In this document: positions 1 through 64,000 of the stretch, in pieces
Numbering within the stretch: position 1 is the stretch's first letter
Layout: each line of letters opens with the position of its first letter
Notes under the pieces: model-generated
Databases searched by the model: none
Seen by the model: only the letters and a program-made list of their open reading frames with translations
Told to the model about the DNA's origin: nothing
Position numbers and translations under genes: made by a program
Assembly: GCF_015143595.1 (NCBI RefSeq)
Contig: NZ_WYEU01000001.1
Span: forward strand, 992,001-1,056,000
DNA length: 64,000 nt
Origin: Sneathiella sp. P13V-1
GTDB lineage: Bacteria > Pseudomonadota > Alphaproteobacteria > Sneathiellales > Sneathiellaceae
Direction of reading: 5' to 3'

Positions 1-1
1 T

Positions 2-1540
2 GAGAAAATCTTCAACAAGAACGCCGTGGGTGTTGCAGGCGGTAAAACACTGCACGCCGGTTCCGACGTTCGTGTGAAAGTGAACATCGTTGGCTCTCAG
101 GATACAACAGGCCTGATGACATCTCAGGAACTGGAAGCCATGGCGGCGACCGTTATTTCCCCAACAGTGGACGGTGCCTATCAGTCCGGCTGTCACACAG
201 CGTCTGTTTGGGATTCCAAAGCGCAGACAAATATTCCAAAACTCATGAGCTTCATGAACCGTTTTGGTCTGATCACTGCGCGCGATCCAAAAGGCAAATA
301 TCACGCCATGACAGACGTGATCCACAAAGTGCTGAACGACATCACTGTGGATGACTGGGCGATCATTATCGGTGGTGACTCTCACACCCGTATGTCCAAA
401 GGTGTGGCCTTCGGTGCCGATAGTGGTACGGTTGCGCTGGCCCTTGCCACAGGTGAGGCGACAATGCCAATTCCTGAATCTGTGAAAGTGACCTTTAAAG
501 GCCACATGAAGCCTTACATGGATTTCCGTGATGTTGTGCATGCAACACAGGCGCAGATGTTGAAACAGTTCGGCGAAAACGTCTTCCAGGGCCGCATCAT
601 CGAAGTTCACATCGGCACATTGCTGGCGGACCAGGCCTTTACATTCACTGACTGGACTGCGGAAATGAAGGCGAAAGCCTCCATCTGTATTTCTGAAGAT
701 GCAACGCTGATTGAATCTCTGGAAATTGCGAAAAGCCGCATTCAGATCATGATCGACAAGGGTATGGAAAATGAAGCCAAAACCCTGCAGGGTCTGATCG
801 ATAAAGCGAATGCACGTATCGCAGAGATCAAATCTGGTGAGAAACCAGCTTTGAGACCAGATGATAACGCGAAATACTACGCCGAAGTTGTTGTGGATCT
901 GGACATCATTGATGAGCCAATGATCGCCGACCCAGACGTAAACAACCCGGATGTATCCAAGCGTTATACTCACGATACAATTCGTCCGGTTTCCTACTAC
1001 GGTGGTGACAAGAAGGTTGATCTTGGCTTTATCGGCTCCTGCATGGTCCATAAAGGCGACATGATCATTCTGTCTCAGATGCTTCAGAATCTTGAGAAAA
1101 TCCACGGTGAAGTGAAGTTCAACGCGCCGCTTGTTGTGGCCCCTCCAACCTACAACATTGTGGATGAGCTGAAAGCGGAAGGCCGTTGGGAAACTCTGCA
1201 GAAATATGCTGGTTTCGAATTTGACGATGCAAATCCGAAAACAACCGCCCGTAAAGAATATGACAATATTCTGTATCTTGAGCGTCCAGGCTGTAACCTC
1301 TGCATGGGTAACCAGGAAAAAGCGGAAAAAGGTGACACTGTAATGGCGACATCTACTCGCTTGTTCCAGGGCCGCGTTGTGGAAGACACTGACGAGAAGA
1401 AGGGCGAGTCTCTGCTGGCCTCTACTCCAGTTGTGGTTCTCTCTACTATCCTCGGCCGGACACCAAATATGGATGAATATAAAGCCGCTGTTGAAGGTAT
1501 TGATCTGACTAAGTTCACACCGTCAACAATGCAACACTAA
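2..1540 (+). CDS. acnB: Aconitate hydratase B, C-terminal part (5' end outside window)
   Basis: Bifunctional aconitase B / 2-methylisocitrate dehydratase, a cytoplasmic TCA-cycle [4Fe-4S] enzyme interconverting citrate and isocitrate. The reading frame is open from base 2, so the first in-frame GTG (base 26) is not the real start; about 512 of the usual ~865 residues are present. Near-verbatim AcnB stretches are visible, such as GGDSHTRMSKGVAFGADSG and PECSV-type substrate motifs. The three cluster cysteines are in place: one in GSCMVHKGD (codon at base 1040) and two in RPGCNLCMGNQEKA (codons at bases 1292 and 1301). The gene ends just before a strong rho-independent terminator. The length and conservation leave little doubt; aconitase A is excluded by the B-type domain order and the C-terminal cluster cysteines. 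Confidence 0.97.
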   Translation, partial: EKIFNKNAVGVAGGKTLHAGSDVRVKVNIVGSQDTTGLMTSQELEAMAATVISPTVDGAYQSGCHTASVWDSKAQTNIPKLMSFMNRFGLITARDPKGKYHAMTDVIHKVLNDITVDDWAIIIGGDSHTRMSKGVAFGADSGTVALALATGEATMPIPESVKVTFKGHMKPYMDFRDVVHATQAQMLKQFGENVFQGRIIEVHIGTLLADQAFTFTDWTAEMKAKASICISEDATLIESLEIAKSRIQIMIDKGMENEAKTLQGLIDKANARIAEIKSGEKPALRPDDNAKYYAEVVVDLDIIDEPMIADPDVNNPDVSKRYTHDTIRPVSYYGGDKKVDLGFIGSCMVHKGDMIILSQMLQNLEKIHGEVKFNAPLVVAPPTYNIVDELKAEGRWETLQKYAGFEFDDANPKTTARKEYDNILYLERPGCNLCMGNQEKAEKGDTVMATSTRLFQGRVVEDTDEKKGESLLASTPVVVLSTILGRTPNMDEYKAAVEGIDLTKFTPSTMQH

Positions 1541-1563
1541 GCCTTAGCTTAAACCGACAAAAT

Positions 1564-1600
1564 AAAAGCAGCGCTCAAGAAATTGGGCGCTGCTTTTTTG
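1564..1600 (+). terminator. Rho-independent terminator of acnB
   Basis: An 11-bp stem AAAAGCAGCGC (1564-1574) pairs with GCGCTGCTTTT (1587-1597) and runs into a T-tract. It ends acnB and also lies just beyond the convergent solute-binding protein gene. Confidence 0.9.
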
Positions 1601-1613
1601 TGCTTGAAAACGA

Positions 1614-2420
1614 CTAACTGCTTCCAGGTTTTCTGAGTTCTTTCCATTGCAGGAAACTCTCTTCCTGAACACGGTCGAGAGTACCGTCCCCGGCAAATCG
1701 TTCAATCAGCAGGTTTATTTCAGGTAATAACTCCCGGCAGGGGGAGTTTTTGGAAATCATAATTGATGCCTGCCCAAAGCCAACAGGGTGCGGAAGAATG
1801 TTAAAGAGGTCAGACAGGCCTCGTTTCTCAACCTGAACTTTAAAGGGGTATAAGCTGGAGATGATGTAGTCGACGCGGCCATGCTGTAACAAGGAAATCA
1901 GGGTGGAAAAATCGTCTGCCGCTGTCACATTCAGGTGTTTTTTCCGATAAAGATCAAATTCCTCACCATAACTCTCTCCCCGCACTGCTGCGCCATGCTT
2001 TCCTATCAAATCAGGCCACTTCTGAAATTCAAACCCCTGATTATTAAGGGTAATAATAACGATGGGATCTTTTCTGGTGGTTGACGTGAAGACAAAATGT
2101 TTGGCACGTTCTTCGGTATAGTAGGCCCCATTTACAAGATCCAGATCACCCGCTTTGGCGCTATGGACCACTCTTTTCCACGGGCCGACCTCAACAAACG
2201 TAATTGGGATTTTTAAATTTTCCCCAATTAACCGGACCAACTCATTATTTGCCCCTCTAAAGACATTGTCGCTGACCCAGGAAAAAGGGGGGTAATTAGG
2301 ATGGCCGCCAGCTATGAGTTTCGTGCAGCTACTGGCAAAAGCAGTCGTGCTGAAAGAAAAGGTTATAATCAGCATTAATCCAAATCTAATTGCCTGTATG
2401 GCTGTCATAGATACTCTCAT
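1614..2420 (-). CDS. Family-3 periplasmic solute-binding protein (orphan)
   Basis: Periplasmic binding protein of the SBP_bac_3 type, normally the receptor of a polar amino-acid ABC importer, or a stand-alone member of the same fold. A signal peptide covers about residues 1-30 (hydrophobic run then TTAFASS). The mature part begins with the typical GGHPNYPPFSW strand and contains GDLDLVNGAYYTEERAKHF, matching the ligand-binding lobe, and later a YIISSLYPF hinge segment. About 268 residues, normal for the family. I chose ATG 2420 because GGAGAG lies at a proper distance upstream; GTG 2423 or ATG 2408 are also possible. No permease or ATPase gene adjoins it, so the ligand and partner are unknown; it may serve a distant transporter. 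It converges on acnB. Confidence 0.8.
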   Translation of the reverse strand: MRVSMTAIQAIRFGLMLIITFSFSTTAFASSCTKLIAGGHPNYPPFSWVSDNVFRGANNELVRLIGENLKIPITFVEVGPWKRVVHSAKAGDLDLVNGAYYTEERAKHFVFTSTTRKDPIVIITLNNQGFEFQKWPDLIGKHGAAVRGESYGEEFDLYRKKHLNVTAADDFSTLISLLQHGRVDYIISSLYPFKVQVEKRGLSDLFNILPHPVGFGQASIMISKNSPCRELLPEINLLIERFAGDGTLDRVQEESFLQWKELRKPGSS

Positions 2421-2520
2421 CACTCTCCATCACTTGAAGTAATAATATATAGTAGATTTTAAAAAGATAAATATATTAGCCGTAACTAATTATAGGGATG
2501 TGGGTTTTAGAGAATATCCA

Positions 2521-2550
2521 TGAAAAAGGCCGCTGGTAAGCGGCCTTCAT
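2521..2550 (-). terminator. Terminator of the NMT1-type ABC importer genes
   Basis: Perfect 8-bp stem AAGGCCGC (2526-2533) / GCGGCCTT (2540-2547) with a 6-base loop. On the minus strand it is followed by TTTTTC, and it lies 23 bases past the permease stop. Confidence 0.85.
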
Positions 2551-2569
2551 TTTGAGTGTTAGAAACCGA

Positions 2570-3328
2570 TTAATTCGCTTCGCGCTCAGCCCAACCGGCG
2601 AAGATTTTCTCCAGCACCACCACTACGTAATAAAGCGCGATACCCAGAAGGGCGAGGGCAATGAGAACGGCAAACATAAGCGGATAGTCCGCGTTGATTT
2701 TGCCGCTATCAAACAGGTGCCCAAGACCCCGACCATGTGGTTCAACAATCTCCATCAGGTTGGTTCCGATGAAGGCCAATGTCACTGCCACTTTCAACGC
2801 GCCGAAAAATTCTGGCAGTGTTTTCGGCAAGGCTATTTTACGGAAAATGGTGAGCTTGCTTGCGCCCAAGGAATGCAGGATATCCCGATATTCAGGCTCC
2901 AGCGTGCTAAGGCCGATGGAGATACTCACCGCGATCGGGAAGAAGGAGATCATGAAGGCGATCAGGATCGTATTCATGTCATGCTGTCCCACAAACAACA
3001 GGGCGACAACAGGCACAACCGTTGCCTTTGGTACCGCGTTAAAGCCAACCAAAAGCGGATACAGCGCTTCACGCATGGTGCGGGAGAAGCCCATGATCAT
3101 GCCAAGACCAAGCCCGAAAACAACCGCCAGCAAAAGGCCGACAATTGTCCTCCACAAAGTATCCCAGCCATATTCCAGAAACAGCGGCCAGTGCTTTAAG
3201 AAAGCCGGTCCCAGATCAGAAGGGGAGGCCATCACATAGTTCGGCCAGCTATTCACCCAAACAAGCGCTTCCCAAAGGAGCGCGAAAATAACGAGGGCGA
3301 GCACAGGAATTCCAAATTTACGGATCAT
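2570..3328 (-). CDS. ABC transporter permease, NMT1/nitrate-sulfonate-taurine type
   Basis: Inner-membrane permease of a SsuC/TauC/ThiX-like importer. About 252 residues with roughly six hydrophobic segments. The cytoplasmic EAA loop is visible as DILHSLGASKLTIFRKIALP, the coupling site for the ATPase. The frame extends upstream to 3421, but the start at 3328 (MIRKFGIPVLALVIF) is preferred: it lies two bases after the ATPase stop, has GGAGG upstream inside the ATPase gene, and removes a non-membrane extension. Gene order is binding protein, ATPase, permease on the minus strand, with near-overlap between ATPase and permease, so they are translationally coupled. The substrate cannot be read from the permease. 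Confidence 0.92.
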   Translation of the reverse strand: MIRKFGIPVLALVIFALLWEALVWVNSWPNYVMASPSDLGPAFLKHWPLFLEYGWDTLWRTIVGLLLAVVFGLGLGMIMGFSRTMREALYPLLVGFNAVPKATVVPVVALLFVGQHDMNTILIAFMISFFPIAVSISIGLSTLEPEYRDILHSLGASKLTIFRKIALPKTLPEFFGALKVAVTLAFIGTNLMEIVEPHGRGLGHLFDSGKINADYPLMFAVLIALALLGIALYYVVVVLEKIFAGWAEREAN

Positions 3329-3329
3329 A

Positions 3330-4118
3330 TCAGTGTCCCTCCATGTCGCGGCCCTGGGCGATCTGAATCTGATGGCGAAGGGTCGCCAGCATTTCCACTG
3401 CAGGCCCTTCATAGAGATCATCCAGTGTCCGATCAGGACCTAGCGGAACGTCCATGACAAACTGTGTTTTCGCCGGACGGCCGGACAAAACCACAACCTG
3501 ATCCGCAAGGAAAATGGATTCGCGCAAATCGTGGGTGATCAGAAGGCAGGTAAACTGCTCTTTATGGCGAAGGTCATGCATGATCTGCCACAGATCCTCA
3601 CGGGTGAAGGCATCCAGCGCGCCAAACGGTTCATCCATGATGAGAACATCCGGACGATGAACAAGAGCCCGACACAGGGAGGCACGCTGACGCATCCCGC
3701 CTGAAAGCTCGGACGGTTTTTTATCTTCAAACCCTTCAAGGCCCACCATGGCCAGAAGTTCGCGGCCACGATCTTCCCGTTCTTTTTTAGAAAGATTATT
3801 GGGCACAATTTCAAGGGGCAGCAGCACATTATCAAGAATGCTTCGCCATTGAAGTAGTACCGGATTTTGAAACGCCATACCCACGTTGGAACGCGGACCG
3901 GTTACCGGCTCCCCGTCCACGGAGACGGTCCCGCGATCGGGGATCATCAAGCCGGCGATAAGGCGTGTAAGGGTAGATTTGCCGCAGCCGGAGGGTCCGA
4001 CCACAGCCGTAAAGGCACCAGGGGAGATATCGACGTTCAGCCCGTTCAGCACATGCAGAGGGCCCGTGTCGGTCTTAAAGGTATGGTGCACATCAGAAAT
4101 GGAGATATGTGAACTCAT
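3330..4118 (-). CDS. ABC transporter ATP-binding protein, SsuB/TauB/ThiZ type
   Basis: Cytoplasmic ATPase that powers the adjoining importer. 262 residues with Walker A (GPSGCGKST, around residue 41), Q-loop (AFQNPVLLQW), signature LSGGMRQRASLCRAL, Walker B LIMDEPFGALD and the switch histidine in LLITHDLRES. The domain organisation matches the nitrate/sulfonate/taurine and thiamine-precursor class. It sits between the binding-protein gene, separated by a hairpin, and the permease, which starts two bases after its stop. Confidence 0.95.
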   Translation of the reverse strand: MSSHISISDVHHTFKTDTGPLHVLNGLNVDISPGAFTAVVGPSGCGKSTLTRLIAGLMIPDRGTVSVDGEPVTGPRSNVGMAFQNPVLLQWRSILDNVLLPLEIVPNNLSKKEREDRGRELLAMVGLEGFEDKKPSELSGGMRQRASLCRALVHRPDVLIMDEPFGALDAFTREDLWQIMHDLRHKEQFTCLLITHDLRESIFLADQVVVLSGRPAKTQFVMDVPLGPDRTLDDLYEGPAVEMLATLRHQIQIAQGRDMEGH

Positions 4119-4154
4119 GATGTCACTTCTGGAAAAATTCAGGCCAAAATAAAA

Positions 4155-4180
4155 GAAGAGGCCTCAGATGGGGCCTCTTC
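4155..4180 (-). terminator. Intercistronic hairpin / partial terminator between binding protein and ATPase
   Basis: Perfect 9-bp stem GAAGAGGCC (4155-4163) / GGCCTCTTC (4172-4180); on the minus strand it is followed by an interrupted T-rich stretch (TTTTATTTT). Such hairpins after binding-protein genes often reduce expression of the membrane components relative to the receptor. Confidence 0.75.
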
Positions 4181-4204
4181 CCGTTGATATAGATGTTGCC
4201 GTGC

Positions 4205-5224
4205 TTATTTCAGCATCAGGCTGCCATCTTTTGGCAGATAAGCGTCCGTATAGATCGCGCCGATATCTGGTGTGTTCTGGAACTTGTAGTTCTCACCCAG
4301 CTGCATAAGAGCTTTCTTCATGCGCGCCATGTCGATACCACCCATGCCATTGGCTTTGGTGTAATCTGTGACAACATTCTGGTCGATAGACAGTTTCAGG
4401 CGACGTGTTTCGAGCGCGACGTCAGAAGCAGGGTTGCGTTTAGCAACCATCTTTGCGCCTGCTTCTGGGTCTGCAATCACATCGTTCCAGCCTTTTGCAA
4501 CCGCAGACAGGAAGTTTGTCACTGTCCCTGCATTGGCTTTAGCAAAGTCTGTGTTCACGATGATGGCATTACCATAAAGGCTGAGGCCGTGATCTGCCAT
4601 CAGCAGAACTTTGATGTCATCTTCGGCAACACCCAAACGAACCAGGTTCAGAAAGCTGGAGAAGGAAAAGCCTGTGATCGCGTCAACATTACCTTCGGCA
4701 AGCATTGGCTCACGTGTTGGGAAACCAACTGGCTCCACTTTGATTTTGGACATGTCCAGACCGTTGGCAGCGGCAAAAGCCGGGAACTGTGCCCATGCGC
4801 CATCAGGTGGCGGTGCACCCAGAACCTTACCTTCAAGATCTTTCGGGCTGCTCACGCCTTGGGACGCACGACCCACAACAGCGAAAGGAGGCTTATCATA
4901 CACCATCATCACGGCTGTGACAGGCGCACCTGGATTTTGATCAAGGAATTTGATCAGGCTGTTGATATCCGCAAAGCCAAGCGGAAACTTGCCTGTGGCA
5001 ACCTTTGGAATGGCGTCCAATGAGCCTTTACCAGCAGAGATTTCTACATCAAGGCCAGCTGCTTTGAAGTGACCGTTATCTACAGCGGCGAAATAAGCAG
5101 CACTTGGACCTTCAAATTTCCAGTCGAGTGCGAACGGAATTTTTGTGTCTGCTGCGGCGCCAGACAGTGCCGCGCCCATGACCCCCGCTGCCGCTGTCAA
5201 AGACAGGACAAGTTTCTTTAACAT
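4205..5224 (-). CDS. NMT1/THI5-family ABC transporter substrate-binding protein
   Basis: Periplasmic receptor of the importer. 339 residues with a signal peptide (about 1-25, ending SGAAA) and the NMT1/THI5 fold: FALDWKFEGPSAAYFAAVDNG near the mature N terminus, then GYxxEI-like strand GLDVEISAGKGS, and a GNVDAITGFSF lobe. The family binds thiamine or pyrimidine precursors, riboflavin, nitrate, sulfonates or related small molecules; a thiamine/pyrimidine-precursor ligand is a guess, since no biosynthetic or salvage gene and no TPP riboswitch is seen beside it. ATG 5224 has GGGAGC at good spacing. First gene of the three-gene transport unit. Confidence 0.9.
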   Translation of the reverse strand: MLKKLVLSLTAAAGVMGAALSGAAADTKIPFALDWKFEGPSAAYFAAVDNGHFKAAGLDVEISAGKGSLDAIPKVATGKFPLGFADINSLIKFLDQNPGAPVTAVMMVYDKPPFAVVGRASQGVSSPKDLEGKVLGAPPPDGAWAQFPAFAAANGLDMSKIKVEPVGFPTREPMLAEGNVDAITGFSFSSFLNLVRLGVAEDDIKVLLMADHGLSLYGNAIIVNTDFAKANAGTVTNFLSAVAKGWNDVIADPEAGAKMVAKRNPASDVALETRRLKLSIDQNVVTDYTKANGMGGIDMARMKKALMQLGENYKFQNTPDIGAIYTDAYLPKDGSLMLK

Positions 5225-5703
5225 ATTTTATTGCTCCCAATATCAGATAAAATCTTGCCTCTATGACAGCAGATTGATGGACTTCAATCAAGTAAGAATT
5301 GTGCCAATTTAGTAGGCGAACCTAGTCTATAATTTCATCATCCTGCTGATTTTGCAGTCATTTCCTGAACCGCGGGTGAAAAAGTGAGGAAAGGGGGTGA
5401 AACTGTCAGAAAGTTCGGATTCACTTCAATCGCTTATAGCTTTGCTATAAAACAACGGAGCGGGTTGAGAAAACTGACTACAAAAGCGTCCTTCGCCTTC
5501 TCAACCGGGTTCAACCTGAAAAGTGAAACGGGACCTTGTGTTTAGCAGTTTTTATTGCACCATATAAAATTCAATAAAAATAATGTATGTTTTTGTTATG
5601 AAGAGGTTGGGCGAGATTTTTTGAACCTTTTTCGGATAGCCAACGACCAAGCATTATCCAAGTTCAATTGCTGCCCTGAAAAAGATCAGGAAGGAAGGAT
5701 AAT
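5225..5703. other. 479-base non-coding region with two inverted repeats
   Basis: Divergent promoter region between the importer operon and the secreted-protein gene. I see no convincing ORF or riboswitch. It contains TTATAGC-TTT-GCTATAA (5434-5450) and, further on, GGTTGAGAA (5463-5471) matching TTCTCAACC (5498-5506). The stretch 5560-5620 is A/T rich and could hold the promoter of the downstream gene. Confidence 0.6.
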
Positions 5704-6975
5704 ATGTTTAAGTATACGTCAAAGATCCTGAAGTTTGGCCTAGTAGCCTCTACAGTTTTAAGCACTGGTTCCGCGGTGGCGGCATCGGCACAGTATTCCG
5801 AATATATTGAGAGCATCTCTTTTGAGAGAAAAGCAGGCGTTCATATCGATGTTGTGTTGGAGAATGTCTCCCCAAACAAACATGTGGATAATGTCAAAAT
5901 CTTTCCAAAATCAGCCAATATACCAATCGAGTTTGATGGAACGGTAAGGTGTGAAAAAGACCGCAAAGTGGATTATCACGGCGCCAAGCTTTATTTTGGG
6001 GATGTTTCTCTGTTCGTTGACATGATCAATGTCGGTAATGCAGTTGATCTGGGAACATATTTTCCTAGTTACTATGAATGGACAGGAACCAGATGGGCAA
6101 ATGAATCTGGCAATAATGAAGCGTTTAATCTCTCGCTACTGACTGTTAAAAACCTGCCTGCCAATCTGCGTATTGACCCGGTAGCGGAGCTTAACAAAAA
6201 ACTGCAGGCCCATATGGCAGGTGGTAAAAGCAAGGCTTCCTTCTATCAGAAAGAACAGTTTATTGAACTCACCCGTCCGGTGACCCTTGCGGCGGCCTGT
6301 GAGAAATATATTTCTGCGGGGAAAGTTCCAAAAAAATGGGGATATAGAACTGCGAATGTCAAATTTGTCATTCGGTACGCGGGTGATCCCGAGGTTAACG
6401 AAACAGGAAAACTCAATCCGGTGCTAGGTAACAACCAGCCGGGGGGTGGAAATATTAATCAGAACTTGCCCTTGCAATTGACGGAAGCAACCTTCCAACC
6501 AAATATACCTCATTATATCGGCAAATGTGTGCCTAATCAGGATCCTAAAATCCGCTTTAACTTCAAAGGAAGCGGAAAGGGTAGCATCCAGTTTATCATC
6601 GAAGATGGCAGCAGCCCGGTCTACTCAACTCCTGTGATCGCCTATGATTCAAAAAGCCAGCATAATCGCTATCATGATTTCGACTATCCTTTGAAAGCCA
6701 AGATGGCGCAGAAAGCGGCTTGGAAAGTGGTCAACCAAACCATCAACCACAATCTTAAGATCCGAGCGAAGGTAAAAACGGCAGGTAGCAATGATTGGGG
6801 ACCTTATCAAAACTTCGGTCAGGCAGTGTGGAAGCATCGTTGCACACCACAAACGACTGTCCCAGGGTCCAACGGCGGAAAAGTATTCAACCCTCAAAAC
6901 TCAAACCCCGGAGACAAGCTGCAAATTCAGTTGAACAACACCTCTCCAAAGCCAGCGCGTAAAAGTAGTGACTAG
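5704..6975 (+). CDS. Secreted protein of unknown function
   Basis: 423 residues that I do not recognise. A signal peptide covers about residues 1-29 (lysine start, hydrophobic core, ending AVAASA), so the protein is exported. The body is rich in beta-prone, polar sequence; four or five cysteines outside the signal peptide could form disulfides (in VRCEKDRK, LAAACEKY, YIGKCVPNQ and KHRCTPQ). A glycine/asparagine-rich linker around residue 240 (NQPGGGNINQN) divides it into two parts, and the C-terminal tail is again Asn/Pro/Gly rich. No membrane anchor or sortase signal is seen. AGGAAGG lies 5-10 bases before ATG, a strong ribosome-binding site. It precedes the barrel/sigma/subtilase set by 145 bases, separated by a hairpin, so it may be a separate unit of the same surface system. 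Confidence 0.75.
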   Translation: MFKYTSKILKFGLVASTVLSTGSAVAASAQYSEYIESISFERKAGVHIDVVLENVSPNKHVDNVKIFPKSANIPIEFDGTVRCEKDRKVDYHGAKLYFGDVSLFVDMINVGNAVDLGTYFPSYYEWTGTRWANESGNNEAFNLSLLTVKNLPANLRIDPVAELNKKLQAHMAGGKSKASFYQKEQFIELTRPVTLAAACEKYISAGKVPKKWGYRTANVKFVIRYAGDPEVNETGKLNPVLGNNQPGGGNINQNLPLQLTEATFQPNIPHYIGKCVPNQDPKIRFNFKGSGKGSIQFIIEDGSSPVYSTPVIAYDSKSQHNRYHDFDYPLKAKMAQKAAWKVVNQTINHNLKIRAKVKTAGSNDWGPYQNFGQAVWKHRCTPQTTVPGSNGGKVFNPQNSNPGDKLQIQLNNTSPKPARKSSD

Positions 6976-6981
6976 AACAGG

Positions 6982-7009
6982 ATGGGCACCGGAGCGATCC
7001 GGTGCCCAT
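6982..7009 (+). terminator. Perfect 12-bp hairpin with GCGA loop after the secreted-protein gene
   Basis: ATGGGCACCGGA (6982-6993) pairs fully with TCCGGTGCCCAT (6998-7009) around a GCGA tetraloop. No T-tract follows, so it may act as an mRNA 3' end protector or a factor-aided terminator rather than a classical intrinsic one. Confidence 0.55.
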
Positions 7010-7120
7010 GGCATTCGGGCAACAACAAAAAATCGCGTGACCCTAGGTGTCGACTAATGCTTTTTGCTGATTTTTAAATTAGTGATATACATCTCGCGGG
7101 TCGTGCCTAATAAAAAGTGA

Positions 7121-9184
7121 GTGGATGGGGAAGTGGGGATTTTCTTGAGACATGAAAAAAGGCAAAGGCGTCTTTGGGCGTCGTCTGTTGCTTTGTCTGT
7201 TTTTCTTCTCCCGGCTTATGCTCAGGCAGAGATTAACTGGCCAGAAACTATCTCCGCGACAGGTGAAACTGGTCAGTTTGTTATTGCCCTTGATACGACT
7301 TCTGATGAGTGGGGGGCACGCACTGAAAATCTGATTATCGAGATTGATAATGTCGATGTTACCGAGCTGGTCGCTTTTACCCCTGCGGGTTTCCGTTATG
7401 AAGTTCTGCAGCCCCTTAAAGTGGGTCTGCATACGCTGAAGATTTACGAGGCGGATCAGGCTGGGGATTATCAATTGGTGCGGGAGTATCAGTTTGAAGC
7501 AACCGCGGATCAGGCCGGTGTGGCGAGCGGCGGATCGCTCACCCTTGAAAGCGATAACAGCCTCGAGATTTCCCAACGACTGTTTGAGACAAATATCACC
7601 TCATCCATTGACGATACAACAGCGTCGGGTGCGGGGAACACCTCTATTCGATATGAGAACGGTGGTTGGTCGCTGAATATCAACAGTAATTATTTCCTCG
7701 AAAGCGAAGAAGAGATTTCCCAGACAGGAAACGAATTTGATCTTGGGGAATATGACGCGCGTCTTGCCTATAGCGGCGATGGATATGGGGCCGAAGTAAA
7801 TCTGGGTCATCATGACGTGGGACTGGAAAGCCTCGCGTTTTCAGGTTTCAACAGACGGGGTGTCTCCTTAAAGACTAGTTTTCTGGATGATGCCATTCAG
7901 ATAACCGGGTTTAGCCTGTCCAGTGATAGCCTTGCGGGTGTGGATGATATTTCAGGGCAAAAAGAAGACAGCGGATATGTAGCCGGCGGTGCCGTTGCGA
8001 TCCGGCCTCTCTGGAATGAGATCGGCAAGATTGAGCTCACGGGTGTCTATTTTGATTCCAAGGGCGGGGAAGCTGATTTTGGCAGTGGGGGTGGTCTTGG
8101 TGTTGATGCGGCCCCCAAAGGGCAAGGGGCAGCGCTGATTGCAGATACCCTCTGGTATGAGGACCGTCTTCGGGTTCGCGGGGAATACGCCTATTCCAAT
8201 ATGGATCTGGATGGGGATGACGCCGCGCTGGATAAAGATAGTGCCAACGCACATGCCTACTCCCTTGATTATGATCTGATTAGGGATGACGGGACACATG
8301 ACACACCCACATCTTTAAAGATTGGCGCTAGATACGAGCGGATTGATACCTATTATTACAGTCTGGCTAATAGTGGTCTTGCCACGGACCGTGATGGGTT
8401 CACCGCTTATGCCAATATGTATTACGGGTCTTTTAACCTGAACGCCTTGTCGTCCGTATTCGTGAATAACGTTGATGATCATGAAGATCTGGCTACGGAT
8501 CGGGTGATTACTGCGTCGCTTGACGGCAGCTACAGTTTTGATCCGCAGGTAAACGAAGAAGGGGAGATCGGCTGGCTCGGTACCCCATTTATGGGCTTTG
8601 GCGTCAATTATATGGATGCCAATAGGGTGGATACCCCTGTTGGATATCTGGGGGATGATACCAACAATCACAGCGGAACCCTTTATTTTAATTTTGGCTC
8701 TTCCTATGAAACCTGGAACTGGCAGCTTGGATATAATCATGCCCTGTTTGTGGATGACACCAATGTGTCCTCAGATACAGCCAATGATCTGATTGATCTT
8801 AGCGCGTACTGGAATGTTTCAGATTACACCAGCCTCTCTGTTGGGGCACAGCTCAACAGGTATGAGCAGAAAGCGGATAGTGAACGTACCTATAGTGTTT
8901 CAGGCAATCTTGGACTGCAAACAGCCTTCATTCCCGACGTTCTTAACGCACGACTTGATTATAATATGAACCTTTCATCAGGCAGCAACGACATACCAGA
9001 TAGACACCTTCTGGCAACAGAGGTGGAATGGACTTTAATTCCTGCTGAAATCAATAGCGCCGGTGTTGCGCTGGCTTTCCGCGGGGCGATGGAGAAACAA
9101 CATGGTAATGAAGACAGCTCCCTGGACGATGCGGCTTACGAGGGCTTTTTCGTCCTTAAATTCAAAGCGCCGTTATTGTACTGA
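7121..9184 (+). CDS. Outer-membrane beta-barrel protein with N-terminal beta-sandwich domain (novel)
   Basis: About 687 residues, function unknown. After a signal peptide (SSVALSVFLLPAYAQA) comes an Ig-like domain of about 100 residues (INWPETISATGETG to YQFEAT). The rest, from about residue 150, is a long series of alternating hydrophobic/polar strands rich in Tyr, Gly, Asp and Asn, ending in FFVLKFKAPLLY, compatible with a C-terminal outer-membrane strand. This fits a large porin-like or secretion-type barrel, but no plug, TonB box or POTRA repeat is visible. The frame opens at GTG 7121; TTG 7145, preceded by a GGGG stretch and giving a compact signal peptide (RHEKRQRRLWAS), is an equally good start. 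Its stop is two bases from the next gene's ATG, so it leads a tight operon. Confidence 0.75.
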   Translation: MDGEVGIFLRHEKRQRRLWASSVALSVFLLPAYAQAEINWPETISATGETGQFVIALDTTSDEWGARTENLIIEIDNVDVTELVAFTPAGFRYEVLQPLKVGLHTLKIYEADQAGDYQLVREYQFEATADQAGVASGGSLTLESDNSLEISQRLFETNITSSIDDTTASGAGNTSIRYENGGWSLNINSNYFLESEEEISQTGNEFDLGEYDARLAYSGDGYGAEVNLGHHDVGLESLAFSGFNRRGVSLKTSFLDDAIQITGFSLSSDSLAGVDDISGQKEDSGYVAGGAVAIRPLWNEIGKIELTGVYFDSKGGEADFGSGGGLGVDAAPKGQGAALIADTLWYEDRLRVRGEYAYSNMDLDGDDAALDKDSANAHAYSLDYDLIRDDGTHDTPTSLKIGARYERIDTYYYSLANSGLATDRDGFTAYANMYYGSFNLNALSSVFVNNVDDHEDLATDRVITASLDGSYSFDPQVNEEGEIGWLGTPFMGFGVNYMDANRVDTPVGYLGDDTNNHSGTLYFNFGSSYETWNWQLGYNHALFVDDTNVSSDTANDLIDLSAYWNVSDYTSLSVGAQLNRYEQKADSERTYSVSGNLGLQTAFIPDVLNARLDYNMNLSSGSNDIPDRHLLATEVEWTLIPAEINSAGVALAFRGAMEKQHGNEDSSLDDAAYEGFFVLKFKAPLLY

Positions 9185-9185
9185 T

Positions 9186-10358
9186 ATGCGTAATCTTCAA
9201 TTTGGCTTGCTTGCGATATTTGCGTTCTGTGGTCTGATTGCGCCGCAAAGTGCAAATGCACTCGTGAATTCGGCAACCCCTGTTCCCGCAACCGTGACAG
9301 TTTCCCCCACGGGAGGATCCGTAACGATTACTTGGAGGGTTGTGCATACGATTTCTGCGCCGGCAACAACGGTCACCTCTTCCCCTGACTATCAGTTCAG
9401 GATTGACGGGGTTTTGATCAATACGGTTGCCAAAGTTCTGACCCGGACGACCACTCCGACAGTTGGTGTTCCTGAAACCCTTACCTATACGGAAACTCTT
9501 CCTATTTCTGCGGCAACGGCCATTCAGATTGCCAACGGTAATAACAATTCCACCTTCACCAGAACTTTCAATGATGGCGGGGGTGCGCAAACGGCTGTGG
9601 CCCGTGTCATTGTGGGCGGCGCAACGGGAGAGCTGTCGATCAATCGCATTGATCTTAGTTTCGAAAACGGAACGAAAACCAAGATCATTAATCAAAGCGA
9701 TCAGCTGCATGCCATCGCAGATGTATCATATCGTGCGCGTGGTTTGCTGGAAGCGGAATGGCGCGTTATTGATAGTAACTCCATCCGTGGGGGGCAGTTT
9801 GAGCGGGTGATCGGTCTGTCCAGACATCAGCTTAGCGCGCCGGGCAATGGCCGCATTCGGATTAAAAGTCCGCGCTTGCCGACGGATTTAAGCGGCTTGC
9901 ACCAAGTGCGCCTGTTCATTCGGAGCCCTGAGCTCAGATTTGAAGAGCCGGTCTTACGCTACTATGTCAGTCCTTCTGCTGTAACAGGTGCTGGTAGATT
10001 GCAGCCTATGCAGGTGGTGCAACCATCAGAAAATGCACTTCTTGGGCCTGACCTACAATTCGCATGGTTGTCAGTTCCTGGGGCGGCAGCCTATCAGATC
10101 GAAATTTTCGGCTCTGGCGCGCCTGGTAATCCGGTAGAAAATCTGAGCAAGGCCCCGTTGGTTGTAGGGGCGCTGGATATTGAGAAGCGCTTGGTTGCCG
10201 GGAAGGTAATCCCGGGTGACAAGACAGCAACTGTTCTGGCCCGTACCACTTTCCAGCATCTGGAGCATGGACGTGAGTATCTGTGGCGGATCAGGGCCAT
10301 CAATGACAACGGAAATGTGCTGTCTCAATCTGCTTTGAGAAAAATCAGGTTCCCTTAA
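9186..10358 (+). CDS. Secreted beta-sandwich (FN3-like) protein of unknown function
   Basis: 390 residues starting at ATG 9186, directly after the barrel gene's stop; the longer frame upstream is only an overlap into that gene. A signal peptide (LLAIFAFCGLIAPQSANA) is followed by a region rich in Thr/Val/Pro (about 30-150), a middle beta-rich region, and a C-terminal part (about 285-390) with a pattern of fibronectin-type domains: DLQFAWLSVPGAAAYQIEIF then EYLWRIRAINDNGN. The likely location is periplasm or cell surface. The tight junction (translation restart, no clear ribosome-binding site) suggests it is made together with the barrel and may be its partner or cargo. I cannot name a function. 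Confidence 0.75.
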   Translation: MRNLQFGLLAIFAFCGLIAPQSANALVNSATPVPATVTVSPTGGSVTITWRVVHTISAPATTVTSSPDYQFRIDGVLINTVAKVLTRTTTPTVGVPETLTYTETLPISAATAIQIANGNNNSTFTRTFNDGGGAQTAVARVIVGGATGELSINRIDLSFENGTKTKIINQSDQLHAIADVSYRARGLLEAEWRVIDSNSIRGGQFERVIGLSRHQLSAPGNGRIRIKSPRLPTDLSGLHQVRLFIRSPELRFEEPVLRYYVSPSAVTGAGRLQPMQVVQPSENALLGPDLQFAWLSVPGAAAYQIEIFGSGAPGNPVENLSKAPLVVGALDIEKRLVAGKVIPGDKTATVLARTTFQHLEHGREYLWRIRAINDNGNVLSQSALRKIRFP

Positions 10359-10396
10359 TTAAGGGCGCTACAGGATCCGTATGGGGATAATTCCAC

Positions 10397-10954
10397 ATGG
10401 AAATGAATGGACCCTCAGATATTGAACTTATCGAAAGGATCGCCCGTCAGGAACGGGCGGCCTTTGATACGTTTTACAGGCGTCATGAAAGACGTCTCTA
10501 TCATTTTATCCTAAAAAAAATGAACGATCCGTCGGAGGCCTACGACATACTCCATGAAGTCTTTATGGAAATCTGGCGAAAAGCAGATCGGTTCGAAGGC
10601 AGATCAAAGGTGAGCACCTGGTTTTTCGGGATCGCCTTTAACAAGTCAGTGGACCGCCTGCGCAAAAAGATGCCAGACCAATTTCCTGAAGATGAAGATA
10701 TGGATATTGAGGATGAAGAGGTTTTAAATCCGATGGAGTTGGTTTCGGCAACAGAAGAAGCAACATTGATTGCAAAATGCGTTGAAAAGCTTGGGGAAGC
10801 TCAGCGCGCTGTTGTTCAGTTGGCTTTTTACGAAGATATGTCCTACCCGGAGATTGCCAAGGTTATTGAGCGTCCGGAAGGAACCGTAAAGACCCGCATA
10901 TTCCACGCCAAGCAGGCCTTAAAGCTCTGCATCTCTAAATTTGCAGGAGTATGA
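10397..10954 (+). CDS. ECF-type RNA polymerase sigma factor
   Basis: 185 residues with the two ECF domains. Region 2 (about 12-85) includes FYRRHERRLYHFILKKM and the -10 recognition/melting segment EVFMEIWRKADRFEGRSK-VSTWFFGIAFNK; region 4 (about 120-180) shows LGEAQRAVVQLAFYEDMSYPEIAKVI and PEGTVKTRIFHAKQAL, the -35 recognition helix-turn-helix. A short acidic linker (DEDMDIEDEE) joins them. The adjacent gene, overlapping by its ribosome-binding region, encodes a membrane anti-sigma factor, so this is a classic sigma/anti-sigma pair. The probable regulon includes the neighbouring barrel and subtilase genes; this is inference. Confidence 0.95.
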   Translation: MEMNGPSDIELIERIARQERAAFDTFYRRHERRLYHFILKKMNDPSEAYDILHEVFMEIWRKADRFEGRSKVSTWFFGIAFNKSVDRLRKKMPDQFPEDEDMDIEDEEVLNPMELVSATEEATLIAKCVEKLGEAQRAVVQLAFYEDMSYPEIAKVIERPEGTVKTRIFHAKQALKLCISKFAGV

Positions 10955-10956
10955 CC

Positions 10957-11562
10957 ATGACTGAGGTGGATAAAAATCTGGATCAGCTCTTACCCTTCTA
11001 CGCCAACGGGACGCTTGAAGGGGCCGAGAAAGAAGCTGTAGAGGCCCGATTAAGCGAAGACGCAGATTTCAGAGCCGAGCTTGCCTATTTGAAAGCCTTA
11101 CGTGCAAACATCCAAAGTGAAGAAATTGTCGGTAGTCCCGGTGAGTTGGGCTTGAAACGGCTCCATAAGGAGATGGACGCTGAGGATAGGATTTCAGCAC
11201 CACCTGCTCCGGCAAATGACAACAGCTTCTGGCGTCTGACAGCGATCGCTGCTGCCATTGCGCTGGTGATATCCGTTGGCATGCAAGTTTACGGGACTGT
11301 GTCAGGCGAGGATACTTATACGACGGCATCTGGGACCCAACAGATTGACGGGCCGGTGTTCCAGATCTTCTTTAAAGATGACAGCTCTGAAGTGGATATT
11401 AGAAGCTTGCTTCTGAAAGAAGGGCTGACGATCGTCGAAGGCCCCACGGAAATCGGTTATTACCGGATTGCCTCCCGGGCGAAACTTGACAATCAGGCGC
11501 TTGGCGCATTGTTGAAACGTTTATCTGCCTCCCCTCTCATTCAAGAGGCCCTTCAGGAGTAG
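10957..11562 (+). CDS. Membrane-anchored anti-sigma factor with protease-propeptide-like periplasmic domain
   Basis: 201 residues. The cytoplasmic part (about 1-88) is the helical anti-sigma type (LDQLLPFYANGTLEGAEKEAVEARL) but lacks the His-x3-Cys-x2-Cys zinc ligands of many such proteins. One transmembrane helix lies at about 93-113 (LTAIAAAIALVISVGMQVYG). The periplasmic part (about 134-201) has the pattern FQIFFKDDSSEVDIRSLL ... IVEGPTEIGYYRIA ... LLKRLSASPLIQEA, two beta-alpha-beta halves like a subtilisin propeptide (I9-like) fold. I chose ATG 10957 because GCAGGAG lies 7 bases upstream; ATG 10951 overlaps the sigma stop but is too close to that site. The secreted subtilase begins nine bases after it. 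Confidence 0.85.
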   Translation: MTEVDKNLDQLLPFYANGTLEGAEKEAVEARLSEDADFRAELAYLKALRANIQSEEIVGSPGELGLKRLHKEMDAEDRISAPPAPANDNSFWRLTAIAAAIALVISVGMQVYGTVSGEDTYTTASGTQQIDGPVFQIFFKDDSSEVDIRSLLLKEGLTIVEGPTEIGYYRIASRAKLDNQALGALLKRLSASPLIQEALQE

Positions 11563-11571
11563 GAGGTCCAG

Positions 11572-13191
11572 ATGACGCACCTTTTGCTCAAAATGATGTT
11601 GGTGTCAGCCTTATGGAGTTGGTCGTGTGCAGCAAATGCGCAAACCGCGCCAACGGATCCTGCAGGCTCTCCTTCCAGTTCGGTGCCGGGAACAAGCACT
11701 CCGCGTCCTGGCACTGCGCCTCTAACTTTGCCTGCTCGCCGCGTTCTTGGTGGGGCGTCCCTCAAACCCGCTCAGTTTTTGCGGTTTGAAGGAAGTTGCC
11801 TGCCCCCTCAAGGGATCTGGCGTCTTGTGGGGTCAAATTTTGCAGAAGGCCGAAGCACAGCCTATCGGTTATATCTGAAATCCAGTAAGGGAGATAAAAA
11901 AGCGCTGCCAATCTCGTCGGTGCGAAAAAACGTTATTTCCAGTCGTATCTCGTCATCTGATTTTCTGGAGAAGGGTCAAAAATACTGGTTCGAGCTTTAT
12001 GTGGGTCAACAGATTGTTGAAGGCCCCGGCAATCGGCTTCGCCTCGAAAGATGCACAGATGAAACCCCTTTGCTTTCCCCTTCGCGTGAGAGGGAATATC
12101 TACCCCGCGAAATTTTGGTCCAGTTACCGTTTAGCGCCTTTAGTGAGGCTGAGAAGCAAAGCATCGTTAGCCAGTTGCAAAGCTTAGGATACACCATCGC
12201 TCGCGATGAAACACTGGAGGTGCTGGAGGTTTATTTGCTCCGCATCGGGACGGGGGCTGGCGCGGATTTACCGTCATTGATCGATGAACTTCGTAACCGA
12301 TATCCTGAAGCGCAAATCGATTTCAACCATATTGCAACATTGGCAAATGGTCGAAAACACTACGGACGCAAATTATCAGGTCTTCCCGTGCCACCGCTTC
12401 AATGCGGGGTGCTGGAGACACTTCAAACACGGGTCGGAATTGTAGATGGCGGGGCAAATCTGAACCACAGTGCGCTGAAATCTGTGCCTAATGTGCATAT
12501 GGCTCGCTTTGGCGATGGTATATCGGCGGGAAGTATCGCAAGTGCTCACGGAACTGCTATTCTCTCTCAGTATAAAGGCGCAGACAAAGAACTGGATCTA
12601 AGGGGTCTGCTACCCAATTCCCATGTGTTTCTGGCAGATGTACTGGATGAGGAAAGCGGTAGTGGTAACAGTTTCACGGTGATAACGGGCCTCAATTGGT
12701 TGGCAAAAAGAAACGTAGATATCGTTTCCATTTCCATGGAGGGGCCGCCCAATCGATTGTTGGAGAAGGTCTTCCAGACGCTGGATCGGCTTGGGGTTTT
12801 TGTGATTGCCGCTGCCGGAAATGGGGGGCACAGGGGAAAGGCTGTCTTTCCCGCAGCATATCCGTCAGTGATCACTGTAACGGCGGTGGGGCCAACAAGG
12901 TCCATTTATGGTAAAGCCAATCAAGGGAGTTTCGTTGATATCGCCGCGCCGGGGTCGAGTATTTGGCTCGCTCGCAAAGACACAGGGGCAAGCTATCAAA
13001 CAGGAACCTCATTTGCGGTTCCTTTTGTCGTTTCAAAAGCGGCGCTGGTGCTTGGGAGTAGATCTAAAGGTTCTGGTTTTACACATACTGATCTGCGGCA
13101 GGCGCTCATACAACATGTGATCGATCTTGGCACAACGGGTCGGGATGATGTTTTTGGCGCTGGACTTGTTCAATTTTTTAATTGTGAATAA
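11572..13191 (+). CDS. Secreted subtilisin-like serine protease (S8 family)
   Basis: 539 residues. The signal peptide ends near residue 23 (SCAANA), followed by a Pro/Ser/Thr linker, a beta-rich domain (about 65-160), a propeptide-like domain (about 177-256, PREILVQLPFSAFSEAEKQ to PEAQIDFNHIA), and the S8 catalytic domain. The triad is intact: Asp292 in GIVDGGANLNH, His326 in SAHGTAILS, Ser480 in GTSFAVPF, with the oxyanion Asn in AAAGNGG. The ribosome-binding site GGAGG directly precedes ATG. It is the last gene of the barrel/sigma set and is followed by a terminator. Likely roles are processing of the surface proteins in the set or cleavage of the anti-sigma factor; neither is shown by the sequence. 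Confidence 0.92.
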   Translation: MTHLLLKMMLVSALWSWSCAANAQTAPTDPAGSPSSSVPGTSTPRPGTAPLTLPARRVLGGASLKPAQFLRFEGSCLPPQGIWRLVGSNFAEGRSTAYRLYLKSSKGDKKALPISSVRKNVISSRISSSDFLEKGQKYWFELYVGQQIVEGPGNRLRLERCTDETPLLSPSREREYLPREILVQLPFSAFSEAEKQSIVSQLQSLGYTIARDETLEVLEVYLLRIGTGAGADLPSLIDELRNRYPEAQIDFNHIATLANGRKHYGRKLSGLPVPPLQCGVLETLQTRVGIVDGGANLNHSALKSVPNVHMARFGDGISAGSIASAHGTAILSQYKGADKELDLRGLLPNSHVFLADVLDEESGSGNSFTVITGLNWLAKRNVDIVSISMEGPPNRLLEKVFQTLDRLGVFVIAAAGNGGHRGKAVFPAAYPSVITVTAVGPTRSIYGKANQGSFVDIAAPGSSIWLARKDTGASYQTGTSFAVPFVVSKAALVLGSRSKGSGFTHTDLRQALIQHVIDLGTTGRDDVFGAGLVQFFNCE

Positions 13192-13203
13192 GTCGGATTT
13201 TTA

Positions 13204-13232
13204 AAAGGGGGTCTCACAGACCCCCTTTCAAG
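13204..13232. terminator. Bidirectional terminator between subtilase and aldehyde dehydrogenase genes
   Basis: Perfect 11-bp stem AAAGGGGGTCT (13204-13214) / AGACCCCCTTT (13218-13228) with a CAC loop between two convergent genes. The T-run is better on the minus strand (TTTTAAAAA). Confidence 0.85.
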
Positions 13233-13235
13233 TTG

Positions 13236-14738
13236 TCAGATATCGAACTTAACGCCCTGTGCCAGGGGGAGTTCAGAGGAATAATTCACCGTTGAAGTTT
13301 GACGGCGCATATATCCTTTCCAGGCGTCTGATCCGCTCTCGCGACCTCCGCCGGTTTCTTTTTCACCGCCGAATGCCCCTCCAATTTCAGCACCTGACGG
13401 ACCAATATTGACATTGGCGATCCCGCAGTCGGACCCAACAGCAGAAATAAAGGTCTCCGCTTCGCGCACATTCATGGTGAAAATGCAGGAGGACAGACCT
13501 TGCGGTACGTCATTTTGAAGATCAATGGCCTCTTCCAGATCCTCATAGGAAATCACGTAGAGAATAGGCGCGAAGGTTTCCGTCTTCATGGTCTCTGTTT
13601 GGGACGGCATTTCCACCAAAGCAGGGGATATATAAGCTCCGCCCGGCACATTCTCGGTGACCACATTACCACCGTGAACTATCCCGCCCTCAGCCGCCGC
13701 GCTCTCCAGTGCCTGTTGCATATTCTGCAAGGCACCCTGATCTACCAACGGGCCGATCAAAGTAGAAGCATTGCGCGGATCTCCAATATTAAAAGAGCTG
13801 TAGGCGGATTTCAGCTTTTCAACCAGTTCATCCTTGATGGAGGAGTGAACGATCAGGCGGCGAAGTGAAGTACATCGCTGCCCCGCGGTGCCAACGGCAG
13901 AGAACACAATGGCGCGTACAGCCATTTCCAGATCTGCGGATGGGGCAACGATCATGGCGTTATTCCCACCAAGCTCCAGAATAGGGCGTCCCCAACGGGC
14001 GAGGACCTTTGGCCCTACGATATTCCCCATACGGGTGGAGCCAGTTGCAGAAATAACTGGCACATCTTTGCTTTCCACCAACGCTTCACCAATATCGGCG
14101 CTGCCAATGACGACCTGGCTCAGACCTTCCGGCGCATCCTCACCAAAACGCCTGAGGGCGCGTTCCAGAATTTTCTGGCAGGCAAGGGCGGTGAGTGGCG
14201 TTTTCTCTGACGGTTTCCAGATAACGGGGTTGCCGCAGACGAGGGCCAAAGCAGTGTTCCATGACCAGACGGCAACTGGAAAGTTAAAGGCAGAAATAAT
14301 ACCAACCGGGCCGATAGGGTGCCACGTCTCCCGCATGGAATGGCCCGGACGTTCTGATGCGATGGTCAGGCCGTAAATCTGACGGGAAAGGCCAGTTGCG
14401 AAATCGCAGATGTCGATCATTTCCTGAACTTCGCCTAACCCTTCTGACAGGATTTTGCCTGCTTCAAGTGTTACAAGGGCACCGAGCTCCTCTTTAGAGG
14501 CACGTAGCTCCTCCCCCAGTAAGCGGACAAGCTCTCCGCGCCGCGGGGCTGGAACCGCGCGCCATTTATTAAACGCGGCTTTTGATCTTTTGATGATCGC
14601 AGGCATTTCTGCCGCGGTAGTCTCCTCGACCGCAGCGATTTGGGTCCCATCAATTGGGGAGTGTACGGTCAGATTTCCGTCTGTGATTGTTGGGCCATTA
14701 AGGCCAAGAGATGTCAATAACTCGTGAGGGGTCATCAT
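13236..14738 (-). CDS. amaB: ALDH7-family aldehyde dehydrogenase (probable L-piperidine-6-carboxylate / aminoadipic semialdehyde dehydrogenase)
   Basis: NAD-dependent aldehyde dehydrogenase, about 500 residues. The catalytic Cys289 lies in GQRCTSLRRL and the general-base Glu in LELGGNNAMIV; the cofactor-binding segment ISATGSTRMG and the wall segment FNFPVAVWSWN are visible. The ALDH7 branch (antiquitin/AmaB) oxidises alpha-aminoadipic semialdehyde in lysine catabolism; the GGAFGGEKETGGGRESGSDAWKGYMRR-type C-terminal block (split here: GGAFGGEKETGGGRES, then SDAWKGYMRR) is typical of it. AGGAG is just upstream of ATGATG; either ATG could be used. Transcribed divergently from a LysR regulator 158 bases away, which probably controls it. 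Substrate assignment rests on family resemblance. Confidence 0.85.
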   Translation of the reverse strand: MMTPHELLTSLGLNGPTITDGNLTVHSPIDGTQIAAVEETTAAEMPAIIKRSKAAFNKWRAVPAPRRGELVRLLGEELRASKEELGALVTLEAGKILSEGLGEVQEMIDICDFATGLSRQIYGLTIASERPGHSMRETWHPIGPVGIISAFNFPVAVWSWNTALALVCGNPVIWKPSEKTPLTALACQKILERALRRFGEDAPEGLSQVVIGSADIGEALVESKDVPVISATGSTRMGNIVGPKVLARWGRPILELGGNNAMIVAPSADLEMAVRAIVFSAVGTAGQRCTSLRRLIVHSSIKDELVEKLKSAYSSFNIGDPRNASTLIGPLVDQGALQNMQQALESAAAEGGIVHGGNVVTENVPGGAYISPALVEMPSQTETMKTETFAPILYVISYEDLEEAIDLQNDVPQGLSSCIFTMNVREAETFISAVGSDCGIANVNIGPSGAEIGGAFGGEKETGGGRESGSDAWKGYMRRQTSTVNYSSELPLAQGVKFDI

Positions 14739-14848
14739 TTTCTCCTGCGTCTATCTACTAGGATATCTAGGGCGATCCGGTCCATTTGGCGACGTGATCA
14801 CTCCTGCTTGAAAATGATTTAGCACGGCAAAAACTTGATTATAATATC

Positions 14849-14878
14849 AGTAATAGTCATATTTGATTGACTGTTACT
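14849..14878 (+). promoter_or_regulatory. Candidate LysR operator in the divergent amaB/LysR intergenic region
   Basis: Inverted repeat AGTAATAGTCA (14849-14859) and TGACTGTTACT (14868-14878), 10 of 11 positions matching, spacer of 8 bases. It lies about 20 bases before the LysR start codon, a usual place for autorepression and for activating the divergent gene. Confidence 0.65.
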
Positions 14879-14896
14879 CAATGAATATATTTTGCC

Positions 14897-15814
14897 ATGA
14901 CACTTCCCAGCCTATCCCTTCTTCGCTGTTTCGATGCTGCTGCCCGCTATGAAAGCTATGCCGATGCAGCAGAAGAGCTGGGGCTTTCCGTGGGTGGAGT
15001 CAGCCGACAGGTGAAAGCTCTAGAAGTTCATTTGGGGGTTAATCTCTTTCGGCGGGAAGGGCGGGGTGTTCGCCTGACCACTGCGGGCGAAGCGCTTGCC
15101 CCCCGGGTTCATGAAGATCTGGAGCGATTGAGTTTAACGGTGGAGGCAGCAAAGGCCCTTGGGTCATTGCCCAAGATGCTGTCTATCACCGCACCTTCTA
15201 CGTTTAGTGAGCGTTGGCTCGTCCCGCGGTTAAAGCAATATCGGGATGCGCATAAGGACGTGGCGCTTGTGGTCAAAACAAGGGCGGAGCCTTTTGATCT
15301 GGTCACTGAGAAGGTGGATGTGGCCATTCATTTTGGCGCGATGGATTGGCCGGGGGCGCAGCTAACGCCCCTGTGCCCGGAAAACCTGACCCTTGTGGCT
15401 GCCCCTAGTTTTCTGGATGGGCAAGGCGGGACGGTTCCTGAGATCGTCTCCCACCGTCATCGACTTCACCTCACCACACGTCCCCACATGTGGGAAGGTT
15501 TTGTAGCCTCCTTATCGAAACAGACAAAAGGTATTCAGGAAGGCACCTATTTTGACGAATTTAATCTACTTATTGCCGCCGCAACAGCAGGCATGGGGCT
15601 TGCGATTATCCCATCTTACATGATCGAAAAGGAAATCGCGACCGGCGCCCTTCGCGTGTTGGCAAGTGTGCCCGATGACAGTAATCGCTCCTATTATATC
15701 GCAACCCAACCCGCGACCGGATCAAAACTGGTCAGCGATTTTATCATCTGGCTGAAAGGTCAGGTCAGCGGCAAATACACCATCGATCAAATGATCAGCT
15801 CCGATAACGGGTAG
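14897..15814 (+). CDS. LysR-family transcriptional regulator (GcvA-like)
   Basis: 305 residues: N-terminal winged helix-turn-helix (about 4-62, FDAAARYESYADAAEELGLSVGGVSRQ split by the turn) followed by a periplasmic-binding-protein-like effector domain. The SVGGVSRQVKALE recognition segment and the LFRREGRGVRLTTAG wing are GcvA/AmpR-like. The neighbouring divergent gene encodes an ALDH7-type dehydrogenase, and an inverted repeat lies in the shared promoter region, so it most likely regulates that gene in response to a lysine- or amino-acid-derived compound (inference). Confidence 0.92.
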   Translation: MTLPSLSLLRCFDAAARYESYADAAEELGLSVGGVSRQVKALEVHLGVNLFRREGRGVRLTTAGEALAPRVHEDLERLSLTVEAAKALGSLPKMLSITAPSTFSERWLVPRLKQYRDAHKDVALVVKTRAEPFDLVTEKVDVAIHFGAMDWPGAQLTPLCPENLTLVAAPSFLDGQGGTVPEIVSHRHRLHLTTRPHMWEGFVASLSKQTKGIQEGTYFDEFNLLIAAATAGMGLAIIPSYMIEKEIATGALRVLASVPDDSNRSYYIATQPATGSKLVSDFIIWLKGQVSGKYTIDQMISSDNG

Positions 15815-15831
15815 CCAAGAGACGGCAATTC

Positions 15832-16257
15832 TCAAGTTTTATTAGCGAAGTAACTGGGCGTCCAGGTGTTAAGAGGTGCGTGATACTCTCTGTTGTTACA
15901 ATAAACTTTCGCATCAAACATGACCTCACCATAAGCAGCTTCGTTGAATATATCCGTGACGTTAATTTGCCCGCCGCTTAGGGAACATATGATCCTGATG
16001 TTGCCTGATTCTGTCTTGGTTTGGCTCAAGAAATAACGTCCATTCTTATGCTTTTTTAGGAAAGGCGCAGATGTTGAGGCAGCAGAGTATCTGGTTATTC
16101 CCATGCTGGAGGCGTAAGGCTCATCGCCTGACACACTTGATTTGGTTAGTCCGAGCGAAGACCCAACGATCACCGGAGTATGCCCAACAACTGAACACCC
16201 GCTAAGCAGGATGCAGAACAGTAGGGTAATGAGTTTACTATGCCACTTGATATTCAC
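15832..16257 (-). CDS. Small predicted lipoprotein, unknown function
   Basis: 141 residues. The N terminus has a lipoprotein signal (KLITLLFCILLSGC) with the lipid-attachment Cys at about residue 21. The rest is unrecognised, about 120 polar residues with three more Cys (IRIICSLS, KVYCNNRE) and beta-prone sequence. The start is GTG 16257, with AAAAGG eight bases upstream. It ends about 18 bases from the convergent LysR stop. An upstream frame on the same strand overlaps its start (16238-16471) but looks unconvincing. The local sequence is more A/T rich than its neighbours, which may mark accessory DNA. Confidence 0.65.
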   Translation of the reverse strand: MNIKWHSKLITLLFCILLSGCSVVGHTPVIVGSSLGLTKSSVSGDEPYASSMGITRYSAASTSAPFLKKHKNGRYFLSQTKTESGNIRIICSLSGGQINVTDIFNEAAYGEVMFDAKVYCNNREYHAPLNTWTPSYFANKT

Positions 16258-16521
16258 TTGAATAGCCTTTTCCCTTTACTGGTGAGATACATAGATTGTT
16301 TTGCTTAGCATGTTTTCCCAATTGATCGTAATTTTTTACTGCTCTTTTTGGCCTAAACAGTAATTGAAATTTATCTTTGAACTGGAACTTAGAAACATTG
16401 ACAATTAACCATAAAGCAATCAAGATTCTGACAGACCTACCTTGGGAGTAAATGGTGATAAAAGCAGACATTTATACATCAACCGTAACAATAAAAATTA
16501 GTCGGATTGAGTATATTGTCG
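16258..16521. other. A/T-rich intergenic stretch without a convincing gene
   Basis: Divergent spacer between the lipoprotein and the trypsin-fold gene. A 77-codon frame exists on the minus strand (16238-16471), but it has no ribosome-binding site, no recognised domain and overlaps the lipoprotein start; I treat it as chance. No strong palindrome seen. Confidence 0.4.
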
Positions 16522-17262
16522 ATGCCTTTTAATTGTAGGTTCTGGCTGATTTTTGGCCTCTTCATTAGTCTATTTCCAATTTCTGTAGTGCATGCGGAAG
16601 ACGAATTATTTGCCGAACAAATCGGGCCGTGGAAGAGTATTGGCCGAATAAACAAGGACGGTGGATATTGCACGGGTATTCTTGTTGCCAAAAACAAGGT
16701 GCTGACAGCCGCTCATTGTCTATGGAATGTGAGCAGCAATAACTGGATAGCGCCCAATTTATTGCATTTTCTGCCCGGTTATCACAAAGGGCAGTATGAG
16801 GGACACGCAACCGGTGTTAGCTACATACTTCCTGAAAAATTCGCGGGCCTGACCACACTTAAAGAGATTGATCGCTCACAGGATTGGGCCGTGCTTACGA
16901 TTAACAGAGATCTTGGGAATGAACTTGGGTGGCTGGGCATCAAGTCAGAAAAGTTTGCCAATGCGTCCATTAAGGGCAAAACAGTAAGCCAGGCTGGATA
17001 TAGTAAGGATTTTGAATATGTCCTGACCGGTGACAGAACTTGCGAAATTAAAAATGTGCTCAAGATCGGGATCGACCTAAGTCCCGTATATCATCATAGC
17101 TGCAATACGGGGCGAGGTGATGCCGGCGCGCCCATCCTGATCGAAGAAGACGGCGAATTTAAAATTATTGGAATACACAGCTCCTCAATTAAGCGGTGGA
17201 AAATGTCAGACATCAGCATTGCCATTCCTGGACATTCTTTTGCGAATTATGTTCTTCAATGA
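16522..17262 (+). CDS. Secreted trypsin-fold (S1) protein with catalytic Ser replaced by Ala
   Basis: Chymotrypsin-fold protein, 246 residues from ATG 16522; TTG 16507 in the same frame is less likely. A signal peptide (FWLIFGLFISLFPISVVHA) directs export. The catalytic His is in LTAAHCLW and the Asp in DWAVLTI, but the nucleophile motif, normally GDSGGP, reads GDAGAP: the codon at 17122-17124 is GCC, alanine. The disulfide-type Cys pairs (YCTG ... AAHC; TCEI ... HHSCNTG) are kept. It is therefore either an inactive pseudo-protease (binding or scaffold role) or an enzyme that lost activity recently. The fold is otherwise complete, with no frameshift. Confidence 0.85.
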   Translation: MPFNCRFWLIFGLFISLFPISVVHAEDELFAEQIGPWKSIGRINKDGGYCTGILVAKNKVLTAAHCLWNVSSNNWIAPNLLHFLPGYHKGQYEGHATGVSYILPEKFAGLTTLKEIDRSQDWAVLTINRDLGNELGWLGIKSEKFANASIKGKTVSQAGYSKDFEYVLTGDRTCEIKNVLKIGIDLSPVYHHSCNTGRGDAGAPILIEEDGEFKIIGIHSSSIKRWKMSDISIAIPGHSFANYVLQ

Positions 17263-17479
17263 TCGCTAATCGCAAATAGAAGGGCGGCCTTGGCAGCATG
17301 GGGAAGGGCGCCAGATTCTCGGTCACCAGACTTATCGCAGAGTTAACGGTTGTCTGGAAGACAAGAAGCAGGAAATCAGGCTTTGCGATGAATTGATAGG
17401 GACAAGTGCAGGACAAATCAGTGGTAAATGGGAAATGATAATCCTAACCTGACTATTCAATTAGAGTGGGCGGCCATCC

Positions 17480-20176
17480 ATGAAGCAGCAAATTGAACCT
17501 CACAATTGTAAATTGCATCAGGTGTTTGAGGCGTACAATACCTCAGAAGAGGGGCTGAGCGCTGAAAAAGCTAAGGAACGTTTGAGTGAATATGGCAGAA
17601 ACAGCCTTCCACTTGCACCGCCTAAACCAGCATGGGTAAGGTTTATCACCCAGTTCCAAAATGTGTTGATATATGTACTGATTTTCAGTGCCATCGTAAG
17701 TGCGATCTTACACCACTATGTTGATAGCGGCGTTATTTTTGCTGTTGTTATTGTAAATGCTGTTGTCGGTTTTATTCAGGAAGGTAAAGCGGAGCAGGCG
17801 TTGCGGGCCATCCTGACCATGACAACCTCGCAATGTCTTGTTGTTCGAAATGGTGACGTTGAAACGGTAGACAGCGGTGAAGTTGTTCCAGGCGATGTTG
17901 TCATGTTGCAGGCCGGCGACAGGGTTCCCGCCGATATCAGGCTAATTTTCAGTAGAGACTTTCGTTGTGATGAATCACCTTTGACTGGGGAGGCCCATCC
18001 TGTCGGTAAACAAACGGATGTTTTGGCGGGTGATGTTGTGCTGGCGGAGCGTACCAACATGGCGTTCATGGGAACCATGATTACATATGGTATGGCGAGG
18101 GGTGTGGTCACTCACACTGGCGTAAATACTCAGATTGGACAAATAAGTGAGCTTGTAAAACGCGTTGTTCTTGCCCCAACCCCCCTTCAGGTTCAATTGA
18201 CGAAATTTGCAAAGCAGTTAACCGGTGCCATTATTGTTTTTTCAGCTCTGACCGTGTTTTTGGGGGTTTGGTTGCATGGGCATAGTTACGCTGAAATGTT
18301 GCGCGGCGCGATCGGTATAGCAGTTTCCTCTATTCCAGAGGGATTGCCAGCCATTGTCACAATTGCACTTGCCATTGGGGTTCAGAGAATGGCAAAAAAT
18401 CGTGCCCTTGTCCGGCGCTTGCCGGGTGTAGAGGTGTTGGGTTCTGTCGACGTCATTTGTTCTGACAAGACTGGTACACTTACCGCCAACGCCATGTCGG
18501 CACGTGAAGTATTCACCTCCCGAGGGGTCTACCATATTACAGGGGAGGGCTACGCTCCCAAAGGATCAATTCAGCTTGCGCAAAGCTCGGAACATATTCT
18601 GATAGATGGCGATCCCTGTTTTTCGCGGGCGTGCCTTGCGGCGGCTCTTTGTAATGATGCCAGAATTGAACACGAGAATTCGGATTGGATCCTGCATGGA
18701 GATCCGACAGAGGGTGCGCTTGCCGTCCTTGCCATGAAACATGGGCTGGTTCCAAAGGAATTAAATCGGGAATGGCCGCGATTGGACATTCTGCCTTTTG
18801 AGAGTGAAAAAAGGTATATGGCGACGTTGCACCACAATGCTGATGGTCAAGTAGAGCTCATGATAAAAGGTGCGCCTGAAAGGTTGCTGGACTTCGCCGG
18901 ATTGCAGTTGGGTGTAGATGGACCGGAGCCTTTGGATAAAGAAAGGTGGTTGGCCGCGGCGCAGGATTTTGCCAGAAGGGGCATGCGGGTCATGGCTCTG
19001 GCGCTTAAAGAATACCCGTCCAGGCCCAGTGTCTTAAGTCATAAAGAGGTGGAAGCAGACCTTGTTATGCTGGGGTTGGTTGGAATGAGTGATCCGCCTC
19101 GAGCAGAAGCAATTGAAAGCATTAAGGCATGTCATTCCGCGGGTATCACCGTGAAGATGATCACAGGTGATAATCCGGTAACAGCCGCTGCTATTGGTAG
19201 TGAACTGGGGCTTGATGTGAGCCGGGTGCTGACCGGAAAAGAGATAGATGAACTAACCAAGGAGCAGTTGGCAACTGAGGTCGAAAAAACGGATGTGTTT
19301 GCCCGCACCAGCCCGGCAAACAAGTTACAGCTTGTAAATGCTTTGCAGCAGAACAAACATGTGGTCGCCATGACTGGCGATGGAGTAAATGATGCTCCCG
19401 CTTTGAAAAAAGCCGATATTGGTATTGCAATGGGCCACAAGGGAACCGATGCAGCAAAAGAAGCCGCAGACTTTGTACTGACGGATGATAATTTTGCGAC
19501 CATTGCCAAGGCTGTGCGCGAAGGACGCACTGTATATGACAATATTGTCAAATCGATTGTATTTGTTCTTCCCACAAATCTTGCAGAGGCATTTGTGGTT
19601 TTTGTATCGATTCTGTTTGGGAGAATGATGCCGATTACACCCGCACAGATTTTATGGATCAACATGGTGACAGCAATAACACTGGCGTTGGCGCTGGCTT
19701 TCGAAAAACCAGAATCCAGAGTTATGGAACGCCCCCCAAGGGCTTATGATTCAGGTTTATTCACTCTTCCCTTGCTGGTGAGAATGTGTCTGGTTGGGAG
19801 TTTGGGAGCGACTGTCGTTTTTGCACTTTTCTATGCGTATCGCGATAATGGCGTCAGTATTGAATACGCCCGAACAGTGTCAATTAATGCATTGGTGATG
19901 ATTGAAGTATTTTATCTGCTGAACTGCCGGTTTCTGACAGAATCAATTTTTAAGAAAACCTTTCTGAAAGGCATTGCGCCAACATTGATAGCGTTGATTT
20001 CAGTCATTTCACTACAATTGATTTTTAGCTATCTAACTGTATCGCAAAAGGTTTTTGGATTGGAGAATATATCTCTTAATGATTGGGTTGTAATTATCTG
20101 TGTAACCGCGCCTATCCTATTGATGGTAGAGCTGGAAAAAGCTGTTTATCGGCTCATTCACGCAAAGTGGATTTAG
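17480..20176 (+). CDS. Cation-transporting P-type ATPase (P2A-like, CtpF-like)
   Basis: 898-residue inner-membrane pump. It has the N-terminal cation-ATPase domain, actuator domain with the dephosphorylation motif LTGEAHPV, M4 motif IPEGLP, phosphorylation site CSDKTGTLTANAM (Asp329), nucleotide-binding domain with KGAPERLL, hinge MTGDGVNDAPALKKADIG, and C-terminal M5-M10. It resembles Ca2+-type pumps, but the M6 segment reads WINMVTAITLALALAFE, lacking the Asp that Ca2+-ATPases have after NLVT; a similar segment occurs in CtpF-type pumps. The ion is therefore uncertain. First gene of a codirectional block with a symporter and phosphoketolase, 18 bases before the symporter. Confidence 0.93.
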   Translation: MKQQIEPHNCKLHQVFEAYNTSEEGLSAEKAKERLSEYGRNSLPLAPPKPAWVRFITQFQNVLIYVLIFSAIVSAILHHYVDSGVIFAVVIVNAVVGFIQEGKAEQALRAILTMTTSQCLVVRNGDVETVDSGEVVPGDVVMLQAGDRVPADIRLIFSRDFRCDESPLTGEAHPVGKQTDVLAGDVVLAERTNMAFMGTMITYGMARGVVTHTGVNTQIGQISELVKRVVLAPTPLQVQLTKFAKQLTGAIIVFSALTVFLGVWLHGHSYAEMLRGAIGIAVSSIPEGLPAIVTIALAIGVQRMAKNRALVRRLPGVEVLGSVDVICSDKTGTLTANAMSAREVFTSRGVYHITGEGYAPKGSIQLAQSSEHILIDGDPCFSRACLAAALCNDARIEHENSDWILHGDPTEGALAVLAMKHGLVPKELNREWPRLDILPFESEKRYMATLHHNADGQVELMIKGAPERLLDFAGLQLGVDGPEPLDKERWLAAAQDFARRGMRVMALALKEYPSRPSVLSHKEVEADLVMLGLVGMSDPPRAEAIESIKACHSAGITVKMITGDNPVTAAAIGSELGLDVSRVLTGKEIDELTKEQLATEVEKTDVFARTSPANKLQLVNALQQNKHVVAMTGDGVNDAPALKKADIGIAMGHKGTDAAKEAADFVLTDDNFATIAKAVREGRTVYDNIVKSIVFVLPTNLAEAFVVFVSILFGRMMPITPAQILWINMVTAITLALALAFEKPESRVMERPPRAYDSGLFTLPLLVRMCLVGSLGATVVFALFYAYRDNGVSIEYARTVSINALVMIEVFYLLNCRFLTESIFKKTFLKGIAPTLIALISVISLQLIFSYLTVSQKVFGLENISLNDWVVIICVTAPILLMVELEKAVYRLIHAKWI

Positions 20177-20194
20177 AGCAATGAGCTAAAATTT

Positions 20195-21559
20195 ATGGAG
20201 AATCTATTAAGCCGGTCGCTGAAAGGACTAACCTACCAGTTTGATCGTTTGATCAAAAGCAAGCTATGGCTCAAAGTCGTGATTGCGCTCGTATTGGGTA
20301 TCTTGAGCGGGATACTGCTCGGGCCTGATCTTGGTCTAATTGACAGCAAGACTGTCTTAACGATTACATCGTGGCTGGCCTTGCCTGGACAAGTCTTTCT
20401 GTCTGTCATTCAGATGATTGTCGTGCCGCTTGTGGTGGCATCTGTTGTCAGGGGGCTCGCCGCAAACAATAATCCAGCCGCCATAAAGAAAAATGGTTTG
20501 CTGGCCATAACGTTCATTTTTGTTTCGACTGCTATTGCGGCTTCGATAGGTATTATTCTTGGACTGAACATTCAGCCTGGGAGCTTCATTGACGCAAGCG
20601 CGTTAATCGATATGAGTGCTGTTAGCAGTTCAAAAGAAGTAGCAGGTGGTTTTCCGCCCCTTGCAGAGTTACCCGATAAAGTGTCCTCTCTCATTCCCCG
20701 GAATCCAATTGCATCAATGGTTTCTGGTGAAATGCTGCAAATTATTCTGTTTGCTGCTGTTTTAGGTGCTGCCATGCTGTCTATACCGGCACATCAGTCG
20801 AAGCCACTGTTTGACGTATTAGCTGCATTACAGGAAGTTTGTTTGCGGATTGTATCCTGGGCGATGGTATTGGCGCCACTGGCTGTTTTTGGCCTTATTA
20901 CCAAATTGGTTGCCAGTGTTGGTTTGGAAGTGCTGGCCGGGATGGCAATATATGTGGTGACCGTTATTGCAGGGCTTTTAATGATTGCCGTGCTTTATAT
21001 CATCATCGTTCGTTTGACACTGGATCAACCTGTAAAAGAGTTTTTCAATAATATTAAAGAGCTGTTATTGCTCGCTTTCTCCACTAGTAGTTCAGCGGCT
21101 GTTATGCCGATAACTTTGAAAGTGGTTGAGGACAAACTGAATATTCGCACTGACATCTCCCGGTTTCTTATCCCACTGGGCGCAACTATCAACATGGCTG
21201 GTACGGCCCTCTATCAGGGAGTGGCAACGGTTTTTTTAGCTCAGGTTTTCAATGTTGATTTAAGTATCTCCAGCTACCTTTTTGTTGTGACGATGGCCGT
21301 GGCGGCATCTGTTGGTTCGCCGGCGACACCTGGTGCGGGAATTGTTATTCTGAGTATTGTTTTGGAAGGGGTGGGTATTCCATCTGCAGGAATTGCCTTG
21401 ATACTTGGTGTGGATCGCATACTGGACATGTTCCGTACATCCATCAATGTTTTAGGTGATGTAACAGCATGCACGGTGGTCAAATTTCTTACGACAAAAA
21501 AGAACGACCAGCATTTGGAGCTGAAAACCCAAGTCATACAACCCCAGCCTGAAGACTGA
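20195..21559 (+). CDS. Dicarboxylate/amino acid:cation symporter (SDF family)
   Basis: 454-residue inner-membrane transporter of the GltP/DctA (SDF) family, importing C4-dicarboxylates or acidic amino acids with Na+ or H+. Hairpin 1 motif [13 protein letters not shown], the TM7 segment [14 protein letters not shown] (NMAGT, cation site) and hairpin 2 [15 protein letters not shown] are all present, as is the TM8 segment ending in [12 protein letters not shown] (substrate-site Asp/Arg/Asn region). Starts 18 bases after the P-type ATPase stop with GAG-type ribosome-binding sequence; 31-43 bases separate it from phosphoketolase. Substrate cannot be decided. Confidence 0.94.
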
Positions 21560-21602
21560 CGAGCAATGTTGGTGCCCAAATATCATAAGGATGGACGTTA
21601 AT

Positions 21603-24002
21603 ATGAGCGAGAAGCAGAAGCTTACTGAAAAAGCGGCAGACCCTATTTCGGAAGAGGAAATTGATCTGTTGGATGCTTTTTGGCGTGCTTGCAATTATCT
21701 GGCAGCAGGCATGATCTATCTAAGGGATAACCCACTGCTACAGAAAAAATTGGAAGAAGGTCACTTAAAGAAAAGACTGCTAGGGCATTGGGGAGCAAGT
21801 CCGGGTTTGTCCTTCATGTACACCCATATGAACAGACTGATCGTAAAACATGATCTTGAGGCCATCTTTCTGGCAGGGCCTGGACATGGTGCGCCGGGGG
21901 TAATTGCGCCTGTATATCTGGAGGGGTCCTATTCTGAGACCTACCCAGATGTTGGGCAGGATATCCGGGGTATGAAAAACCTGTTCAAGCGGTTTTCCTT
22001 TCCAGGCGGTATTGGAAGTCACTGCACACCGGAGTTACCCGGTTCAATCCACGAAGGGGGAGAACTTGGGTACAGTGTATCGCATGCTTTTGGGGCAGCC
22101 TTTGATAATCCGGAACTTATTGTAACTGTTGCAGTTGGGGACGGGGAGGCGGAAACCGGGCCTTTGGCAACCTCATGGCATTCCGCAAAGTTTTTAAACC
22201 CGGTCAGAGACGGGGCCGTGTTACCCATTCTGCATCTGAACGGTTACAAGATAAATAATCCGACACTTTTATCCCGAATTCCCAAGGCGGAATTGGAATC
22301 TCTGTTTGTTGGATATGGTTGGAAGCCATACTTTGTGGAAGGGGAAGACCCCCGGGACATGCATCGGCAGATGGCAGAAGTGATGGATCAATGCTTCAAG
22401 GATATCCGCACTATTCAGGTACAGGCAAGAGAGGCAAAACTGGTTACCAGAGCGCATTGGCCGATGATCATATTACGTTCTCCGAAAGGATGGACAGGTC
22501 CGAAAGAGAGTGAAGGCAATAAAATTGAGGGTTATTGGCGATCACATCAGGTGCCTTTGTCTGGTGTGCACGGAAATGCAACTCAGCTTGAAGCGCTAGA
22601 GGAGTGGTTGAAAAGTTATCGTCCTCAGGAACTTTTTGATGAGGCGGGAAAACCGGTCAAAGAGTTGGAAAAACTGTTGCCTAAAGGTGCCCGCAGAATG
22701 GGAAGTAATCCGCATTCAAACGGCGGGTTGGTTAAAAGAAATCTTCGGCTACCCGATTTCAGAGACTATGCGGCGCAAGTGAAACAGCCGGCGAAGACCT
22801 TTGCGATGAATACAAAGCCGCTTGGAATGTTTCTAAGAGACATAATGCGCATGAATATGCAAAATTTTCGTGTGTTTGGACCTGATGAAAACACATCAAA
22901 TAAACTTGATTCCATATATGAAGTAAGCAAGAAACTTTGGCTTTGCGACTATTTGCCAGAGGATGAAAATGGCGGGCAACTCAGCCCAGATGGCAGAGTG
23001 TTGGAGATGTTGTCTGAGCATACTTTGGAAGGTTGGCTGGAGGGGTACCTTCTGACCGGGCGACATGGTTTTCTGGCGAGCTATGAAGCCTTTGTTCATG
23101 TTATTGATTCAATGTTTAATCAACATGCAAAGTGGCTTGCGATCTGCGAAGAGTTATCATGGCGGGCGCCAATTGCTTCTCTTAACCTGCTGATTACATC
23201 GACTGTGTGGCGTCAGGATCATAATGGCTTCACTCATCAGGATCCCGGGTTTCTTAATCTGGTCGTTAATAAAGATCCCAAAGTCACCCGTATCTATTTG
23301 CCGCCAGATGTTAACTGTCTGTTATCGGTGGCGAACCACTGTCTGAAAAGTCAAAATGATATCAATGTCATTGTCAGTGATAAGCAGTCCCATATGCAGT
23401 ATCTGGATATGGAAAACGCCATAAAACACTGTACTCAAGGCATTGGTATTTGGGATTGGGCCAGCAGTGATGATGGGGTTGAGCCGGATGTGGTTATTGC
23501 CGGTTGCGGGGATATTCCAACTAAAGAAGCACTTGCGGCAACAGCACTGTTAAGAGAGAGTTTCCCGGATTTGAAAATCCGGTTTATCAATGTTGTCGAT
23601 CTTTTCAGGATGACGCAGGATACGGAACATCCGCACGGTCTTTCCGATAGTGATTTTGACAGCTTGTTTACAACAGATAAACCGGTGATCTTCAATTTCC
23701 ACGGCTATCCATGGCTAATTCATAGGCTTGCCTATAGACGAACCAATCACAAGAACCTTCATGTGAGGGGCTATATTGAACGGGGAAACATCAATACACC
23801 ATTGGAACTTGCCATCGAAAATCGCGTTGACAGATTTAGCCTTGCAATGGATGTGATCAATCGTGTGCCTCATTTACAAGCGACGGGAGCGCATGCGAAA
23901 CAGAGATTTAGAGAGCGTCAAATAGAATGCCAGTTATATGCTCACGAGCATGGGATAGATAGCCCAGAGATAACGAATTGGGTATGGCCATTTGATAAGT
24001 AA
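21603..24002 (+). CDS. Phosphoketolase (xylulose-5-phosphate/fructose-6-phosphate)
   Basis: Thiamine-diphosphate enzyme splitting xylulose-5-P (or fructose-6-P) to acetyl phosphate plus glyceraldehyde-3-P (or erythrose-4-P). About 799 residues, the usual length. Key motifs: [31 protein letters not shown] (in two parts), the ThDP/Mg region [26 protein letters not shown], and the C-terminal [18 protein letters not shown] prefer ATG 21603 over ATG 21591 because AAGGATGG then lies at a usable distance. No acetate kinase or phosphotransacetylase gene is beside it, so acetyl-P must be used elsewhere. Sits centrally in the stress-type block. Confidence 0.96.
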
Positions 24003-24047
24003 ATTGAATGGTCTAACTAGCCCTTAAAGTGACAACCAAAAGGCCTG

Positions 24048-25706
24048 GTGATTTTGGAGACATTACTATTGATGGGGACCGTGTTTGGCGGCCTCGGATT
24101 ATTTTTGCTGGCCATCAACATGATGACAGATGGCCTGAAACTGGCTGCGGGCCCGTCCCTGAAGGGCCTGCTATCCAATTGGAGCAATACCCCTCTGAAA
24201 GGTGTGTTTGCCGGCTGTCTAATGACGGCGTTAGTTCAGTCCTCCAGCGCAGTCACGGTTGCGTCGCTTGGCTTTGTAAATGCTGGTCTGATTTCAATGT
24301 ACCAGGCTTTTGGTATCATTTACGGCGCCAATGTCGGGACAACCATGACAGGTTGGTTGGTCGCGCTGGTTGGCTTTAAAATCAGTATTCAAGCCTTTGC
24401 CTGGCCCATGATCGGCCTTGGAATGGTCTTCAGGTTGTTGAAGCCACAGGGAAGGCTTGCTGCAGTGGGGCTTGCACTGGTTGGTTTTGGGCTGTTTTTT
24501 GTGGGCATTGATCTTCTCCGCAGTTCGTTTGAAGGGGTGGTGCAGGCCTTTGACATCAGTAAGCTAACGGCGACCGGGATTTCCGGGATCGCAACTTTCC
24601 TGCTGGTCGGTGTGTTTTTGACGATCCTTACCCAATCCTCCAGTGCGTCAATTGCCCTGACAATTACGGCGGCGTCCAGTGGCTTGATTGGTCTTTACGC
24701 CGCTGGGGCAATGGTAATTGGGGCCAATATCGGGACCACATCGACTGCGTTGATTGCGTCGATAGGCGCGACTGCCAATGCAAAAAGGGTCGCCGCTGCG
24801 CAGGTTGTGTTTAACGGCTTAACAGCAATTGTTGCTTTAATTATTCTTCCCATCTTGTTCTTCATTATTGAAAGCCTGACCGTATTTTTAAGTATTGATG
24901 CATCACCCGCGATTTCACTCGCTATTTTCCATACACTTTTCAATATTCTCGGTGTTCTTCTGATCTTTCCTCAAAATGAGCGGTTGGCCAATTTTATGAA
25001 AAGCAAATTCCGATCAGTTGACGAGATTGCCTCGCAGCCCAAGTATCTCGATAAAACAATTGCACAAACTCCGGATTTGGCCGTTCAGGCATTGTTGATG
25101 GAGATACAGTCTATTTCAGAACGTGTTTTCATCATGTTCAGATCCCTTTTGCCACCGAACAAAATTGATCTTTTCAAGTGCGAAAAAGATGTCAGCGTTC
25201 TCAGGCAGCTCTCCTCAGAAGTGTCAAGGTTTGTGGTTAGTATTGAACGTTCCTCCTTGAACGAGGAGACAATTTCCGCGTTAGCAAAAATAATGAGAGT
25301 GCAGCAGTACTTTATTTCCTGTACCGCCGCTATTGGGCAATTTGCTCACCTGAATGTCAGACGGGAAAAGCTGGAATTACCTGAGCTGGAAAGAGAATAT
25401 CAGGCGTATTTAGCTTATATTCTGGATTTATTTTCGAAATGTCAGGATATTGAATTTTGTGGCAGCGAGGAATTTGAAGGCTCATACGAAGAATTGCAGT
25501 TGGAGTATGACGCAGTTAAAGCCAATCTGGTATTGAACGCTACTCAGAAGAAGATTTCGGTGACACAAATGTCCGAAACAATTGACTGTCTGAACCACCT
25601 TCTACTGTCAGCACAACAGTGGCACAAAGCGTTCAGGCGGATCCATGTATTGCACATGAACGGGGATACTCTTGGCAACTCAGTGAACGAACAGTTGGTT
25701 GAGTAG
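24048..25706 (+). CDS. Na/Pi-cotransporter family protein with PhoU-like C-terminal domain
   Basis: 552-residue inner-membrane protein of the NptA/YjbB type. Two inverted Na/Pi repeats carry the paired QSSSAVTVASLGF and TQSSSASIALTITAA motifs and the GANVGTT / GANIGTT signatures. The C-terminal ~200 residues (after KSKFRSVDE) are helical and soluble, like the PhoU-type tail of this family. Its transport direction (phosphate export or import) is unknown. Opens with GTG 24048; ATG 24072 is a possible alternative. It follows phosphoketolase by 45 bases and precedes the beta-CASP gene by 29. Confidence 0.92.
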   Translation: MILETLLLMGTVFGGLGLFLLAINMMTDGLKLAAGPSLKGLLSNWSNTPLKGVFAGCLMTALVQSSSAVTVASLGFVNAGLISMYQAFGIIYGANVGTTMTGWLVALVGFKISIQAFAWPMIGLGMVFRLLKPQGRLAAVGLALVGFGLFFVGIDLLRSSFEGVVQAFDISKLTATGISGIATFLLVGVFLTILTQSSSASIALTITAASSGLIGLYAAGAMVIGANIGTTSTALIASIGATANAKRVAAAQVVFNGLTAIVALIILPILFFIIESLTVFLSIDASPAISLAIFHTLFNILGVLLIFPQNERLANFMKSKFRSVDEIASQPKYLDKTIAQTPDLAVQALLMEIQSISERVFIMFRSLLPPNKIDLFKCEKDVSVLRQLSSEVSRFVVSIERSSLNEETISALAKIMRVQQYFISCTAAIGQFAHLNVRREKLELPELEREYQAYLAYILDLFSKCQDIEFCGSEEFEGSYEELQLEYDAVKANLVLNATQKKISVTQMSETIDCLNHLLLSAQQWHKAFRRIHVLHMNGDTLGNSVNEQLVE

Positions 25707-25735
25707 CAATTGAAAATAATCGGAGAAGCAGGTTA

Positions 25736-27154
25736 ATGGCACAAATTACATTCTTGGGGGCGATTGAAGGTGTGACGGGGTCAATGTATCTCATTGAGAC
25801 CCGTGAGAGCAAAGTCTTGTTAGATTGCGGCCTTTTCCAAGGGAGGAAGGTGGAAGAAGAAGCAAATCTACAACCGTTACCCTTTGATATTTCGGCAATT
25901 GACGCTGTAGTTTTATCTCATGCGCATTTGGATCATTCCGGGCGCACCCCGCTTCTGGTCAAACAAGGGTATAGTGGCCCTATTTTCATGACACGCCCGA
26001 CATGTGATTTGATAGAAGTGTTGCTCAAAGATGCCGCATCACTTCAGGAAAGAGATGTCTTCTGGGAAAACAAACGCAGAAAAAGAGCCGGTAAAAAAGA
26101 AATTGAGCCCCTCTATACGATGGCTGATGTTGAAGAGGTTCTGGGACTATGTATCGGTGTTGGTTATTACCAGAAAATAAACATTGCTGACGGAATTGGC
26201 GTTCGTTTCTCCGATGCTGGACATATCCTGGGTTCCTCTATCGTTGAGATATTTGTTGAGGAAGGCGGGAAAGAGAAGAAACTGGTGTTTTCGGGGGATC
26301 TGGGCAATTCGGAAGCTGCGTTATTGCGTGATCCAGATGCTATTAAATCCGCAGATATCTTGTTGATGGAATCGACCTATGGTGACCGTGACCATCGATC
26401 AATGGAAGATACGCTTGTAGAGTTTGAAGGCATCTTACAAGAGGCTTTCGAAAATGGTGGAAATATTCTCATTCCTTCCTTTGCACTGGGCCGGACCCAA
26501 GAGCTGATTTTCAGATTGGGTGAGCTGTACCAACAAGGGAAAATAAAGCACAGGGCTATTTTCCTGGATAGTCCGATGGCAATTGCAGTGACGGAGATTT
26601 ATCACCGTTATCAGAATGTCTATAGTGATGAAGACAAAGAAGTCATTCAGAATTCATCCAAGAATATTCCCCTGCACAAACAAAGTCTTCATACGTTACT
26701 GCCGATACTGAGATATTCCACAACGACTGAAGAGTCGATGGAGCTCAATAAAATTGAGGGCGGAGCCATTATTATTGCAGGAAGCGGAATGTGTAATGGC
26801 GGACGCATACGACATCATTTGAAGCACAACCTCTGGCGTAAACAGTCTCATGTGATCATTGTAGGGTTTCAAGCCGCAGGAACACCGGGTCGGGCTCTGG
26901 TGGATGGAGCAAAGAAATACAAAATTGCCGGCGAGGAAATCTCAGTACGCGCGAAAATCCATACGCTCGGTGGGTTTTCAGCTCATGCCAGTAAAACTCA
27001 GTTGTTGGATTGGTTATCAAATTTCGAGGGAAAAAAACCACCATTATACCTGATCCACGGCGAAGCGAAGGCAAAAGAATCGCTGTTGAAGTCGGTTCAG
27101 CAGCAGGGCTGGTCAGCAAGTATTCCTGAGTTGGGCCAGGTAATTACTTTTTAG
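25736..27154 (+). CDS. Metallo-beta-lactamase fold RNase-like protein (beta-CASP family)
   Basis: 472 residues. Zinc motif HAHLDHSG (about residues 62-67), the further His in SDAGHILGSS and the Asp in FSGDLGN belong to the metallo-beta-lactamase core; the beta-CASP insert shows LLMESTYGDR, IPSFALGRTQELIF, IAGSGMCNGGRI, and the C-terminal motif GGFSAHASKTQLLDW. The family comprises CPSF73/Ysh1-like and bacterial RNA-processing nucleases. Good ribosome-binding site (GGAGAAGC) upstream. Unlike RNase J, no KH domain is visible and the length is shorter. Codirectional with the LOG gene 15 bases on. Confidence 0.93.
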   Translation: MAQITFLGAIEGVTGSMYLIETRESKVLLDCGLFQGRKVEEEANLQPLPFDISAIDAVVLSHAHLDHSGRTPLLVKQGYSGPIFMTRPTCDLIEVLLKDAASLQERDVFWENKRRKRAGKKEIEPLYTMADVEEVLGLCIGVGYYQKINIADGIGVRFSDAGHILGSSIVEIFVEEGGKEKKLVFSGDLGNSEAALLRDPDAIKSADILLMESTYGDRDHRSMEDTLVEFEGILQEAFENGGNILIPSFALGRTQELIFRLGELYQQGKIKHRAIFLDSPMAIAVTEIYHRYQNVYSDEDKEVIQNSSKNIPLHKQSLHTLLPILRYSTTTEESMELNKIEGGAIIIAGSGMCNGGRIRHHLKHNLWRKQSHVIIVGFQAAGTPGRALVDGAKKYKIAGEEISVRAKIHTLGGFSAHASKTQLLDWLSNFEGKKPPLYLIHGEAKAKESLLKSVQQQGWSASIPELGQVITF

Positions 27155-27169
27155 TTCTGGGGAAATGAT

Positions 27170-27973
27170 ATGAGTGAACACCGGAAAAACCAGTCGTCTT
27201 TTCCGTCAGCTGCGGAGGATCTAGAGCTCGTACGTCAAAGTCATATGGAAAACCCGTCATATCGGTTGGCCTATGCCGATGATGAATTTCTGCTTAGGGA
27301 TGACCTGCGGGCGGTCCGATTACAACTGGAATGGCTTAAACCAGAATTAATTCAGCAAGAGCATGAAATTGAATCAACAATTGTCGTTTTCGGGGGGGCG
27401 AGATTTTCTGACACACCCAAGAACAAAGAGAATCAAAATCTCCTGAAAAACAGTTCTTACTACGACGTTGCGAGAGAGCTTTCACAGAAAATCACCAAGC
27501 TATCAATACAACATGATCACAAGGAGTTTGTCGTTGTTACGGGGGGCGGCCCCGGTATTATGGAAGCGGCAAACAGGGGGGCGGCTGATGTTGGGGGGAA
27601 AAGCATCGGATTGAATATTGTTCTGCCCCATGAACAAAAGCCAAATCCTTATATCACCCCGGACCTGTGTTTTCAGTTTCATTATTTTGCTATTCGCAAA
27701 ATGCATTTCCTGAAACGGACCAAAGGGTTGTTTGCATTCCCCGGAGGGTTTGGCACGTTGGATGAGCTTTTTGAAACTTTGACGCTTGTGCAGACGAAAA
27801 AGATCAAGTCTTTGCCAATTATTCTTGTTGGAAAAGAATATTGGCAGAATCTGGTAAATTTTGATTTTCTTGTAGATCAGGGAGCAATTGATCCGAAGGA
27901 TCTCGACTGCATTTTTTATGCTGATAATGCTGAAGATGCGTATCGAATTTTGACTAATTATTGGGATCTATAG
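27170..27973 (+). CDS. LOG-family protein (TIGR00730 type Rossmann fold)
   Basis: 267 residues with the lysine-decarboxylase-like / LOG fold. Motifs VVTGGGPGIMEAANRGA and PGGFGTLDELFETLT (about residue 190) form the nucleotide-5'-monophosphate phosphoribohydrolase site. Family members hydrolyse nucleoside monophosphates to base plus ribose-5-P; a housekeeping nucleotide role is more probable than cytokinin production. An N-terminal extension (about residues 1-60) precedes the core. It follows the beta-CASP gene closely and ends the metabolic part of the block. Confidence 0.93.
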   Translation: MSEHRKNQSSFPSAAEDLELVRQSHMENPSYRLAYADDEFLLRDDLRAVRLQLEWLKPELIQQEHEIESTIVVFGGARFSDTPKNKENQNLLKNSSYYDVARELSQKITKLSIQHDHKEFVVVTGGGPGIMEAANRGAADVGGKSIGLNIVLPHEQKPNPYITPDLCFQFHYFAIRKMHFLKRTKGLFAFPGGFGTLDELFETLTLVQTKKIKSLPIILVGKEYWQNLVNFDFLVDQGAIDPKDLDCIFYADNAEDAYRILTNYWDL

Positions 27974-28232
27974 TAACCGGCTACCGAGAAATATTGAAGC
28001 CGCAATGGATGTCAGCTAGAGGGCCCTGAGCAAATACAAGCGGCACAATAACTAAACAGGATGAACCAATCACTCCCTTTATCATCCCCTCAATCTGTGA
28101 CAAATGTTTTGACGATGGAGGACACTGGTCCTAAAGATTTAGGTTAATTGTCTGTAAATTAATATCGTATCAATACATAAGTCATATATTATTCATGTGT
28201 TATGTTTTGTTCGTGTTGGTTGGATCGTTCCT
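27974..28232. other. Intergenic region upstream of the sensor kinase
   Basis: About 259 bases, A/T rich towards the kinase start, with TATATTATT around 28185 that could be a -10 region. No gene, strong palindrome or terminator is evident. Confidence 0.4.
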
Positions 28233-30602
28233 ATGTCAAAGCCCTCATTAAGTAAGGCGCTTACCTTAAGGCTCCTGTTTGTTACTATTTTAACGACCGT
28301 AATTTTGGGTGGATTCTGGGTTTATAGTATTTATTCCCATTACCAAGAACGCATTCAGGAAATCCGTCAGGATTATATCAGCCAACAACAGCAATTTATC
28401 AAAAGCTTTGTCCAAAGCGCTGAAAGACTTATCAACAAAGAAATGACTGCTGCGAAAGCCCACACAGAAGAGAAGGGCTTGGCGGAATATCAATCTCTGG
28501 CCCTTGATCAGATTAATCAACTTCAGTTCGATGATGGCGGGTATGTGTTCGCGGCCACGTGGGATGGGTTCTCTTTGGCGGGGCCAGCCAGGGGTAAAAG
28601 CGTGTTTGGCGCGAAAGATGTGAACGGTGTTTTTGTGGTTCAGGAGCTGATTAAGCTCTCCAAGCAGGGAGGCGGCTTCTTTACCTATCATATACCCGCT
28701 TCAACCGGGGCAAAGCCTATTGAAAAGATCAGTTATGTGCTCGGTATCCCGGAGTGGGAATGGTATATCGGCGCGGGGTTTGATCTAAGGATTCTCGAGA
28801 ACTCTATCGCTGGGTTGCAAGAGAAAAGCCGGCAAGAGCGCGACACCGTTTTGCTGATTGTGTCCGTCGCTTTGGTGTTACTGGTTTTGGTGATTTTCTT
28901 CTCGGCGGAGCGTGAGACTGCGAGAATTAGACGTAACTATCAGCGTTTCATGGACTTTTTTACAAGTGCCGATCCCGAAGACTCTAAAATCGACACGGAT
29001 AGTATGAAATTTAAAGAGTTTGAGGAGATTGCAGTTGCGGCCAATGATATGGTCGCTCGCCGCCTTCATGTGGAGGATGCCCTTCAAGAGAGTCAGGCCA
29101 GGCTATCGCATCATCTGGAGAATACTCCGCTTGGCAGTATGGCATTCAATAGAGATTTTCGAATTACAGAGTGGAATAAAGCCGCTGAACGTATTTTTGG
29201 GTTTACAGCCAAGGAGGCCATTGGCCGTCACGTAACTGAGACAATTTTACCCCCTGATGTCGAAGAAGAGGTGAACCAGATTTGGGAGCTGCTTCTTGAC
29301 AATCGTGGCGGTATTCGCTCGAACAATGAAAATCTGACAAAGGATGGACGGGTCATTAATTGTGACTGGTACAACACTCCCATCATTGGAAAAGACGGTG
29401 AAGTCATTGGGGTGATGTCTCTGGTTCAGGATAATACTGAGCGGAAGATGTTGGAAGAGCAGGTGAACCGGTCGCAAAAACTGGAAGCTGTGGGGCAGCT
29501 TACCGGTGGTGTTGCCCATGATTTCAATAACCTGATGGCGGTTATGATGGGTAATCTTGAGCTGGCCCTTGAGCAGTTGGACCCGGATACGCCATTACGT
29601 CGGCAGATTGATAATGCCCTCAATGCTGTAGGGCGGGGTGCCACCCTCACAAAACAGTTACTTTCATTCTCCCGGCGCCAGATGTTATCCCCTGCGGTGA
29701 TAGACATTCAGCATCTCGTTGATGATACACTTTCCTTCCTTGAGCGGACTTTGGGCGAGACTATTCAGATCGTCATCAAGCATCCTGACGATGCAATATT
29801 CGTCAATATTGATAGCGACATCTTTGGAAACGCCCTGGTGAATTTGTCCCTGAATGCAAGGGATGCCATGCCAGATGGCGGAACTCTTACATTTTGTATG
29901 GAGAGGGTTGATCTGGATGAGGAAGTCATAGGACTTTCAAAGGATCCGGTTTCAGGTCCGCATGCGCGCCTAACGGTGAGTGATACCGGCTGTGGGATGA
30001 GCGAAGATATTCTAAGGCAGGTTCTTGATCCTTTCTTCACAACGAAAGAGGTTGGTAAGGGCAGTGGACTTGGCCTGAGCATGGTTTACGGTTTTGTCAA
30101 ACAGTCCTGCGGACACATGAAAATCGCCAGTGAAGAAGGGGTGGGAACAACCATTTCCATTTACCTGCCGATTTCTGAGCCGTCAGACGTGGGCGGCGGC
30201 GGGGATACTAATTCCGCGCTGGAGTTAGGTGCCCAAAGATCTATTCTTCTTGTGGAGGATGATGAGCAGGTTCGCGAAGTAACGTCTGCGACGTTGAAGA
30301 AGTTGGGATACGAAGTGATTGAGGCCGAAGACGGGGCTGCCGCGCTGACGACTTTGCGTGAAACCGCGGATCAAATTGATCTGGTGATCAGTGATGTTGT
30401 AATGCCAAAAGGGGTCAGCGGTATCGACCTTGCGAAGCAGATCACTGTTCTCTATCCAGATAAGAAGATCCTGCTGACGTCTGGATATCCAGATAAAATT
30501 GCTGATCATGAGGATGTGAAAGAGCTTGGTATCATGTTGCTGGCCAAGCCTTTTACCAGGTCGACATTGGCTGCAGCTTTGGAAGCTATAGCCAGACAAT
30601 GA
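28233..30602 (+). CDS. Hybrid sensor histidine kinase (Cache-PAS-HisKA-HATPase-REC)
   Basis: About 789 residues from ATG 28233; GTG 28197 in frame is less likely. N-terminal transmembrane helix, then a periplasmic sCache_2-type domain (FDDGGYVFAATWDGF ... GIPEWEWYIGAGFDL), a second TM segment (LLIVSVALVLLVLVIFF), a PAS domain (FRITEWNKAAERIFGF), HisKA with phospho-His429 in VAHDFNNLMAVMMGN, HATPase (NLSLNARDAMPDGG, DTGCGMS, GSGLGLSMVYG) and a C-terminal receiver with phospho-Asp721 in VISDVVMPKG. The Cache_2 domain suggests sensing of a small organic acid. No response regulator is adjacent, so the output partner is unknown. Probably separate from the LOG operon (about 260-base gap). Confidence 0.93.
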   Translation: MSKPSLSKALTLRLLFVTILTTVILGGFWVYSIYSHYQERIQEIRQDYISQQQQFIKSFVQSAERLINKEMTAAKAHTEEKGLAEYQSLALDQINQLQFDDGGYVFAATWDGFSLAGPARGKSVFGAKDVNGVFVVQELIKLSKQGGGFFTYHIPASTGAKPIEKISYVLGIPEWEWYIGAGFDLRILENSIAGLQEKSRQERDTVLLIVSVALVLLVLVIFFSAERETARIRRNYQRFMDFFTSADPEDSKIDTDSMKFKEFEEIAVAANDMVARRLHVEDALQESQARLSHHLENTPLGSMAFNRDFRITEWNKAAERIFGFTAKEAIGRHVTETILPPDVEEEVNQIWELLLDNRGGIRSNNENLTKDGRVINCDWYNTPIIGKDGEVIGVMSLVQDNTERKMLEEQVNRSQKLEAVGQLTGGVAHDFNNLMAVMMGNLELALEQLDPDTPLRRQIDNALNAVGRGATLTKQLLSFSRRQMLSPAVIDIQHLVDDTLSFLERTLGETIQIVIKHPDDAIFVNIDSDIFGNALVNLSLNARDAMPDGGTLTFCMERVDLDEEVIGLSKDPVSGPHARLTVSDTGCGMSEDILRQVLDPFFTTKEVGKGSGLGLSMVYGFVKQSCGHMKIASEEGVGTTISIYLPISEPSDVGGGGDTNSALELGAQRSILLVEDDEQVREVTSATLKKLGYEVIEAEDGAAALTTLRETADQIDLVISDVVMPKGVSGIDLAKQITVLYPDKKILLTSGYPDKIADHEDVKELGIMLLAKPFTRSTLAAALEAIARQ

Positions 30603-31053
30603 GCGGTTTATTGAAACGCCTTCAAGTCCGCTAAGAATTCATCAAACTGGTCATGAGGTAGCGAATGCTCTGCATTTTGGTAGGTTGGCGCTGTCACATT
30701 AACATCGTGGCGGGCGAGTTAAATATGGTTTGGTATGGGCCAGTGCAAAAGGTCTCATATTTCCGGCATCCCTTTCCACCTCAACTAATTCAGCATGCTG
30801 TATAGCTCTACGCTGGATTTACATTGAGTTATCGAGACATGGAAGACCTTTTGGAATATGTACCGGAGAAGTGATTCCGTGTTTCGGAAGCAAGTCATCA
30901 TAGAGCGGTTGGGCCAAGATAGTCTTTCTTGTGAAAAGTCTGATCCATTAATGGTCAACTCAATAAATGTAGAGGCTTTGGGAAGTCGCTATAGTTGCTC
31001 TCTTTACTCCCCCAAAGAGTCGTTTATTCTATTTATTTCAAATATTTGAGGAT
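30603..31053. other. Decayed region between kinase and tRNA-Leu
   Basis: About 450 bases without an intact gene. It contains an IS6-type transposase remnant (30749-30856). On the minus strand a 36-codon tail (30608-30718, ending LPHDQFDEFLADLKAFQ) preceded by an in-frame stop looks like the remains of another, unrecognised gene. A 63-codon frame at 30858-31049 has no supporting signal. Confidence 0.55.
30749..30856 (+). pseudogene. IS6-family transposase remnant (N-terminal fragment)
   Basis: Translation in this frame gives SYFRHPFPPQLIQHAV, a TAG stop where the family has Trp, then LYAGFTLSYRDMEDLLE. This follows the conserved N-terminal block of IS6/IS26-like transposases (FPPEIIxHAVWLYFRF-TLSYRDVEELL). 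The frame then runs into stops; no DDE catalytic domain and no terminal inverted repeats can be found. It sits about 200 bases from a tRNA-Leu gene. Clearly non-functional. Confidence 0.75.
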
Positions 31054-31140
31054 TGGTGCCCAGGAGAAGACTCGAACTTCCACTTCCATACAGAAACTAG
31101 CACCTGAAGCTAGCGCGTCTACCAATTCCGCCACCTGGGC
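31054..31140 (-). tRNA. tRNA-Leu (anticodon CAG)
   Basis: On the minus strand the sequence folds as a cloverleaf with a 7-bp acceptor stem (GCCCAGG / CCTGGGC), D-arm (GGCGGAATTGGTAGACGC), anticodon stem CTAGC/GCTAG with loop TTCAGGT (anticodon CAG, reads CUG), a long class-II variable arm, T-arm with GTTCGAGTC, and an encoded CCA 3' end. The long variable arm fits leucine. Confidence 0.95.
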
Positions 31141-31348
31141 AACTTAAAAGCGAGGCCATGAAATATAAATGTTCCGTCCTTCTGTCAATAGTTCTTTTGC
31201 TTAGTGGTCAAAAATCTTTCTATCCTGGGTCAGAACCGCTGCGAGTAGTCCAGACTGGGGCGTGGCAAAAGTTAGTGGGTTGAAAATTTGGAACCGCATT
31301 GTTAAATAAGGACAGGTTTTCGCATGAGTGCAGGAAAAATTTGACGAT

Positions 31349-31711
31349 ATGTCTACAGGCATCAAAAACAGGCTGTTACGCTTTGTTACCATGGCATTGG
31401 TAGCCGTGATGCTTGTGAATTTCCTGTCAATGCTGAGCGATAACCATATCCATTCACCCGGCAATCACATTGGGACAACACAACAACAGTCTGTCGATGT
31501 CACTGCAAATGAAGGAACTTCTGAGCTACCGGGTGACTATACAAAATCAGTGGAAGAGTGTGGGATGACCAGCTGTAGTCTGGTGCTCTATGGTTTGAAC
31601 GGTGAAGCACACCGGTTACAGATCTCTTCTATTGTTTTTGGATTGAGCGGTGATCGGCTTAAATCGTCCAAACACTATCCGCTACCTCGCCCTCCCAAGG
31701 CATTAACTTGA
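31349..31711 (+). CDS. Small membrane-anchored or exported protein at the head of the copper cluster
   Basis: 120 residues from ATG 31349; the frame opens at GTG 31328. One hydrophobic segment near the N terminus (FVTMALVAVMLVNFLSML) can be an anchor or uncleaved signal. The following stretch DNHIHSPGNHIG has three His, and two Cys occur in ECGMTSCSLV, so metal binding is possible but not shown. I recognise no named family. It precedes cupredoxin and multicopper-oxidase genes by about 100 bases and codirectionally, suggesting a role in copper handling by context only. Confidence 0.6.
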   Translation: MSTGIKNRLLRFVTMALVAVMLVNFLSMLSDNHIHSPGNHIGTTQQQSVDVTANEGTSELPGDYTKSVEECGMTSCSLVLYGLNGEAHRLQISSIVFGLSGDRLKSSKHYPLPRPPKALT

Positions 31712-31817
31712 TCTGACAGCCCAATATCGGCGGGCTGAACTTTTCCAAAATTATTGTTGAAATATGCAGTCCGGTCGAGCGCGGCCGGAAACTGCTTCCT
31801 TTGAAAAGGATCAAGTT

Positions 31818-32378
31818 ATGAAACTTAAAAATCGTATGCTGGGTGCCGTGCCCGGCGGAATTCTTGTTGCGTTGGGTCTGGTTATGTCCAGTGCAGTATA
31901 TGCCGCAGGTTCTCATGGTGGAGGGCATCATGACGAAGCGCCTAAATATGGAAAGCCAGGCATTGCTTCAGAAGCAACGAGAACTATTCAGATTGAACTT
32001 GGAGATAACTTTTTTGCTCCGGAAAAACTTTCTTTTAAAGCAGGGGAAACAATCCGGTTTGAAGTGGTGAACAAGGGTGAATTTGTTCACGAATTTAATA
32101 TTGGTACGCAACTCATGCATGCAGCTCATCAAAAGGAAATGGCGATGATGATGGAGCATGGTGCCATTGAGGTTGATCGTATCAATCACGACAAAATGAA
32201 AATGGATATGGGGGGTGGCCACAAGATGGGCCATGACGATCCAAACAGTATCCTTTTGGAGCCGGGGAAAAGCGGTGAGGTGATTTGGAAGTTCAGTACT
32301 TCAGGATCACTGGAGTTCGCCTGTAACCTGCCGGGTCATTACGAATCCGGAATGGTGGGTGAAATTTCCGTCAACTAA
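31818..32378 (+). CDS. Periplasmic cupredoxin-family copper-binding protein
   Basis: 186 residues: signal peptide (VPGGILVALGLVMSSAVYAAG), a His-rich N-terminal stretch (GSHGGGHHDE), and a plastocyanin-like beta-barrel. Copper ligands are the first His in EFVHEFN and the C-terminal CNLPGHYESGM (Cys-x4-His-x4-Met) loop. An insertion rich in Met/His (MMMEHGAIEVDRINHDKMKMDMGGGHKMGHD region, about 110-150) interrupts the barrel and could bind Cu(I). AAGGA lies seven bases before ATG 31818, supporting this start over a longer frame. It likely stores or passes copper to the multicopper oxidase encoded 57 bases further on. Confidence 0.9.
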   Translation: MKLKNRMLGAVPGGILVALGLVMSSAVYAAGSHGGGHHDEAPKYGKPGIASEATRTIQIELGDNFFAPEKLSFKAGETIRFEVVNKGEFVHEFNIGTQLMHAAHQKEMAMMMEHGAIEVDRINHDKMKMDMGGGHKMGHDDPNSILLEPGKSGEVIWKFSTSGSLEFACNLPGHYESGMVGEISVN

Positions 32379-32384
32379 TCCTTT

Positions 32385-32408
32385 GGGGCGGACTTCCAAA
32401 GCCGCCCC
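32385..32408 (+). terminator. Weak intercistronic hairpin between cupredoxin and multicopper oxidase genes
   Basis: GGGGCGG (32385-32391) pairs with CCGCCCC (32402-32408); it is not followed by a clear T-run, so partial attenuation is more likely than full termination. Confidence 0.45.
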
Positions 32409-32435
32409 GCTTTCCCTATCTGAAAGGATAAGATC

Positions 32436-34217
32436 GTGAAAAAATATATGATCCTCCACGCGAGGAGACATAGCCGCCGGTTGCTGACTGCAATGGTGAT
32501 TGGGGCGGGTATATTGACTACTTCATCTGCGCTGGCCGGTGTCTACAACATTTCAGTCGATGAAGTTGGCATTTCTACTGGAGATTTTGAGAAAAGAGGT
32601 ATTGGCTATAATGGATCTTCCCCCGGTCCGGTTCTTCGCTTTAAAGAAGGTGAAGAAGTCGAAATCAACGTTACCAATAATCTGGATGAAGAAACCTCTA
32701 TTCACTGGCATGGGCTGATTTTGCCTTATGACCAGGATGGGGTGCCGAAAATCAGTTTTCCGGGAATAAAGCCGGGTGAAACTTTTACCTACCGTTTCCC
32801 AATACAGCAAAGCGGGACTTATTGGTTCCATAGCCATTCCGGATTTCAAGAGCCAGATGGCGCATATGGCGCCATTGTGATTGAGCCGAAAAAACGCGAG
32901 CCATTTCGATATGATCGTGAATATGTGGTTCAGCTCACTGATGCCCATCCGCATTCCGGGGCTCGTATCATGAGGAACCTGAAAATGATGCCTGATTACT
33001 ATAATCGGCAGCAACAAACCTTGATGGATTTCTTTAACGATGTGAGCAGGAACGGGTTTTCAAACACTGTCTCCGACAGGATGGCGTGGGGGCAAATGCG
33101 AATGATGCCTGCTGATGTTGAAGATGTCCAAGGCTTTACCGGATTGATCAATGGCAAGGGGCCAGAACAAAACTGGACGGGGCTGTTCAAGGCTGGGGAA
33201 CGTATTCGTCTTCGGTTTATCAATTCATCTGCTATGACCTATTTTGATATGCGCATTCCGGGGTTGAAAATGACGGTGGTTTCCGCAGATGGACTCAATG
33301 TTCAACCGGTTACCGTTGATGAGTTTCGAATTGGTGTTGCGGAAACATATGATGTGATTGTCAGGCCGAAGGAAGATAAGGCCTATACCATTTTTGGGGC
33401 AAGTATGGGGCGCTCGGGATATGTGCGGGCCACTCTTGCGTCCAAGGCAGACATGACTGCGGAAGTCCCAGAACTTGAAAAGCCACCTTTGCTGACCATG
33501 GCAGATATGGGCATGGGACATGAAGGTATGGAACATGGGGATATGTCATCCGATGGTTCAGAACCGGCAATGGCAAAAGATCATCAAATGAAAGGTGGTA
33601 TGAAACATGGATCAATGATGGATCACTCCCAGATGGGGACAGGTATGAAGCATGGAGAGATGTCTCACGAAGCTATGATGAAAATGGGTGGTGCGAAACC
33701 CGATCCCTTTTACGCGAACGGAAGTGGCCTGACCCCCGTCGCCGCAAATGGCGGTAAGTTCCTTTCGTATCAGGACCTCAAGGCCCAAAAACCACTTTAT
33801 CCCCATAGGGAAGCAACACGGGAAATTGAGCTGCGCCTTACCGGGAATATGGAAAGGTATATCTGGTCGATTAATGGTGTGAAATATGAGGACGCTGAGC
33901 CCATCAAACTTCAATATGGAGAGCGGGTGAGGTTCAAGTTTGTCAATGAAACCATGATGACACACCCCATGCATCTTCATGGCATGTGGAGCATTCTCGA
34001 CAATGGAAACGGGAAGTGGAATCCGATCAAGCACACGATAAGTGTGGCTCCTGGTACAACTGTATATACCGAGACAGAAGTTGATGCTGAGGGGCAATGG
34101 GCTTTCCATTGTCATCTGTCCTACCATGCAGACAGTGGAATGTTCCGTAAAATCATCGTTGAAGGAGGACCAGACAAAACCGCAGGCAATCAGACAGAGA
34201 AAGGAGCACGCTCATGA
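32436..34217 (+). CDS. copA: Copper-resistance multicopper oxidase (CopA/PcoA type)
   Basis: 593-residue periplasmic oxidase that oxidises Cu(I) and sequesters copper. N terminus with SRRLLTAM resembles a Tat signal. Cupredoxin domain motifs are present: HWHGLILP, YWFHSHSGFQ, and at the C terminus HPMHLHGMWS and HCHLSYHADSGMF, forming the type 1/2/3 copper sites. A Met/His-rich insert (about residues 355-420, including MGMGHEGMEHGDM, MKHGSMMDHSQMGTGMKHG and SHEAMMKM) is typical of CopA. GTG start at 32436 with AAGGA upstream. Its last four bases overlap the copB start (ATGA). Confidence 0.96.
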   Translation: MKKYMILHARRHSRRLLTAMVIGAGILTTSSALAGVYNISVDEVGISTGDFEKRGIGYNGSSPGPVLRFKEGEEVEINVTNNLDEETSIHWHGLILPYDQDGVPKISFPGIKPGETFTYRFPIQQSGTYWFHSHSGFQEPDGAYGAIVIEPKKREPFRYDREYVVQLTDAHPHSGARIMRNLKMMPDYYNRQQQTLMDFFNDVSRNGFSNTVSDRMAWGQMRMMPADVEDVQGFTGLINGKGPEQNWTGLFKAGERIRLRFINSSAMTYFDMRIPGLKMTVVSADGLNVQPVTVDEFRIGVAETYDVIVRPKEDKAYTIFGASMGRSGYVRATLASKADMTAEVPELEKPPLLTMADMGMGHEGMEHGDMSSDGSEPAMAKDHQMKGGMKHGSMMDHSQMGTGMKHGEMSHEAMMKMGGAKPDPFYANGSGLTPVAANGGKFLSYQDLKAQKPLYPHREATREIELRLTGNMERYIWSINGVKYEDAEPIKLQYGERVRFKFVNETMMTHPMHLHGMWSILDNGNGKWNPIKHTISVAPGTTVYTETEVDAEGQWAFHCHLSYHADSGMFRKIIVEGGPDKTAGNQTEKGARS

Positions 34218-34927
34218 ATAAGACCAAATTGCTCAAATCTGCCTGTCTTATGTTCACAGCCCTAGGTGCAGGTTTTGCACAAGCTGAGGAAATCTATTAC
34301 GGCGTTCAATTTGAAGAATTTGAATTTCGGGCGACAGAGCACGGCGGTGAATTGTTTGTTTGGGATGCGGATAGCTTTATCGGAACGGATGACATCAAAC
34401 TCCGCTGGAAATTTGATGGTGAGTGGGACCTTGATGAAAACTATCTTGAAGGTTTGTCCAATCAATTGGCACTACAAACACCAGTTTCAGATTTCTGGGA
34501 TGTAAAAGCGGGTATTCAATTTGACAGTCCGGAAGGTCCAGACAGGTTTTATGGGCTTATCGGTTTGTCCGGCTTGGCGCCCCAATGGATCGAGATGGAT
34601 CTTGATTTACTGGTCAGCGAAAAAGGAAAAGCTTCAGCCGTTCTGGATATGGAATATGAGCTTTTGCTGACCAATTACCTCATTCTTACCCCTTCTTTGG
34701 AAATCTCGGGTGCATTTTCCGGTGACAAAGAAATAGGGGTGGGGTCCGGTATTAACGGGACGGAAGTTGGTTTTCGGTTGAGTTACGATCTTATTGATCG
34801 GACGGTCTCCCCTTATGTCGGTCTTGTTTACGAGCGAAAATTTGGGGAAACCGCTGATTTGGCAAAAGACGAAGGTGAAGAAACAGCAAGTTGGCAATTT
34901 TCAATAGGTGCCAAATTCCTGTTTTAA
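34214..34927 (+). CDS. copB: Copper resistance protein B (outer membrane)
   Basis: 237 residues: signal peptide (LKSACLMFTALGAGFAQA), then a beta-barrel of the CopB family: GVQFEEFEFRATEHG, SQLALQTPVSDFWDVKAGIQ-type strand, and the C-terminal RLSYDLIDRTVSPYVGLVYERKFG and FSIGAKFLF. It lacks the Met-rich N-terminal extension seen in many CopB proteins. Translationally coupled to copA by an ATGA overlap. Followed by a very strong terminator. Confidence 0.95.
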   Translation: MNKTKLLKSACLMFTALGAGFAQAEEIYYGVQFEEFEFRATEHGGELFVWDADSFIGTDDIKLRWKFDGEWDLDENYLEGLSNQLALQTPVSDFWDVKAGIQFDSPEGPDRFYGLIGLSGLAPQWIEMDLDLLVSEKGKASAVLDMEYELLLTNYLILTPSLEISGAFSGDKEIGVGSGINGTEVGFRLSYDLIDRTVSPYVGLVYERKFGETADLAKDEGEETASWQFSIGAKFLF

Positions 34928-34935
34928 GTCTGAGG

Positions 34936-34970
34936 CCGGTATCAGGAGATTTCCTGATACCGGTTTTTTT
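34936..34970 (+). terminator. Terminator after copB
   Basis: Perfect 12-bp stem CCGGTATCAGGA (34936-34947) / TCCTGATACCGG (34952-34963), GATT loop, T7 run. The ribosome-binding site of the next gene follows the T-run within about 5 bases, so its expression depends on readthrough or on another start. Confidence 0.92.
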
Positions 34971-34985
34971 GAGCCGGAGACTGTT

Positions 34986-35429
34986 ATGAAAAAATACCTT
35001 ACACTGTTGTTAGCCTGTTTGATGATTGAAACCCTGTCGTTGTCACTTGCTTTTGCTGATGACAACACCGCAGATTATTCAAGCGTAAGTGTTCGTAATG
35101 CCAAGATCGTCGAAAGCCAAGAAACAGGTCGGTGGAGATTGATGGCGACTTTTCAAAATGAAAGCCAAAGTAATCTTGTCTTGCTTGGATTTTTAGTGGC
35201 GGAAGAGGAACACAGCCTACCCTTCAAGATAAAAGTGGGGGAAAATGACTATAGAAACATTCAATCCTTATCGCTGTCCCCAGAAGAGGTGTTGGATCTT
35301 TCCACCAGCCATGTGGTAGCTGAATTTGACAGGGCGTTGGATGTTCACGGGGCTATAGGTACGGTAAAAGCTGTTTTGCATACCTCCCATGGGTATGTGC
35401 CCTTTTGGGCCCATAAGATAATAAACTGA
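34986..35429 (+). CDS. Small periplasmic protein, unknown function, next to copB
   Basis: 147 residues from ATG 34986; the frame extends upstream but GGAGA lies just before this ATG. A signal peptide (LTLLLACLMIETLSLSLAFA) leads to a ~120-residue beta-prone domain (SVRNAKIVESQETGRWRLMATFQNES) resembling small immunoglobulin-like periplasmic proteins. It lacks the HxxM-type copper motif of PCuAC chaperones. Its place directly beyond the copB terminator suggests a copper-related role by context only. Confidence 0.65.
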   Translation: MKKYLTLLLACLMIETLSLSLAFADDNTADYSSVSVRNAKIVESQETGRWRLMATFQNESQSNLVLLGFLVAEEEHSLPFKIKVGENDYRNIQSLSLSPEEVLDLSTSHVVAEFDRALDVHGAIGTVKAVLHTSHGYVPFWAHKIIN

Positions 35430-35612
35430 AATCAATGTTTTCGATTGGTTGCATCCATATGCTGGACAAAGTCGCGTAAATCGCTGGAAACTTTTTTGAA
35501 ATAATTGGAATTTATCTTGGACTTCTCAGCCCTGAGCGTTAAAAAAGCGGGGAAAGAGATACATATGCAGGGCTTTTGGGAAGCCTTCTGTTGCTAGATG
35601 AAGGATAAGACG

Positions 35613-36563
35613 ATGTCAGCAGGTTTAATCACCATTATTGGCGGGTCTGGATATATCGGCCGTCACCTGACCGGCAAACTGGCTGAAAAGGGATACCGTA
35701 TCCGTCTTGCGGTGCGGGATACTGAAAAAGCGGCGCAACTGATGACACAGGGTGACGTGGGTCAGGTTGTGGGCGTTCAGACCAATATCCGTAACGTTCC
35801 TTCCATTGAGCGTGCGGTCGCCGGTGCTGATGTGGTTATTAATCTGGTGGGTCTTCTTTATGAAGCGGGCGCCCAGAAATTTGATGCTGTTCATGCGGAA
35901 GGTGCAGGTAACGTTGCCGCTGCTGCCAAGGCCGCTGGTGCCAGTCAGCTTATTCAAATGTCTGCCCTCGGCGCAGATGAAAAAGGCGAATCTGCTTACG
36001 CCCGGACAAAAGCTGAAGGCGAAGCCCGTGTGAAAGCCGCCTATCCAGAAGCAACCATCCTTCGCCCTTCTGTTGTGTGGGGCAATGATGACGACTTCAC
36101 CAACAAATTTGCGCAGATGTCTGCAATGATGCCAGCCTTGCCATTGGGTGAGGGCGGTAAGAACAAGATGCAACCACTTTGGGTTGAGGATCTGGTGGAT
36201 GCGATTGTGAAAATCGTCGAAACACCTGCCCTGCAAGGTAAAACCTACGAGCTCGGTGGTCCGGATGCTCTCAGCATGGCTGAGATCATTGATGTTATTA
36301 CAAGCGTAACTGAGCGCACCATGTTTGTTTTGCCAGCCCCTTACAGCATGATGGGTGTAATGGGCTTCTTCATGGGCCTTATTCCCGGTAAGCCGATGCT
36401 CACTTCAGATCAAGTGAAGCTGACCAAGGCAGATAGTGTGGTAAGCGAAGGCGCGGAAGGATTCGCGGAATTGGGTATTGAACCAAAACCATTCCAGGCG
36501 GCGTCCCTTGAATATCTTCGCCGTTTCAGAAAAGGCGGTGGCTTGAACGAACTTCATGCCTAA
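35613..36563 (+). CDS. NDUFA9-like NAD(P)-binding epimerase/dehydratase family protein
   Basis: About 316 residues of the atypical short-chain dehydrogenase type found associated with respiratory complex I in alphaproteobacteria and mitochondria (NDUFA9-like). Rossmann motif TIIGGSGYIGRHLTGKL at the N terminus, then DVVINLVGLL, QMSALGADEKGESAYARTKAEGE (in two parts) with the Tyr-x3-Lys pair, and the C-terminal TYELGGPDALSMAEI. ATG 35613 has AAGGA eight bases upstream; ATG 35598 is less likely. Monocistronic; a strong terminator follows. Confidence 0.9.
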   Translation: MSAGLITIIGGSGYIGRHLTGKLAEKGYRIRLAVRDTEKAAQLMTQGDVGQVVGVQTNIRNVPSIERAVAGADVVINLVGLLYEAGAQKFDAVHAEGAGNVAAAAKAAGASQLIQMSALGADEKGESAYARTKAEGEARVKAAYPEATILRPSVVWGNDDDFTNKFAQMSAMMPALPLGEGGKNKMQPLWVEDLVDAIVKIVETPALQGKTYELGGPDALSMAEIIDVITSVTERTMFVLPAPYSMMGVMGFFMGLIPGKPMLTSDQVKLTKADSVVSEGAEGFAELGIEPKPFQAASLEYLRRFRKGGGLNELHA

Positions 36564-36600
36564 AGCCGCTTCTGCGCGCGCGAAATTTGTAGAATCACGG

Positions 36601-36632
36601 ATGCCCCCTGTGTGTAGCAGGGGGCATTTTTA
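36601..36632 (+). terminator. Terminator after the NDUFA9-like gene
   Basis: Perfect 10-bp stem ATGCCCCCTG (36601-36610) / CAGGGGGCAT (36618-36627), then TTTTATT. Confidence 0.9.
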
Positions 36633-36742
36633 TTGCGTCCTGTCAGTAATTTAATTTCAATAGGTCCGATATGGGACTAATTAGATTTGAAAATAGTAAA
36701 AATCAGGCAAAAATCCTCCTCTTTGTGACAGGTCGGTGAAAC

Positions 36743-36767
36743 TATAGGACAGTATTTATGTCCTATA
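36743..36767 (+). promoter_or_regulatory. Perfect 9-bp inverted repeat upstream of gltD (candidate operator)
   Basis: TATAGGACA (36743-36751), 7-base spacer, TGTCCTATA (36759-36767). It lies about 220 bases before gltD, within a 360-base leader between the preceding terminator and the gene; a plausible repressor or activator site for glutamate synthase. Confidence 0.55.
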
Positions 36768-36884
36768 TGTCATTTTTTACTGGTCTAAAGCCATTTCCTT
36801 CGGTAAAAGAAGACAACTTCCGTTGTGTGCTTGTTCGGAAATAGACGTGGATGCGTGTGGCTCCACCCTGAATAAGAAGCAAAA

Positions 36885-36971
36885 GGCAATCAAGATTGCC
36901 TGGCGTCAATGAAACGCCAAAACACTTTTGGAAAATAAGGACGAAACAAATGCCCGGTGATTTCATCGGGC
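36885..36971 (+). other. Series of three hairpins in the gltD leader
   Basis: GGCAATC-AA-GATTGCC (36885-36900), TGGCGT-loop-ACGCCA (36901-36919), and GCCCGGTGA / TCATCGGGC (36952-36971, one wobble pair). The last lies just before the gltD ribosome-binding site AGGGA (36979-36983). They could shape translation or mRNA stability. I do not recognise a known riboswitch class. Confidence 0.5.
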
Positions 36972-37075
36972 CAGAGCTAGGGACGCCCGATGACAGAGAA
37001 GATGTTAAAATTTATCTCGCTGGAAAAGCAGATGCCAACCAAACGGGAGGCGGAAAGCCGCCGCGAAGATTTTAA
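36950..37075 (+). CDS. Possible small leader ORF overlapping the gltD start
   Basis: A 41-codon frame starting ATG 36950, with AAGGA nine bases before it, a good ribosome-binding site. It reads MPGDFIGPELGTPDDREDVK and continues out of frame through the gltD start, ending at TAA 37073. Its codon order looks constrained only by gltD in the overlap. It may be chance, or a translated leader that affects gltD translation. No similarity recognised. Confidence 0.3.
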   Translation: MPGDFIGPELGTPDDREDVKIYLAGKADANQTGGGKPPRRF

Positions 37076-38420
37076 CGAGATCTATGAAGAGTTTAAGCCG
37101 GAGAGCGCTGCCGAACAGGCAAGCCGCTGTTCCCAGTGTGGTATTCCGTTCTGTCAGGTGCATTGCCCGGTGCAGAACAATATCCCTGACTGGTTGAACC
37201 TTACGGCTAATGGTCGCCTTGAAGAAGCGTATGAGCTGTCTCAGTCCACAAACTCTTTGCCAGAAATTTGCGGCCGTATTTGTCCGCAGGACCGTCTGTG
37301 TGAAGGTTCCTGCGTGATCGAAAAGGGCTTCAGTTCTGTCACCATTGGTGCTGTTGAAAAATACATCACGGACACAGCATGGGAAAATGGCTGGGTAAAG
37401 CCTGCCTCCCCGACATCTGAAAAAGAACAGTCCGTTGGTATCATCGGTGGTGGTCCAGGTGGGATGGCCGCTGCAGATCTTCTTCGCCGCAAAGGATATC
37501 AGGTTCACGTCTACGACCGGTATGATCGCGTTGGTGGTTTGCTGGTATATGGTATTCCAGGATTTAAACTTGAAAAAGACGTGGTGGAGCGTCGTGCTAA
37601 GCTTCTGGAAGATGGTGGTGTCACTTTCCACATGAATTTTGAAGTTGGCAAAGACGCCACTTTGGAAGAGTTGCGTGCCAAACATGACGCGATCGTCATT
37701 GCAACGGGTGTTTATAAAGCCCGTGACATCGCCCTGCCGGGAAGCGGTCAGGAAGGTGTGGTTGCCGCCCTTGACTATCTGACAGCGTCCAACCGTAAAG
37801 GTCTGGGTGATCAGGTGCCTGCTTTTGAAGACGGCACGCTCAACGCAGACGGCAAGGATGTCGTTGTCATTGGTGGTGGTGATACGGCCATGGATTGTGT
37901 ACGGACTGCGGTTCGTCAGGGTGCCAAATCTGTAAAATGTCTCTATCGTCGTGACCGTAAAAACATGCCAGGCTCCCTTCGCGAAACACAAAACGCGGAA
38001 GAGGAAGGTGTGGAATTTGTTTGGCTATCTGCGCCAAAAGCCTTCCACGGTAATGGCAACGTCACAGCTGTGAAAGCCATCCAGATGCATCTGGGTGTGG
38101 CCGATGCCACTGGCCGTCAGGTTCCAGTTGAGCTGGAAGGGTCCGAATATGACATTCCGGCCGATCTGGTAATTAAGGCCCTCGGTTTTGATCCGGAAGA
38201 TATTCCAACAATGTTCGGTGCGCCGGAACTGGAAGTTTCCCGTTGGGGCACAATCGATGCGGATCCGATCACTAAAATGACAAATCTTGATGGCGTGTTT
38301 GCCATCGGCGACATCGTTCGCGGTGCTTCCCTGGTGGTTTGGGCCATCCGTGATGGACGCGATGCAGCCGTCTCTATTGATGAGTATCTGCAGCAGGCAG
38401 CAACTGCCAAAGCGTCTTAA
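36990..38420 (+). CDS. gltD: Glutamate synthase (NADPH) small subunit
   Basis: 476-residue flavoprotein passing electrons from NADPH to the large subunit, which makes glutamate from 2-oxoglutarate and glutamine. Cys-rich N-terminal [4Fe-4S] region (CSQCGIPFCQVHCPVQ; CGRICPQDRLCEGSC), FAD-binding GIIGGGPGGMAAADLL, NADPH-binding VVVIGGGDTAMDCVRTAVRQ and the C-terminal FAIGDIVRGASLVVWAI FAD motif. AGGGA lies seven bases before the ATG. Unlike the common gltB-gltD order, it precedes the large subunit by 22 bases. Confidence 0.97.
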   Translation: MTEKMLKFISLEKQMPTKREAESRREDFNEIYEEFKPESAAEQASRCSQCGIPFCQVHCPVQNNIPDWLNLTANGRLEEAYELSQSTNSLPEICGRICPQDRLCEGSCVIEKGFSSVTIGAVEKYITDTAWENGWVKPASPTSEKEQSVGIIGGGPGGMAAADLLRRKGYQVHVYDRYDRVGGLLVYGIPGFKLEKDVVERRAKLLEDGGVTFHMNFEVGKDATLEELRAKHDAIVIATGVYKARDIALPGSGQEGVVAALDYLTASNRKGLGDQVPAFEDGTLNADGKDVVVIGGGDTAMDCVRTAVRQGAKSVKCLYRRDRKNMPGSLRETQNAEEEGVEFVWLSAPKAFHGNGNVTAVKAIQMHLGVADATGRQVPVELEGSEYDIPADLVIKALGFDPEDIPTMFGAPELEVSRWGTIDADPITKMTNLDGVFAIGDIVRGASLVVWAIRDGRDAAVSIDEYLQQAATAKAS

Positions 38421-38442
38421 GGTAAGCTGGAGGATAATGAAG

Positions 38443-41400
38443 ATGACTAAAGATATTCAAAAAAATTCTGGCGAAGAATTTGTTAAATCCTGGCAGGAAA
38501 ATGCTGCTTACCTTGCTGAAAACGGCATGTACAACCCCGCTGAAGAGCATGACAACTGTGGTGTTGGTCTTGTGTCCGCCATGGATGGTGTCCCGTCCCG
38601 TAAAGTGGTTGAAGCCGGTATTGATGCGCTGAAAGCGGTATGGCACCGCGGTGCGGTTGATGCAGACGGTAAAACCGGTGACGGCTGTGGTATCCACGTT
38701 CAGATCCCTCAGGATTTCTTCAAAGAGCATATCGCCCGCACAGGTCACGAGCCACTTGATGGCCGTCTTGCGGTTGGCATGGTGTTCTTGCCACGTACAG
38801 ACTTCGAAGCGCAGGAAACATGCCGGACGATTGTTGAATCTGAAGTTCTGAAGTTCGGTTATTATATCTATGGCTGGCGTCAGGTGCCGGTGAACGCGTC
38901 CATTATTGGTGAAAAAGCCAACGCGACCCGCCCTGAAATTGAACAGATCATGATCGCCAATAACCGCGGCGTAGATGATGAACAGTTCGAGCGCGAGCTT
39001 TACATTATTCGTCGCCGGATTGAAAAAGCCGTCCTGGCGGCTCACATCACTGGCTTCTATATCTGTACGCTGTCTTGCCGTTCGATCATTTATAAAGGCA
39101 TGTTCCTCGCTGAACAGCTCTCCAGCTTCTATCCTGATCTGCTGGATGAGCGTTTTGTGTCTAACTTTGCCATCTATCACCAGCGGTACTCCACAAATAC
39201 CTTCCCTACATGGCATCTGGCCCAGCCGTTCCGGGTTCTGGCCCACAACGGTGAGATCAACACCATCCGTGGCAATATCAACTGGATGAAAAGCCATGAA
39301 ATCCGTATGGTTCACTCCACTTTCGGGGATCATTCCAATGATGTGAAGCCAATCGTTCAGGCGGGTAGTTCCGATAGTGCGGCGCTGGATGCGGTGTTTG
39401 AGGTTCTGGTCCGTGCGGGCCGTAGTGCGCCGATGTCCAAAACCCTGTTGATCCCGGAAAGCTGGTCCAACTCACCATCCATGCCTGAAGCCCATAAAGC
39501 GCTTTATGCTTACTGTAACTCTGTGATGGAGCCATGGGATGGCCCGGCCGCGATCTGTGCAACAGATGGACGTTGGGTGATTGCGGGTCTTGATCGTAAT
39601 GGTTTGCGTCCGCTTCGTTTCACAACAACACGTGATGGCCTTCTGGTCGTGGGTTCTGAAACCGGTATGGTGCCGGTTGACGAAGATAATGTGGTGCGCA
39701 AGGGCCGGGTGGGTCCGGGCGAGATGATCGGTGTGGATCTGAAGAAGGGTAAGTTTTACTCATCTCACAAGCTGAAAGACAAAATGGCTGCGGCCCGTCC
39801 GTTCGAGAAATGGATCGAAAATGTTGTCGAGCTTGAAGACACACTGAAAGATGTAGAAGAGCCCCGCAAATTTGATCGTAAAGAGCTGCGTCAGCGCCAG
39901 ATGGGTGCCGGCTGGAGCCTTGAAGATCTGGAACTGATCCTGCAGCCAATGGCCGAAGACGGTAAAGAAGCTGTGGGCTCCATGGGTGATGACACCCCGC
40001 TTGCGGTTCTGTCCAAAAACTACCGCGGTCTTCACCACTATTTCCGTCAGCGCTTCTCTCAAGTGACAAACCCGCCGATTGACAGTCTGCGTGAACGAAG
40101 TGTCATGACACTAAAAACCCGCCTTGGTAACCTCAATAACATTCTGGATGAGGATCCAAGTCAGGCAGAAATTCTGTCGTTGGAAAGCCCAATTCTGACC
40201 AATGGTGAATTTGAAGCCATGCAGAAATATATGGGTGACAGCTGTCAGGTTATTGATTGCACATTTGACGCAAATGGCGGCGCCGATGCGCTGTCTCAGG
40301 CTTTGCAGCGGATTCGTAAAGAAGCCGAAAATGCAGTACGTGGCGGTTGCGCCCACCTGATCCTGAGCGATCTGGACACAAATGCTGAACGTGCCCCAAT
40401 CCCAAGCATTCTGGCAGCAGGTGGTGTTCATACCCATCTGGTGAACGAAGGCCTGCGGACCTTTACATCGGTCAATATCCGTACAGGTGAATGCCTTGAC
40501 GTTCAGTATTTTGCCGTTCTGGTGGGTGTGGGTGCGACAACCATCAACCCATATCTGTTGCAGGAATCCATTGCGGATCGCTTCGATCGCGGCCTGTTCC
40601 CGGGTCTGGATCTGAAGACATGTCTTGCCAATGCCAAAAAAGCAGTGGATCAGGGCCTTCTTAAAGTGATGTCCAAAATGGGTATCTCTGTCCTCAGCTC
40701 CTACCGTGGTGGTTACAACTTCGAAGCGGTGGGTCTGTCCCGCGCGCTGGTAGCAGAGTTTTTCCCGGGTATGCCGTCTCGCCTTTCCGGTATTGGTTTG
40801 CCAGGTATTCAGAAAACAGCCTTGAAGCAGCACAAAAAAGCCTATCAGGAAGATGTGGTGGCGCTGCCGGTTGGTGGTATCTACCGTTACCGCGCGAAGG
40901 GTGAGGTACACTCTTTCGATGGTGAGCTTATTCACATCCTGCAGACAGCCGTTGAGAAAGACAGCTACTCACTTTATCGCAAATACAGCGAAGGTCAGCA
41001 AAGCCTGCCGCCTGTAAATCTGCGTGATCTGCTGGACTTCAAATCTGACCGGAAGCCAATTCCAATCGATGAAGTGGAAAGCATCACTGAAATCCGCAAA
41101 CGTTTCGTGACCGGTGCCATGTCCCTGGGTGCGCTTTCAAAAGAAGCGCATGAGACACTGGCCATCGCCATGAACCGGATCGGCGGTAAATCCAACAGCG
41201 GTGAAGGCGGGGAAGATGTCAGCCGATTCACACCTCGTAAAAACGGTGACAACGCAAACTCTGCGATTAAGCAGGTGGCGTCCGGTCGTTTTGGTGTAAC
41301 CGCGGAATATCTCAATAACTGTGAAGAGATTGAGATTAAAGTGGCCCAGGGTGCGAAGCCGGGTGAAGGCGGTCAGCTGCCAGGATTTAAAGTTTCCGAA

Positions 41401-42990
41401 ATGATCGCGAAACTTCGTAACTCCACACCGGGTGTGACCCTGATTTCGCCACCGCCGCACCACGATATTTACTCGATCGAGGATCTGGCGCAGCTGATCT
41501 ATGACCTTAAGCAGATCAACCCGGAAGCACGTGTTTGTGTGAAACTGGTATCTGAGGCAGGTATCGGTACGGTTGCCGCCGGTGTTGCGAAGGCGAAAGC
41601 CGACGTGATCATGATCTCCGGTAACTCCGGCGGTACAGGCGCAAGCCCACAGACATCTGTTAAATATGCAGGTGTTCCATGGGAAATGGGTCTGCCGGAA
41701 GTGAACCAGGTTCTGACTCTGAATAAACTGCGCCATTCTGTTCAGCTTCGTGTTGACGGCGGTATGAAAACAGGCCGTGACATTGTCATCAGTGCCATGA
41801 TGGGCGGTGAAGAATATGGTCTGGGTACTGGTGCACTTGTGGCGCTGGGTTGTATTCTTGTGCGTCAGTGTCACTCCAACACTTGTCCTGTGGGTATCTG
41901 TACGCAGGATGAAGACCTGATCAAGAAATACGAAGGAACTGCCGATAAGGTTGTGAACCTCTTCAGCTTCCTCGCCGAAGAAGTTCGCGAAATTCTGGCC
42001 TCCTTGGGCTACCGTTCCTTGGAAGAAATCATCGGTCGCAGTAATCTGCTGACACAGGTGAGCCGCGGTGCAGCCCATCTGGATGATCTGGATCTGAATC
42101 CGCTTCTGGCGGAAGCGGATGCCGGTGACAAGCCGCGTTATTGTACAAATGACGGTCCGGTTGCGGTTCCAGAAACTCTGGATGCCCAGATGATTTTGGA
42201 TGCGGCCAGCGTCTTTAACAAAGGCGGTGAAAAACGTCAGCTCGCCTACAGCATCCGTAATACGCATCGTGCCATCGGCACCAAACTGTCCTCTCAGATT
42301 GTTCGTACCTTCGGTATGACAGGGTTGGAGCCAGGCCACATCACTGTGCGCCTTCGTGGGTCCGCCGGTCAGTCCTTGGGTGCCTTTGCGGTGCAGGGTC
42401 TGAAACTGGAAGTGCTGGGTGATGCCAACGACTACTGCGGTAAGGGTCTCTCTGGCGGTACCATTGTTGTCCGTCCAATGACCTCCAGCCCGATCGTCTG
42501 GAACGAAAATACCATTATCGGTAATACGGTTCTCTATGGCGCCACATCTGGTTACCTGTATGCAGCAGGTCAGGCCGGTGAGCGTTTCGCCGTCCGTAAC
42601 TCAGGTGCAACGGCAGTGATCGAAGGTGCCGGCACGAACGGTTGCGAATATATGACCGGTGGTAAGGTTGTGATCCTTGGTGCGGTTGGCGGCAACTTTG
42701 CGGCGGGCATGACCGGCGGTATGGCCTATGTTTATGATGAAAACAACACCCTGCCGACGGATATCAATGATGAAAGCGTCGTCTACCAGCGTCTGCAATC
42801 CTCCCATTGGGAAGAAGACCTGAAAGCAATGGTTCAGGAACATCTGGACCAGACCGGATCTCCAATGGCTGAGCGCTTGCTGGCCCACTGGGAAATGGAA
42901 CGTGATCACTTCTGGCAAATCTGTCCGAAAGAGATGATCAACAAACTGGAACATCCCCTGTCAGATGAAGCGGATAAACAAACCGCTTAA
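38443..42990 (+). CDS. gltB: Glutamate synthase (NADPH) large subunit
   Basis: 1,515 residues from ATG 38443; ATG 38437 is an alternative, while the frame upstream to 38287 is an overlap with gltD. GGAGG lies upstream. The N-terminal Ntn-type glutaminase domain begins at a Cys preceded by a short propeptide (EEHDNCGVGLVSAMDG), which becomes the catalytic Cys1. The central domain and FMN-binding synthase domain follow (SGNSGGTGASPQ, MGLPEVNQVLTLN, GALVALGCILVRQCHSNTCPVGI with 3Fe-4S cysteines), then the C-terminal beta-helix GXXGXXXG domain (GLSGGTIVVRP). Fused domain order is the standard bacterial GltB. Ends before a strong terminator. Confidence 0.98.
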   Translation: MTKDIQKNSGEEFVKSWQENAAYLAENGMYNPAEEHDNCGVGLVSAMDGVPSRKVVEAGIDALKAVWHRGAVDADGKTGDGCGIHVQIPQDFFKEHIARTGHEPLDGRLAVGMVFLPRTDFEAQETCRTIVESEVLKFGYYIYGWRQVPVNASIIGEKANATRPEIEQIMIANNRGVDDEQFERELYIIRRRIEKAVLAAHITGFYICTLSCRSIIYKGMFLAEQLSSFYPDLLDERFVSNFAIYHQRYSTNTFPTWHLAQPFRVLAHNGEINTIRGNINWMKSHEIRMVHSTFGDHSNDVKPIVQAGSSDSAALDAVFEVLVRAGRSAPMSKTLLIPESWSNSPSMPEAHKALYAYCNSVMEPWDGPAAICATDGRWVIAGLDRNGLRPLRFTTTRDGLLVVGSETGMVPVDEDNVVRKGRVGPGEMIGVDLKKGKFYSSHKLKDKMAAARPFEKWIENVVELEDTLKDVEEPRKFDRKELRQRQMGAGWSLEDLELILQPMAEDGKEAVGSMGDDTPLAVLSKNYRGLHHYFRQRFSQVTNPPIDSLRERSVMTLKTRLGNLNNILDEDPSQAEILSLESPILTNGEFEAMQKYMGDSCQVIDCTFDANGGADALSQALQRIRKEAENAVRGGCAHLILSDLDTNAERAPIPSILAAGGVHTHLVNEGLRTFTSVNIRTGECLDVQYFAVLVGVGATTINPYLLQESIADRFDRGLFPGLDLKTCLANAKKAVDQGLLKVMSKMGISVLSSYRGGYNFEAVGLSRALVAEFFPGMPSRLSGIGLPGIQKTALKQHKKAYQEDVVALPVGGIYRYRAKGEVHSFDGELIHILQTAVEKDSYSLYRKYSEGQQSLPPVNLRDLLDFKSDRKPIPIDEVESITEIRKRFVTGAMSLGALSKEAHETLAIAMNRIGGKSNSGEGGEDVSRFTPRKNGDNANSAIKQVASGRFGVTAEYLNNCEEIEIKVAQGAKPGEGGQLPGFKVSEMIAKLRNSTPGVTLISPPPHHDIYSIEDLAQLIYDLKQINPEARVCVKLVSEAGIGTVAAGVAKAKADVIMISGNSGGTGASPQTSVKYAGVPWEMGLPEVNQVLTLNKLRHSVQLRVDGGMKTGRDIVISAMMGGEEYGLGTGALVALGCILVRQCHSNTCPVGICTQDEDLIKKYEGTADKVVNLFSFLAEEVREILASLGYRSLEEIIGRSNLLTQVSRGAAHLDDLDLNPLLAEADAGDKPRYCTNDGPVAVPETLDAQMILDAASVFNKGGEKRQLAYSIRNTHRAIGTKLSSQIVRTFGMTGLEPGHITVRLRGSAGQSLGAFAVQGLKLEVLGDANDYCGKGLSGGTIVVRPMTSSPIVWNENTIIGNTVLYGATSGYLYAAGQAGERFAVRNSGATAVIEGAGTNGCEYMTGGKVVILGAVGGNFAAGMTGGMAYVYDENNTLPTDINDESVVYQRLQSSHWEEDLKAMVQEHLDQTGSPMAERLLAHWEMERDHFWQICPKEMINKLEHPLSDEADKQTA

Positions 42991-43010
42991 TCCAGTAAAG
43001 ATCATCAGAG

Positions 43011-43039
43011 AAAGCCGGTGCTCGTCACCGGCTTTTTTT
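43011..43039 (+). terminator. Terminator after gltB
   Basis: 10-bp stem AAAGCCGGTG (43011-43020) / CACCGGCTTT (43026-43035), then T-run. Confidence 0.93.
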
Positions 43040-43194
43040 GTGCCCGGCAAATGTTTCCGCCTCTGGCAATGCCTGCCTATGAGTGATATTTCGGTTGCTA
43101 GCGAAGCCGAGTAAAAACAGTTGCTTAGGTCCGTGTGAAACTTGGCCTGTATCTTGCTTTTGAGTAGGGAGTTGCCCCAAACCGAGGTGTTAAG

Positions 43195-43467
43195 ATGCAA
43201 GAAGTTCCACAGACCGTCACCCAAATCCCTGCTGATCAAGCCAACACTCATTTTGATCCAATTATTGAGCGCGAAGATGTGATGTGGGCGGCACGCCGCT
43301 TCATTCTGATTTATGGCGTGAAAGCAACAGAAGTTGTACAGAGCGAAGTTCGCCGTCTGGATATGGCTGGAAAACTGCATGTGGCCGAGATGTTTACCCG
43401 CGTCGAGCAGGAATGTGAACGTCTCCTCAGCAAAAGTGAGAAGCTGCGCCTTCGCGATGTTCACTAA
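43195..43467 (+). CDS. Conserved small hypothetical protein
   Basis: 90 residues, no recognised domain. Mostly helical with many charged residues (VMWAARRFILIYGVKATEVVQ then AEMFTRVEQECERLLSKSEK), no signal peptide or membrane segment, so probably a soluble cytoplasmic protein. The upstream 150 bases may carry its promoter; the gene is 70 bases ahead of the GST gene on the same strand. Function unknown. Confidence 0.65.
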   Translation: MQEVPQTVTQIPADQANTHFDPIIEREDVMWAARRFILIYGVKATEVVQSEVRRLDMAGKLHVAEMFTRVEQECERLLSKSEKLRLRDVH

Positions 43468-43537
43468 GGGCTTAAAAATTTGATAGGTGGGCAGGAAACA
43501 ATTTTCCTGCTCCGTCTTGCTGGGTTATGTTAGGCCC

Positions 43538-44206
43538 ATGCGAATTCTTTATCATTTCTGGATTTTACCAGCCTGTAGAAAAGTACGTTTGGCGCTCAAC
43601 GAGAAGGGTCTGAACTATGACCTTGCCGTTGAAAAGCCATGGGAGCACGCCGATAGCCTGTTGGCGCTCAACCCTGCGTCGGAGGTCCCTGTTTTAAAAG
43701 ATGAAAATGGGTCGGTGATCGCGGATTCTCAGGCCATTTGTGAATATCTGGAAGAAACCTATCAGGACGTCAAATTGATGCCTGAGGAAATCGCAGAAAA
43801 GGCAGAGGTGCGCCGCCTGATTGCCTGGTTTGACCGGAAATTTCAAACAGAGGTCACCGATAATCTGGTGGATGAAAAAGTCCTGAAACGGCTGACCCGA
43901 ACAGGCACCCCCAATACGGCCGCCATTCGCGCTGGACACCACAATATTCACTATCATCTGGATTATATTTCCTTTCTGACAGAGCGGAGAAATTGGCTCG
44001 CAGGGGAAGAGTTGACCTACGCCGATCTGGCCGCTGCGGCGCAAATTTCGGCCGTGGATTATCTGGGGGATGTGCCGTGGGAACAGCATCCGTCCGCCAA
44101 AGTTTGGTATTCCCGCATTAAATCGCGGCCGTCTTTCAGGCCGTTGCTAGCAGATAACCTGCCCGGAATGCCTGCACCGCCTCATTACGCTGATCTGGAT
44201 TTCTGA
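43538..44206 (+). CDS. Glutathione S-transferase family protein
   Basis: 222 residues. Thioredoxin-like N-terminal domain (RILYHFWILPACRKVRLAL, with the cis-Pro segment EVPVLKDENGSVIADSQAI) and a helical C-terminal domain (NWLAGEELTYADLAAAAQIS). The position of the usual catalytic Ser/Tyr/Cys is in LPACRK, so a Cys-type is possible. ATG 43538 is chosen because the longer frame has no family resemblance. Followed closely by queG; substrate unknown. Confidence 0.9.
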   Translation: MRILYHFWILPACRKVRLALNEKGLNYDLAVEKPWEHADSLLALNPASEVPVLKDENGSVIADSQAICEYLEETYQDVKLMPEEIAEKAEVRRLIAWFDRKFQTEVTDNLVDEKVLKRLTRTGTPNTAAIRAGHHNIHYHLDYISFLTERRNWLAGEELTYADLAAAAQISAVDYLGDVPWEQHPSAKVWYSRIKSRPSFRPLLADNLPGMPAPPHYADLDF

Positions 44207-44217
44207 TCGCTTCTTCC

Positions 44218-45372
44218 ATGACACGCTTATCTCCTGAACAGAAAGATGCCCTGATTTCCTATTCTTTGGAACAGGGGTTTGATGTGGCACGTGTGACCGC
44301 CGCGGATTTTGGGAAGCTGCCGGGGGAGCGGTTGCAAGCCTTTCTGGATGCGGGCCTGCAAGGAGATATGGACTGGCTGGAAAACAGAAAAGAATGGCGG
44401 AAAAATCCGACTAATCTTTGGGAGGAAGCCAAGTCCGCGCTTGTTCTGGCCATTAATTATGGCCCCGATGAAGATCCGCGGGCTTTGGCAGATTATCCTG
44501 ATAAAGGCATTGTGTCCGTTTATGCAAGGGGGCGGGATTATCATGATGTGGTCAAAAAGCGCCTGAAACGTATCGCCCGCTGGATCGTGGAGCAACATGG
44601 TGCGGACGTAAAAGTATTTGTGGATACGGCCCCAGTCATGGAAAAGCCGCTGGCCGCGGCAGCGGGTGTTGGCTGGCAAGGAAAGCACACCAACCTTTTA
44701 AGCCGTGAATTTGGATCGTGGTTGTTTTTGGGGGTTATCCTAATCACTGCTGATATTGATCCCGATGAGAAAACAAAAGGCGATTGCGGAAGCTGCGATG
44801 CTTGCCTTCGGGCCTGTCCCACCAATGCATTTATTGCGCCCTATCAGCTGGATGCCCGGAAGTGCATTTCCTACCTTACCATTGAAACCCGATTGCACAT
44901 CCCCCGTGATATGAGATCCCAAATCGGCAACCGTATTTACGGATGTGATGATTGTCTGGCGGCGTGCCCGTGGAACAAATATGCGCAAGTTTCCAACGAA
45001 ATTGCCTTTGAAGCGAAAGAAGCGCTTAAGTCGCCCAATCTTGAAGACCTTGCCTGTCTTTCGGATCCAGAGTTCAGAACCATATTCAGTGGGTCTGCGG
45101 TGAAGCGGCTGGGACGAAATAGATTTGTTAGAAATGTGATGGTCGCCATTGGAAACTCCGGGAAATCAGATTATGTGCCAGTGATAGAGGAACGGCTTCA
45201 GGATGTATCGGATCAGGTGCGACTGGCAGCTGTCTGGGCGCTTGGAAAAGTGGCCGCGTCAGAAGAGTTTAATGCGTTGAAACAAGCGCATTATGCCTTG
45301 GAAACGGATCCTCTTGTCTTGGAAGAATGGGATTTGAGCGGAAGAGAGCTTATCGATGAGCAAACTGGATAG
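44218..45372 (+). CDS. queG: tRNA epoxyqueuosine(34) reductase
   Basis: 384 residues, cobalamin- and Fe-S-dependent enzyme that converts epoxyqueuosine to queuosine in the tRNA wobble position. Two Cys-rich [4Fe-4S] motifs: CGSCDACLRACPTNAF and CDDCLAACPWNKYA; cobalamin-binding domain with VDTAPVMEKPLAAAAGVGWQGKH-type segment (VFVDTAPVMEKPLAA). C-terminal HEAT-like repeat (SDQVRLAAVWALGKVA) is typical. It overlaps the next gene by 17 bases, so the two are cotranslated or coupled. Confidence 0.95.
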   Translation: MTRLSPEQKDALISYSLEQGFDVARVTAADFGKLPGERLQAFLDAGLQGDMDWLENRKEWRKNPTNLWEEAKSALVLAINYGPDEDPRALADYPDKGIVSVYARGRDYHDVVKKRLKRIARWIVEQHGADVKVFVDTAPVMEKPLAAAAGVGWQGKHTNLLSREFGSWLFLGVILITADIDPDEKTKGDCGSCDACLRACPTNAFIAPYQLDARKCISYLTIETRLHIPRDMRSQIGNRIYGCDDCLAACPWNKYAQVSNEIAFEAKEALKSPNLEDLACLSDPEFRTIFSGSAVKRLGRNRFVRNVMVAIGNSGKSDYVPVIEERLQDVSDQVRLAAVWALGKVAASEEFNALKQAHYALETDPLVLEEWDLSGRELIDEQTG

Positions 45373-45844
45373 TTTTATCAGGCGTATGTCCGCACAGCGA
45401 GATTGCCTTAATCACGTTGCCCGGAAGATTGAAAATGTAACGGGTCCGGTTCTGGAACTGGGACTTGGAAACGGCCGCACCTATGATCATCTACGCGAGA
45501 AGTTTGGGGCGGAGGATGTGTATGTTTTTGATCGACAGAAAGCCGCACATCCAGATTATTGTCCTGACGATGACCATATGGTGCTCGGCGATTTTACCGA
45601 AACATTGAAACAAGTAGCCGACCGGTTGCCTGAGAAAGCCCGTCTTGCCCATTGCGATATTGGAACAGGTGACAAAGTGCAAAGTATGGAACTTGCCAAT
45701 CTTATCGTCGATGATCTCGACCTACTGTTGACCCCCGGCGCGTATATCGTCAGTGATCAACCCTTTGATCGCGTCAACTGGATCCCACAGCCCCTACCCG
45801 AAGAGGTGGCGGTTGGGCGGTACCATATTTACCGCAAAGATTGA
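45356..45844 (+). CDS. Class I SAM-dependent methyltransferase-like protein
   Basis: 162 residues. SAM-binding motif VLELGLGNGRTYDHL, then VYVFDR (acidic residue of motif II) and a DIGTGDK segment fit a short Rossmann methyltransferase; C-terminal strand GRYHIYRK. Starts within the end of queG, suggesting a shared RNA-modification context, but the substrate is unknown. Confidence 0.75.
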   Translation: MSKLDSFIRRMSAQRDCLNHVARKIENVTGPVLELGLGNGRTYDHLREKFGAEDVYVFDRQKAAHPDYCPDDDHMVLGDFTETLKQVADRLPEKARLAHCDIGTGDKVQSMELANLIVDDLDLLLTPGAYIVSDQPFDRVNWIPQPLPEEVAVGRYHIYRKD

Positions 45845-45962
45845 GAAAGCGGAAAAATTTACCTGCTAACGACGAGTTCAAAATAAAAGAAACGGCTAAA
45901 AACAGACACTCTTAAAGTGGAATGGTTTTTGCTTCTCTTCTTGGAAAAGAGGAGAGGGGATC

Positions 45963-46583
45963 ATGATACATTCCGTTCAGCAAAGCCAAACCGTCGCCAA
46001 TCTTTACCAGACACGCCTTCCCACAGATAGCCCTGCGGCCGAACCCACTAAAGTTAAAGCAGAGCCACAGGATAAAGTAGATATCTCTCCAGCCGGGAAG
46101 GTGATGACTGAGTCACTGGAAGGTTTAGCGCCTCTTACCCTGGATCCAGCGGTTCATTTCGCCAATGCAGACAAAGAATTGAAGAAACTGATGGACCGTT
46201 ACGGGGTACCGGAAGGCACTGAGATTGATATAACTTCTGATAGTCGAGGAAATTTCAAAGTAGAGGGTGACCATCCGATGCTGAAACAGATTGAGGAAGA
46301 TCTCAACTCTGGTGAGGCAGGGGATCTTCGAAATTCTCTGATTGGGGGGCAAACCGGGCTCATCATCCAGCGGATTGGAATGGCTATGGAGATGGCGATG
46401 AACGCCGCGGACAAGAACCCGTCAAAAACAGAGCAATATTATGATTGGGTACTCAATGTAGCGAGTGAGGCAAAAGGCGGTAGCCTCTCCTACACTTACC
46501 TGAACGGGGAGAGTACCGCCGACCTTGTGGGTAAGAATAATCGCGTTATCACTGCGGATGCGGGCCTCAAATTGAATGTTTGA
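45963..46583 (+). CDS. Hypothetical protein
   Basis: 206 residues, no recognised domain. The N-terminal part (SQTVANLYQTRL, then DKVDISPAGKVM) resembles disordered starts seen in some flagellar or surface-associated proteins; the C-terminal part is helical with a strand-rich tail (SYTYLNGESTADL). No signal peptide. GAGAGG precedes the ATG (AGGAGAGGGGATC). Sits alone between the methyltransferase and a diguanylate cyclase gene; function unknown. Confidence 0.6.
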   Translation: MIHSVQQSQTVANLYQTRLPTDSPAAEPTKVKAEPQDKVDISPAGKVMTESLEGLAPLTLDPAVHFANADKELKKLMDRYGVPEGTEIDITSDSRGNFKVEGDHPMLKQIEEDLNSGEAGDLRNSLIGGQTGLIIQRIGMAMEMAMNAADKNPSKTEQYYDWVLNVASEAKGGSLSYTYLNGESTADLVGKNNRVITADAGLKLNV

Positions 46584-46666
46584 TTGTAAACATATTCAAG
46601 TTAAGTAAATTTTTATAAAATAAGCGGACGATCAAATATGTAGCTTACCCTTTAGGAGATTGTCCG

Positions 46667-47791
46667 ATGCAGACCGTCGTACCTGCCGCCGAGCAACAAC
46701 TCATTGATCAAATGGGATTGTCAGAACGAGAAGTGGCCAGACGATTACATTTTCTGAACTTCACTGAAGAAGATCGCGCGCGCGTTCAACTTGTTCAGAA
46801 AAATATCACTGCCCGCGTTCAGGAAATTGTCGAAGAATATTATGAATTTCAGTTGGCAGATCCGGATATCGCCAGTGTTATTGGCGATATTGACACGCTC
46901 AACAGGCTCAAAGGATATATGACCACTTATATCAAAAGCCTGTTTAGCGGGGTCATTGACCTTCAATATGTAAATACCCGTCTCCGTATTGGGAAGGTGC
47001 ATAAGCGCCTTGATGTGCGGCCCAAACTTTATATGAAAGCGCACGCAAAGCTGCAGTCGTTGCTGGATCAGGAAATTGAGGACTGTTGTTTTGTTGAAGA
47101 CGCCATTTTGATCAAGCAGGCGGTTCACAAAATATTATTGTTTGATGCGGAGCTCGTCTTTGATGCTTATGTGGAGGCCTATCTGACAGAGATGCAGACT
47201 GCGACCCGGGAGGTTGAGAAATATGCGTCTAAGGTTGGCATTAAAACCGATAGCATGTTTAGCCGCCTGCACGAAAAGTCACAAAAAGATGGGCTGACCG
47301 GGCTGCATAATCGCCGGGCGCTTTATGATTATCTGAAGCATGAATCCCAAGTGGCGGAGCGGCACCATCTTTCCTTTGTTCTTGTCTATTTGGACCTGAA
47401 TAACTTTAAAGCGGTTAATGACTTGCATGGTCATCAGGTGGGGGACGAAGTACTCCGGCAGGTGGGGAAATCCATGCTTGAAATGACCAGAAAAGTAGAT
47501 ATCCCTGCCCGTTATGGCGGTGATGAGTTTTGTATCATCATGCCGCGCCTGACATTGGAAGAGGTGGAAATCCCGCTGACACGCCTTTGCAAGGATTTTG
47601 ATCTTCACTGCAATTACCCTGTGACTTTCAGCATGGGGGTGGTGCAAGTAGGCCCTACTGTTTTTGAAGAGCCCGAAGAGCTTATGGAAATCGCCGATAA
47701 GCTGATGTATGAAGCGAAACGTGAAGCGCACCGGGATGGCGCGCATCACTGGCATTTCGAAGGCAAAACAACGTCAGTGAAAAACCACTGA
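46667..47791 (+). CDS. Globin-coupled diguanylate cyclase
   Basis: 374 residues. The N-terminal globin-coupled sensor (about 20-175) carries the proximal haem-binding His112 in IGKVHKRLDVRPKLYM, so it should sense O2 or a related gas. A short linker leads to a GGDEF domain (YGGDEF around residue 283) with the preceding inhibitory-site RxxD (RKVD), both intact, so it should make cyclic di-GMP and be product-inhibited. No EAL domain. A T-rich hairpin immediately past its stop is its terminator. Confidence 0.94.
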   Translation: MQTVVPAAEQQLIDQMGLSEREVARRLHFLNFTEEDRARVQLVQKNITARVQEIVEEYYEFQLADPDIASVIGDIDTLNRLKGYMTTYIKSLFSGVIDLQYVNTRLRIGKVHKRLDVRPKLYMKAHAKLQSLLDQEIEDCCFVEDAILIKQAVHKILLFDAELVFDAYVEAYLTEMQTATREVEKYASKVGIKTDSMFSRLHEKSQKDGLTGLHNRRALYDYLKHESQVAERHHLSFVLVYLDLNNFKAVNDLHGHQVGDEVLRQVGKSMLEMTRKVDIPARYGGDEFCIIMPRLTLEEVEIPLTRLCKDFDLHCNYPVTFSMGVVQVGPTVFEEPEELMEIADKLMYEAKREAHRDGAHHWHFEGKTTSVKNH

Positions 47792-47792
47792 T

Positions 47793-48653
47793 TTACGTAC
47801 CGGGCGGGCCAAATACCGCCCGGATTTTTGCACTAATCCCCGTCCTTGTAAGTAGATCTTTTGCCATGCTGGCAAATTCGTGGAACTGGATAATAAACGG
47901 GTTGGATGTATTAAGCGGTTCGGTAATACCAAATTTCACTTTTTCTTCTTCTGCTTGGTAGGATCCAAACAAGTGGTCCCAAAGCATCAAAATACCCCCA
48001 TAGTTTTTATCAAGATATTCATCGTTGGAGCCGTGATGAACCCGATGATTTGATGGCGTGTTGACGATTTTATCCACCCATCCAAGTTTCCCGATTTTCT
48101 GGGTATGGATCCATGTCTGATATTCAATGACAATCAGGATCGCGATAAGCGTTTCCAATATGCCAAAACCAAGTAGGATCATGGGAATAAGGAAAATCCA
48201 CTCAAACAGGCTCTCAACCCAGGACAGGCGATAGGCGGTTGTTAGATTGTATTCTTCTGAAGAATGGTGAACCACATGGATTGCCCAGAGAAAACGGATT
48301 TCATGTTCGAGGCGGTGCATCCAGTAATAGGTGAGATCAGCGGCCAGAACGAGTAACGGCCAATACCACCATCTATCGGCAAAATTGCCTTGCATGTCAT
48401 AAATGGCAAACTCATGAAAAATGTAGAGGCCAACCAAAAACACGATCCCCAAGCCGAGGCGATCGAGAAGGGCATTTGCGGCGGCGATAAACGCGTTGGC
48501 AGCGGTCTCTTTCCAGCTTTTGCGTTCTTTATTGGTGAGATCCCAGATGGTCTCGATGGCGGTCAGCCCGATAAAGATCAGAAATGTCCATTCAAAAAGT
48601 TCCAGAATTTCGTTGATATAGGGGGTTGTGCTGTCAAACGTACCAAGTTCCAT
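47793..48653 (-). CDS. Sterol desaturase / fatty acid hydroxylase family protein
   Basis: 286-residue membrane di-iron enzyme. His clusters HRLEH, HVVHHS and HRVHHGSNDEYLD form the di-iron site; several hydrophobic segments anchor it in the membrane (FLIFIGLTAIETI; LGLGIVFLVGLYIF). It likely hydroxylates or desaturates a lipid or hopanoid-type substrate, unknown which. It is transcribed divergently from a TetR regulator 83 bases away, with a perfect palindrome between the genes. Confidence 0.92.
   Translation of the reverse strand: MELGTFDSTTPYINEILELFEWTFLIFIGLTAIETIWDLTNKERKSWKETAANAFIAAANALLDRLGLGIVFLVGLYIFHEFAIYDMQGNFADRWWYWPLLVLAADLTYYWMHRLEHEIRFLWAIHVVHHSSEEYNLTTAYRLSWVESLFEWIFLIPMILLGFGILETLIAILIVIEYQTWIHTQKIGKLGWVDKIVNTPSNHRVHHGSNDEYLDKNYGGILMLWDHLFGSYQAEEEKVKFGITEPLNTSNPFIIQFHEFASMAKDLLTRTGISAKIRAVFGPPGT
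47800..47830 (+). terminator. Terminator of the diguanylate cyclase gene, lying inside the convergent gene's end
   Basis: CCGGGCGG (47800-47807) pairs with CCGCCCGG (47816-47823), then ATTTTTG. It overlaps the last codons of the convergent desaturase gene (47793). Confidence 0.75.
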
Positions 48654-48675
48654 TTATTTCATCTCCAAACTTGAA

Positions 48676-48689
48676 TGAACGTACGTTCA
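48676..48689. promoter_or_regulatory. TetR-type operator, perfect 14-bp palindrome
   Basis: TGAACGTACGTTCA (48676-48689) lies in the 83-base region between the desaturase and tetR starts and next to TATAAT (48696-48701), a probable -10 for the regulator. A perfect palindrome in a divergent pair is the usual layout for TetR autorepression and target control. Confidence 0.8.
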
Positions 48690-48736
48690 GTATATATAAT
48701 GGTAGAAGAGGCTTTCAAGAAGGAGAGGTGAATAAA

Positions 48737-49333
48737 ATGGTAGATCAAACAAGTCGGATGGATAAAGTCTTACGGCGTCGTGAGAGAATTGTTGAGGCGG
48801 CCGCCACCTGTTTTGCGTTAAAGGGCTTTCATCAGACAAGCATGCGGGAGATTTCGGCTGCAGCTGGGGTGAGCCTTGGCAACCTCTATAATCACTTTGA
48901 CAGCAAATCCGACCTCATTCTGGAAATGGCGAAACTGGAAGAGAAGGAGGATGCGCCCTTACTTGCCCGCCTCAAATCCATGACAGACCCTGAAAAAGCG
49001 ATTGAAGAAGGGGTGAAGGAGCTATTCTTTTCCTATCAGGAGCCTCTTATCGCTGCGTTGGCATTGGAAATCACAGTTGAAGCGACAAGAGATGAAGCTA
49101 TCAGTGAGAGTTTTGAGAAAAATCGGAAGGCCTATTGCTCAACACTTGCGGAGCAAATTTCCAATTATCAATCTGCAAAAGGTACAGAGATGAGCGGAGA
49201 CATTGAGTTTCTCGCCCTTTGTATCCTTGATCTTGTAGAATCAGCCGCCATACGGCAGGCGCTGGAAAGCGAAAGCGATGCGAACACTGCTTTCGAAAAG
49301 CTCATGCCTATTGTAAGGAAATTGATCTCCTAA
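48737..49333 (+). CDS. TetR/AcrR family transcriptional regulator
   Basis: 198 residues from ATG 48737; upstream in-frame codons lie inside the divergent promoter and are rejected. N-terminal helix-turn-helix (about 10-60): IVEAAATCFALKGFHQTSMREISAAAGVSLGNLYNHF, here split as FHQTSMREISAAAG and VSLGNLYNHFDSKSDL. The C-terminal ligand-binding domain is helical. GGAGAGG precedes the start. Most likely represses the divergent desaturase gene and itself via the adjacent palindrome; a lipid ligand is plausible by context. Its stop overlaps the xthA stop. Confidence 0.93.
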   Translation: MVDQTSRMDKVLRRRERIVEAAATCFALKGFHQTSMREISAAAGVSLGNLYNHFDSKSDLILEMAKLEEKEDAPLLARLKSMTDPEKAIEEGVKELFFSYQEPLIAALALEITVEATRDEAISESFEKNRKAYCSTLAEQISNYQSAKGTEMSGDIEFLALCILDLVESAAIRQALESESDANTAFEKLMPIVRKLIS

Positions 49334-50124
49334 AAGTCAAAATCCACAATGACCGGTGCGTGGTCCGAAGGTTTTTCACGATCCCGAGCTTCCAAATCGA
49401 TTTGCATGGCTTTCAGGGTATCTTTGAGCGCAGGAGTTACCCATACATGATCAAGGCGACGCCCTTTGTTGGATTTACGCCAGTCGCGGGCGCGGTAGCT
49501 CCACCAGCTGTATATTGGTTCCGGTTCCGGAATAAAATGGCGCATAGCATCGACCCAATCATGGGCGTCCATCATTTCCTGCATGAGTGCTGTTTCAATG
49601 GGGGTGTGGCTGACCACTTTTAGAAGCTGTTTATGGCTCCAAACATCACTTTCCAAGGGGGCAACATTTAGGTCACCGACAAGAATAAAGCGGTTATCGT
49701 CGGCCTTACGCTCCTTAAACCAGTCTCGAACTTCGCTCATGAAGTTCAGTTTATGTTCGAATTTGTCATTTTGTTCCGGATCCGGAATGTCGCCGCCTGC
49801 AGGGATGTAAAAATTATGGAGCTCGGCCCCATTTTCGAGTTTCACAGCCACATGTCGTTTGTCATCGCGGCCACACCAAAGCGGAGATTCCAGTGTTTCG
49901 ATCGGTTGGCGGGAGAAGATGGCAACCCCGTTATAGCTTTTCTGACCGGAGAAAACATAATGTTCAAACCCAAGTTTTGTGAGGGATTTGGTCGGAAATT
50001 CGTTGTCTGTTACCTTCGTTTCCTGAAAACAGAGAATGTCAGGATTATGGGTTTCAACGAAATGATCAACGTGATGCAGGCGGGCACGAATTGAGTTGAT
50101 ATTCCAGGTGACGAGGCGGGTCAT
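49330..50124 (-). CDS. xth: Exodeoxyribonuclease III
   Basis: 264 residues of the AP endonuclease/exonuclease III family, acting in base-excision repair. Motifs: WNINSIRARLHH, FQETKVTDNEFP (catalytic Glu), GDLNVAPLESDVW (Asp/Asn), RLDHVWVTPAL and SDHAPVIVDF (terminal Asp-His). ATG 50124 has GGAAG upstream; the longer frame (50202) adds an unrelated extension. Converges with tetR, stops overlapping. Confidence 0.95.
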   Translation of the reverse strand: MTRLVTWNINSIRARLHHVDHFVETHNPDILCFQETKVTDNEFPTKSLTKLGFEHYVFSGQKSYNGVAIFSRQPIETLESPLWCGRDDKRHVAVKLENGAELHNFYIPAGGDIPDPEQNDKFEHKLNFMSEVRDWFKERKADDNRFILVGDLNVAPLESDVWSHKQLLKVVSHTPIETALMQEMMDAHDWVDAMRHFIPEPEPIYSWWSYRARDWRKSNKGRRLDHVWVTPALKDTLKAMQIDLEARDREKPSDHAPVIVDFDF

Positions 50125-50146
50125 TATATTTCGCTTCCGAAATGAA

Positions 50147-50752
50147 TTAGAAAATGTTGAAACTGTTGCCGGAAATGGCGATCGGCCAGTGGCCTTTTTC
50201 AAACAGTTTGTATTTTAAGGCAAAGGGGTGCGTATCTTCCTGGCCTGAGGCAAGCACCAACGCGGCCTGATGACAGGCTTGCAAGGCGGAACCCATAGCA
50301 GCACGAATAAGTTCTGCATCCACAATGCCTGCCTCTTCCGCCATATCTTCAATGGCTTCCTCAATCAGGGGAGACGCGGTGGAGGCAATATGAGTGAGCG
50401 CCATGGTAAGGTCTGCTTCGGGGATAAGTTCCAAGGCTTCCATGGTAAGGCCCGCGCGCATTTGTTCTTCCGCTTCCCACCACATGCTGTTGAGATCCGG
50501 GCTCTGCGCGGCATAAGCGGCGTCCTCCCAGCTTTCAACAGGCGCCACATATGATCCAGTGAAACCCATCAGGTCGATATATTCGTTGGCTGCGTCATAT
50601 ACATCGGCCCCAAGCGGTGTGCCAACAGCGCTAAACCACGGAACAGACACCAGCAGTTTGTTAAAGCGCGCTACTGAGACAAGCGTTGGAAATTCATCAA
50701 GATCAGGGCTCTCGTCATCCCAATCTTCTTCATCATAATCGTAGCCAGCCAT
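50147..50752 (-). CDS. Conserved hypothetical protein
   Basis: 201 residues; begins with an acidic segment (YDYDEEDWDDESPDLDEF) and continues with helical sequence rich in Ala/Glu (LIEEAIEDMAEEAGIVDAELI). No signal peptide or membrane segment. It lies between lolA and xth in the same direction, a position common in alphaproteobacteria. Function unknown. Confidence 0.7.
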   Translation of the reverse strand: MAGYDYDEEDWDDESPDLDEFPTLVSVARFNKLLVSVPWFSAVGTPLGADVYDAANEYIDLMGFTGSYVAPVESWEDAAYAAQSPDLNSMWWEAEEQMRAGLTMEALELIPEADLTMALTHIASTASPLIEEAIEDMAEEAGIVDAELIRAAMGSALQACHQAALVLASGQEDTHPFALKYKLFEKGHWPIAISGNSFNIF

Positions 50753-50783
50753 GATTTAACCTGTGCCTTTTATTCGCTTGACC

Positions 50784-51410
50784 TTAGTTCTTGCGATCAT
50801 ATTCTTCATCGAAGAAAGTGAAAAGCTTTGCTTCAAATTTGCCGCCAAATTCCTGATCGCTCATGGTGACACTTGTGGTTTGCCCTTGTGGATCAGTGAC
50901 GAGCCATTTTTTTAGTTCAAAAGGAAAGAGGGAAAACACAAGGGTAATTCCGCCCTCATCGGGCTCTTCGGTATCAATAAGGTTTACCCGCAACACACCT
51001 GCATCTTTCTCAACTGACGTCACGGTCACTTCACCGCTGAGCGTTGGGTTTTCTTTTAACAGCACCGAGATTGGGGTCGAGGAAAGGGGGATGCGGGTGG
51101 TCTCCTGCAATTCCTTATCATGGAACACAAGCCAAAGGCCGTCAGCCACCACCAAAATTTGTGCAGGTGGGAAGTATTCAAACCGGGCGCGTCCCGGCCT
51201 GCTCATATAGAAAACACCTTCGGCAATGCCGCCTTCTGCATTGACTTGCAGGAAACTGGCTTTCATGGTTGTGATGCCTTTTAGATATTCTTCAATTCGC
51301 GCGATATCTTTTTTGTCTTCTTCTGACAAAGGGGCAGCTACAGCGGGGCTTATCAATGCAGTTGTTGCAAAGAATAGAAGTGCTGTGCATGTCGCGAATA
51401 ATTTTTTCAT
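50784..51410 (-). CDS. lolA: Outer-membrane lipoprotein carrier protein LolA
   Basis: 208 residues. Periplasmic chaperone that carries lipoproteins from LolCDE to the outer membrane. Signal peptide (FATCTALLFFATTALISPAVAA), then the LolA barrel: MKASFLQVNAEGGIAEGVFYMSRPGRARFEYFPP (split), VADGLWLVFHDKELQETTRI, TLVFSLFPFELKKWLVTDPQG. Next to ftsK in the same direction, a common arrangement. Confidence 0.95.
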   Translation of the reverse strand: MKKLFATCTALLFFATTALISPAVAAPLSEEDKKDIARIEEYLKGITTMKASFLQVNAEGGIAEGVFYMSRPGRARFEYFPPAQILVVADGLWLVFHDKELQETTRIPLSSTPISVLLKENPTLSGEVTVTSVEKDAGVLRVNLIDTEEPDEGGITLVFSLFPFELKKWLVTDPQGQTTSVTMSDQEFGGKFEAKLFTFFDEEYDRKN

Positions 51411-51493
51411 ATCATCTCTTTTCCCAAAAGCGTTCTATTGCAAATAGGCTGTTATCCTAGAATGTTAAGGGATTGTGCTGAAATAAAGGCAGT

Positions 51494-53902
51494 TTAGTTA
51501 TAGGGGTCCTCAATATCACGGGCGAGGACTTCACGTTTACCCACATGATTGGCGGAACTGATCACACCTTCTTTTTCCATTTCATCAATGATCCGGGCTG
51601 CACGATTGTAACCGATTTGAAGATGTCTTTGGACAAAACTGGTTGACGCTTTACGCTCACGACACACAAGGGCCACCGCCTGATCATACAGCGCATCAAC
51701 AGGACCGTCACTGCTACCGCCGCCAATGCCGGGGATACCGGGCTCTGATTCTTCGGTAACCTCCTCAACATAGTCAGGCTGACCTTGATCTTTGAGGAAG
51801 CTCACAATCTTTTCAACTTCTTCATCCGAAACAAACGGGCCATGGACACGTTGCACACGGCCCGCGCCCGGCATAAAGAGCATGTCACCTTGTCCAAGAA
51901 GCTGCTCCGCGCCCTGCTCACCAAGGACGGTGCGGCTATCGATTTTGGAGGTCACCTGGAAGCTGATCCGGGTTGGGAAGTTTGCTTTAATAGTACCTGT
52001 GATCACGTCAACAGAGGGGCGTTGCGTCGCCATGATAACATGCAGACCAGCGGCACGGGCCATCTGGGCCAGTCGCTGTACAGCGCCTTCGATTTCCTTT
52101 CCAGCGACCATCATCAGGTCGGCCATCTCATCCACGATGATGACAATCATGGGGAGTGGGTCGGTGTCCAACGGCCGCTCTTCAAAGACGGGCTCGCCAG
52201 TTGTTTCATCAAATCCGGTTTGAACGGTGCGCTTAATCTCTTCACCGCGCTTTTTGGCTTCACGAATGCGCTGGTTATAGCCGTCGATATTACGAACACC
52301 CAGTTCCGCCATTTTCCGGTAGCGATTTTCCATCTCTTTCACCGCCCATTTAAGGGCGCTAACCGCTTTATCCGGTTCTGTCACCACAGGTGCCAGCAAA
52401 TGCGGAATGCCGTCATAAACAGACAGTTCCAACATTTTCGGGTCAATCATAATGAAACGGCATTCTTCTGGTGACAGGCGATAGAGGAGGCTGAGGATCA
52501 TGGTGTTGACCGCCACCGATTTACCGGAACCCGTTGTACCCGCAATCAACAGATGCGGCATACGGGCAAGGTCAGCCACGACCGGATCACCGCCGATATC
52601 TTTACCCAAGGCAAGGGTGAGTTTCGACGATGTGCTTTCGTAAGCGGCGGTGGAAAGCAGATCCCGAAGGAATACAGTTTCCCGACGCGCGTTTGGAAGT
52701 TCGATACCGATGGCGTTCCGGCCCGGAATAACAGCAATACGGGTCGAGATGGCACTCATAGAGCGGGCGATATCGTCCGCAAGGCCAATTACACGGCTGC
52801 TTTTAAGGCCTGGCGCAGGTTCCAGCTCATAAAGCGTTACAACAGGGCCCGGACGTACCCGGCTGATCTCACCTTTAATGCCATAGTCATCCAGAACACC
52901 TTCCAGAAGGCGGGCGTTATTCTGAAGGGCTTCTTCACTGAGGGGTTTGTTGACCTTCTTTTCATCCTGCAGGGCCAATAATCCAAGCGGAGGGAGTTGG
53001 TAAACATCCGAAGGCCCAAGATCCAACGCAGCCTGTTTTTCAGCGGTGACACGTTTGCCGGCCTTGGCTTCCTGTTTGCGGGCTTCAATTTTGGGCTCCC
53101 GAACCAAGGAAGGCTCCGCCTCTGGCTCTTTTTTCTTCCTCAGGCTAATGCGTTTCGGTTTTGCTTTCTTCTCCGGCTTTGAGACTTCAGGCTCTTCTGT
53201 GCCGCCGAGAACTATTGGTTCTTCTTCCTGATCCGCGTCAGTTTTCCCCCGCACTCCTTTTAAGGAGCTTCCAACTTTATAGGCATATTTGCCGCCGGAA
53301 ATAACCCCCCGCGCCATGCTCTGCCATTCTTGAAGAGGAAGTGCATAGGCAACAATAAGAGCAGCCAATCCCAGAAGTCCGAGAACGAGCGATAATATAC
53401 TGCCAGGGATGATCACACCGGCCTTTTGGCCAAGGACCATGAGGTTGTTAAAGATAACCTCCCCGACAATACCGCCATACCCTGCATTTAACGGCCAGCC
53501 TTCACTTGCAGGGATCGCCGCCAGCGTCGCCGCCATCAATGAGAGGCCAACGGGCATCAATGCCACATGTACCCAACCCCAGCGAAGGCCTCGATGAGAC
53601 ATGATCCGCCATGCCCACGCAACAAACCCTAACAGCAGCCCGATGGAACTTAAGCCAATGGTCTGCAAGACAAGATCAGCCACATGAGACCCGGCACTCC
53701 CCAGAATGTTGCTGGCCGGATTATCTGTGGCGTGGTTGAAATTGGGATCGTTTGGCGAATAGTCTATCAGGGCCACGGCCCCAAGCAGGGCGATAGCCAG
53801 TAACAGAAAGCCAAAAAGCTCCACCGCACGGCGATACAGGAAGTCTGTGCTGCCACTTGGAAGCAGGGACATGGATTTGGATGCGCTACCTTTTAAACTC
53901 AT
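51494..53902 (-). CDS. ftsK: DNA translocase FtsK
   Basis: 802-residue septal DNA pump that moves chromosome ends during division. N-terminal membrane part with about four TM segments (residues 1-200), charged linker (about 210-310), motor domain with Walker A GTTGSGKSVAVN (around residue 455) and Walker B IIVDEMADLMM, and a C-terminal winged-helix gamma domain (about 730-800, STSFVQRHLQIGYNRAARIIDEME). Shorter linker than E. coli FtsK, as usual in this group. Sits between lolA and dapC. Confidence 0.97.
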   Translation of the reverse strand: MSLKGSASKSMSLLPSGSTDFLYRRAVELFGFLLLAIALLGAVALIDYSPNDPNFNHATDNPASNILGSAGSHVADLVLQTIGLSSIGLLLGFVAWAWRIMSHRGLRWGWVHVALMPVGLSLMAATLAAIPASEGWPLNAGYGGIVGEVIFNNLMVLGQKAGVIIPGSILSLVLGLLGLAALIVAYALPLQEWQSMARGVISGGKYAYKVGSSLKGVRGKTDADQEEEPIVLGGTEEPEVSKPEKKAKPKRISLRKKKEPEAEPSLVREPKIEARKQEAKAGKRVTAEKQAALDLGPSDVYQLPPLGLLALQDEKKVNKPLSEEALQNNARLLEGVLDDYGIKGEISRVRPGPVVTLYELEPAPGLKSSRVIGLADDIARSMSAISTRIAVIPGRNAIGIELPNARRETVFLRDLLSTAAYESTSSKLTLALGKDIGGDPVVADLARMPHLLIAGTTGSGKSVAVNTMILSLLYRLSPEECRFIMIDPKMLELSVYDGIPHLLAPVVTEPDKAVSALKWAVKEMENRYRKMAELGVRNIDGYNQRIREAKKRGEEIKRTVQTGFDETTGEPVFEERPLDTDPLPMIVIIVDEMADLMMVAGKEIEGAVQRLAQMARAAGLHVIMATQRPSVDVITGTIKANFPTRISFQVTSKIDSRTVLGEQGAEQLLGQGDMLFMPGAGRVQRVHGPFVSDEEVEKIVSFLKDQGQPDYVEEVTEESEPGIPGIGGGSSDGPVDALYDQAVALVCRERKASTSFVQRHLQIGYNRAARIIDEMEKEGVISSANHVGKREVLARDIEDPYN

Positions 53903-53911
53903 ATTTCCAGT

Positions 53912-55105
53912 CTATAGGATATTAGCGATTCGCGTCAAAGCCTCATCCATCATTTGTGGATCAAAGACAAGGGCAACACGGATATATTCCTTACCCGGAT
54001 TAATGCCTGTGGCATCTGTTCCCGCCAGATATTCACCCGGCAGAACCCTTACAGCCCCTTCCGTCCAGAGTTTTTTGGCAGCTTCAACGCCATCCCCCAC
54101 ATTAAGCCACAGGAAAAACCCGCCGGGCGGACGATAAAATTCAAAGCGATTACCTAAGTGCTTTTCCGCAATGGAGATATTCTCCTGATAAAGGGCACGG
54201 TTTTTGGCAACATGGTCGTCATCATTCCAAAGGGCTTCCGCTGCGGCGCAGGCTGGCAGTGGGTTTGCCGCGCCGCCAAAGTTGCGCAGGTTAATGAAGG
54301 CCTTGATAATCTCCTCATCCCCGACAACAAAACCGGAGCGCAGCCCCGCCGCGCTCGAGCGTTTGGAGAGGGAGTGGAACGAGACAAGGTTTTTAAGGCC
54401 TCCGCCTTGATTGCGGACAACCTCCATCATGCCGATGGGGACATCGCCATCATAAATTTCGGTGTAGCATTCATCCATAATCAGGGTGAAATCATAATCA
54501 CGCGCCATTTGCAGCGCTTTGACCAGATACTCTTCGCCGGCCACCGTTCCTTGTGGATTTGATGGGCTGCAAAGGAAGAAGGCGGATGTGCGTTTCAAAA
54601 GATCCGGGTCAATTGCATCCAGATCAGGGAAGAAGTTATTTTCCTTTGTGGCGTTTAAGAATACAGGTTCAGCCCCTGCCATGACGGCTGCCGCGTGATA
54701 CACATGATAATAAGGGTTTGGCATCAGGATGGCTGGCTTGGCGCCTTCAGGATCAACATCCGTTACCACCGCTGCCAGCATATACAATGCTTCTTTGGTG
54801 CCATTGACAGGCGCAATGTTTTGATTGGCTGAAATCATGTCTTCTGGCAGGTCATATCGTCTGTTTAACCAATTGACGATGGCGGCGCGAAGGGCTGGTG
54901 TTCCATCCACAGGCGGATATTTGCCATACAGATGATCATTGTCGATCAATGCCTGCTTCATCAGTTGTGGTGGCTGGTTTTGCGGCTCTCCGATCGTCAG
55001 GGCCAGAGGCTCCAGATCAGGGGCAGGATCGAGTGGATCCAGAAGAGATCTCAGGGCGACAAATGGTGAATTTCTAAGACCCTTTAGTGACCTGTTAAGA
55101 GGCAT
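53912..55105 (-). CDS. dapC: PLP-dependent aminotransferase (DapC-like)
   Basis: 397 residues, fold-type I. Motifs: NGTKEALYMLA, NPYYHVY, CSPSNPQGTV, DECYTEIYDGD and the Schiff-base Lys in SFHSLSKRSSAAGLRSG, with the C-terminal Arg region YIRVALVFD. Resembles N-succinyldiaminopimelate aminotransferase of lysine and peptidoglycan synthesis; aspartate-type aminotransferases are also possible. Its stop is 9 bases before ftsK on the minus strand, so they are probably cotranscribed. Confidence 0.85.
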   Translation of the reverse strand: MPLNRSLKGLRNSPFVALRSLLDPLDPAPDLEPLALTIGEPQNQPPQLMKQALIDNDHLYGKYPPVDGTPALRAAIVNWLNRRYDLPEDMISANQNIAPVNGTKEALYMLAAVVTDVDPEGAKPAILMPNPYYHVYHAAAVMAGAEPVFLNATKENNFFPDLDAIDPDLLKRTSAFFLCSPSNPQGTVAGEEYLVKALQMARDYDFTLIMDECYTEIYDGDVPIGMMEVVRNQGGGLKNLVSFHSLSKRSSAAGLRSGFVVGDEEIIKAFINLRNFGGAANPLPACAAAEALWNDDDHVAKNRALYQENISIAEKHLGNRFEFYRPPGGFFLWLNVGDGVEAAKKLWTEGAVRVLPGEYLAGTDATGINPGKEYIRVALVFDPQMMDEALTRIANIL

Positions 55106-55450
55106 TTTTCAGCTACCTTCGAAAAATGGTTAACGAATAATCCTTGTTTTACATGTTTTTAGGTGACATGCACGGAAAATTACAGATGGATCAAGTTACT
55201 GTTTTTATGGTAGCACGGTTTTTGCAGAAAAGAACAAAAGCAAAACAAATTAATCTATATGGGGAAAATCAAGATTTAGATTATTCAATCAGTTGCATTA
55301 TAAAAAACTAAATAAATAAGAAAACTGGCTGTTTGGTCAAGTGTTCTACAAAAGTTCTAAATTAGGAAATAGTACTATTTGTATAGATAGGCATATGGCT
55401 TACGGGTAGTGGTCACGAAAATGTGAACACTACCCGAAATTATGGTAAAA
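55106..55450. other. 345-base A/T-rich intergenic region with a hairpin
   Basis: No gene seen. A long hairpin (CGGGTAGTG 55403-55411 / CACTACCCG 55428-55436, extended by TCAC/GTGA) lies just past the end of the ammonium transporter gene and may act as its 3' structure, but no T-run follows. The rest is A/T rich and probably holds the dapC promoter. Confidence 0.55.
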
Positions 55451-56680
55451 TTAGCGCAGATCTTCTTCAGGATATGCACCAATTTTGTGGATACTAAGGT
55501 CCGCGCCCTCAAACTCTGATTGTTCATCAAGGCGAATACCCATTGTGGACTTCAAGACGCCATATACGAGGAAGCCGCCGATCAGGGCATAAAGACACCC
55601 GGCCAGGCTCACGATCAGCTGTACGACAAAGTCGACGCCGCCTAGGCCACCAAGCGCTTCAAGGCCGAAAATGCCTGCGGCGATCCCGCCCCAAAGACCA
55701 CAAAGACCATGGAGTGGCCAGACACCAAGCACATCATCAATTTGTAGTTTGTTCTGGCAAAGTGTGAAGGCATACACAAACAGTGCACCTGCCACACCCC
55801 CTGTTGCCAATGCGCCAAGCGGATGCATGACATCGGATCCCGCACATACGGCTACCAGGCCTGCGAGTGCGCCGTTATGTACAAAGCCCGGGTCATTTCG
55901 GCCAACGATGAGAGAGGTGATGATACCGCCGACCATGGCCATGAGGGAGTTCATGGCAACAAGGCCGGAGATACCATCAATGGCCTGTGCACTCATGACG
56001 TTAAATCCGAACCAGCCAATACACAGGATCCAGGAGCCAAGTGCGAGAAACGGAATGTTTGAAGGCGGAATGCCGACAACGCGACCATCTTTACGGTAAC
56101 GACCCATGCGGGCACCAAGGAGAAGAACAGCGCCCAGAGCAATCCAGCCGCCTACACCGTGAACCACAATGGAACCGGCGAAATCGTGGAAACCAACCCC
56201 AAAGGTTTCTTCAAGGGCAGACTGGATGCCGAAATTGCCGTTCCAGATAATGCCTTCGAAGAATGGATATACGAAAGCAGTCAAGATAGCTGTTGCCGCA
56301 AGTTGTGGCCAGAATTTGGCGCGTTCTGCGATGCCGCCTGAAATAATGGCTGGGATCGCGGCCGCAAATGTGAGCAGGAAGAAAAACTTCACCAGATCAT
56401 AGCCGTTGGAGGCAAAACTGTATCCTTCCGCAGTGGCTGTGCCAGAAAGCACGGCTGCACTCACGAGGAAATCGATCCCGTATGCGACGGAATAGCCGAT
56501 GAAGAAGTAGGCAATGGTTGAAATACCAAAGTCCACAAGGATTTTGACCAGGGCATTAACCTGGTTCTTGCGGCGGACGGTACCGACCTCCAGAAAAGCA
56601 AAACCTGCATGCATGGCAAAAACCATGATCGCCCCAAGCAGGATAAAGAGCACATCTGTGCCGGTGACGGACTGGTCCAT
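55451..56680 (-). CDS. Ammonium transporter (second Amt, no signal peptide)
   Basis: 409-residue AmtB-type channel for ammonium. Core signatures: DFAGSIVVHGVGGWIALGA (pore region, first conserved His) and GVWPLHGLCGLWGGIAAGIF (second His), FNVMSAQ, and MHAGFAFLEVGTVRRKN near the N terminus. It has an independent sigma-54 promoter upstream, so it can be expressed apart from glnK-amt1. Some sequence difference from the first copy suggests a diverged paralog. It is the last gene of the nitrogen block on this strand. Confidence 0.94.
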   Translation of the reverse strand: MDQSVTGTDVLFILLGAIMVFAMHAGFAFLEVGTVRRKNQVNALVKILVDFGISTIAYFFIGYSVAYGIDFLVSAAVLSGTATAEGYSFASNGYDLVKFFFLLTFAAAIPAIISGGIAERAKFWPQLAATAILTAFVYPFFEGIIWNGNFGIQSALEETFGVGFHDFAGSIVVHGVGGWIALGAVLLLGARMGRYRKDGRVVGIPPSNIPFLALGSWILCIGWFGFNVMSAQAIDGISGLVAMNSLMAMVGGIITSLIVGRNDPGFVHNGALAGLVAVCAGSDVMHPLGALATGGVAGALFVYAFTLCQNKLQIDDVLGVWPLHGLCGLWGGIAAGIFGLEALGGLGGVDFVVQLIVSLAGCLYALIGGFLVYGVLKSTMGIRLDEQSEFEGADLSIHKIGAYPEEDLR

Positions 56681-56727
56681 TTCGTCGCTCCCAAAAATGG
56701 CAAATTCAATAAATTGCCTCTTTGTTA

Positions 56728-56743
56728 ATCAAGGAGCGTGCCA
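56728..56743 (-). promoter_or_regulatory. Sigma-54 promoter of the second ammonium transporter gene
   Basis: On the minus strand TTGGCACG-N4-TTGAT matches the -24/-12 consensus (TGGCAC...TTGC) with only one weak position. It lies about 48 bases before the start codon. Inverted repeats further upstream (56802-56850) may bind NtrC-type activators. Confidence 0.8.
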
Positions 56744-56801
56744 AAACGGCAAATGCCTGTTTTTAGGGCGAATGAAGGAGGGGGTAGGGTGTTGCAAAAG
56801 T

Positions 56802-56850
56802 GCAATTGCCCAATATTTAACCATTTCGCGGCCAAACACTGGGCAATTGC
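56802..56850. promoter_or_regulatory. 11-bp inverted repeat upstream of the second amt promoter (candidate activator sites)
   Basis: GCAATTGCCCA (56802-56812) and TGGGCAATTGC (56840-56850), both arms perfect, 27-base spacer. Also TTGCA-AAAG-TGCAA at 56792-56805. They are about 50-110 bases upstream of the sigma-54 promoter, a usual enhancer distance. Confidence 0.55.
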
Positions 56851-56857
56851 CTCTCAT

Positions 56858-56897
56858 TTGAGCAGGTAGGCTATGGGACTGGTGCCCGCCTGCTCAA
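56858..56897 (-). terminator. Hairpin after the first amt gene
   Basis: TTGAGCAGG (56858-56866) / CCTGCTCAA (56889-56897) with a long loop, 10 bases beyond the stop. No T-run follows, so termination is uncertain. Confidence 0.4.
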
Positions 56898-56907
56898 TTC
56901 TTAAGAT

Positions 56908-58224
56908 TTAGGTAGATGGACCAAACTCTGGGTAGGCTTCCAGGCCAAGTTCAGCTTTGTCCAGACCGTTGGCTTCATCTTCTTCATTTGCGCGGATGCC
57001 AACTGTATATTTCAGGGCCACCCACAGGATTGTGCTTGTGATCAGAGCGAAGGCACCGATTGCGACAACACCTGTCAGCTGAGTGAGGAATGTGGCTTCT
57101 GCGTCGAAGATCGCAACTGCCAGTGTGCCCCAGATACCTGCAACCAAGTGAGCGGAGATCGCACCGACCACATCGTCGATTTTCAGCTTATCAAGAAGCG
57201 GTACTGCGAAGACAACCAAAACACCACCAACGGCACCGATGAGAACTGCACCGCCCATTGTTGGGTCAGCAGGTTCTGCGGTGATGGATACCAGGCCAGC
57301 GATTGCGCCGTTCAATGCCATTGTCAGGTCCACTTTCTTGTAGAGGATCTGTGTTGCGGCCATGGCTGCAAGAACACCGCCGACAGCTGCCATATTTGTG
57401 TTGGCAAATACGTTGGCCATTTCGATAACAGCTTCTGCAGTACCCAGTGCGAGTACAGAACCACCGTTAAAGCCGAACCAGCCGAGCCACAGGATAAATG
57501 TACCGAGTGTTGCAAGTGGCAGGTTTGCACCTGGGATAGGCTGTACGCGACCGTCTTTGCCATATTTGCCTTTACGGGCACCCAGAATAATTGCACCGGA
57601 CAGAGCTGCCCAGCCACCTACAGAGTGAACCAGAGTAGAACCAGCATAGTCAGAGAAGCCCATTTCGGACAACCAGCCGCCGCCCCATACCCAGGAGCCC
57701 TGGATTGGGTAGATAATTGCAGTCAGTAGGAAAACGAACGCCAGGAAAGGCCATAGTTTGATGCGCTCAGCCAGGGCACCGGAGACGATAGAGGCTGCTG
57801 TCGCAACGAAAACCATCTGGAAGAACCAGTCAGAAGAAGCAGAATAGCTGCCATCTTCAAATGTACCGCCGAGAGCAGCAGCGTCATCTGGACCCCAAAA
57901 CGGGCTGAAGCTTCCGATAAAGCCGGAAACGTCCATATACATCAGGTTATAACCGACAAGATAGAAGGTCAGGCCTGAGATGGAATAAAGGGCAATATTT
58001 TTCAGGCAGATTGTTGCTGTGTTTTTCTTTCTGACAAGGCCAGCTTCCAGCATGGCAAAACCGGCAGCCATCCACATGACGAGGGCGCCGTTAATCAGGA
58101 AAGAAAATGAGTTCAGGATAAAACTAACTTCTCCTTCAACGGCAGCGTTGGCAGCGCCCGGGAGGAGGGTTAGTAGCGCGGCGCTTGCCGCAATTAGACT
58201 TTTATTTGTTGTTAGCTTGCTCAT
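56908..58224 (-). CDS. amtB: Ammonium transporter (AmtB) with signal peptide
   Basis: 438 residues: cleavable N-terminal signal (ASAALLTLLPGAANAAVEG), then 11 TM segments. Signatures MWMAAGFAMLEAGLVRKKN, DYAGSTLVHSVGGWAALSG and GAISAHLVAGIWGTLAVAIF carry the pore His residues. Directly downstream of glnK (10 bases), the standard glnK-amtB pair in which GlnK plugs the channel when nitrogen is plentiful. Confidence 0.97.
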   Translation of the reverse strand: MSKLTTNKSLIAASAALLTLLPGAANAAVEGEVSFILNSFSFLINGALVMWMAAGFAMLEAGLVRKKNTATICLKNIALYSISGLTFYLVGYNLMYMDVSGFIGSFSPFWGPDDAAALGGTFEDGSYSASSDWFFQMVFVATAASIVSGALAERIKLWPFLAFVFLLTAIIYPIQGSWVWGGGWLSEMGFSDYAGSTLVHSVGGWAALSGAIILGARKGKYGKDGRVQPIPGANLPLATLGTFILWLGWFGFNGGSVLALGTAEAVIEMANVFANTNMAAVGGVLAAMAATQILYKKVDLTMALNGAIAGLVSITAEPADPTMGGAVLIGAVGGVLVVFAVPLLDKLKIDDVVGAISAHLVAGIWGTLAVAIFDAEATFLTQLTGVVAIGAFALITSTILWVALKYTVGIRANEEDEANGLDKAELGLEAYPEFGPST

Positions 58225-58234
58225 GGGGATACTC

Positions 58235-58600
<366 letters not shown>

Positions 58601-58634
58601 TTATGACAGCATCGCTATCGGATGATCCCTTTAT

Positions 58635-58650
58635 TTCAAGAGGTGTGCCA
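58635..58650 (-). promoter_or_regulatory. Sigma-54 promoter of glnK-amtB
   Basis: On the minus strand TGGCAC-N5-TTGAA fits the -24/-12 consensus. Start codon about 62 bases downstream. Expected to be activated by NtrC under nitrogen limitation, which fits the genes. Confidence 0.82.
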
Positions 58651-58688
58651 GTTTTGAAAAATGCATAAATATCAATGGGATAATAAAA

Positions 58689-58711
58689 AACCGCCCAAAA
58701 AATGGGCGGTT
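58689..58711 (-). terminator. Terminator after the amidase gene
   Basis: Perfect 9-bp stem AACCGCCCA (58689-58697) / TGGGCGGTT (58703-58711) with an A5 loop; on the minus strand it runs into TTTTTATT. Confidence 0.9.
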
Positions 58712-58725
58712 AAGGGTGTGTTAAC

Positions 58726-58744
58726 GTGATTAAAAATTAATCAC
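58726..58744. promoter_or_regulatory. Perfect palindrome between amidase end and glnK promoter
   Basis: GTGATTAA-AAA-TTAATCAC (58726-58744). About 80 bases upstream of the glnK sigma-54 promoter, an enhancer-like distance; A/T-rich core could also bind a bending protein such as IHF. Its owner is uncertain. Confidence 0.4.
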
Positions 58745-58762
58745 TGTATAAAAAATAGGCAT

Positions 58763-60121
58763 CTATGCGCTCAAGGCGTCTTCTACAGCTTTACTGAGCC
58801 TCAACAGCTTGCCCTCCTGATACCCCGGTGCCATAAGCATCATGCCGACAGGGAAGCCTTTAGCGAAGCCAGCAGGCAGTGATGTTGCACAAAGTCCCAA
58901 GAGGTTTGACAAGCGCGTCAAGGAAATCGACATGAGCGCCATCTCTATATAATAGTCGTTATCCTCATAGAGTTTCTCAAGGATTGGCGGAATATCTGGT
59001 TGGGTTGCGCCGACGACCAGATCAAAGTCCGCTACTTGTTCCACATATTCCTTCGTCAGACGTTTCAGGGCGAAGCCCAGTTGTATGGCTTGCGCGGCTG
59101 TGAAGTTCTCGCCTGCCATAAAACGTTTGCCTATTGCGGATGCAATTCTGTCTGGATTTTCGCGGATCATGTCCCCGTAAAGTGCATAACCTTCAAGCAT
59201 TCCCGGATATCCAAGTCTGTTACAGGTGTCCAGAACGTCTTTGAAGGCGGGAACGGGGCCTTCAACGATTTCTGCACCTGCGTTCCTCAATTTATCAAGG
59301 GCGACATCAAGGGCTTCTTTAATTTCCGGGATCACCAAATCATCAAAAACGGTGGTTGCCTTTAAAATACGCACTCCTGTTAAGGAAGCCCCTTCAAGGT
59401 CCGCTGCTGGTTTGCCTGATAAAATGGCACAGAGGGCATTGGCATCCGCCACATCACGGGTGAGAGGCCCCACCGTATCCTGTGTCGGGGACAGAGGAAC
59501 TGAGCCTTCCAAAGAGATCAGACCGTGGGTGGTTTTTAGGCCGGTGATACCGCACCATGCGGAAGGGATACGAACAGATCCTGCGGTGTCCGATCCAATA
59601 CCTGCCGCAGCAAGCCCATGATAGACCGAGAGGGCGGCACCAGATGATGATCCCCCCGGCACGCGATCCGTTTCCGTATCATGTGGGTTGGGGCCAGTTC
59701 CCGTCCAGGGGTTGTTGCCAAGGCCAGAGAAAGCCAAGTCAGGCATGTTGGTTTTCCCAAGGCAGATAAGTCCGGCCCGTGTCGCCCGGGTTAGGCACTC
59801 GGCATCCGCTTCGGGGACCCGTCCTTCCAGAAGCTGACACCCCGCTTCGGTGGTTACACCCGCCGTATCAAACAGATCTTTCCAGGAAATGGGAACGCCA
59901 TCCAAAGGACTGAGCCGTTCTCCGCGATCCGCACGCACTTTTGCGGCTTCCGCTTCCTTCATCGCCCGCTCTTCGGTCAGGCGGACATAGATTTTTTTAT
60001 CCGGATCCTTTTCCTTGATGCGGGTGAGGAAATATTGGGTGAGCTCGACAGGGTTGATCTCTCCCTGTGCTATTTTGTCGCCCAGTTGAAGGGCTGTTAA
60101 TTCGTGCCATTTTTTAGTCAT
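58763..60121 (-). CDS. Amidase (amidase-signature family)
   Basis: 452 residues. Ser-cisSer-Lys triad is intact: Lys81 in SWKDLFDTAG, cis-Ser158 in PGGSSSGAA, nucleophile Ser182 in GSDTAGSVRIP (24 residues apart). The family hydrolyses amides or serves as GatA; the single-gene context with no gatB/gatC argues for a free amidase. Ends 27-50 bases before its terminator. Divergent from ubiH. Confidence 0.88.
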   Translation of the reverse strand: MTKKWHELTALQLGDKIAQGEINPVELTQYFLTRIKEKDPDKKIYVRLTEERAMKEAEAAKVRADRGERLSPLDGVPISWKDLFDTAGVTTEAGCQLLEGRVPEADAECLTRATRAGLICLGKTNMPDLAFSGLGNNPWTGTGPNPHDTETDRVPGGSSSGAALSVYHGLAAAGIGSDTAGSVRIPSAWCGITGLKTTHGLISLEGSVPLSPTQDTVGPLTRDVADANALCAILSGKPAADLEGASLTGVRILKATTVFDDLVIPEIKEALDVALDKLRNAGAEIVEGPVPAFKDVLDTCNRLGYPGMLEGYALYGDMIRENPDRIASAIGKRFMAGENFTAAQAIQLGFALKRLTKEYVEQVADFDLVVGATQPDIPPILEKLYEDNDYYIEMALMSISLTRLSNLLGLCATSLPAGFAKGFPVGMMLMAPGYQEGKLLRLSKAVEDALSA

Positions 60122-60176
60122 TCTGATAGGTTAGCCCTTAACAGTAGGAAGAGCAATAAACCGAATTGGATTTGAG

Positions 60177-61406
60177 ATGCCTAAAGCGAAGGTTCCAGAT
60201 ACCCTTAACACCGATATTCTGGTTGTCGGTGGGGGGCTAAACGGATTGCCGCTTGCCATTGCGGTGGCGGATGCGGGTCTTGATGTGATTGTGCTGGAGC
60301 GCGATGATCCGGGAGCGGTTGTTGCAGATACTTTTGATGGGCGCGTGTCGGCAATCGCCCACGCCTCCCGTAATCTTTTGAAATCCATTGGTGTTTGGGA
60401 TCATGTTCCTGAGGCGGAACCCATGTTGGACATCCGTATCACAGATGGCCCCAGCAAACTGTTCCTGCATTACGACCATCGCCAGCTTGGGGATGAACCT
60501 TTCGGGCATATGGTGGAAAATCGCCACATGCGTATGGCGTTGCTGGCACGGGCCGCGGAGGTTCCCTCCCTCAATGTTATCGCCCCGGCCCTATATACTG
60601 AAATTGACAGGCGTCAGGATGGGGTCACTGCAACTTTGGCCGATGGCCGGATCATTAACGCAAGGTTGGTGGTGGCCGCAGATGGGCGTGGGTCTGCTCT
60701 TCGGGAAAGTGCAGGCATTGGAAAGGTTGGCTGGTCCTATCATCAAAGCGGTATCGTTTGTACGGTGAAGCATGAACGCCCCCATAACGGTGTGGCTCAA
60801 GAGAGGTTTTTAAATCCCGGACCTTTTGCCATCCTGCCCATGTCTGAAAACAGATCATCCCTGGTTTGGACGGAACATACTGATACCGCCGCCAAGATCA
60901 TGAAGCTGGATGATGAAAACTTCCACCGTGAAATGGCCCGCCGTTTTGGCACCTATCTTGGTGAGCTTGAAATCACTGGTCCGCGCTGGAGTTATCCGCT
61001 TACCTTGCATCAGGCGGACGCTTATGTAGCTGAAAGACTGGCTCTTATCGGGGATGCGGCCCATGGTATGCACCCAATTGCCGGGCAGGGGCTTAATCTT
61101 GGCCTTCGGGATGTGGCAGCCTTGGCGGAGGTGATTATTGATAATGCCCGTCTAGGTCTTGATCCGGGATCAGATAATGCGCTGGAAAAATACCAGACAT
61201 GGCGTCGTTTCGACAGCTTGATGCTACTTGCCATTACAGATGGGCTGAACAAGCTGTTTACAACAGATGTGGGAGCAGTGCGCCTTGCCCGTGATCTGGG
61301 ACTGGCGGCAGTCAACAAAATGCCGAAGCTGAAGGGTTTCTTTATGGAACATGCCCGCGGCACAGTGGGTGAACTGCCGCGCTTGCTTGAAGGGCGGCCC
61401 CTCTAA
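60177..61406 (+). CDS. ubiH: Ubiquinone biosynthesis FAD monooxygenase (UbiH/Coq6 family)
   Basis: 409 residues. FAD motif ILVVGGGLNGLPLAIAVA at the N terminus, the DG motif in VVAADGRGSALRE, and GDAAHGMHPIAGQGLNLGLRD near the C terminus, typical of the ubiquinone ring hydroxylases UbiH/UbiF/UbiI/Coq6. Which ring carbon it hydroxylates cannot be told. Converges on the DUF971 gene with a 1-base gap. Confidence 0.93.
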   Translation: MPKAKVPDTLNTDILVVGGGLNGLPLAIAVADAGLDVIVLERDDPGAVVADTFDGRVSAIAHASRNLLKSIGVWDHVPEAEPMLDIRITDGPSKLFLHYDHRQLGDEPFGHMVENRHMRMALLARAAEVPSLNVIAPALYTEIDRRQDGVTATLADGRIINARLVVAADGRGSALRESAGIGKVGWSYHQSGIVCTVKHERPHNGVAQERFLNPGPFAILPMSENRSSLVWTEHTDTAAKIMKLDDENFHREMARRFGTYLGELEITGPRWSYPLTLHQADAYVAERLALIGDAAHGMHPIAGQGLNLGLRDVAALAEVIIDNARLGLDPGSDNALEKYQTWRRFDSLMLLAITDGLNKLFTTDVGAVRLARDLGLAAVNKMPKLKGFFMEHARGTVGELPRLLEGRPL

Positions 61407-61407
61407 T

Positions 61408-61788
61408 TCAGGGGTCGCGGCTTAAGCCTGCGTTATAAAGTGCGGTTTCATATTCAAACCACACCTCTTTCTGGCGGCATCCGAGCTCGTATAAATAAGC
61501 CCATGAAAAAATGCCACTGTCGTGAAGATCATCGAACTTCAGACGGACGGCATAATTGCCTACAGGTTCCATGGTCATAATACCCACGTGGCGGCGGCCG
61601 GTGATCAGTTGTTTCTGATCTGAACCGTGCCCCTGAACTTCCGCTGAGGGGCTTTCAACACGCAAAAGCTCAGCTTCCAGAGAAAAGCGTTTTCCATCTG
61701 CATAGGCGATTTCCAGAAGTTTTTCAGCGGTTTTAAGGCGCACCTCGGTTACCTTTGGGCGTCCCGCCGTGTCATATAAATCTGTCAT
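61408..61788 (-). CDS. DUF971 domain protein (GBBH-like N-terminal fold)
   Basis: 126 residues of the DUF971 family: TEVRLKTAEKLLEIAYADGKRFSL, LEAELLRVESPSAEVQG and FDDLHDSGIFSWAYLYELG are typical. The fold is related to the N-terminal domain of gamma-butyrobetaine hydroxylase and is often tied to Fe-S or metal handling. Last gene of the minus-strand set ybbN, LON, trm112. Confidence 0.88.
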   Translation of the reverse strand: MTDLYDTAGRPKVTEVRLKTAEKLLEIAYADGKRFSLEAELLRVESPSAEVQGHGSDQKQLITGRRHVGIMTMEPVGNYAVRLKFDDLHDSGIFSWAYLYELGCRQKEVWFEYETALYNAGLSRDP

Positions 61789-61790
61789 GC

Positions 61791-62006
61791 TCAGTCGTCC
61801 AGTTGACGGGCTTCATCAACCAGCATGATAGGAATGCCGTTGCGAATTGGAAACGCAAGTTTTGCCTTTTTGCTGATCAGCTCTCCAGCGTCCTTATCAT
61901 AGGACAGGGCCTCTTTGGTCAGCGGACAGACAAGGATCTCCAGCAGCTTTGGATCAATTGTGCTGTGGTCAGGCCCTTTGGCCTTCTTCTCTTCTGCGTT
62001 ACTCAA
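61791..62006 (-). CDS. Trm112 family protein
   Basis: 71 residues: [22 protein letters not shown] is the Trm112 start, and [18 protein letters not shown] its end; three of the four zinc Cys typical elsewhere are missing, as is common in bacteria. Family members are partners and activators of methyltransferases. Two bases from DUF971, 18 from the LON gene. Confidence 0.92.
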
Positions 62007-62023
62007 GGTGGTTTCCTTAAATT

Positions 62024-62686
62024 CTACTGTAAGGTCTGGTTTACATTGCCCTGCTGCATCATCATGGTCAACAGGCTGATCAGTAAATCCCCCCGTTGAG
62101 AAACGGTATCCGCTTCCAGCAAGGCTTGTTTTTCAATTGGGGAGAAGGGGCAAATGATCGACAAGGAATTGATCAGGTTGTCATCATCAAGGCTATTGAG
62201 CATGTCCCAGTCGGCCTGTTCATCTTCAAACTCCAGAAAATACTTCAATACTTTCTGCAAAGCGTCTCGATTAACAGATTGATTGTTAGATGGGTGGAAG
62301 TCATGAAGGAAAGGTTTGTAGTCCGCAACCACCTGGCGATATTTGGTGATGCGATTTCCGACTTCCTGCACAATTCTAAACCGGCAAAGACCTTCTAGCG
62401 TAATGCGATAGACATTGTCTTGAATTTCAGAGAACTCGCAGATTTTGCCAACACAGCCGATATCAAATAAAGGCGGCTCATGAGAGGTGTCTTCTGCGTC
62501 TCGTGGCTGGATAATGCCGATCACCCGTTTCCCTTCCATGGCATCGTGAACCATGTCCACATAGCGCGGCTCAAACACGTTCAAGGGAAGCTGGCAGGTG
62601 TTTAAGAGCAGGGCACCGTTCAGCGGAAAGACCGGCAGAATGGCCGGAAGTTCATCCAATCCTGAAGTAGTGCCCTGATCACTCAT
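62024..62686 (-). CDS. LON substrate-binding domain protein
   Basis: 220 residues with the LON N-terminal substrate-binding fold ([33 protein letters not shown] split; [33 protein letters not shown]) but no AAA+ or protease domain. It overlaps the ybbN stop by four bases (ATGA), so the two are translationally coupled. Likely a protein-quality-control accessory; exact role unknown. Confidence 0.92.
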
Positions 62687-63588
62687 GAGAATAACGCGGC
62701 TGACAATTTACGACGAAGGTCCTTGGAAATGTCATGCATAGGACCCAGAACTTCGAAAATTTTCAAAAGCTCTGTGCGGGCAATTTGATCATTCCATTCG
62801 TTGTCACGTTTGATGATTTCCAAAAACTGGTCACCACCGGCATGGTAGGAACCAGCCCCCACAAGTGCCTGTGCCAGCTCAAAGCGCGCTTGCAGGTTTT
62901 CAGGGTCATTGGCAACGTTTTCTTCCAGCGGGGCAAGGTCACCCGCGTTGGCAGAATTTTTTGCGATGGAAAGGGCGGCGAAAGCAGCTGACACATGTTG
63001 ATTGCCGCGGTCTTTCTCCTCAATGGTCTCCAGCAGGGTTTCAGCAGCCTCCGCTTCGCCCAGATCCAGATACACACGGGACAGATGCGCCTTGGCTTCG
63101 ATATTGTCTGGCTCAAGTTCCAGGATTTTGGCGAAAGCGGTGAGCGCAACTTCGGTGTTATTTTCTTCCAAGGCGGCAAGACCTGCTTCCATGGCTTGCT
63201 CAACCGGGGAGGGACCAATAGCCCCGCCAAGGTTCTTTTCGATAAATTCCTTCACCTGACTTTCAGGCAGGGCCCCCATAAAGGCGTCGACCGGCTGACC
63301 ATCTTTAAAGGCAAAGACAGCAGGAATGCTCTGTACGCGCAGGGCCTGCGCAATTTGAGGGTTCTGGTCGATGTCAATTTTTACCAAGGAGACCGCACCG
63401 CCTGCATTGTTGATTACTTTTTCAAGAACAGGACCCAGTTGTTTGCAAGGCCCACACCATGGAGCCCAAAGATCAACAAGAACAAGACGCTCGGTACTTG
63501 CCTGAACCACATCCACCGCAAATCGTTCTGCGTTGCTGTCAATTACCAGATCTGCGCCTGCAGGCGCTGTGTTCATTTCAATGTCCAT
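62683..63588 (-). CDS. ybbN: Thioredoxin-domain co-chaperone YbbN/CnoX
   Basis: 301 residues. Thioredoxin domain with WAPWCGPCKQLGP (CGPC, intact) then TPR-type helices (about 140-300, LEPDNIEAKAHLSRVYLDLGEAEAAETLL). The CnoX family hands oxidised clients to chaperonins. The CGPC motif is fully redox-type, unlike E. coli YbbN (SxxC). First gene of the set. Confidence 0.94.
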   Translation of the reverse strand: MDIEMNTAPAGADLVIDSNAERFAVDVVQASTERLVLVDLWAPWCGPCKQLGPVLEKVINNAGGAVSLVKIDIDQNPQIAQALRVQSIPAVFAFKDGQPVDAFMGALPESQVKEFIEKNLGGAIGPSPVEQAMEAGLAALEENNTEVALTAFAKILELEPDNIEAKAHLSRVYLDLGEAEAAETLLETIEEKDRGNQHVSAAFAALSIAKNSANAGDLAPLEENVANDPENLQARFELAQALVGAGSYHAGGDQFLEIIKRDNEWNDQIARTELLKIFEVLGPMHDISKDLRRKLSAALFS

Positions 63589-63666
63589 TATTCTCTATTT
63601 CAGTTTTTGGTTCAGGTTTTACGCACAAATTGCGCGTCCTTAAGCTTATAGAAATCTCTAGCGCGG

Positions 63667-64000
63667 TTACTCACCTGAATCAAGGGTGAGGATTTGTGCT
63701 TCATGGCCTGTTTGTTCGATAAAGCTTTTCAAGCCCTCTTGTGAAATTTGCGTTGTCTTGTCATTAATCAAGGGGTGAAAGTTCAAAAACTCCTCTTCCA
63801 TCATCAAACTATCGAGTAAAACCTTCACGCGATGCTCGGTGTCATTAATCAGGGCAAAGGGGGTAACGGAGCCCGGGGTGACCCCCAGAACCTCTTCCAG
63901 AAGTTCCGGTTTGCCAAAGCTTAAATTCTTGGCACCGATCTGTTTTTTCAAGGCTTTGAGATTTACCTTTGTATTCTCCAGACAAACCAGCAGATACAAA
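63667..64000 (-). CDS. PrdX/YbaK-type prolyl-tRNA editing protein (5' end outside window)
   Basis: C-terminal part of a trans-editing deacylase that removes alanine or other wrong amino acids from tRNA-Pro. About 111 codons present; the frame continues beyond the right edge. Visible signatures: LKALKKQIGAKNLSFGKPE, LLEEVLGVTPGSVTPFALIND, LNFHPLINDKTTQISQEGL, and TGHEAQILTL. The start in this window is only the edge of the sequence. Confidence 0.9.
   Translation of the reverse strand, partial: LYLLVCLENTKVNLKALKKQIGAKNLSFGKPELLEEVLGVTPGSVTPFALINDTEHRVKVLLDSLMMEEEFLNFHPLINDKTTQISQEGLKSFIEQTGHEAQILTLDSGE

Follow-up and report, generated by a model that had tools for sequence, protein, structure and literature searches.

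What does an ECF sigma factor control, and what does its anti-sigma factor sense, when the two are encoded between genes for an unnamed outer-membrane barrel and an exported subtilase? An initial annotation of a 64,000-nucleotide stretch of the Sneathiella sp. P13V-1 genome (the window) had picked out such a locus and proposed a surface signaling system that senses the state of the cell surface and frees its sigma factor by protease action. What stands of that proposal is one conserved gene set whose sigma factor very probably acts on genes within it; a sensor role for the barrel is not favored over the alternative. We put at about one half the probability that the locus is a sigma-controlled protein-secretion and surface module.

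A conserved set of linked genes

All five genes from the barrel to the subtilase lie on the forward strand, codirectional and closely spaced, as initially described. The gaps are 1 base between the barrel and FN3-like genes, 38 between the FN3-like and sigma genes, and 9 between the anti-sigma and subtilase genes, while the sigma and anti-sigma genes overlap by 4 bases (or are 2 bases apart if anti-sigma begins at its second ATG). The order barrel, FN3-like protein, ECF sigma, anti-sigma, subtilase is kept in Sneathiella, in two other alphaproteobacterial families, and in Gammaproteobacteria, with sigma identities of 83 to 47% in syntenic loci. Because this order persists in Gammaproteobacteria, where barrel identity falls to 20 to 22%, the linkage of the five genes is not due to chance, and no unlinking was seen in close relatives. 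Among the 25 genomes of the genus examined, barrel and subtilase co-occur.

The exported protein SECR, encoded at 5704 and suspected in the initial annotation to belong with these genes, is indeed part of the set, since its homologs directly adjoin the barrel upstream in three other genomes (L016, 50% identity; L055, 42%; L056, 38%). SECR has no significant match in Pfam or the PDB, and its family is present in 7 of 8 sigma-carrying genomes of the genus versus 1 of the 17 others. SECR and the five genes are together one conserved unit. The hairpin behind SECR folds at −25.2 kcal/mol (z = −4.3) and stands between the 5621 promoter and the barrel gene in the window; hairpins of 11 to 17 bp with different sequences occupy the same position in L036, L055, and L056, and the element is possibly an attenuator or mRNA stabilizer between SECR and the downstream genes.

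Within the set, sigma, anti-sigma, and subtilase form a core: their genes stand side by side in 18 of the 20 proteobacterial loci sampled, and the core also occurs in Nitrospirales; related anti-sigma factors were found in 36 of 398 sampled genomes. The wide spread of this core, like the predicted dispersed regulon described below, lay beyond what the initial annotation could see.

Table 1. Features of the locus, in window coordinates
Feature	Position	Strand	Basis or remark
Predicted ECF promoter, TTGAACCTTTTTCGGATAGCCAACGAC	5621..5647	+	83 bp ahead of the 5704 start codon; motif from upstream regions of the locus family
SECR, exported, 423 aa, unnamed family	5704..6975	+	Homologs upstream of barrel in relatives
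RNA hairpin, 12-bp perfect	6982..7009	+	Directly 3′ of SECR; fold energy and relatives
Barrel, predicted exported outer-membrane protein	7133..9184 (GTG start 7133 or 7121)	+	AlphaFold model; 11 loci
FN3-like exported protein, 390 aa	9186..10358 (ATG at 9186)	+	Alignment, weak fn3 match
ECF sigma factor, 185 aa	10397..10954	+	Sigma70_r2, Sigma70_r4_2
Anti-sigma factor of 203 aa with a single predicted transmembrane helix	10951..11562	+	Sigma overlap; NCBIfam antisigma below cutoff
Anti-sigma periplasmic domain, residues 128-203, subtilase-prodomain-like	11332..11559	+	Model, Foldseek, PF22148 in relatives
Subtilase (S8), 539 aa	11572..13191	+	Peptidase_S8; conserved catalytic motifs
Prodomain region of the subtilase itself, approximately residues 174-262	12091..12357	+	Conserved block ahead of catalytic domain

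The barrel and its FN3-like partner

The AlphaFold model of the barrel protein (pLDDT 78, pTM 0.64) has 26 strands and places an N-terminal Ig-like domain (about residues 35 to 125) ahead of a predicted beta-barrel (residues 135 to 682). True to the initial impression that neither protein belongs to a nameable family, the window barrel has no Pfam or NCBIfam match above cutoff and its family, found in 11 loci, has no PDB match by sequence; the FN3-like protein likewise has no Pfam or NCBIfam family above cutoff, apart from one weak C-terminal fn3 match (E = 0.004) below it. Alignment of the FN3-like family covers seven loci at 30 to 64% identity, and its gene was next to that of the barrel wherever the flanking stretch of a sampled locus could be read. 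None of its relatives were found in viral contigs, and PDB profile searches of the barrel, the FN3-like protein, SECR, and the anti-sigma domain returned nothing useful.

Large outer-membrane barrels include the FimD and PapC ushers, with 24 strands, and MtrB and LptD, with 26. The Sneathiella barrel is alike in size and strand number, and its model aligns over most of its length with usher 9bog_D (Z = 16.7, 377 residues) and MtrB 6r2q_B (Z = 16.2, 429 residues). It differs in its N-terminal Ig-like domain, its TM-scores reach at most 0.48 at about 10% identity, and HMM searches gave no match to Usher or to any other family. Neither an usher barrel family (Usher, PF00577, has no match in the barrel family) nor a PapD-type chaperone (no chaperone match in the FN3-like family) was found, and on the evidence of the model the resemblance to ushers is a generic structural likeness.

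The locus shares with FecI-FecR and other TonB-dependent cell-surface signaling, including VreA-VreI-VreR of P. aeruginosa, an ECF sigma and a membrane anti-sigma factor beside an outer-membrane beta-barrel. The barrel and FN3-like protein might accordingly detect an external ligand or the state of the envelope and relay it to the anti-sigma factor as in those systems, with the secreted proteins as the response; the genes for these two proteins lie tightly packed with those for sigma and anti-sigma and are conserved with them, and the barrel's extra periplasmic domain, N-terminal and Ig-like, could touch the anti-sigma factor. We consider this unlikely. TonB plug, STN, and TonB-receptor domains have no Pfam match at E ≤ 1 among the 11 barrel homologs and FecR has none in the window anti-sigma, so that both the plug-and-STN transducer barrel and the FecR anti-sigma were missing from what we found; the core occurs without a barrel in most genomes that carry it, and in L042 the barrel and FN3-like pair has no sigma gene downstream. 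The Sneathiella barrel is, moreover, unrelated by sequence to the FecI-FecR receptor system, and the locus differs from it further in its dedicated subtilase, prodomain-like anti-sigma sensor, and FN3-like partner.

A prodomain-like anti-sigma factor beside a subtilase

The identities given initially to the sigma factor and to an active-site-intact subtilase are borne out. The sigma factor matches Sigma70_r2 (E = 2e-15) and Sigma70_r4_2 (E = 5e-15), and with regions 2 and 4 only and an overlapping anti-sigma gene it is an ECF sigma factor. The subtilase matches Peptidase_S8 (PF00082, E = 5e-24) and comprises a signal peptide, an extra N-terminal domain, a prodomain, and the catalytic domain; residues D292, H326, and S480 and the oxyanion N417 are preserved in the window protein as in its closer relatives, while the Ser motif is less canonical in the Desulfobulbaceae members. 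The window anti-sigma matches the NCBIfam antisigma model at E = 1e-10, under that model's cutoff, and is without the zinc-binding cysteines of HxxxCxxC (class I, or ZAS), scoring below cutoff; zf-HC2 occurs in 10 of 18 wider anti-sigma relatives (4.9e-12), and Nitrospirales members carry CxxC.

The modeled periplasmic domain of the anti-sigma factor (AlphaFold, pLDDT 88) has the order beta-alpha-beta-beta-alpha-beta and looks like a subtilase prodomain in fold. The prosegment of subtilisin BPN′ (1spb_P) ranks first in Foldseek, and subtilisin-family prodomains also rank first in VIA-align (Z = 8.4 with the PC1/3 prodomain). PF22148 (Fervidolysin_NPro-like) matches 10 of 20 anti-sigma family members, the best at 1.7e-5, and 3 of 18 wider relatives; one wider member (G068) exceeds the curated cutoff in a whole-genome scan. 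This family is rare: a scan of 150 genomes gave 12 matches, four of them on core genes (one anti-sigma, three partner subtilases). It also matches the subtilase prodomain in 4 of 21 family members, the window member not among them.

These sequence matches, the first ranks in the structure comparisons, and the constancy of the subtilase as a neighbor speak against the domain being a ferredoxin-like domain of the ordinary kind that has no relation to prodomains and has converged on a small common fold. That explanation, which we find rather improbable, draws on the many unrelated ferredoxin-like folds (ACT, Lrp, ribosomal proteins) that score nearly as high (Z = 7 to 8) and on the lack of a PF22148 match in the window anti-sigma. 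It draws also on the weak hhalign result against the partner subtilase's own prodomain (probability 9%), for which reason we do not claim homology between the two.

Prodomains generally fold and inhibit subtilases in trans. The anti-sigma domain could therefore be a chaperone and inhibitor of the subtilase and no signal receiver, with the subtilase maturing or shedding secreted proteins and other proteases, of the general envelope-stress pathway, freeing sigma; the triad of the exported subtilase is complete, the predicted regulon consists of secreted proteins, and an M50/RseP-type protease gene lies elsewhere in the genome. We doubt this explanation, given that the subtilase has a prodomain region of its own and that in L107 a wider-family anti-sigma adjoins a caspase-like gene with no subtilase there, a hint that the adjoining protease is a signaling part. 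Release of sigma through the subtilase is plausible, and the prodomain-like domain suggested by the model strengthens it.

A candidate promoter motif and a predicted dispersed regulon

Upstream regions of the locus family yielded a candidate promoter motif, TTGAACC-N16-CGAC/CGTC. Within the window it matches exactly at just two places, 5621 and a site inside the sigma gene. It precedes SECR, barrel, or neighboring secreted genes in L016, L017, L020, L032, L033, L055, and L056, being kept before the homologous SECR genes in L016, L055, and L056 and standing as a candidate direct promoter ahead of the barrel in L032 and L033. No exact motif precedes the barrel gene in the window, nor was one found before the barrel in G013, G005, and G004. 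Matches within sigma and barrel genes recur in relatives, yet they track conserved codons and for that reason were left out of the promoter count. Scanning the locus with sigma-70 and terminator consensus sequences gave matches at chance level only, and region 5380 to 5560 is not itself a genomic repeat. The conserved promoter positions make it very probable that the sigma factor acts on genes within its locus, as the initial annotation had expected.

It also appears, from motif distribution, to activate genes for secreted proteins that lie dispersed over the genome. The motif precedes three more secreted-protein genes elsewhere in the P13V-1 genome, and across the genus it averages 4.0 sites per genome with sigma versus 0.6 without (p = 8e-5), the genomes being related and not independent; a reversed control pattern is also somewhat commoner with sigma (1.75 versus 0.76, p = 0.013). 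Of the sites inspected, 17 of 22 in sigma-carrying genomes lie between genes as against 0 of 10 in the others, where all lie inside reading frames (Fisher p = 4.7e-5, again among related genomes); the ambiguous site C2:558914, which overlaps a divergent frame, was not counted as intergenic. The motif is informative only when preceded by T and when C or T follows TTGAAC: a loose motif gave 27 matches genome-wide versus 40 for its reversed control, that is, no excess. Recurring predicted targets are the SECR family, a 478/380-aa family (3e-37), a 141/161-aa family (2e-9), and a CARDB protein (3e-81 to the gene following the subtilase in L017). Within the genus, the motif lies upstream of 10 of the 14 SECR-family genes, with a 16- or 17-base spacer, and the SECR-family gene in a genome without sigma lacks it.

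The tie between motif and sigma is a correlation, and these genomes hold more ECF-like sigma genes (e.g., L032:1866-2348 and L034:10044-10562), one of which might read the motif while merely co-occurring with the locus. This is very unlikely, considering the confinement of inspected sites to reading frames where sigma is absent, the motif's occurrence within this very locus in several families (L055 and L056), and also its position directly ahead of sigma in the core-only loci L096 and L103. Given a predicted regulon of secreted proteins, a role of the locus in export, display, or anchoring fits at least as well as sensing.

A model for the proposed module and its relation to known systems

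In the module that we propose, the anti-sigma factor would tether the ECF sigma to the inner membrane while the cell is at rest, and its own prodomain-fold periplasmic part would serve as a docking and inhibition site, or as a substrate site, for the neighboring exported subtilase. A change of envelope or cargo state would lead to cleavage of the anti-sigma, outside the membrane, by active subtilase that is free to act; a site-2 protease of general function (M50/RseP-type) would then complete the cut and release sigma. Sigma would then read its motif and transcribe SECR and the scattered secreted-protein genes, and in some relatives the barrel operon directly, a step with comparative support. 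The barrel and its FN3-like partner may finally export, anchor, or assemble the secreted proteins on the cell surface.

Regulated anti-sigma proteolysis of the RseA/DegS/RseP type is comparable in its single-pass anti-sigma and in having both a periplasmic serine protease and an M50 protease for site 2 available; here, the candidate site-1 protease differs in being an S8 subtilase encoded with the anti-sigma in one operon, and the sensor domain resembles the prodomain of that protease family. In ECF54, too, a subtilase gene stands in the conserved context of an ECF sigma, together with carboxypeptidase and CHAT proteins, and the group is described without an anti-sigma factor (PMC8999054); the Sneathiella sigma, with its overlapping anti-sigma gene, is set apart from it by that description. 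PorXY-SigP with type IX secretion links an ECF sigma with the export of secreted proteins through the outer membrane (PMC7712824), and the likeness is in logic only: the phylum differs, no sequence relation to the 26-strand Sneathiella barrel was found, and no two-component genes were noticed beside the locus. In output, the VreI system also takes in surface and secreted functions, VreI promoting secretion systems and secreted proteins (PMC7035377).

Tentatively, and with considerable doubt, we suggest an undescribed kind of envelope control, in which the anti-sigma carries a prodomain mimic for the subtilase of its own operon, whose occupancy or cleavage would report the state of protease or cargo, here wired to a new export or display apparatus (the 26-strand barrel and FN3-like protein) and a dispersed cargo regulon. 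We found no paper joining a subtilase prodomain with an anti-sigma factor; an earlier listing of the sigma/anti-sigma/subtilase context in ECF classification is possible. That arrangement is common in Proteobacteria, and an anti-sigma sensor resembling the prodomain of the neighboring protease would offer a directly testable sensing mechanism. In the Sneathiella branch, with its unnamed outer-membrane barrel and secreted families behind a predicted promoter, cargo and machinery may be tested together.

Gene organization and conservation of the locus

The five genes from barrel to subtilase lie on one strand in nearly abutting frames, as the initial annotation had described, and follow an upstream gene for an exported protein, SECR. 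The gap of 2 bases originally given between sigma and anti-sigma holds if the anti-sigma starts at the next ATG, but not if 10951 is the start, which gives a four-base overlap. Pfam and NCBIfam searches recognize the sigma factor, the anti-sigma, and the subtilase, whose active site is intact as first read (catalytic Asp, His, Ser, and Asn all retained), and return no family above cut-off for the barrel and FN3-like protein, in keeping with the earlier failure to name them. The constituents are of known kinds (ECF/anti-sigma pair, S8 protease), and by the domain tests made the locus is neither a TonB-type signaling set nor a chaperone-usher set. A subtilase context is shared with ECF54, which lacks an anti-sigma (PMC8999054), whereas one is present here. 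A literature search whose scope lay outside the principal ECF classification found no paper describing the combination.

Features of the locus and of related loci (L, relatives' loci; G000, the window's own genome; core, the sigma/anti-sigma/subtilase trio)
Feature	Position	Strand	Observation
Motif copy	5621		Before SECR
SECR	5704-6975	+	423-aa exported protein
SECR C terminus	6930-6972	+	Pro/basic tail
Barrel	7133-9184	+
FN3-like protein	9186-10358	+
ECF sigma	10397-10954	+
Anti-sigma	10951-11562	+
Subtilase	11572-13191	+
Motif copy	G000:C2:558914		154 bp before beta-lactamase-fold exported protein; overlaps start of divergent frame, so status uncertain
Cargo cluster	L056:12946-17077		Predicted SECR, 380-aa, 161-aa, and CARDB-like 202-aa families beside locus; one motif copy per gene; one gene on opposite strand
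Calx-beta protein	L020:9793-12349		849 aa, directly after subtilase; motif before it; GlyGly-CTERM-like tail at end
Barrel and FN3-like pair	L042:3-3495		Flagellar genes downstream, no sigma gene; contig end cuts upstream side
Caspase-like gene	L107:4950-6391		Replaces subtilase beside relative of prodomain-like anti-sigma
Inverted anti-sigma	L095:4354-6811		Between sigma and subtilase; trio retained
RTX-repeat-like secreted protein	L021:11068-11970		After core-only locus
RTX-repeat-like secreted protein	L022:10746-11702		After core-only locus
RTX-repeat-like secreted protein	L024:8960-9862		After core-only locus
RTX-repeat-like secreted protein	L095:6887-8554		After core-only locus; motif directly upstream

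The sigma protein matched contigs at 70 to 83% identity, two of them labeled Sneathiella or Sneathiellales. The conserved gene order that was to be looked for was found in Sneathiella relatives and well past them: barrel-FN3-sigma-anti-sigma-subtilase is kept in L016/L036 (L016 belonging to G024, a genome of the same genus), L031, L032, and L033, in two other alphaproteobacterial families (L055, L056), in a gammaproteobacterial MAG (L020), and in a different class of the phylum (L041). In L057, barrel, FN3, and sigma are kept and the subtilase is displaced. Within the genus, 7 of 25 genomes carry the barrel, and the same seven encode the subtilase at full length. In G008 the trio of sigma, anti-sigma, and subtilase sits on a contig whose end falls at sigma, and G021 has the subtilase alone. 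The locus occupies several chromosomal places among genomes, which suggests transfer or repeated loss.

Barrel-less modules of sigma, anti-sigma, and subtilase occur in Nitrospirales (L021 to L025) and, more remotely, in Desulfobulbaceae. An anti-sigma profile matched 36 of 398 proteobacterial genomes, with a related sigma and a subtilase gene adjoining in 18 of the 20 neighborhoods read. A PEP-CTERM-like protein lies upstream in the Nitrospirales loci L022 and L024.

The AlphaFold model of the barrel (pLDDT 78, pTM 0.64) has 26 strands and a low-confidence, Ig-like N-terminal domain. Structural comparison returned only generic large barrels: AlgE aligns to part of it (Z 18.8, 304 residues) and ushers and MtrB to the greater part (Z about 16 to 17), a generic likeness with TM-scores of at most 0.48, and we do not claim membership in any of these families.

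A putative prodomain-like domain in the anti-sigma

Family alignments show conservation of the anti-sigma's periplasmic part (consensus V-F-P-A-E-IR-LL-I-GPS-G-Y). The Pfam subtilase prodomain family Fervidolysin_NPro-like (PF22148) matches 10 of 20 anti-sigma members (best, 1.7e-5) and 4 of 21 partner subtilase prodomains; in a 150-genome scan, 4 of its 12 matches fell on core genes, including one core anti-sigma above the curated cut-off. The AlphaFold model of this domain (pLDDT 88) is beta-alpha-beta-beta-alpha-beta. Foldseek ranks the subtilisin BPN' prosegment first (1spb_P; TM 0.59 to 0.62), closely followed by furin/PC1 prodomains, POIA1, and pro-subtilisin, and VIA-align places the PC1/3 prodomain first (Z 8.4). 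Because this fold is widespread and the E-values from Foldseek stand at only about 0.02, the fold alone is no proof of descent. Because sequence hits, fold, and a constant subtilase neighbor combine, the best reading is a putative prodomain-like domain with a protease-binding role.

SECR and the predicted regulon

The suggestion that the gene at 5704 may belong to the set gains support from its homologues: in L016 and L055 they immediately precede the barrel, and in L056 they precede it with one extra secreted gene in between. In the genus, 7 of the 8 genomes that carry the sigma also have SECR-family genes, and a weak match occurs in 1 of the 17 remaining genomes. SECR C termini have a common Pro/basic tail (SPKPARKSSD, TPKPARQSNN, QPKPARKIN; KPQR-PLGK...KPKR in L055 and L056), possibly a sorting or processing signal. 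In all four loci (window, L016, L055, L056) a strong hairpin sits just 5' of the barrel gene and 3' of the last upstream secreted gene, an arrangement that would let the secreted protein be made in excess of the barrel.

A predicted ECF promoter motif, TTGAAC-N17-CG[A/T]C, is common to the regions upstream of genes in this locus family, with exact copies before SECR (window, L016, L055, L056), before the barrel (L032, L033), and before further secreted-protein genes adjoining the locus (L017, L020, L055, L056). Five copies of the T-preceded form lie in the window's own genome, before SECR, three other secreted-protein genes, and one beta-lactamase-fold exported protein. Dispersed genes of this genome have homologues at relatives' loci: a 478-aa protein matches the 380-aa protein (3e-37) and a 141-aa protein the 161-aa protein (2e-9) clustered at L056, and a CARDB protein has a homologue at L017 (3e-81). 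The four predicted cargo families clustered at L056 are dispersed in the window genome.

Across the genus, the motif averages 4.0 copies per genome with the sigma versus 0.6 in others (Mann-Whitney p 8e-5), and a reversed control 1.75 versus 0.76 (p 0.013). In sigma-carrying genomes, 17 of the 22 sites read lie between genes, and for most of these the neighboring gene encodes an exported protein; all 10 read in genomes without sigma fall inside reading frames (Fisher p 4.7e-5). Ten of the 14 SECR-family genes of the genus, counting one copy with A replacing the first T, have the motif 31 to 99 bases upstream (16- or 17-base spacer). Kinship among genomes weakens all of these p-values, though their direction is clear.

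Proposed mechanism

The analysis demonstrates conservation, co-occurrence, motif conservation, and fold resemblance. We infer the signal and the cleavage: the subtilase would most likely act on its prodomain-like anti-sigma, as site-1 protease or as ligand, and an M50 protease, whose gene is present in the genome, would most likely be the site-2 enzyme. We also infer the direction of regulation and the export, in which the barrel and FN3-like protein would most likely export or display SECR-type cargo. As read from sequence, three parts are linked to expression of secreted proteins and an outer membrane apparatus: a sigma factor, its membrane anti-sigma bearing a prodomain-like sensor, and a subtilase.

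Follow-up and report, generated by a model that had tools for sequence, protein, structure and literature searches.

The RseA–DegS and MucA–AlgW systems each combine an ECF sigma factor, a single-pass anti-sigma factor and a periplasmic protease, and operate by regulated proteolysis. The locus analysed here, from Sneathiella sp. P13V-1, resembles them in having an ECF sigma factor, a single-pass anti-sigma factor, a periplasmic protease and, elsewhere in the genome, a site-2 protease. It differs from them in two respects: the place of an HtrA-type PDZ protease is held by a co-encoded subtilase (in some relatives, by a caspase-like peptidase), and the candidate sensor is a homologue of subtilase prodomains.

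Subtilase prodomains and related inhibitors provide a second set of comparisons. The periplasmic domain of the anti-sigma factor has in common with the N-terminal prodomains of subtilases (PF22148; I9 fold, as in pro-subtilisin E, pro-Tk-subtilisin and PC1/3) its fold, its topology and a remote sequence homology. Unlike them, it is present in trans, as part of a membrane anti-sigma factor, it is devoid of a tail reaching the cleft and it carries an invariant GPxxxG loop. POIA1 (1itp, 1v5i), a stand-alone inhibitor of the I9 type, likewise places a prodomain fold in trans. However, POIA1 is a free inhibitor, whereas the anti-sigma domain is tethered, is presumably regulatory and is without the tail in most of its members.

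Two further systems associate a subtilase with a dedicated partner or with an ECF sigma factor. PopD is the co-encoded partner that controls PopC and is not known to be an anti-sigma factor. As at the present locus, the protease of this Myxococcus xanthus pair is reported to be a secreted subtilisin-like enzyme (PMC6434023). Subtilases and CHAT/caspase-type proteins occur in the gene context of ECF54 sigma factors, a group described in a review as having no anti-sigma factor (PMC8999054). By contrast, an anti-sigma gene is present at the locus studied here, and its product has a prodomain-like domain. In the literature searched, no account of an anti-sigma factor carrying a domain of this kind was found.

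Organization of the Locus and of the Upstream Cassette

The window, that is, the whole stretch of 64,000 nucleotides analysed, comes from a genome of 3.7 Mb. The genes of the sigma factor, the anti-sigma factor and the subtilase, all on the forward strand, form an operon-like run in which the first two overlap by 4 nt and the third starts 9 bases past the anti-sigma gene (Table 1). The closest named related locus, that of a Sneathiella MAG, shows 61% identity, and a sigma gene is found upstream of the anti-sigma gene in 77 of 80 related loci. In the window, the N-terminal part of the anti-sigma factor matches zf-HC2 (E 0.056) and the NCBIfam antisigma model (1.1e-10), both under the cut-off; zf-HC2 is matched in 25 of 31 relatives, with a best value of 3.4e-10. 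In Sneathiella glossodoripedis (L062), the anti-sigma gene (6001-6546) breaks its frame within the periplasmic C-terminal domain (hereafter C-domain) and the remainder continues in another frame, which corresponds either to a draft error or to a decayed copy.

The subtilase gene (11572-13191) is the only S8 gene detected in this genome, and D292, H326 and S480 are invariant across a 26-member subtilase alignment. A trypsin-like (S1) secreted protease is encoded a few kb downstream (16507-17262), with no sign of a tie to the cassette.

Table 1. Features of the locus, in coordinates of the window.
Feature	Position	Strand	Remarks
Putative ECF-type promoter, TTTTTGAACC-N17-CGAC	5622..5649	+	About 80 bp before the first cassette gene
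First cassette gene, secreted protein, no clear family	5704..6975	+	Homologues in 18/80 related loci
Second cassette gene, probable outer-membrane beta-barrel	7121..9184	+	Homologue in 39/69 loci
Third cassette gene, secreted, weak fn3 similarity	9063..10358	+	Homologue in 39/69 loci
ECF sigma factor	10397..10954	+	Sigma70_r2 2e-15, Sigma70_r4_2 5e-15
Membrane anti-sigma factor, 203 aa	10951..11562	+	Weak zf-HC2 and NCBIfam antisigma matches, both sub-cut-off
Transmembrane segment of the anti-sigma factor, about residues 96-113	11236..11289	+	From sequence; equivalent measured in relatives
Linker adjoining the membrane (TASG conserved at residues 125-128), putative site of cleavage	11290..11349	+	Cleavage inferred
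Periplasmic homologue of subtilase prodomains, residues 134-203, stopping at strand 4	11350..11559	+	
Subtilase (S8), secreted, 539 aa	11572..13191	+	PF00082 at 5e-24
Own prodomain of the subtilase, residues 176-257	12097..12342	+	Canonically docked in the model
Catalytic domain with D292, H326, S480	12430..13165	+	Triad invariant

The genes of three exported proteins of no clear family (5704-10358) lie before the sigma gene and accompany it in related loci. Pfam gave no match for the barrel protein of the window. The 39/69 counts for the barrel and fn3-like genes refer to those loci with enough upstream DNA. The true start of the third cassette gene is likely near 9183, and in Pelagibius-type loci the fn3-like gene is present twice.

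The pattern TTTTTGAACC-N16/17-CGAC is found 66-98 bp before the first cassette gene in the window and in several relatives, including loci where the sigma gene comes first. Genome-wide, this pattern is not enriched (5 matches, against 8 for a reversed control), so that no regulon is claimed. When the upstream sets were compared with mononucleotide shuffles, a GC-rich pair proved as frequent (14) as the TGAAC/CGAC pair; thus, only its steady position before the first gene favours the latter. The recurrence of the motif suggests possible autoregulation, and no more.

Conserved Association With a Secreted Protease

Related loci were collected with a pattern of the N-terminal anti-sigma part, hence independently of any protease. 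An S8 subtilase is encoded directly downstream in 61 of the 80 loci. In 11 others it is replaced at this place by a secreted caspase-like (C14) peptidase (L086, L089, L099, L101, L102, L105, L108, L110, L113, L114 and L115, to which L157 of genome G625 can be added from outside this set). Five loci end at a contig border, and three have neither protease directly downstream; in two of these (L087 and L112), an S8 gene lies elsewhere in the locus. PF00656 was matched at 3e-34 to 1e-38 in the three C14 loci scanned, and the C14 cases of the 80-locus set are assigned to Betaproteobacteria. The exchange of S8 for C14 is a swap of partners between unrelated protease families.

Across 36 genomes, an S8 gene lies within 3 kb of 36 of the 38 anti-sigma factors having the C-domain, as compared to 3 of 37 other zf-HC2 anti-sigma factors; one further C-domain protein of the 38 (G625) has a C14 gene. 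In 11 of the 36 genomes, the paired subtilase gene is the single S8 gene. This count covers 21 of the 34 positive genomes of a 398-genome search, plus the stronger matches only of another set. Thirteen positive genomes were left out of it: S8 adjoins the anti-sigma gene in six of them (G509, G541, G580, G652, G666, G732), no S8 is within reach in three (G604, G695, G745), the match is the S8 protein itself in G736, and G499, G536 and G596 are without a locus. At the edge of the G604 stretch (L188) there is a caspase-like match; in the same locus, a weak sigma match is flanked by two short ORFs that resemble C-domain anti-sigma factors and lie on opposite strands.

In a phylum-wide set of 30 loci, 26 have S8 and one has C14, while no S8 or C14 was found within about 1.5 kb in three (L171, L176, L178). 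In L185, which has a C-domain anti-sigma gene, neither a protease nor a sigma factor was detected over 9 kb. Gene order varies, the protease being encoded downstream, upstream or divergently, and the neighbourhood is kept. The module is present in Alpha-, Beta- and Gammaproteobacteria, with a few loci beyond (Nitrospiria, Mariprofundaceae).

Related alphaproteobacterial subtilases are also found beside other ECF sigma/anti-sigma genes, often divergently (L017, L022, L023 and L024, in G020, G080, G086 and G061, respectively). The anti-sigma factor of L024, the one read over its full length, lacks the prodomain-like domain and has another periplasmic part in its place. Such cases, together with the protease swaps, mean that the domain is not a device restricted to S8 enzymes. 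Moreover, since C14 peptidases have no such prodomain and yet are encoded beside the same domain, binding of S8 would not be its sole use. A functional link between the C-domain and the adjacent protease is likely.

Relationship of the Periplasmic Domain to Subtilase Prodomains

From the sequence of the window, an earlier note had proposed that the periplasmic part of the anti-sigma factor and the region preceding the catalytic domain of the subtilase share one succession of strands and helices. This resemblance is invisible in pairwise comparisons: BLASTP of the anti-sigma factor against the subtilase gave no match (best 16 bits, E 1.4), and searches of sequences with HMMs between both families matched 0/78 subtilases and 0/96 anti-sigma factors. 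Profiles were then compared, using 94 C-domains (2 of the 96 being too short) and 78 prodomains of the neighbouring subtilases. hhalign aligned them over 56 columns (E 2.4e-4, probability 44) in the proposed register of strands and helices; the shared pattern is thus real, and the limits that had been assigned to the domains are correct within a few residues. None of 200 column-shuffled profiles reached the observed score (23.3, against a maximum of 17.6), and reversed profiles scored 9-10. When the C-domain profile was scanned along the full subtilase, the prodomain was the best-scoring place.

Pfam searches point to the same family. PF22148 (Fervidolysin_NPro-like) matches 24 of 59 C-domains at E<=1 (best 2e-5), the runner-up family matching 2/59, which is also the count for ACT_4; it also matches 10 of 31 full-length anti-sigma factors. 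Most of these matches are weak, ten members compared with the 21-bit Pfam cut-off being either below it (best 20.9) or unmatched, and the domain of the window itself does not match PF22148. When 398 genomes were searched without a target, the C-domain profile picked out, in addition, the segment that immediately precedes S8 in an unrelated subtilase (G736, L184). Besides its S8 subtilase domain, that single protein (3185-7312) comprises dockerin/EF-hand repeats and a domain of the thermolysin (M4) type. In the PDB, a sequence search with the domain profile yielded no useful match (GspD being the best, at E 0.45), and no relative was found in the viral contigs searched.

A match of the window domain to Tox-MPTase5 (E 0.045 / 0.14) concerns 1 of the 59 members, is below cut-off and was taken as chance. 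A recent duplication of the neighbour's own prodomain was also considered. It was rejected as a simple account because PF22148 is found in 24/59 anti-sigma domains and in only 1/26 of the neighbours' own prodomains (E 0.058), and because the cross HMM searches gave nothing. The resemblance between the anti-sigma domain and subtilase prodomains is one of remote homology. As the domain is encoded on the anti-sigma gene and not N-terminal to an S8 domain of its own, it has to be called a homologue and not a propeptide.

AlphaFold2, run with 59 sequences, predicts for the anti-sigma domain a ferredoxin-like beta-alpha-beta-beta-alpha-beta fold (pLDDT 89), made of strand 136-141, helix 147-156, strand 159-163, strand 170-175, helix 181-193 and strand 197-202. 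The best PDB match found with VIA-align is the prodomain of PC1/3 (Z 8.8, 2.6 Å, 68 residues aligned); pro-subtilisin E has Z 8.1, and subtilase prodomains account for 15 of the 50 matches listed. Foldseek gave no match at E<=0.001, and 1itp (POIA1) ranked 28 there, with 28% identity over 72 columns. It should be noted that ACT/Lrp-type (Lrp/AsnC) domains score practically as high (Z 8.6, against 8.8 for prodomains), and that S6-type domains tie as well. The fold match was therefore judged insufficient as sole proof of kinship, since unrelated ferredoxin-like proteins do as well.

The C-domain and the subtilase were also folded together, as a single read-through chain, which informs on the two folds and on the docking of the subtilase's own prodomain, and not on an interface between the C-domain and the catalytic domain. 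In this model, the subtilase's own prodomain (residues 176-257) has the topology of the anti-sigma domain with high confidence (predicted strand 176-186, helix 192-204, strand 208-215, strand 220-226, helix 233-243 and strand 248-257), so that structure prediction gives both domains the common topology anticipated by the earlier note. Pro-Tk-subtilisin and pro-subtilisin E superpose on this prodomain and the catalytic domain together (Z 37.9, 336 residues aligned, from model residue 267). Thus, the subtilase has a normal prodomain docked in cis, and the anti-sigma domain is a second homologue, in trans. Overall, we consider it highly probable that the anti-sigma domain shares both ancestry and fold with subtilase prodomains.

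Co-evolution of the Periplasmic Domain

Mirror-tree distances were compared at 33 loci as partial correlations controlled for the other neighbours (sigma factor, anti-sigma N-terminal part, prodomain, fn3 protein and barrel). Loci with a frame break, a short or distant S8, or poor ends were dropped from the sets (L062, L073, L076, L082, L087, L094, L103 and L112). The C-domain tracks the catalytic domain of the subtilase with a partial r of 0.325 (0/500 permutations), although partial Mantel-type tests of this kind may overstate significance. Its values with the other partners are 0.24 (sigma factor), 0.08 (outer-membrane protein), 0.005 (fn3 protein), -0.03 (prodomain) and -0.06 (anti-sigma N-terminal part). 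Conversely, the strongest residual partners of the catalytic domain are its own prodomain (0.46) and the anti-sigma C-domain. The value for the C-domain and the catalytic domain stays at 0.30-0.44 over distance measures and subsets, and at 0.34-0.36 in 56 loci with fewer controls. In the subset without Gammaproteobacteria (19 loci), the sigma factor ties with the catalytic domain (0.33 vs 0.30). These covariations support a contact between the two domains, without being a proof of it.

The same data bear on another possible function, in which the domain would read a small ligand or an exported protein of the cassette, the protease being merely part of the regulated output of sigma. The fold is generic, as the tie with ACT/Lrp-type domains illustrates, and the GPxxxG loop, invariant in the anti-sigma domain, has no counterpart among the columns that are invariant in the subtilases. 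The three additional exported proteins of the cassette offer candidate partners, and the exchange of C14 for S8 is compatible with a regulated output. However, neither the fn3 protein nor the barrel shows residual co-evolution with the C-domain, even if the former reaches 0.28 in one subset, and the Pfam matches favour the prodomain family over ACT_4. Sensing of a ligand or of a cassette protein is, in our opinion, rather unlikely.

Tail, Linker and Proposed Mechanism

A prodomain blocks its protease through the residues that follow strand 4; subtilisin is the reference for this, and likewise for the length of the tail. In 39 of the 55 anti-sigma factors not paired with C14, 12-14 residues separate the anchor Leu from the C-terminus, and the four C14-linked members measured have 19-20 residues after it. 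The chain mostly stops at the last strand and then has no propeptide tail reaching the cleft. One version of the idea of the earlier note makes the domain a membrane-anchored, propeptide-like (I9) inhibitor that would act on the subtilase in trans and keep this protease silent at the inner membrane. An inhibitory-prodomain fold, a conserved pairing and co-evolution with the catalytic domain are what such an inhibitor should display, and a few members do have longer tails, with 20-25 residues past the anchor (L044, L048, L071, L094). This version is, however, unlikely, as most chains finish with strand 4 and do not extend to the active site, and the protease already possesses its own prodomain, which fills the canonical site in the model. 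The part of the earlier interpretation that stands is the shared fold and remote homology, the conserved pairing with a protease and the tracking of the catalytic domain; inhibition through the active-site cleft is unsupported as it was formulated. Docking or sensing, with the cleft left open, agrees better with these observations than plain inhibition does.

The linker between membrane and domain has an [AS][SG]G motif in 38 of the 68 loci without C14 and in none of the 11 C14 loci, while Arg is found in the linker of 11/11 C14 loci and 39/68 of the others. Different cutters would account for this pattern, and it could then be imagined that the domain is only a ferredoxin-like stalk without specific docking, whose exposed linker is cut by an abundant protease. 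Nevertheless, because the C14 loci largely represent one lineage (Betaproteobacteria), the linker difference may reflect descent. Moreover, the co-evolution sits in the domain itself, where a passive stalk would not need it, which makes cleavage of a mere stalk very unlikely.

The best reading of the available sequences is that the domain serves as a membrane-tethered docking or sensing device for the adjacent protease, probably leading to cleavage of the anti-sigma factor. Its kinship with prodomains, together with its encoding beside a protease in many bacteria, suggests direct communication between protease and switch. According to the profile and fold evidence, the domain and the N-terminal prodomains of subtilases come from a common stock, the C-terminal plug tail having been lost, or never been present, in the anti-sigma lineage. 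Devoid of this plug, the domain would most likely dock on the prodomain-binding face of the catalytic domain without blocking the cleft; we regard the prospects of such docking as evenly balanced. In the docked state, the mature protease would lie close to the linker, which, with its small residues, is exposed on the outer side of the membrane. Cutting at this place would constitute site-1 cleavage, followed by RseP-type intramembrane proteolysis that would free the ECF sigma factor. A site-2-type M50 protease is indeed encoded in the genome (E 4e-64). That cleavage leads to sigma release is a possibility to which we give somewhat less credit than to docking. The freed sigma factor may then transcribe the entire cassette, including its own gene and that of the protease, as the recurring promoter motif would support, so that this surface or secretion cassette would be expressed according to the presence of subtilase in its active and released form. 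The place of the subtilase has been taken, in Betaproteobacteria, by a caspase-like peptidase that is likewise secreted.

Taken as a whole, the account in which sensing of the adjacent secreted protease by the anti-sigma factor leads to cleavage of this factor, to release of sigma and to transcription of the cassette is the best explanation we can offer, held at a little under even confidence.

Implications

More tentatively still, the loci may represent a widespread proteobacterial module, in which a tethered, tail-less prodomain homologue captures the active subtilase encoded with it and is cut by it, so that mature protease in the envelope triggers transcription, with a swap to a caspase-like peptidase in one lineage. 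If true, the cell would have a direct means to gauge how many active protease molecules its envelope contains. Such a module would also constitute a new kind of site-1 protease recognition and would show that a folding or inhibitor domain can be recruited as a sensor. Given the distribution of the module over three proteobacterial classes and a few loci outside them, a single experiment would be informative for many uncharacterised sigma factors.
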